From an uncultured Opitutaceae bacterium (GTDB lineage: Bacteria; Verrucomicrobiota; Verrucomicrobiia; Opitutales; Opitutaceae): DNA of 15,122 bases. The stretch covers positions 1 to 15,122 of the forward strand of contig CAKZMS010000298.1 in assembly GCA_937128785.1 (NCBI GenBank). Reading direction: 5' to 3'. The notes under the pieces were generated by a model. It ran no database searches. It was not told where the DNA came from and saw only the letters and a program-made list of their open reading frames with translations. How positions within the stretch are numbered: position 1 is the stretch's first letter; each line of letters starts with the position of its first letter. The position numbers were made by a program, and so were the translations under genes. This document shows, in pieces, positions 1 through 15,122 of the stretch.

Positions 1-267
1 GAAGATGGCTGGCTGGAAATCAAAACCTACACTGGCAGCGGCACCGAGATTTCGCGGACCCGTTGGGGCCCCCACAATGGATTTGGCCACAAGGACGGCA
101 AGGCGGTGTTCCGCATCGAGAAGAGTCGGAATGAGCTGTATTCGTTTCTACTCTCATCCGCCGCCGACGGAGCGGCCTTGGAAGTTGCGGTCTACAAGGT
201 GACGCCCAGTACCCTCGGCCCTGGTGCCCATCCGGTCGGAACTTACTTTTTCGTAAAGGCGGACTGA
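1..267 (+). CDS. C-terminal end of an unidentified protein (5' partial)
   Basis: Frame 1 is open from the first base to a TGA at 265-267, giving 88 residues that end in GTYFFVKAD. The start lies outside the window. The fragment begins EDGWLEIKTYTGSG and contains alternating hydrophobic/polar stretches (LEVAVYKV, TYFFVKAD) that look like beta strands. It has no cysteines, no membrane segment and no motif I recognise. An internal ATG at 8 is in another frame and its ORF is a shadow. The gene converges on the esterase gene with an 11-bp gap, and a hairpin spans its stop codon. Function is unknown; that it is coding is supported only by the open frame, codon use and placement. Confidence 0.6.
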   Translation, partial: EDGWLEIKTYTGSGTEISRTRWGPHNGFGHKDGKAVFRIEKSRNELYSFLLSSAADGAALEVAVYKVTPSTLGPGAHPVGTYFFVKAD

Positions 268-274
268 CCGCCTT
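256..274. terminator. Hairpin at a convergent gene junction
   Basis: AAGGCGG at 256-262 and CCGCCTT at 268-274 form a perfect 7-bp stem around the loop ACTGA. The hairpin spans the stop codon of the left gene and ends 5 bp before the stop of the minus-strand esterase. On the minus strand the stem runs into only TTT, and there is no T-run on the plus strand, so it would be a weak intrinsic terminator. The position between convergent genes suits a shared terminator. Confidence 0.4.
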
Positions 275-278
275 GGCG

Positions 279-1244
279 TCACTCCGACCAGATCCACCGC
301 AACGCGTCCGGCAGCAGCGCACCACCGTGGTTGTCGTTGTGGACACCATCAGTCCATACGTGCCTTTCGATGTAGCGCGGACCAGTCGAACCTGCCTGGT
401 CGGCGGTCCGGTTGGCATACTGTAGCGCTTTTACCATCTGCTGGTTCGCCAAAAACCAATGGCCCCATTCGTTATCTAAATCGTTGGACCCATCCTGGAA
501 ATAGATCTTCAGCGGCTTGGGCGGGTTACGACGGATCAAGGCTGGGTAGTCCTGCCCGCCATTGGGTAAGGTGCCATGAGCGTCATCGAGTGCCGGGCGG
601 GCACCTATCGAAACATAGCTGCCGATGAAACTGATGACATTGCGGAATTCGTCCGGGTAGTTCCAGGCCACCGTGAACGCACAGATGGCCCCGCTGCTCG
701 TGCCCCCAATCACGCGACGTTCCGGATCGTCCGTGAGGTTATAGTCCTCCCCGACCAGCGGCAGGATTTCTGCGATGAGCATGCGCGCGTAGTCGCTGGT
801 GAGCACATCATACTCCTGCCAGCGGTGATTCGGATTACTCATCCCGAGGTCGTCAGGATAATGTTCACTGGTATTCCCGGGAGTGATGAAGATGCCGATG
901 GTCGGCGGGATAGAGCCGTCGTGGATCAAGTTGGTGAGCACGTTCTGGACCCGCAGCGAACCATTCGGATTGGTGGCACGTTGACCATCGTGGAAGACCA
1001 TCACGTTGGCTGCGGCGGACGGGTCATACTGGGCCGGCACGAAGACCCAGTAGCGGCGCACGGTATCCTTGATGATGTCGCTGCGAAATTCGAACGGGCC
1101 TTCCAATCGTCCCTGGGGCACGTCGTCCTGCACCATCGAATCCGGTCCGAGTTCCAGATTCTCAGTGCGGATGTCCAATCCGGCGCCGGCGAATGAACCT
1201 AGCGACAGGAGGCAGAGGATGGAGCAAAGCTTACGGGGTAGCAT
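279..1244 (-). CDS. Secreted alpha/beta-hydrolase, Fes/CE1-like esterase
   Basis: This 321-residue protein belongs to the putative esterase family (PF00756: enterochelin esterase, feruloyl/acetyl esterases). It starts with a Sec-type signal peptide (MLPRKLCSILCLLSLGSFAGAG), so it is probably exported. The nucleophile elbow is GTSSG at 181-185, with Ser183 as catalytic serine. The acid is probably Asp251 or Asp255 in QDGSNDLDN, and the histidine is His302 or His306 in HNDNHGG, near the C-terminus as usual. VMVFHDGQ (81-88) and the Pro-rich N-terminal sandwich also fit the family. It lies 34 bp downstream of the DUF1552 gene on the same strand and is probably the last gene of that operon. A polysaccharide-linked acyl ester is a plausible substrate, but nothing in the sequence fixes it. 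There is no clear Shine-Dalgarno, only GGGG directly before the ATG. Confidence 0.85.
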   Translation of the reverse strand: MLPRKLCSILCLLSLGSFAGAGLDIRTENLELGPDSMVQDDVPQGRLEGPFEFRSDIIKDTVRRYWVFVPAQYDPSAAANVMVFHDGQRATNPNGSLRVQNVLTNLIHDGSIPPTIGIFITPGNTSEHYPDDLGMSNPNHRWQEYDVLTSDYARMLIAEILPLVGEDYNLTDDPERRVIGGTSSGAICAFTVAWNYPDEFRNVISFIGSYVSIGARPALDDAHGTLPNGGQDYPALIRRNPPKPLKIYFQDGSNDLDNEWGHWFLANQQMVKALQYANRTADQAGSTGPRYIERHVWTDGVHNDNHGGALLPDALRWIWSE

Positions 1245-1278
1245 CCCCGACTACATACGACGGTTCGGCGACCGTCGA

Positions 1279-2670
1279 TCAAACGTTGGCCAAACGACCC
1301 GTCGAATCACCAAAGCGTTCCAATCCCTGCACGCCCACTTGGTCGGCCAGCGTGAGGAACAGGTTGCTCATCGGCTTGGAATCGTGGGCCACGTAACGAC
1401 CCGCGTTCAGTTGGCCGCCCCCACCACCGGCGAGTAGCACCGGGAGGTTCTCATGGGTGTGACGGTTGCCGTCGGCATTGCCACTGCCATAGACGATGCG
1501 GGAGTTGTAGAGGAGCGAGTTGCCGTCGATGTCCTCGGTCTCGTCGAGGCGCTGCAGGAAGGCGGAGAATTGTTCGACATACCACTTGTCGATCGCCGCC
1601 ACTTTCGCGATGCGGTCTTCGCGGTTTTGGTGGTGCGAGAGATCGTGGTGACCTTCGTTGATACCGATCTCACTGAACGATCGGTTGTCGCCATCGTGGG
1701 CCAAGACAAACGTCGCCACCCGCGTGGAGTCGGTCTTAAACGCGAGCAACATGAGATCATACATGATCTTCACGTATTCGGCCCGGGACTGCGGGATCCC
1801 ATCGGGGGTCGGCACATCCGGATCAGGGGTGGGTCCGAATCCTTCCGCGCGCTGGATGCGAGCTTCCACGTCGCGCACTCCGGTGAGGTATTGATCGAGT
1901 TTTTCGCGATCATCATGGCCCAGTTGGCGGTTCATCCGTCGGGTATCGGCCATGACAAAATCCAAAACGGAACGACGATCAGCCATGCGCTGTTGGGCGT
2001 TGGCCGCACGCCGACCATGTTCTCCGGCGCCGAACAAACGCTCAAACACCAATCGAGGATCGCGCTCCGCCGTCATGGGCGTGGAAGCATCCTTCCACGA
2101 GATATTGTATTGGTAAGCGCACGAATACCCCGAGTCGCAGACCTTGGAAGTCCGCCGTTCATCACAGGTGAGTTCGAGCGAGGGGAATCGCGTCAGGTGC
2201 CCGATGTCTTGAGCGATGACCTGATCGATGGAAATACCCGCCTGAATGTCGGTGGCGCTTTTGTTCAAGCGCACGCCGGTGAGGAACACACCATTGCCGC
2301 GCGCATGGTCACCCGCTCCATCCTTGCCGGGGTTGGCGTTCGCATGGTCGAGACCGGAGAAGATCTGCACTTGGTCGCGCACCGGGGCGAGAGCCGCCAA
2401 TGATTCACTGAGCGCATAGTCCGCCTGACCGCCAGTCGGCCACCATTGGGAAGGGATGGCACCATTCGGGAAAGTCACAAAAGCCGTGCGCAACGGAGCG
2501 CCGGTGGCAGTAGTGGCGGTCTCGAGAGCATGGGTCGCCGCCAGCATTTTGGATGGCATCAGCGAGGCAAAAGTCGGCACCGCCAGGGAGGCCCCCACTC
2601 CACGCAGAAAATTGCGGCGGCTTAGGGACTGCAGGTGTTGGCGAAGTTCGGTATCTGCGGACGGCTTCAT
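1279..2670 (-). CDS. DUF1552 family secreted protein
   Basis: This 463-residue protein matches the DUF1552 family (PF07586), found mainly in Planctomycetota, Verrucomicrobiota and Myxococcota and almost always encoded beside a DUF1592 cytochrome-like protein. The N-terminus has a twin-arginine-like leader, SRRNFLRGVGASLAVP (17-32), so export by Tat is likely. The family's HxxSHH signature is present as HDLSHH (342-347). FPNGAIPSQWWPTG (67-80) and VYGSGNADGNRHTHENLP (393-410) are also typical; the latter recalls the sulfatase-like/DUF1501 fold. The biochemical role of the family is not established. The start codon overlaps the stop of the DUF1592 gene (ATGA on the minus strand, 2667-2670), which indicates translational coupling. 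The upstream bases are pyrimidine-rich (CCCCTCCTCCCCC) with no Shine-Dalgarno. Confidence 0.92.
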   Translation of the reverse strand: MKPSADTELRQHLQSLSRRNFLRGVGASLAVPTFASLMPSKMLAATHALETATTATGAPLRTAFVTFPNGAIPSQWWPTGGQADYALSESLAALAPVRDQVQIFSGLDHANANPGKDGAGDHARGNGVFLTGVRLNKSATDIQAGISIDQVIAQDIGHLTRFPSLELTCDERRTSKVCDSGYSCAYQYNISWKDASTPMTAERDPRLVFERLFGAGEHGRRAANAQQRMADRRSVLDFVMADTRRMNRQLGHDDREKLDQYLTGVRDVEARIQRAEGFGPTPDPDVPTPDGIPQSRAEYVKIMYDLMLLAFKTDSTRVATFVLAHDGDNRSFSEIGINEGHHDLSHHQNREDRIAKVAAIDKWYVEQFSAFLQRLDETEDIDGNSLLYNSRIVYGSGNADGNRHTHENLPVLLAGGGGGQLNAGRYVAHDSKPMSNLFLTLADQVGVQGLERFGDSTGRLANV

Positions 2671-5381
2671 GGGGATGGGGGAGGAGGGGTAAGTTGAGCG
2701 ACAGGACCTTCACCCATAAGCATGGAATTTGCCACTGCCGATTGATCAATTCGAGTCTTTTGAAATGGAGCTGATTCGACGATCCCTTCGATGAGGGCGG
2801 ACATGCGGAACTCGTTCTGCTCCAGCCGTTCCACGATCTGATCGATGGTCACAATATCGTAATACTCCATCCCCCGCCCGAGCGCGTAGGTGAGCATTTT
2901 TTCCACGAGGGTGTGTAAAAAGTCGTCCCGACGTTCATTGGCGAGGATACGTTTGAGCTCGCGGACATCGGTGAAGGCCTCTCCGGAAATCAGCTTACCT
3001 TCCGGCTGAATGGGCAGGTTCATCTCCTCGTCGCGGTAACGTCCCATGGCGTTGAAATTCTCCAAGGCGAGACCGAGGGGATCCATCCGCATATGACAGG
3101 ACGCACATGTCGGGTCACTCGCGTGCAGGGCGAGGGTCTCGCGCAAAGAGAGTTTACCGAGTTCCTCTTCAGTCACCGCATCCTCCAGGCCGGGGATGTT
3201 GGGCGGTGGCGGCGGCGGCGGCGCGCCCAGGATGTTCTCGAGAATGAAAACACCCCGCTTCACCGGCGAGGTCCGGGTCGGGTTGGAGGTGACGGCCAGG
3301 AGCGTGCCCTGGGTCAGCACCCCACCCCGCACACTGTCGGGCGGCAGGATGATTTTTTGCAGCTCCTCACCCTCGACGCCGGTGTCCTCGAGACCGTAGT
3401 GCTCCGCCAACTCCTCGTTCACGAAAGTATAGTCGCTATCGAGCAATTCGATGACACTGCGGTCCTCCCGCAGGATGTGGTCGAAATACAATTCGGTCTC
3501 GCGCTGCATTGCCTCCCGCAAATCTCCCCGGAAGCGCGGATAATCGGAGCGGTAGCCTTGCCGGACAATTTGATAAGCCGCGGAGCGTTCTTCGACCTGC
3601 TCGGGAGTGCGCTCGGATCGCGGAATCAGGCTCAGCCTCCGGTAGGTCTTGTAAGCGGCCAGCAATTCCGGATCGCGATTCTCCCGCAGATGCACGTCGA
3701 AGTCCTGAATCGGAACCGTCACCACATCCCGCGCCTGCAGCCACTGGCCGGTGAAGTTCTCGACCAATTCGGCCGAACGCGGATCTGCGAGCATGCGGCT
3801 GAGCTGGGCGGGAAGATTGGCCCGCAACTGTCCTGCCGCAGCCAACGCAAACAGCTCCTCATCGGGCATCGATGACCACAGGAAATATGAAAGCCGGGAG
3901 GCGAGCGCATACTCATCTACCGGAGCGGCCGATTCACCGTTAACGACCTGGGTGACATCCTCCTCGCGGAACAAAAACCCGGGCGAAGCCAATACCGCGA
4001 CCATCGCCTGGGCAACGCCCTGTTCGAAGTTGCTGCCCATCTGACCCGAAACGCTGCGGGCCACGCTCACCAACGCATCCAGCGTCTCCGGCGTCACCGG
4101 GCGGCGGTAGGCCCGTTCCGCGAAGCCCTCCAATAGTTCGCGACGGTAGGCATCTCTACCCGGTTCATCGACCGGCACCGGGCGCGGGAAAAATTCGGCA
4201 TAGTCTGCGGGTGGCACCCAATACTCGCGCGCCATCGGACCGCGCAGAACCACATGATTTATCCGCACGCCCAGATCACGGAGTTTCTCTTGTGCCGGTA
4301 ACCGCGGATAGAGTTCCACTCCGATTTCGTGATCCCCGGACTCGATCCATCCCTGCACGACGATGTTGATGGTCTGCCAGCCTTCGCGGACCAGCTGACG
4401 CTCATGGATGATCTTGCCGTCAAAGGTCACCACCATGGCGGCCTCGTTGAGATCAAACTGATTGTCGACGTAGCGCTCGGTGAGACGAAATTCGAATTCC
4501 ATCTCGTAATCACCAGCGTGATCAATCGTCACGGTTTGGCCAAGCCGAGCCGGCTGGTAATAGGAAAGTTGTAAGCTGGTTTCGCCCGGTTTGCCGGCCT
4601 GCCAGATTTCCGCATCCGGCCGTGACGGGATAGCGTTGTCATCCTCCGCGTATTCGTCGTCCGCCGATGAGTCTGCCGTCTCGGGTTGGTCCGGAATATC
4701 CACCCGCGAAACAAAGTTCCGACCGGCGACCCAATTTTCCGCGACCACCAAGGGCTGCTGGGGCACCGCCTCGTCCACGATCTGCTGGGCAGCATCGAGG
4801 TATTTTTCCAAGAGCATCGGGGAAACCGTCAGCACATCGGCAATATTGTCGAAACCGTGCCCCGAATCGTCAGCGGGGAATTCGATCTCGGCGTCAAAAT
4901 CGACGCCGAGAAGATCCCGGATCGTGTTGCGGTATTCGACGCGGTTAAGCCGACGGAGCGTGATGCGGCCCGGGTCCGGTTGCGCCGGATCGAGCGCGAA
5001 CGCCGTATCCTTGATCCAATCGGCGATGCGATCGCGCTCCGACTGGCTGGGTTGAAACTCCTCGGCGGGCGGCATGATGCCCTTGCGCACGTTATTGAGC
5101 ACCGCGAGCCACAGGTCATGATCCTGCAGCGAGGCGTCGGAATCAAATTCATCCAGCGTGACGCCGCCCTCGGCGGTGCCAAATCCGTGGCAATCGTAGC
5201 AATACTCGTCCAGCACCGTAGCCATCTCGTCGCGGAAACTGGCCAGCAACGGTTGATCCGCCGTACTCCCATCGACCGCGCGCAGACTCGGCAACAGGGC
5301 CAGTCCCGCCACCAACCAAACTCCGCGGGGGAGCATGTTACGATAGGCCGAACGGATGGATCTGGAAAGCAGGGGTAGCAT
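2667..5381 (-). CDS. DUF1592/PSD-family secreted protein with two CxxCH heme motifs
   Basis: From the ATG at 5381 this is a 904-residue secreted protein of the PSCyt/PSD multidomain family. In order (approximate residues): signal peptide (hydrophobic GVWLVAGLALLPSLRA); PSCyt1-like domain with heme motif CYDCH at 61-65; DUF1587 (RRLNRVEYRNTIRDLLG, 143-159); an inserted beta-rich, CBM-like domain (about 270-380); DUF1595 (about 407-470); DUF1592 (about 488-634, EYALASRLSYFLWSSMPDEEL); DUF1588 with the usual seven-proline stretch (721-727) and a second motif CASCH (759-763); DUF1585 (about 796-874). The two CxxCH motifs suggest covalent heme c, so a redox role outside the cytoplasm is likely, but the function is unproven. 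A TTG at 5459 would add 26 residues ahead of the signal peptide, and an ATG at 5336 gives a shorter leader with a cleaner signal peptide. It is the first gene of the operon. Confidence 0.9.
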   Translation of the reverse strand: MLPLLSRSIRSAYRNMLPRGVWLVAGLALLPSLRAVDGSTADQPLLASFRDEMATVLDEYCYDCHGFGTAEGGVTLDEFDSDASLQDHDLWLAVLNNVRKGIMPPAEEFQPSQSERDRIADWIKDTAFALDPAQPDPGRITLRRLNRVEYRNTIRDLLGVDFDAEIEFPADDSGHGFDNIADVLTVSPMLLEKYLDAAQQIVDEAVPQQPLVVAENWVAGRNFVSRVDIPDQPETADSSADDEYAEDDNAIPSRPDAEIWQAGKPGETSLQLSYYQPARLGQTVTIDHAGDYEMEFEFRLTERYVDNQFDLNEAAMVVTFDGKIIHERQLVREGWQTINIVVQGWIESGDHEIGVELYPRLPAQEKLRDLGVRINHVVLRGPMAREYWVPPADYAEFFPRPVPVDEPGRDAYRRELLEGFAERAYRRPVTPETLDALVSVARSVSGQMGSNFEQGVAQAMVAVLASPGFLFREEDVTQVVNGESAAPVDEYALASRLSYFLWSSMPDEELFALAAAGQLRANLPAQLSRMLADPRSAELVENFTGQWLQARDVVTVPIQDFDVHLRENRDPELLAAYKTYRRLSLIPRSERTPEQVEERSAAYQIVRQGYRSDYPRFRGDLREAMQRETELYFDHILREDRSVIELLDSDYTFVNEELAEHYGLEDTGVEGEELQKIILPPDSVRGGVLTQGTLLAVTSNPTRTSPVKRGVFILENILGAPPPPPPPNIPGLEDAVTEEELGKLSLRETLALHASDPTCASCHMRMDPLGLALENFNAMGRYRDEEMNLPIQPEGKLISGEAFTDVRELKRILANERRDDFLHTLVEKMLTYALGRGMEYYDIVTIDQIVERLEQNEFRMSALIEGIVESAPFQKTRIDQSAVANSMLMGEGPVAQLTPPPPSP

Positions 5382-5390
5382 CAAAGCAGT

Positions 5391-5405
5391 GGCCGGAATC
5401 CGGCC
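5391..5405. promoter_or_regulatory. Perfect 15-bp palindrome upstream of the DUF1592 operon
   Basis: GGCCGGAATCCGGCC consists of 7-bp perfect arms around one central base. It ends 10 bp upstream of the ATG at 5381 and lies between the divergently read DUF1592 operon and the methyltransferase-like gene. It could be a repressor operator or a short 5'-leader hairpin. If the TTG at 5459 were the real start, it would lie in coding sequence. Confidence 0.35.
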
Positions 5406-5470
5406 AATTCCCCCGACTCTCACACTTTCTTGGGGGACACTCAATTCAGACTGACACAAATTCTGCCTGA

Positions 5471-5481
5471 TTGTTAAACAA
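5471..5481. promoter_or_regulatory. AT-rich palindrome in a divergent intergenic region
   Basis: TTGTTAAACAA is a perfect inverted repeat (TTGTT-A-AACAA). It lies 6 bp before the GTG at 5488 and in the gap between two divergent genes. It is the most AT-rich point of that gap. It could bind a regulator or be part of a promoter; I see no convincing -35/-10 pair on either strand. Confidence 0.25.
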
Positions 5482-5487
5482 AAGCTC

Positions 5488-5937
5488 GTGACGTTTCGCC
5501 TCTACCCTCCCGTCTGGTTCCTCACCTTGGTTTGCCTGCAAATCGTCTTGGTGCGCAATCTCCCCAGTCTGCTACATCTGCCGACGTGGCTCCAGCACGG
5601 CGGGGTCGTGATCGGGGTGATCGGCTTGGGCGTCATGGCGGCTGCCCTCCGGGCATTCCGGATCCATCACACCACCGTTCTTCCCTTCGAGAATACATCC
5701 GAACGGCTGATCGAATCAGGGGTATTCCGGCTCAGCCGTAATCCCGTCTACCTGGGCGAGGCCATCATGTTGGCCGGCATCGCTTTGCGCAGCGGCCAGT
5801 TGTGGCCTTGGGTCGCCCTGCCCGTCTTCATAATCGGCATCAACCGAAGCGTGATCGCGTGGGAGGAGCGAACCCTGCGTGACCGGTTTGGTGATCAATT
5901 CGAGCACTATTGCCGCCGCACGCGGAGGTGGCTGTAA
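5488..5937 (+). CDS. Isoprenylcysteine carboxyl methyltransferase (ICMT/PEMT)-like membrane protein
   Basis: This 149-residue integral membrane protein has hydrophobic segments at about 10-24, 38-55, 88-100 and 106-118. The C-terminal half carries the ICMT/PEMT signature: LIESGVFRLSRNPVYLGE (74-91), then WEERTLRDRFGDQFEHYCRR (125-144), with the Glu pair 126-127 usual in the family. Members transfer methyl groups from S-adenosylmethionine to lipid or prenyl-cysteine substrates; in bacteria the substrate is generally unknown. The start is the GTG at 5488, the first start codon of the open frame; no Shine-Dalgarno is visible. It ends 41 bp before the anti-sigma candidate on the same strand. The NccN and CzcN proteins of Cupriavidus metal-resistance loci belong to the same family, which makes this placement suggestive. 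Confidence 0.85.
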   Translation: MTFRLYPPVWFLTLVCLQIVLVRNLPSLLHLPTWLQHGGVVIGVIGLGVMAAALRAFRIHHTTVLPFENTSERLIESGVFRLSRNPVYLGEAIMLAGIALRSGQLWPWVALPVFIIGINRSVIAWEERTLRDRFGDQFEHYCRRTRRWL

Positions 5938-5940
5938 AAA

Positions 5941-5973
5941 TTGCAAGGGATCAGGCCTTGTGCCACGTATAAC
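5941..5973 (+). promoter_or_regulatory. Candidate promoter of the sigma-factor operon
   Basis: The 41-bp gap before the anti-sigma gene contains CAAGGGATC (5944-5952) and, further on, CGTATAAC (5966-5973). This resembles an ECF-type -35/-10 pair in general character, but not a consensus I can name. CAAGG and CCTTG (5944-5948, 5956-5960) also form a short inverted repeat. If CGTATAA is the -10, transcription would begin at or near the ATG at 5979, giving a leaderless mRNA. This is weak evidence based on position and base composition. Confidence 0.3.
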
Positions 5974-5978
5974 GGAAA

Positions 5979-6272
5979 ATGAAGGAACCGGATCCCGTCG
6001 AAACCGTGCTGCAAGCCTGGCAGCCGAAGCCCTCACCCCAGGAGGATTTCCCCCAGGCAGTCCATGCCCGGATCCAGCAGACCGAGGCCAAGACTGCCGG
6101 CATTCATCCGCGTTTTCAGGCCACCCTCCCGTTGGCCGCTTCCCTGGCCATCGTCGCCGGCATCATTGCAGGCACCACCATCGGAAACGCGGCTGACGAG
6201 AAAGCGATGGCAGACGCATATGCACGTAGCATCGATCCGGTGCGGATGATGGAAATGCCGCCACAGCCGTGA
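5979..6272 (+). CDS. Small one-TM protein, candidate anti-sigma factor (CnrY-like by position)
   Basis: This 97-residue protein has one hydrophobic segment, about residues 50-67 (LPLAASLAIVAGIIAGTT). The roughly 45-residue N-terminal part is rich in Pro, Gln and charge and is presumably cytoplasmic; the 30-residue tail ends in YARSIDPVRMMEMPPQP. It overlaps the sensor gene by GTGA, and the sigma factor gene comes third. Size, single TM helix and position match CnrY, the membrane anti-sigma that holds CnrH in Cupriavidus metallidurans, with the N-terminal part binding the sigma factor. I see no strong residue-level similarity, so the role rests on context and topology. It has no Shine-Dalgarno; AACGGAAA precedes the ATG. 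Confidence 0.65.
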   Translation: MKEPDPVETVLQAWQPKPSPQEDFPQAVHARIQQTEAKTAGIHPRFQATLPLAASLAIVAGIIAGTTIGNAADEKAMADAYARSIDPVRMMEMPPQP

Positions 6273-6712
6273 ATCCCCGCGAACTTCTCAAAATCGTCGC
6301 CACCGTCATCCTGGCCGGTGGGGCGGCATTCATGATCGCACAAAAAGTGGGGTCGGACGAATCGCCGGCGGACGAGATTGCCTGGTTGATCGACGAGTTC
6401 GAACTGAATGCCGCTCAGGCCGAACAGGTTCGAGAACTCCACGAGGCTTATCGCCCCATTTGTGACGCTCATTGTCAGGAGGTGATGCAGGCCCAACAGG
6501 AGGTGGAGGCAGCCAAGAATGCAGCGCCTGAAGTATTGGCAGCGGCTCAGCAGGAGTTGGAGAAACTCAAGCAACGTTGCCACCTCGCGACGCAAGCACA
6601 CCTTGAATCGGTGGCCGCCGTAATGCCTCCCGATCAGGGGAAACGTTATCTCGAGACGATTACGCCTCTCCTGAGTTCCCATGGGCATAGCGCTCCTTTC
6701 GGCCTGCGATGA
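6269..6712 (+). CDS. Membrane-anchored periplasmic metal sensor (CnrX-like)
   Basis: This 147-residue protein has an N-terminal anchor helix (residues 7-24) followed by a nearly all-helical periplasmic domain. It fits the Metal_resist/CnrX type of four-helix hooked sensors. From memory of CnrX, ELNAAQAEQVRELHEAY aligns with its second helix and ATQAHLESVAAVMPPDQGKRY (107-127) with the segment carrying His119. Potential ligands are His58, Cys65, His68, Cys69, Cys104, His105, His111 and Met119, plus a C-terminal SSHGH (136-140). The N-terminal HxxxH of CnrX is missing. The gene starts with GTG, overlapping the upstream stop as GTGA, and overlaps the sigma gene as ATGA. The role would be to sense a metal or redox signal outside the membrane and release the sigma factor through the anti-sigma. 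Confidence 0.75.
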   Translation: MNPRELLKIVATVILAGGAAFMIAQKVGSDESPADEIAWLIDEFELNAAQAEQVRELHEAYRPICDAHCQEVMQAQQEVEAAKNAAPEVLAAAQQELEKLKQRCHLATQAHLESVAAVMPPDQGKRYLETITPLLSSHGHSAPFGLR

Positions 6713-7257
6713 CCGAAGTTGAGCAGGACCGAGCCGACATGCGGCGGTTGCAGGGCGGCGACACCGAGGCCCTCAATCCACTGATGGAGCGCTGGCAGCT
6801 CCGCCTGCGCAGTTACCTCATGCGGCACGGACTCTCCGATGCGGATGCCTGCGACCTAGCCCAGGAAACGTTCGTGCGCGTTTTCCGCAACGCGGCGCGA
6901 TTCGATCCCCGTCGGACCTTCAGCACCTGGATGTTTCAAATCGCCCTTAATTTGTTGCGCGACCAAATCCGCCAGCGCCAACGCCGGAATTTGCAACCCC
7001 TCGAACACGCTCCCGAACCTACCACTTCGCGGTCTCCCGCAACTGATTCGGAACTCTCCGCGAAGGCCGCCGCGGTTCGCGACGCCATCGCAGCCCTCCC
7101 CATGTCGCTGCGCGAACCCCTGATTCTCGTCACCTACCAGAACCTGTCGCATGCGGAAGCAGCGGAAGTCGCCGGCATTTCCGCGAAAGCCGTGGAGACG
7201 AGAATCTACCGGGCTCGAGAAAAACTGCGCTCCGCCCTCGCGGCTCACTTGGGTTGA
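6709..7257 (+). CDS. ECF-type RNA polymerase sigma factor (CnrH-like by context)
   Basis: This 182-residue sigma-70 family protein contains only regions 2 and 4, as in ECF sigma factors. Region 2 spans about 10-93: [22 protein letters not shown] is the core-binding/-10 section and [23 protein letters not shown] is 2.3-2.4. A Pro/Ser-rich linker covers about 97-115. Region 4 spans about 126-175: [45 protein letters not shown], with the helix-turn-helix at 148-170. The gene begins with ATGA overlapping the sensor gene and has no Shine-Dalgarno, so translation is presumably coupled. In cnrYXH-type loci the sigma factor activates its own operon and efflux genes. No efflux genes are in this window, so the regulon is elsewhere or includes ppk1. 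Confidence 0.9.
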
Positions 7258-7302
7258 ATTCGGGCGCCCAACGGTGTCCGCGAATGTTAAAAGTGGGCGG
7301 AG

Positions 7303-7324
7303 AACCACCAAAAAGGGTGGTTTT
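7303..7324 (+). terminator. Hairpin between the sigma operon and ppk1
   Basis: AACCACC (7303-7309) and GGTGGTT (7316-7322) form a perfect 7-bp stem with loop AAAAAG, followed by two more T residues. It lies 45 bp after the sigma-factor stop. The T-run is short (TTTT, 7321-7324), so termination may be partial and allow some read-through into ppk1. Confidence 0.5.
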
Positions 7325-7364
7325 GCCGAGGGGGCGTGCTAGGTTGGATGACTTTTCCCATCTC

Positions 7365-9578
7365 ATGCCCGCTCGTCGCCAATCATCTTCAGCCAATACC
7401 GGTTTGCCTCCCATCAATCGCCGGGGGGTGAAGTATCCGCGGCTCACGACGAAGCCAGTCGAACGGCATACCCGGCCTTCGAACGCTGCCTACTTCAACC
7501 GCGAGCTCTCGTGGCTGGCGTTCAATCGACGCGTGCTGGAACAGGCCCACGACGCCCACGTCCCCCTGTTGGAGCGGGTGAAATTCCTCGCCATCGTTTG
7601 CTCGAATCTGGACGAATTTTTCGAGATCCGCGTCGCCGGTCTGATCCAGCAAGTAGAAAGCGGCGTGAATAAAGCCGGCATCGACGGGTTGGGTCCGCGT
7701 GAGCAACTGCGGCGCATTCACTCGGTCGTGGCTTCGCTGGTCGACGACCTCTATCGGACTTGGCAGGAGGAACTGGTGCCATCTCTCGCGGCCGAGGGCA
7801 TCATCTTTAAATCGGCCGAAGAACTCAGCGCCACGGAGCTCGGATGGGTTAAGCAATATTTTGAGGAACAGGTCTTCCCGGTGCTGACCCCGCTGGGGTT
7901 GGACCAGTCGCACCCGTTCCCGCAACTGGGTAACAAGACCCTCAACGTCATCGTCTCCCTGGACGACCCCTCCACCACCGAGGTCGAACGCCAAGCCGCG
8001 CTCTTGCCCGTGCCGAGGATCCTGCCGCGACTGGTGCGAATGAACGCCGACGTGGCGAAAGAACAGACCTACATATTCCTCAGCGAAATCATCAAGCTGT
8101 GCGCGGACGCGTTCTTCCCCGGATACAAAATCAACGGAGCTCACGCCTTCCGCGTCACCCGAAACAGCGACCTCTACATCGACGAGGAGGAAGCCGAGAA
8201 TCTGCTGAAGACGATCGAAGCCGAACTGCTTAATCTGCGACGCGGGGCGGCCGTTCGCCTGGAGATTGAACAAGGCGTCAACGAAGAGATTTTTACCACG
8301 CTCTGCGATCACCTGGAACTTTCGCATGAATATGTCTTCCGGCTGAATGGCCCGTTGAATTTGCTGCGACTGATGAGTCTGACCGAGATCGATCGGCCGG
8401 ACCTCAAATACCCGCCCTTTACGCCGGCGCCCTCAACGGTGCTGAAGCCGGGCATCTCGCCTTTCGATACCATCCGCCAGCGCGATGTGTTGCTGCATCA
8501 CCCCTACGATGCCTTCACGCCAGTGGTGGAGTTTGTCGCACAGGCGGCCCGCGATCCGAAGGTGTTTGCCATGAAGCAAACGCTCTATCGCACCAGTGGG
8601 GATTCGCCCATCGTCCGCGCGTTGATCGAAGCCTCGCAACGCGGCAAACAGGTCACGGCGCTGGTCGAACTCAAGGCCCGCTTCGACGAAGCCAATAATA
8701 TTCAATGGGCCCGCCAGCTGGAGGAAGCGGGGGTGCACGTGGTTTACGGGCTCGTCGGCCACAAGACGCACTGCAAATGCTCGCTGGTCGTCCGCCGCGA
8801 AGGCGGAAAACTCAAACGCTACGTCCACTTGGGCACCGGCAACTACAATCCCAAGACGGCGAAACTCTACACCGACCTGAGCCTCTTTACGGCCCGGACC
8901 GACATCACCGATGATGTCGCCAACACCTTCAACACCCTGACGGGATTCAGTCGGGAGCCCCACTTCGAACGCCTGTTGGTGGCTCCCTTCACCCTGCACT
9001 CGCGCACGATTGAGCTGATCGATCGCGAGGCCGCCAACGCCGCCGCCGGCAAGCCCGCCCGCATCATGGCCAAGATGAATTCCTTGGTGGACAAGGCGAC
9101 CATCGACCACCTCTACGCCGCCTCGCGCGCCGGCGTGCAAATCGATCTGATTGTCCGTGGCATATGCTGTCTGGTTCCCGGCGTGCGGGGACTCAGCGAG
9201 AACATCCGCGTGCGCAGTATCGTCGGTCGCTACCTCGAGCACGTCCGGGCATTCTACTTTCAGAACAGCGACGGCGAGCCCGAGATCTTCTGCGGCAGTG
9301 CGGATTGGATGCCCCGCAATTTCTTCCGTCGCATCGAAGTCACGTTCCCCGTGGATGATCCCGCGGCACGGGCGTGGATCACCGATGAGCTCTTCCCGAT
9401 GGAACTGCAGGACAACGAAAACGCCCGCGAGCTGAAGTCCAACGGCGCCTACCTCCCGGCCGAACGCAGTGACGATACGCCATCATTCTCCGTCCAAAAC
9501 TACTTCATCGCCGCCGCCAACCAGCGCGCCAAAGCCGCCCTCCTCGCCGCCAGCGAAGAAGAGGCGGGAGATGAGTGA
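7365..9578 (+). CDS. ppk1: Polyphosphate kinase 1
   Basis: PPK1 reversibly polymerises ATP gamma-phosphate into inorganic polyphosphate. From the ATG at 7365 it is 737 residues; E. coli PPK is 688. [19 protein letters not shown] starts at residue 43 and is the family's N-terminal hallmark, followed by [21 protein letters not shown]. The autophosphorylated histidine is His469 in GHKTHCKCS. The second catalytic histidine is His626 in [11 protein letters not shown]. The 157-residue spacing equals that of His435/His592 in E. coli. [17 protein letters not shown] and [20 protein letters not shown] are conserved phospholipase D-like core segments. The same frame is open back to a TTG at 7254 that overlaps the sigma-factor stop, but the extra 37 residues look unconserved and cross the hairpin at 7303-7324. 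No Shine-Dalgarno is visible at 7365. Confidence 0.96.
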
Positions 9579-9608
9579 GGGGCTGATGGCGTGGTTGCGG
9601 TTGGGGGA

Positions 9609-9857
9609 TCAATCCGGCCACAGGCGTTTGTTGGCAAACGCGTGTCCTGAACCGGACTTCAGATATGTTTCAAAAGCCAACGCCTGCTTCTTGGATGAGA
9701 AGCCGATGTAGGTTTTAAGCACCCAAGGACGAAACGGTGCCGTGCTCGGATTCTTACCGTTGTTATGATCCGCAATACGAGACGGCAGGTCGGTAGAATA
9801 CCCGACATACCTGCGGTCCTGAGTCCAACTACTCTCGATCAAATACACATAGTGCAT
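9609..9857 (-). CDS. Small GIY-YIG nuclease-family protein
   Basis: This 82-residue protein is a stand-alone GIY-YIG domain (PF01541), the nuclease fold of UvrC's N-terminal half and of some homing endonucleases. The two motif strands are YVYLIES (3-9) and YVGYSTD (17-23). The catalytic arginine is probably the one in PSRIADHNNG (25-34), and the glutamate is in LAFETYLKSGSGHAFANKRLW (60-80). All key positions look intact. Its target is unknown; family members of this size are often multicopy. It converges on ppk1 with a 30-bp gap. Immediately upstream of its start lies a cluster of palindromic repeats, and a broken relative lies 0.7 kb away. A hairpin in its 3' end (9624-9641) falls in conserved coding sequence. 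No Shine-Dalgarno; TGCC precedes the ATG. Confidence 0.88.
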   Translation of the reverse strand: MHYVYLIESSWTQDRRYVGYSTDLPSRIADHNNGKNPSTAPFRPWVLKTYIGFSSKKQALAFETYLKSGSGHAFANKRLWPD

Positions 9858-9861
9858 GGCA

Positions 9862-9911
9862 CTGCTTCGCTAAAAGCTACGCAGCGCATCCTTCGCCCAT
9901 TTTGGCGGCCG
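9862..9911 (+). repeat. Palindromic repeat pair upstream of the GIY-YIG gene
   Basis: Two short units lie end to end. The first (9862-9884) is an imperfect palindrome containing GCTTCGCTAAAAGCTACGCAG. The second (9885-9911) begins CGCATCCTTCGCC and continues to GGCGG. Its CATCCTTCGCC (9887-9897) recurs exactly, inverted, as GGCGAAGGATG at 9968-9978 in the next repeat. Both units share the pattern CTTCGCYnAARGCTWCG or part of it with the repeats at 9952-9981 and in rpsB. Confidence 0.6.
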
Positions 9912-9951
9912 GCAATAAATTACAGTCGACCGGTCCAGATAGGTGGGGCCG

Positions 9952-9981
9952 CGCCATCCGAAGCCTTGGCGAAGGATGGCG
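9952..9981 (-). repeat. Palindromic repeat abutting the 3' end of tRNA-Ser
   Basis: The arms CGCCATCC (9952-9959) and GGATGGCG (9974-9981) pair perfectly over 8 bp. The minus-strand interior is TTCGCCAAGGCTTC. The unit overlaps the last bases of tRNA-Ser: the CCA and discriminator (9977-9980) are inside the arm. It is inverted relative to the unit at 9885-9911, so the two form a facing pair about 70 bp apart, as in the BIME composites of REP elements. No T-run follows, so it is not a standard terminator. Confidence 0.65.
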
Positions 9982-10066
9982 GAGAGAGAGGGATTCGAAC
10001 CCCCGTTACCGTTGCCGGTAAATCTGATTTCGAGTCAGACGCATTCGACCACTCTGCCATCTCTCC
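9977..10066 (-). tRNA. tRNA-Ser(CGA), with encoded CCA
   Basis: The minus strand folds as a class II tRNA of 90 nt including CCA. The acceptor GGAGAGA pairs with TCTCTCC, the discriminator is G, and GCCA is encoded. The anticodon stem TCTGA/TCAGA surrounds CTCGAAA, so the anticodon is CGA, reading UCG. The long variable arm is a neat hairpin (TTACCG-GCAA-CGGTAA). The T arm has GGGGG/CCCTC with loop TTCGAAT. The acceptor matches bacterial tRNA-Ser(CGA). It lies 56 bp downstream of the DUF983 gene on the same strand. A weak promoter-like pair (TTCCGT, 16 bp, TACCTT; 10109-10082, minus strand) precedes it. The 3' end overlaps the palindromic repeat. Confidence 0.95.
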
Positions 10067-10122
10067 TGACTGGGAGGGCAGAAGGTAGGCCGCCTGATTT
10101 AAAACGGAAGCAGAAAATCCAC

Positions 10123-10530
10123 CTAGGTGTTGTGATCCTCATTATCCGCGATCTTACGCTGATTCGCCGGGAGGTGGTGCGGCAGGAAAAAATAGTAGTT
10201 CATCAGCCACCAACTGCGGGAGGGACGGTAGAGTAAAATCGGCACGATGATCGCCCCGAGTCCGGCCGCCACGCTCGCCACGATTCCGGAAATTATCCCG
10301 AAAACATAGAACAATAAGACCGGCACCAAATACAACACGATCGTCACCCCGTAGTTCAGCGAAAGCGAGCCCAGGTAACCGCCTTCATCACGTTCGATGA
10401 CCATGCCGCACTGGGGGCAGGACGGATTCACGCGAAACCGCTTTTCCGGCTGGAACAGGGTCTTCCCGCCACAGTTCGGACAACGGCAGGTCAGCCCCCG
10501 CCCTACGATTTGGCCTCGGGTTACATTCAT
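10123..10530 (-). CDS. DUF983 membrane protein with a zinc-ribbon motif
   Basis: This 135-residue protein matches DUF983 (PF06170). The N-terminus has a four-cysteine zinc-ribbon pattern, CPNC (17-20) and CPQC (38-41), in RGLTCRCPNCGGKTLF and PSCPQCGMVIERDEGG. Two membrane helices follow at about 59-80 and 84-101 (GVTIVLYLVPVLLFYVFG; VAAGLGAIIVPILLY). The tail is short and polar. The family is widespread, and its function is not established. Its ATG overlaps the stop of the broken GIY-YIG gene (ATGA on the minus strand), so the two were once translationally coupled. With that gene broken, DUF983 translation may now depend on its own weak start site; no Shine-Dalgarno is visible. Confidence 0.88.
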   Translation of the reverse strand: MNVTRGQIVGRGLTCRCPNCGGKTLFQPEKRFRVNPSCPQCGMVIERDEGGYLGSLSLNYGVTIVLYLVPVLLFYVFGIISGIVASVAAGLGAIIVPILLYRPSRSWWLMNYYFFLPHHLPANQRKIADNEDHNT

Positions 10531-10787
10531 TCGGATTGATCTCTGAACTGATCAAGAAGCTCCTGCAATCCCGCTCCGCCCTTCTGTTGCTTAAGCTGGT
10601 TTTCCAATTTTCGAGCTTCACCAAGGAATCAAAATCATGACTCATCCATTTTGAACTCCATGGACCGCGAGATCGTGTCCATTTGCTCACCCCATCGTTG
10701 TGATCCCGAAGCCTACGCGCGACGTCAAGAGAGACCAATATATGTCCGGTTCTTTGAGTTCACAATCAGGTAAACTCTGTACGGCAT
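10527..10787 (-). pseudogene. GIY-YIG nuclease gene broken by two compensating frameshifts
   Basis: From the ATG at 10787 the minus strand reads MPYRVYLIVNSKNRTYIGLS and then hits TGA. One base on, frame 2 continues DVARRLRDHNDGVSKW and PWSSKWMSHDFDSL, which is the expected GIY-YIG middle with its Arg and HN. A second shift back to the first frame gives GEARKLENQLKQQKGGAG and LQELLDQFRDQSE, stopping at 10527. An extra T in CTCTCTTGACG and a missing G in TCCTTGGTGAA explain both shifts. The full span is 261 bp, divisible by three, as for an intact 86-residue gene. The stop overlaps the DUF983 start by ATGA. Either the gene is dead or the two indels are sequence errors. The start follows directly after the tRNA terminator. 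Confidence 0.8.
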
Positions 10788-10798
10788 CTCAAAATACC

Positions 10799-10827
10799 AA
10801 AAAAGCCCCTCCGAAAACGGAAGGGCT
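10799..10827 (-). terminator. Intrinsic terminator after tRNA-Met
   Basis: On the minus strand AGCCCTTCCG and CGGAGGGGCT form a 10-bp stem (one G-U pair) around TTTT, followed by TTTTTT (10804-10799, overlapping the stem end). It begins 4 nt after the tRNA's CCA, as expected for a tRNA terminator. It also isolates the broken GIY-YIG gene, whose ATG is 12 nt further on, from the tRNA transcript. Confidence 0.8.
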
Positions 10828-10831
10828 AAAT

Positions 10832-10908
<77 letters not shown>

Positions 10909-10921
10909 ATAAAGTGATGAG

Positions 10922-10954
10922 GTTTTCGACTCGTCTGGGTTTGGTATCGAAAAC
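10922..10954. repeat. Inverted repeat upstream of tRNA-Met
   Basis: GTTTTCGA (10922-10929) and TCGAAAAC (10947-10954) are exact reverse complements, 8 bp each, with a 17-bp spacer. It starts 14 bp upstream of the 5' end of tRNA-Met on the minus strand, so it lies in the expected promoter area. It may be an operator or a hairpin in the tRNA precursor. Confidence 0.35.
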
Positions 10955-11022
10955 GTTGAACTGAAAGGAACGTCCCTCCGACTCGGCTTTGAGCCTGACT
11001 GCCCGAGGGGAGGGAGAGGAAT

Positions 11023-11071
11023 GGAATCAGAAAGTGAGGTGTCAACAGGGTTTTTAAAAAATTCTGATTCC
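11023..11071. repeat. 10-bp inverted repeat around a TTGACA and AT tract
   Basis: GGAATCAGAA (11023-11032) and TTCTGATTCC (11062-11071) are exact reverse complements, with 29 bp between them. The spacer contains the minus-strand TTGACA (11045-11040) and TTTTTAAAAAA. The arms therefore bracket a candidate -35 element, which would suit an operator with two half-sites, or a long stem-loop in either leader. Confidence 0.4.
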
Positions 11072-11220
11072 TGCCTTGCATCACCCTCGGCCAATCTCTG
11101 TGTTCGACCGCTCTCTCTCCTGATAGAGACGTTCATTCGAACTCCCATTAACCACTAAATCCGATCGCAAGGCCGCCCATCGGCGGACCTGTGTAATCAA
11201 AATCTACATAGATCACTCCC

Positions 11221-12321
11221 ATGAGTAAACTCACCACTACCGTTCGCGACTTGCTCGACGCCGGTGTCCATTTTGGCCACCAGACCAAGCGCTGGAACCC
11301 CCGTTCCAAGCCTTTCATCTTCGATCACCGTCAAGGCGTCACCATAATTGACCTCGGCAAGACCTATGCCGCGCTCGAAAAAGCCTGTGACGCGCTCACC
11401 GAAATCGTCGCCAATGGCGGCAACGTGCTCTTCGTCGGCACCAAGCGCCAGGCTCAGGAAATCGTCCGCGAGGCCGCCGCCTCCGTCAACATGCCCTACT
11501 GCGTGGATCGCTGGCTCGGCGGCACGCTGACCAACTTCGCCACCGTCAAGGCCTCCATCGCCAAGTATAAGAAGTATCAGGCCATGGACACTTCCGGCGA
11601 GCTGCAGAAGCTCGGTGGCAAGGAACAAGCCGCCATCCGTCGCGAGATGGTGCGCATGCAGAAGAATTTCTCCGGTATCGCCGAAATGGGCGACCTGCCG
11701 CAGGCCATGTTCATCATCGACGTGTCCCACGAGGACATCGCCGTGGGTGAAGGCGTGCGCTGCAAGATTCCGACCGTCGGACTCGTCGACACCAACTCGG
11801 ACCCGAGCAACGTCACCTACCCGATCCCGGGCAACGACGACGCCGTGAAGTCCATCCGTGTGATCGTCGAGACCGTGGTTGAGGCCGTGCAAAACGGACT
11901 CGGCCAACGCGATGCCCGCCGCATCGCCAAGGGTCAGGCTGACTTGAAGGCCGCCACCGCCGCGGTGGCTGCCGCCGCTGAAGCGGCTGAGGATCAACCC
12001 ACCCCCGCCGCGGACGTGACGGAAACCGTCTCCGACGAGGTCGTCATCCCGGCCGCCGCCAAGCGCAAGAAGATCGCCGCTCCGAAGGACGGCGCTGCCG
12101 CTGAAGAAGCCTCCACCTCCGCCGAGGCTACGGCGGACAAGCCCTCTGCGGAAGAGGCCCCGGCTCCTGCTCCCGCTCCGGTGGAAGAGCCTGCTCCGGC
12201 CCCCGCCGCTGAGGAAGCTCCCGCCGCTGATGAGACTCCGGAAGAGCCCAAGCCGGCTCCCGCTCCTCCTCCCGCCGCTCCCGCTCCGGCTCCGGCTCCC
12301 GCCCCCGAAAAGTCCGAGTAA
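11221..12321 (+). CDS. rpsB: Ribosomal protein S2 (uS2) with a long Ala/Pro/Glu tail
   Basis: S2 is a small-subunit protein that binds near S1 and is needed for translation initiation. Residues 1 to about 232 form a full S2 domain: LLDAGVHFGHQTKRWNPRSKPFI (11-33), NVLFVGTKRQAQEIVREAA (68-86), YCVDRWLGGTLTNF (93-106), then FIIDVSHEDIAVGEG and IPTVGLVDTNSDP. Usual length is about 230-260; here it is 366, because a low-complexity tail follows (about 235-366). The tail is rich in Ala, Pro and Glu, with a basic patch KRKKIAAPK (281-289) and repeated APAPAP and EEAPA units. Residues 298-308 (STSAEATADKP) are encoded by a palindromic repeat. tsf follows after 39 bp, the usual bacterial rpsB-tsf pair. 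No Shine-Dalgarno; CTCCC precedes the ATG. Confidence 0.97.
   Translation: MSKLTTTVRDLLDAGVHFGHQTKRWNPRSKPFIFDHRQGVTIIDLGKTYAALEKACDALTEIVANGGNVLFVGTKRQAQEIVREAAASVNMPYCVDRWLGGTLTNFATVKASIAKYKKYQAMDTSGELQKLGGKEQAAIRREMVRMQKNFSGIAEMGDLPQAMFIIDVSHEDIAVGEGVRCKIPTVGLVDTNSDPSNVTYPIPGNDDAVKSIRVIVETVVEAVQNGLGQRDARRIAKGQADLKAATAAVAAAAEAAEDQPTPAADVTETVSDEVVIPAAAKRKKIAAPKDGAAAEEASTSAEATADKPSAEEAPAPAPAPVEEPAPAPAAEEAPAADETPEEPKPAPAPPPAAPAPAPAPAPEKSE
12118..12137 (+). repeat. Palindromic repeat inside the rpsB coding tail
   Basis: TCCGCCGAGGCTACGGCGGA has 6-bp perfect arms (TCCGCC/GGCGGA). It shares the core CGCCRAGGCTWCGG with the repeat at 9952-9981 (two differences in 14 bases). It is read in frame and encodes part of STSAEATADKPS, unlike the APAP/EEA pattern around it. 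This suggests insertion of a dispersed repeat into a tolerant low-complexity tail. Confidence 0.55.
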
Positions 12322-12360
12322 GCGGTTCGCTCCCATAGCTAGAATTTAAAAAAACTTACC

Positions 12361-12954
12361 ATGAGCACAGAAATTACCGCCACAATGGTGAACGAACTGC
12401 GCAAGGCGACTGGCGCAGGTCTGATGAAATGCAAAAAGGCGCTCGTTGAAGCCAACGGCAACGTTGAGGAAGCGACCACCATTCTGCGCAAGCAGGGTGA
12501 GGCCGACACGGCCAAGAAGGCTTCCCGTGACGCCAAAGAAGGTGTCATCGAAAGCTACATCCACCTCGGTGGAAAAGTAGGCGTGTTGATCGAGGTCAAC
12601 TGCGAGACCGACTTCGTTGCCCGCAACGACGACTTCAAGGCCTTCGTGAAGGACATCTGCCTCCACATCGCCGCAGTCAACCCGACCGCCGTGAATCGTG
12701 AGGAAGTTCCCGAGGAGCTCGTCACCAAGGAGCGCGACATCGCGACCGCCCAAGCCGAAGGCAAGCCGCCGATGGCCGTGCAGAAGATCGTCGAAGGCAA
12801 ACTCGAGAAGTTCTACGCGCAAAGCGTGCTCCTCGACCAACCGTTCGTGAAGAACCCGGATCAAACCGTTCGCGAACTGATAGCTGCGACCATTCAGAAG
12901 ACGGGCGAGAACATCCAGGTACGCCGCTTCACCCGGTACCAACTCGGCGCTTAA
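12361..12954 (+). CDS. tsf: Translation elongation factor Ts, short form
   Basis: EF-Ts is the guanine-nucleotide exchange factor of EF-Tu. This 197-residue protein is of the short class (Thermus about 196; E. coli 283), with one core subdomain instead of two. The UBA-like N-terminus is complete: MVNELRKATGAGLMKCKKALVEANGNVEEA (9-38). The exchange motif is ETDFVARNDDF (82-92), with Thr83-Asp84-Phe85-Val86 that displaces Mg2+ in EF-Tu. GKPPMAVQKIVEGKLEKFYAQSVLLDQPFVK (134-164) and the C-terminal strand GENIQVRRFTRYQLG complete the family. It follows rpsB by 39 bp in the same direction and is closed by a strong terminator. The leader is A-rich (TTTAAAAAAACTTACC) with no Shine-Dalgarno. Confidence 0.97.
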   Translation: MSTEITATMVNELRKATGAGLMKCKKALVEANGNVEEATTILRKQGEADTAKKASRDAKEGVIESYIHLGGKVGVLIEVNCETDFVARNDDFKAFVKDICLHIAAVNPTAVNREEVPEELVTKERDIATAQAEGKPPMAVQKIVEGKLEKFYAQSVLLDQPFVKNPDQTVRELIAATIQKTGENIQVRRFTRYQLGA

Positions 12955-12982
12955 TCCGCCAACCGGTTAGCCAAAATATTTG

Positions 12983-13013
12983 ACGCCTCTCGTTTTCGGG
13001 AGGCGTTTTTTTT
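12983..13013 (+). terminator. Strong intrinsic terminator of rpsB-tsf
   Basis: ACGCCTCTCG (12983-12992) and CGGGAGGCGT (12997-13006) pair over 10 bp (one G-U) around a TTTT loop, followed by an eight-T run (13006-13013). It starts 28 bp after the tsf stop. A perfect palindrome AACCGGTT (12961-12968) lies just before it. Confidence 0.92.
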
Positions 13014-13078
13014 GGACCCACCTAAGTTGACCAAGTCGAACCACCTGAAACCCGCCGGAAGCTTTCATTCCCTATTCA

Positions 13079-13093
13079 CTGGAGAATTTCCAG
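13079..13093. promoter_or_regulatory. Near-perfect palindrome upstream of the lyase gene
   Basis: CTGGAGAATTTCCAG is a 15-bp inverted repeat with one mismatched pair near the centre. It lies 43 bp before the ATG of the heparinase II/III-like gene, in the only 120-bp gap after the tsf terminator, where an inducible polysaccharide gene would carry its operator. No clear promoter hexamers were found. Confidence 0.3.
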
Positions 13094-13136
13094 GAGAGGC
13101 GTTCGATATCCAAAGACGTTACCAAACTCTTACCCC

Positions 13137-15122
13137 ATGACCCCCTCTATCCCTATGACCCGACGTGAAATGCTCCGCCTCGGTGGTTCCTCCCTCCTTT
13201 TTGCCGGCCTGACTCGCCCCACCCTGTTCGGTCACCCCGGCCATGGCGCCTCCACCAAACCCTACCTGTTCTTCCGCCCGGAGGATCTGCCCCGCATCAC
13301 CGCGAATACCCGAACGCCACTGCTTGCGCCGATGTTCGCCGATTGGCAGAACGAAGTCCCGACCGATCTGACCGCCGCCATCACCACGTTCGAGAAGTCC
13401 GGCAACATTGTCCGCGATTTTGGACAGGTCATGTTCAAGCTTGAGCGCAGCCTCACCGTCCAACTTGTCACTCCTTCACAGGATCGTCTCGATTCCCTGC
13501 TCGATGCGCTGGAGCGCATCATCAAGCGCCCTTACTGGGACTACTTCCGCGATGGCGGCACCGAGGTTATCGGCATCCAACGCGCCTCATTCGCGACCGT
13601 GAGACTACTCTATGCCCGGGAGGTTCTGGCAGATGATCTGTCCACCGAACTCGACCGACGCATTCTCGATGCTGTGGCCGAAAAAGGCTGCGTGCCCTGC
13701 TACCGCACGGGGTACGACATGGATCATCCCGAAACCGTGGAAGGCTGGGACTTCGATGAGCAGCACGCGGGATTCTACGACATCTCCATGGAGCGTTGGC
13801 CTACCATCCTCGGCGCCAACAATCTCCGCTCGGCTCCTACCGGTGCCCTCGGTTTGGGCGCCTTGGCCTTGCTCGATCACGATCCGCGGGCCCAAGGCTG
13901 GCTCGACACCGCTGTCGCGAGCACCGAGCGATTCTTCAAACTCTTCGCCGAAGACGGCAGTTTCTTCGAGGGACTGAGCTACCTCGACTACTCCATGCGC
14001 ACCAGTCTGCCCTTCATCGACGCCCATCAGCGCATCGTCGGCGACGTCGATTGGAACTCGAAGCTCAACTGGGACGGCATGCTCGACTACATCATGACGA
14101 TGCAGATGGGGCGCACCCCGGAAGGTGACGCCGACATCGTGAACTTCAGCGATGCCCGCCGCAACGTGTTCCCCGGCTGGGTGGCTCGTGTGGGCGACAT
14201 CACAGGAAACAACCTCGCCTACCATGTCGCCGACTACGCCGGTACGCCCTACTTCTTCTACGACTACCTGTGGTATCAGCCGAAGAAGCCCCAAGCGCTT
14301 CCGTCCGACGATCTGCTCAACCATCGCAACGCCTACAACTGGATCATCTGCCGGTCCGGCTGGGAAGCAGACGACGCCGTCCTCGCTTGCAAAAGCGGTG
14401 GTCCCGCCAATCACGAACACGCCGACCGCAATCACCTCACTTTCAAAACGAACGGTGAGCGCCTGCTGCAAGACCACTTCGGCGCGGCCTACGACCGCCG
14501 CCACGACGGTTGGAAGATGCGCGGCACCGCCGGGCACAACGCCATCTTGATCGACGGCCACGGCCATCACTACGTGGATGGCATTGAGGGCACCAACGAC
14601 AGTAAGGCCTATGCCAACATCCTCGACTACCAGGACCACGGTGATGTCGTCTGGTGGACCAGCGACGCCACTTCGGGTTACATCGTCGAAAACTACCACG
14701 TGACCCAGGTTCAGCGCTCCGTCATCTACGCCAAACCGGGCACCATCGTCATCTTCGATCAGGTCAATTTCCGCTACCGTCCTCAGACCGTTGATGCCCG
14801 TTTCTTCCCCGACAATCGGGACGGCGGCGCCGCACTCTCCGTCGACGGCAATCAGTTCACGCTCCGCCGTCCGAACGCTTCGCTGCACGGCCTCGTGGCC
14901 TCCAATTGCGACGCAGCCCCCCGCCTCAGCCGCCTGGACGTGCTGCCCGAGACAGGTGATTTCCCCTGCGTCGAGGTGCATTCACCGGTCGGGTTGTCGC
15001 ATCATATCGTCACTGTGCTATCGGTGGCCGACGACCCACCGCGCCTGGCAGCCACCACGAATGATAACGGAATATGGACCCTCAAGGCCCCTGGTCTTCA
15101 GGCCCGGATCCCCCCTCCTCCC
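13137..15122 (+). CDS. Heparinase II/III-family polysaccharide lyase (3' partial)
   Basis: The frame from the ATG at 13137 is open for 662 codons to the last base, so the stop is outside the window. The N-terminus has a twin-arginine leader, MTRREMLRLGGSSLLFAGL, from an in-frame Met7; export by Tat is likely. Residues about 40-400 form the alpha/alpha-toroid part (YWDYFRDGGTEVIGIQRASF, GANNLRSAPTGALGLGAL). The heparinase II/III signature (PF07940) follows: NHEHADRNHLTFKTNGERLL (425-444), Tyr452, and TAGHNAILIDGHGHHY (464-479), then a beta-sandwich. The His and Tyr residues are candidate catalytic residues. Such enzymes cleave uronate-containing polysaccharides by beta-elimination; the substrate could be alginate, heparin-like or another glycan. 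At this length little should be missing. An antisense ORF of 458 residues (13605-14981) is a shadow. Confidence 0.9.
   Translation, partial: MTPSIPMTRREMLRLGGSSLLFAGLTRPTLFGHPGHGASTKPYLFFRPEDLPRITANTRTPLLAPMFADWQNEVPTDLTAAITTFEKSGNIVRDFGQVMFKLERSLTVQLVTPSQDRLDSLLDALERIIKRPYWDYFRDGGTEVIGIQRASFATVRLLYAREVLADDLSTELDRRILDAVAEKGCVPCYRTGYDMDHPETVEGWDFDEQHAGFYDISMERWPTILGANNLRSAPTGALGLGALALLDHDPRAQGWLDTAVASTERFFKLFAEDGSFFEGLSYLDYSMRTSLPFIDAHQRIVGDVDWNSKLNWDGMLDYIMTMQMGRTPEGDADIVNFSDARRNVFPGWVARVGDITGNNLAYHVADYAGTPYFFYDYLWYQPKKPQALPSDDLLNHRNAYNWIICRSGWEADDAVLACKSGGPANHEHADRNHLTFKTNGERLLQDHFGAAYDRRHDGWKMRGTAGHNAILIDGHGHHYVDGIEGTNDSKAYANILDYQDHGDVVWWTSDATSGYIVENYHVTQVQRSVIYAKPGTIVIFDQVNFRYRPQTVDARFFPDNRDGGAALSVDGNQFTLRRPNASLHGLVASNCDAAPRLSRLDVLPETGDFPCVEVHSPVGLSHHIVTVLSVADDPPRLAATTNDNGIWTLKAPGLQARIPPPP

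Follow-up and report, generated by a model that had tools for sequence, protein, structure and literature searches.

T4 SegB is a GIY-YIG homing endonuclease whose gene lies between tRNA-Arg and tRNA-Ile and which targets the tRNA intergenic region, as described in the available part of PMC2988022. The palindromes of REP/RAYT systems carry a GTAG (or CGTC) tag at one end (PMC3733652 and PMC8266576, sections available), and a REP pair that is laid out with its nuclease is presented in the available sections of PMC8266576. The word GIY does not occur in the available main text of PMC3733652. Among the matches listed in the open-access literature, with subscription papers mostly lying outside, there was no description of GIY-YIG genes located at tRNA ends together with palindromes.

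Here we analyzed a 15,122-nucleotide stretch of DNA (the window) from an uncultured Opitutaceae bacterium (GCA_937128785.1, contig CAKZMS010000298.1), in which a small GIY-YIG gene, palindromes and a tRNA-Ser gene lie side by side. Based on sequence comparisons, we suggest that this unit probably belongs to a family of minimal mobile elements (~0.3-0.5 kb) living at tRNA and tmRNA 3' ends, with two inverted REP-like hairpins right after the CCA and one small GIY-YIG gene in the tRNA direction, and with a mechanism that may be homing-like.

The tRNA-Ser locus and its nuclease

The tRNA-Ser(cga) gene (9977-10066, minus strand; ARAGORN and Rfam) is a host gene, and its encoded CCA (9977-9979) is abutted by the element. 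In the gene direction the order is tRNA-Ser(cga) with its CCA, hairpin H1 (9981 to 9952), a spacer of 54 nt, a perfect inverted repeat of the H1 arm (9897 to 9887), hairpin H2 (9887 to 9859), one base and the ATG of the nuclease gene (9609-9857, minus strand; ORF list and Pfam match, E 6.2e-15), which encodes an intact protein of 82 aa. H1 (9952-9981, minus strand) was identified by its fold and by arm co-variation in 59 loci and reads CGCCATCC-TTC-GCC-AA-GGC-TTC-GGATGGCG; its stem takes in the last five bases of the tRNA-Ser, CGCCA. The inverted copy of its arm, GGCGAAGGATG (9887-9897, minus strand), is an exact 11-bp repeat that has 9968-9978 as its partner and that co-varies with it in 58 loci. 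H2 (9859-9887, minus strand) was read from the sequence, shows arm co-variation in 41 loci and carries the H1 motif in the opposite orientation. The intact gene, the facing palindrome and the exact 11-bp repeat had all been noticed in an earlier, sequence-only reading of this DNA and were found again here. It had also described a palindrome cluster ending on tRNA-Ser, which holds because the tRNA gene spans 9977-10066 and its 3' end is thus overlapped by the far palindrome. The cluster itself was placed by that reading at 9862-9911 and 5 bp from the gene; the palindrome next to the gene is read by us as 9859-9887, one base from the ATG.

In both hairpins the outer stem is separated from a short inner stem by a 3x3 internal loop, in which, on one strand, GAA stands opposite either GAA or GTA. 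As DNA, H1 of the window folds with -8.4 kcal/mol (z -2.23), the stretch containing H2 alone (9862-9902) is no more stable than its shuffled versions (z -0.22), and the 121-nt stretch as a whole gives z values of only -1.48 and -0.55 on its two strands. The CCA is encoded in all 22 ARAGORN-confirmed tRNA genes among the loci of the window's own genome, and in three of these (Ser-cga, Arg-ccg and Glu-ctc) an H1-like hairpin, seen by eye, follows the CCA immediately. Beyond the nuclease gene, the best repeat of the tRNA is CGCCATC (9585-9591, minus strand), which may be a short direct copy of the tRNA 3' end and H1 start (9975-9981) but at 7 nt is weak by itself.

The window protein matches Pfam PF01541 with 55.7 bits (cut-off 22.6), GIY-YIG being its only domain, and the domain, the conserved core residues and the fold of the GIY-YIG superfamily are all present. 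An alignment shows 17 invariant columns across 38 relatives. The structure model of the protein has a pLDDT of 96, and its top fold matches are At-HIGLE (E 9e-4), Slx1 (E 1e-3) and UPF0213 (E 3e-3), each with a probability of 1.00 and with modest E-values. By sequence, the nearest solved structure is UPF0213 1zg2 (E 6.4e-5), and UPF0213 is the only close one. At least 1339 homologues were found at E 1e-10, and a comparison with NCBIfam gave no family for the window protein. A tblastn search of a phage collection gave no match to the window nuclease, and a phage origin was dropped on this ground.

A second GIY-YIG gene lies nearby, as the earlier reading had stated, and it is indeed broken. This frameshifted remnant belongs to another subfamily (~10600-10787, minus strand, boundaries approximate; ORFs 10725-11084 and 10388-10738, profile match of 18.8 bits) and is located 90 nt downstream of tRNA-Met(cat) (10832-10908, minus strand; ARAGORN), so that a GIY-YIG gene lies downstream of each of the two tRNAs in the window. 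It shows a terminator-like hairpin, but lacks H1 and H2.

Relatives at tRNA and tmRNA 3' ends

Relatives were gathered from a scan of a public genome collection (57 loci), from 13 whole genomes behind some of the loci and from 61 genomes of the window's family. Removal of 20 exact duplicates left 85 distinct genes, 82 of them with at least 300 nt upstream. A complete same-strand tRNA or tmRNA gene lies within 500 nt upstream in 62 of these 82 relatives, the upstream gene being tmRNA in L054, L075, L127 and L149. Four of the 82 follow only a tRNA 3' fragment, which ends in CCA directly before H1, and 16 have neither by the rule used; among the latter, L045, L059, L074 and L143 show a short tRNA-end-like stretch by eye and L078, L079 and L081 are themselves partial matches. 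An opposite-strand tRNA within 500 nt was seen for one of the 81 genes with 400 nt upstream. The isotypes at the 60 loci with a tRNA are Ser (26), Leu (8), Gly (4), Val, Pro, Tyr, Gln and Ala (3 each), Met and Asp (2 each) and Arg, Ile and Lys (1 each), which makes 13 isotypes in use, together with tmRNA. The usual order is tRNA-CCA, H1, spacer, inverted H1-arm copy, H2 and gene. The small GIY-YIG gene and the facing palindromes recur as a unit in several phyla, and the element was seen in Verrucomicrobiota, Pseudomonadota, Patescibacteria and bins of other phyla. Because relatives are present in some genomes and missing from others at this kind of site across many bacteria, the unit looks like a minimal selfish element that docks at tRNA genes.

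As a control, PF01541 matches were collected from 41 family genomes (92 rows), 69 of them were examined, and those in an open frame below 230 aa were counted as small. A same-strand tRNA or tmRNA within 400 nt upstream was found for 21 of 37 small genes and for 0 of 32 large, mostly UvrC-length ones. Residence at tRNA genes is therefore a more general trait of the small free-standing GIY-YIG genes of this family. GIY-YIG genes without H1 and H2 are also located at tRNA ends (L292, 11 nt from tRNA-His; L297, 10-13 nt from tRNA-Met; L284, 9 nt from tRNA-Arg), and thus the palindromes are not needed for this position. The tRNA end, which the sequence-only reading had mentioned only in passing, is the main and unifying feature.

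One explanation for such a position is that the nuclease and the hairpins serve the host, in tRNA 3'-end processing, transcription termination or DNA repair at tRNA genes. The strict same-strand position behind the tRNA would agree with this, as would the conserved residues of the fold and the pairing of H1 with the CCA end in the window. However, the gene was detected in only 25 of the 61 family genomes (some of them incomplete), 13 isotypes and tmRNA are used, and absent or decayed alleles exist at orthologous sites, as described below; we consider a host function very improbable.

Another question is whether the match between the facing palindromes is more than a coincidence of one locus. 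The left arm of H1 pairs with its own right arm over a mean of 6.42 nt (59 loci), whereas arms swapped between loci give 4.74 +- 0.13, and 0 of 2000 swaps reach the observed value. The H1 arm matches the repeat before H2 over a mean of 10.17 nt (58 loci) as compared with 7.35 +- 0.25 for swapped partners (0 of 2000 swaps). The H1 co-variation is kept inside an Opitutales-side set (25 loci) and inside a mostly alphaproteobacterial set (26 loci), with 0 of 5000 swaps in each, and the arms of H2 co-vary as well (41 loci, 0 of 5000), though less strongly when only the family is considered (17 loci, 61 of 5000); in all these swaps between loci, shared ancestry inside the sets is not fully removed. 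Judged by co-variation within loci against swapped partners, the match of the facing palindromes in the window appears to be more than chance.

Alleles, repeats and the possible mechanism

Elements that are present, decayed or absent beside an intact conserved gene can be seen by comparing related genomes at one tRNA. In Brevundimonas, where 55 of 61 genomes match at tRNA-Leu(gag), inspection of 30 fetched loci by eye gave one full element, one H1 alone, one decayed element and 27 loci without it. In Mesorhizobium 93 of 119 genomes match at tRNA-Ser(gct), and 30 fetched loci together with 4 earlier ones gave 34, divided into 9 with a type A element, 7 with type B, 3 with decayed type B, 3 with hairpin starts only and 12 with neither. 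A common downstream sequence is found in 30 of the 34, which makes these variants alleles of one site. The right boundary of the element was read by eye in Mesorhizobium, where the flank of the empty allele resumes close to the nuclease stop codon in filled alleles, and has no base-exact placement in Brevundimonas. In two Mesorhizobium tRNA-Ser loci (L195 and L204) the sequence after TCCTGCTTC switches to the same unrelated sequence, as if there were an insertion in H1.

The type A nuclease stands behind a TCCTGCTTCGC start in all nine Mesorhizobium loci where it is found, although some copies are frameshifted and L206 has only 55 residues matched. Type B sequence is found in ten loci, seven of them behind a CCCTACGCCC-type start; the exceptions are L213, in which a 59-residue piece follows a type A start, and the decayed L214 and L216, which stand behind starts of neither type. 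Altogether, the nuclease type agrees with the palindrome type in 16 of 17 classifiable copies.

For the window site, we compared 30 tRNA loci drawn from 100 family genomes. The DUF983 gene upstream is kept in 7 of the 30, and 2 of these 7 (the window and L234) have a GIY-YIG match, so that present and absent alleles beside an intact conserved gene are found here as well as in Brevundimonas and Mesorhizobium. In L236 (genome G281, of the window's genus) the ppk match and the tRNA-Ser-like match share a strand, with ppk upstream of the tRNA, while in the window ppk converges on it, which indicates a rearrangement of the site. Genome G003 carries two elements, behind tRNA-Ser(gct) and behind tRNA-Ser(gga); their common block of 498 nt (93% identical) is made up of the tRNA and the element, and a comparison of the two loci at E 1e-3 found nothing common beyond it.

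The earlier reading also suggested that the GIY-YIG nuclease plays the part of a RAYT and that the palindromes are a multi-copy family. In a REP/RAYT-like mechanism the nuclease would recognize the hairpins that the palindromes form in single-stranded DNA, and would mobilize both them and its own gene by way of single-stranded DNA, as is thought for TnpA-REP. Two inverted and co-varying palindromic units beside the nuclease gene, the agreement of nuclease and palindrome types in Mesorhizobium and the hairpin-only copies at tRNA ends (in Brevundimonas, Mesorhizobium and at the tRNA-Arg and tRNA-Glu of the own genome) would agree with such a mechanism. The own genome, an assembly that is 82% complete and split into 774 contigs, gives a different picture. 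The palindrome core is over-represented in it, with 100 matches at up to 2 mismatches (15 of them exact) against 24 for a reversed control, but when 30 of these places were fetched as loci, 12 were of the GGGGTCA/TGACCCC type, 3 of the GGTCGG/CCGACC type and 15 of neither by a loose arm test. The enrichment of the core near GIY-YIG genes, which had been put forward as the check, was not seen: the window gene is the only GIY-YIG match found by sequence in this assembly, and the window copy is therefore the only exact core near such a gene. We thus rejected the own-genome count as evidence for GIY-YIG mobilization, the other copies being away from GIY-YIG genes and at least 15 of 30 having other arms. 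Together with the GIY-YIG genes that occupy tRNA ends without H1 and H2 (L284, L292 and L297), these own-genome copies make a REP/RAYT-like movement unlikely. What stays of the suggested RAYT role is the recurring unit, the co-varying arms and the matched types, and what is not supported is a spreading of the core through this genome by the nuclease.

Some other core copies deserve mention. By the loose arm test, longer palindromes with GGGGTCA/TGACCCC-type arms surround the core in L082, L087, L089-L091, L096, L099, L101, L103, L106, L110 and L111 and are reminiscent of RAYT-type REPs. The own assembly has 5 matches to the Y1 transposase family PF01797, with GGGGTCA/TGACCCC words near four of them and no core within the loci fetched around the five. 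The related palindrome that had been reported inside rpsB is a core match with one mismatch at 12118-12133 of the window, and it does lie within coding sequence, in an alanine/proline/glutamate-rich C-terminal extension.

Direct repeats of the tRNA 3' end were looked for after the gene. Matches to the own tRNA 3' end within 120 nt after the gene average 6.14, while swapped tRNAs give 5.62 +- 0.14 (59 loci, 0 of 2000 swaps); the same holds within 160 nt (1 of 2000) and 240 nt (0 of 2000), the enrichment within 80 nt is not significant (278 of 2000), and two control regions show none (1730 of 2000 for 57 loci and 1826 of 2000 for 58 loci). Exact repeats of at least 12 nt after the gene occur in 4 of 81 loci, as compared with a swapped mean of 0.34 and a maximum of 3. 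Because such repeats are that few and the 80-nt enrichment is not significant, most copies are without the repeats that a copying model would use. The longest, of 34-35 nt, are those of L284 and L297, the latter with a 34-nt repeat of tRNA-Met, and the Patescibacteria genome of L128 has an 18-nt repeat of tRNA-Ile. In L284, which lies in a one-contig genome, tRNA-Arg is followed by three tandem GIY-YIG genes with a copy of the tRNA 3' half after each; of these four copies, counting the tRNA itself, three are identical over 34 nt and one has a short deletion, and the tandem unit of ~318 bp contains a single gene. In the repeats of L284:963-1960 the tRNA-Arg anticodon arm is replaced by a short hairpin, with the preceding D-arm stretch AGAGCAG kept. 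L284 and L297 share a similar hairpin before the repeat (CCCCGAC/GTCGGGG or close), although their tRNAs differ.

These repeats resemble attachment sites, and one may ask whether the genes are only remnants or cargo of larger, integrase-driven islands at tRNA genes and do not move by themselves. It was described, in the available part of PMC9897764, that tRNA 3' ends are integration sites and that tRNA fragments are left behind, and the four copies behind a tRNA 3' fragment would fit such a history. Yet, between the element boundaries in Mesorhizobium, L284 and G003 no integrase gene was found, only the GIY-YIG gene. The block common to the two G003 loci is tRNA and element alone, the Mesorhizobium flank resumes by the nuclease stop codon (by eye), the L284 tandem unit has a single gene, and the orientation is fixed and the palindromes co-vary, all of which speaks against hitch-hiking and makes it quite improbable.

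The reading that we prefer, of a mobile family at tRNA ends, is suggested by residence at many isotypes, orientation, co-varying palindromes, present, decayed and absent alleles, similar copies at two tRNA-Ser genes in G003 and tRNA 3' repeats in some copies. A possible mechanism is that the nuclease would be expressed by read-through from the tRNA gene and would cut tRNA genes that are without the element, after which repair would copy the element in; homology for this would come from the conserved 3' region of the tRNA and, in copies that have one, from the tRNA repeat on the far side. The palindromes may act as a recognition or self-protection site of the nuclease, or in control of its expression at the RNA level. 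The host would be little harmed, since the tRNA gene stays intact. More tentatively, we propose as a real possibility that these elements form an undescribed, recombinase-free mobile class, in which a small GIY-YIG nuclease would home to many tRNA and tmRNA 3' ends, the tRNA would be left intact or rebuilt, the tRNA 3' end would serve as portable homology and the paired GAA-loop palindromes as a cis site, and several nuclease/palindrome types would compete for the same tRNA.

The protein tree is poorly resolved, as 51 of its 77 inner branches have support below 80. It therefore does not prove that elements jumped between hosts or isotypes, and we dropped it as proof of host jumps. In this tree L039, which comes from a Verrucomicrobiota bin, is placed among alphaproteobacterial copies with a support of 91 and shares their palindrome type, possibly through a binning error.

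If the proposal is true, tRNA genes dock some of the smallest autonomous-looking elements, beyond the large integrase-driven islands, and the large uncharacterized group of GIY-YIG homologues gains a habitat and a testable role. It would also supply a non-HUH case for the open question of co-evolution between palindromic repeats and their nucleases. The Mesorhizobium and Brevundimonas loci form natural series of present, decayed and absent alleles, which makes the idea directly testable.

Comparison with known systems

UPF0213-type and Slx1 GIY-YIG proteins are the nearest solved relatives of the window protein, UPF0213 by sequence and both by fold. The tRNA-end nucleases differ from them in a conserved C-terminal SGSGHAF-type motif, and UPF0213-type and Slx1 proteins are not known to be associated with tRNA genes or palindromes.

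With REP/REPIN and RAYT (TnpA-REP) systems the element in the window shares an inverted pair of imperfect palindromes beside a small nuclease gene, and in Mesorhizobium the palindrome and nuclease types go together in a like manner. The window nuclease, however, is GIY-YIG and not HUH/Y1, GTAG is found in the window hairpins only in the internal loop of H2 and not at the stem base of H1 or H2, and the position at tRNA ends is fixed, in place of scattered intergenic copies. The layout therefore fits a REP pair, yet two defining REP/RAYT features fail, as the nuclease family and the GTAG tag are different. A search with a Sinorhizobium copy against plasmids, which bears on whether Rhizobium RIME repeats are the same thing, gave no match.

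Islands and phages of the tyrosine-integrase type likewise use tRNA genes, with a rebuilt tRNA and, as in some copies here, a direct repeat of the tRNA 3' end (PMC9897764, part available). In contrast, the tRNA-end elements measure ~0.3-0.5 kb and most copies have no long repeat.

The free-standing GIY-YIG homing endonucleases of T4-type phages, above all SegB, likewise consist of a single GIY-YIG gene between host genes, which for SegB are tRNA genes, as far as the available texts describe them. Their inheritance by double-strand-break repair would be a further likeness, one which for the tRNA-end elements we only infer. Unlike SegB, the elements belong to bacterial chromosomes, where they sit exactly at the 3' ends of many tRNAs and of tmRNA, the window protein is only ~80 aa long without a separate DNA-binding domain, and paired palindromes and sometimes tRNA 3' repeats are present, with no match in the phage collection. 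By analogy, and with cleavage assumed, T4 SegB and similar free-standing homing endonucleases would be the closest model for how the tRNA-end element works.
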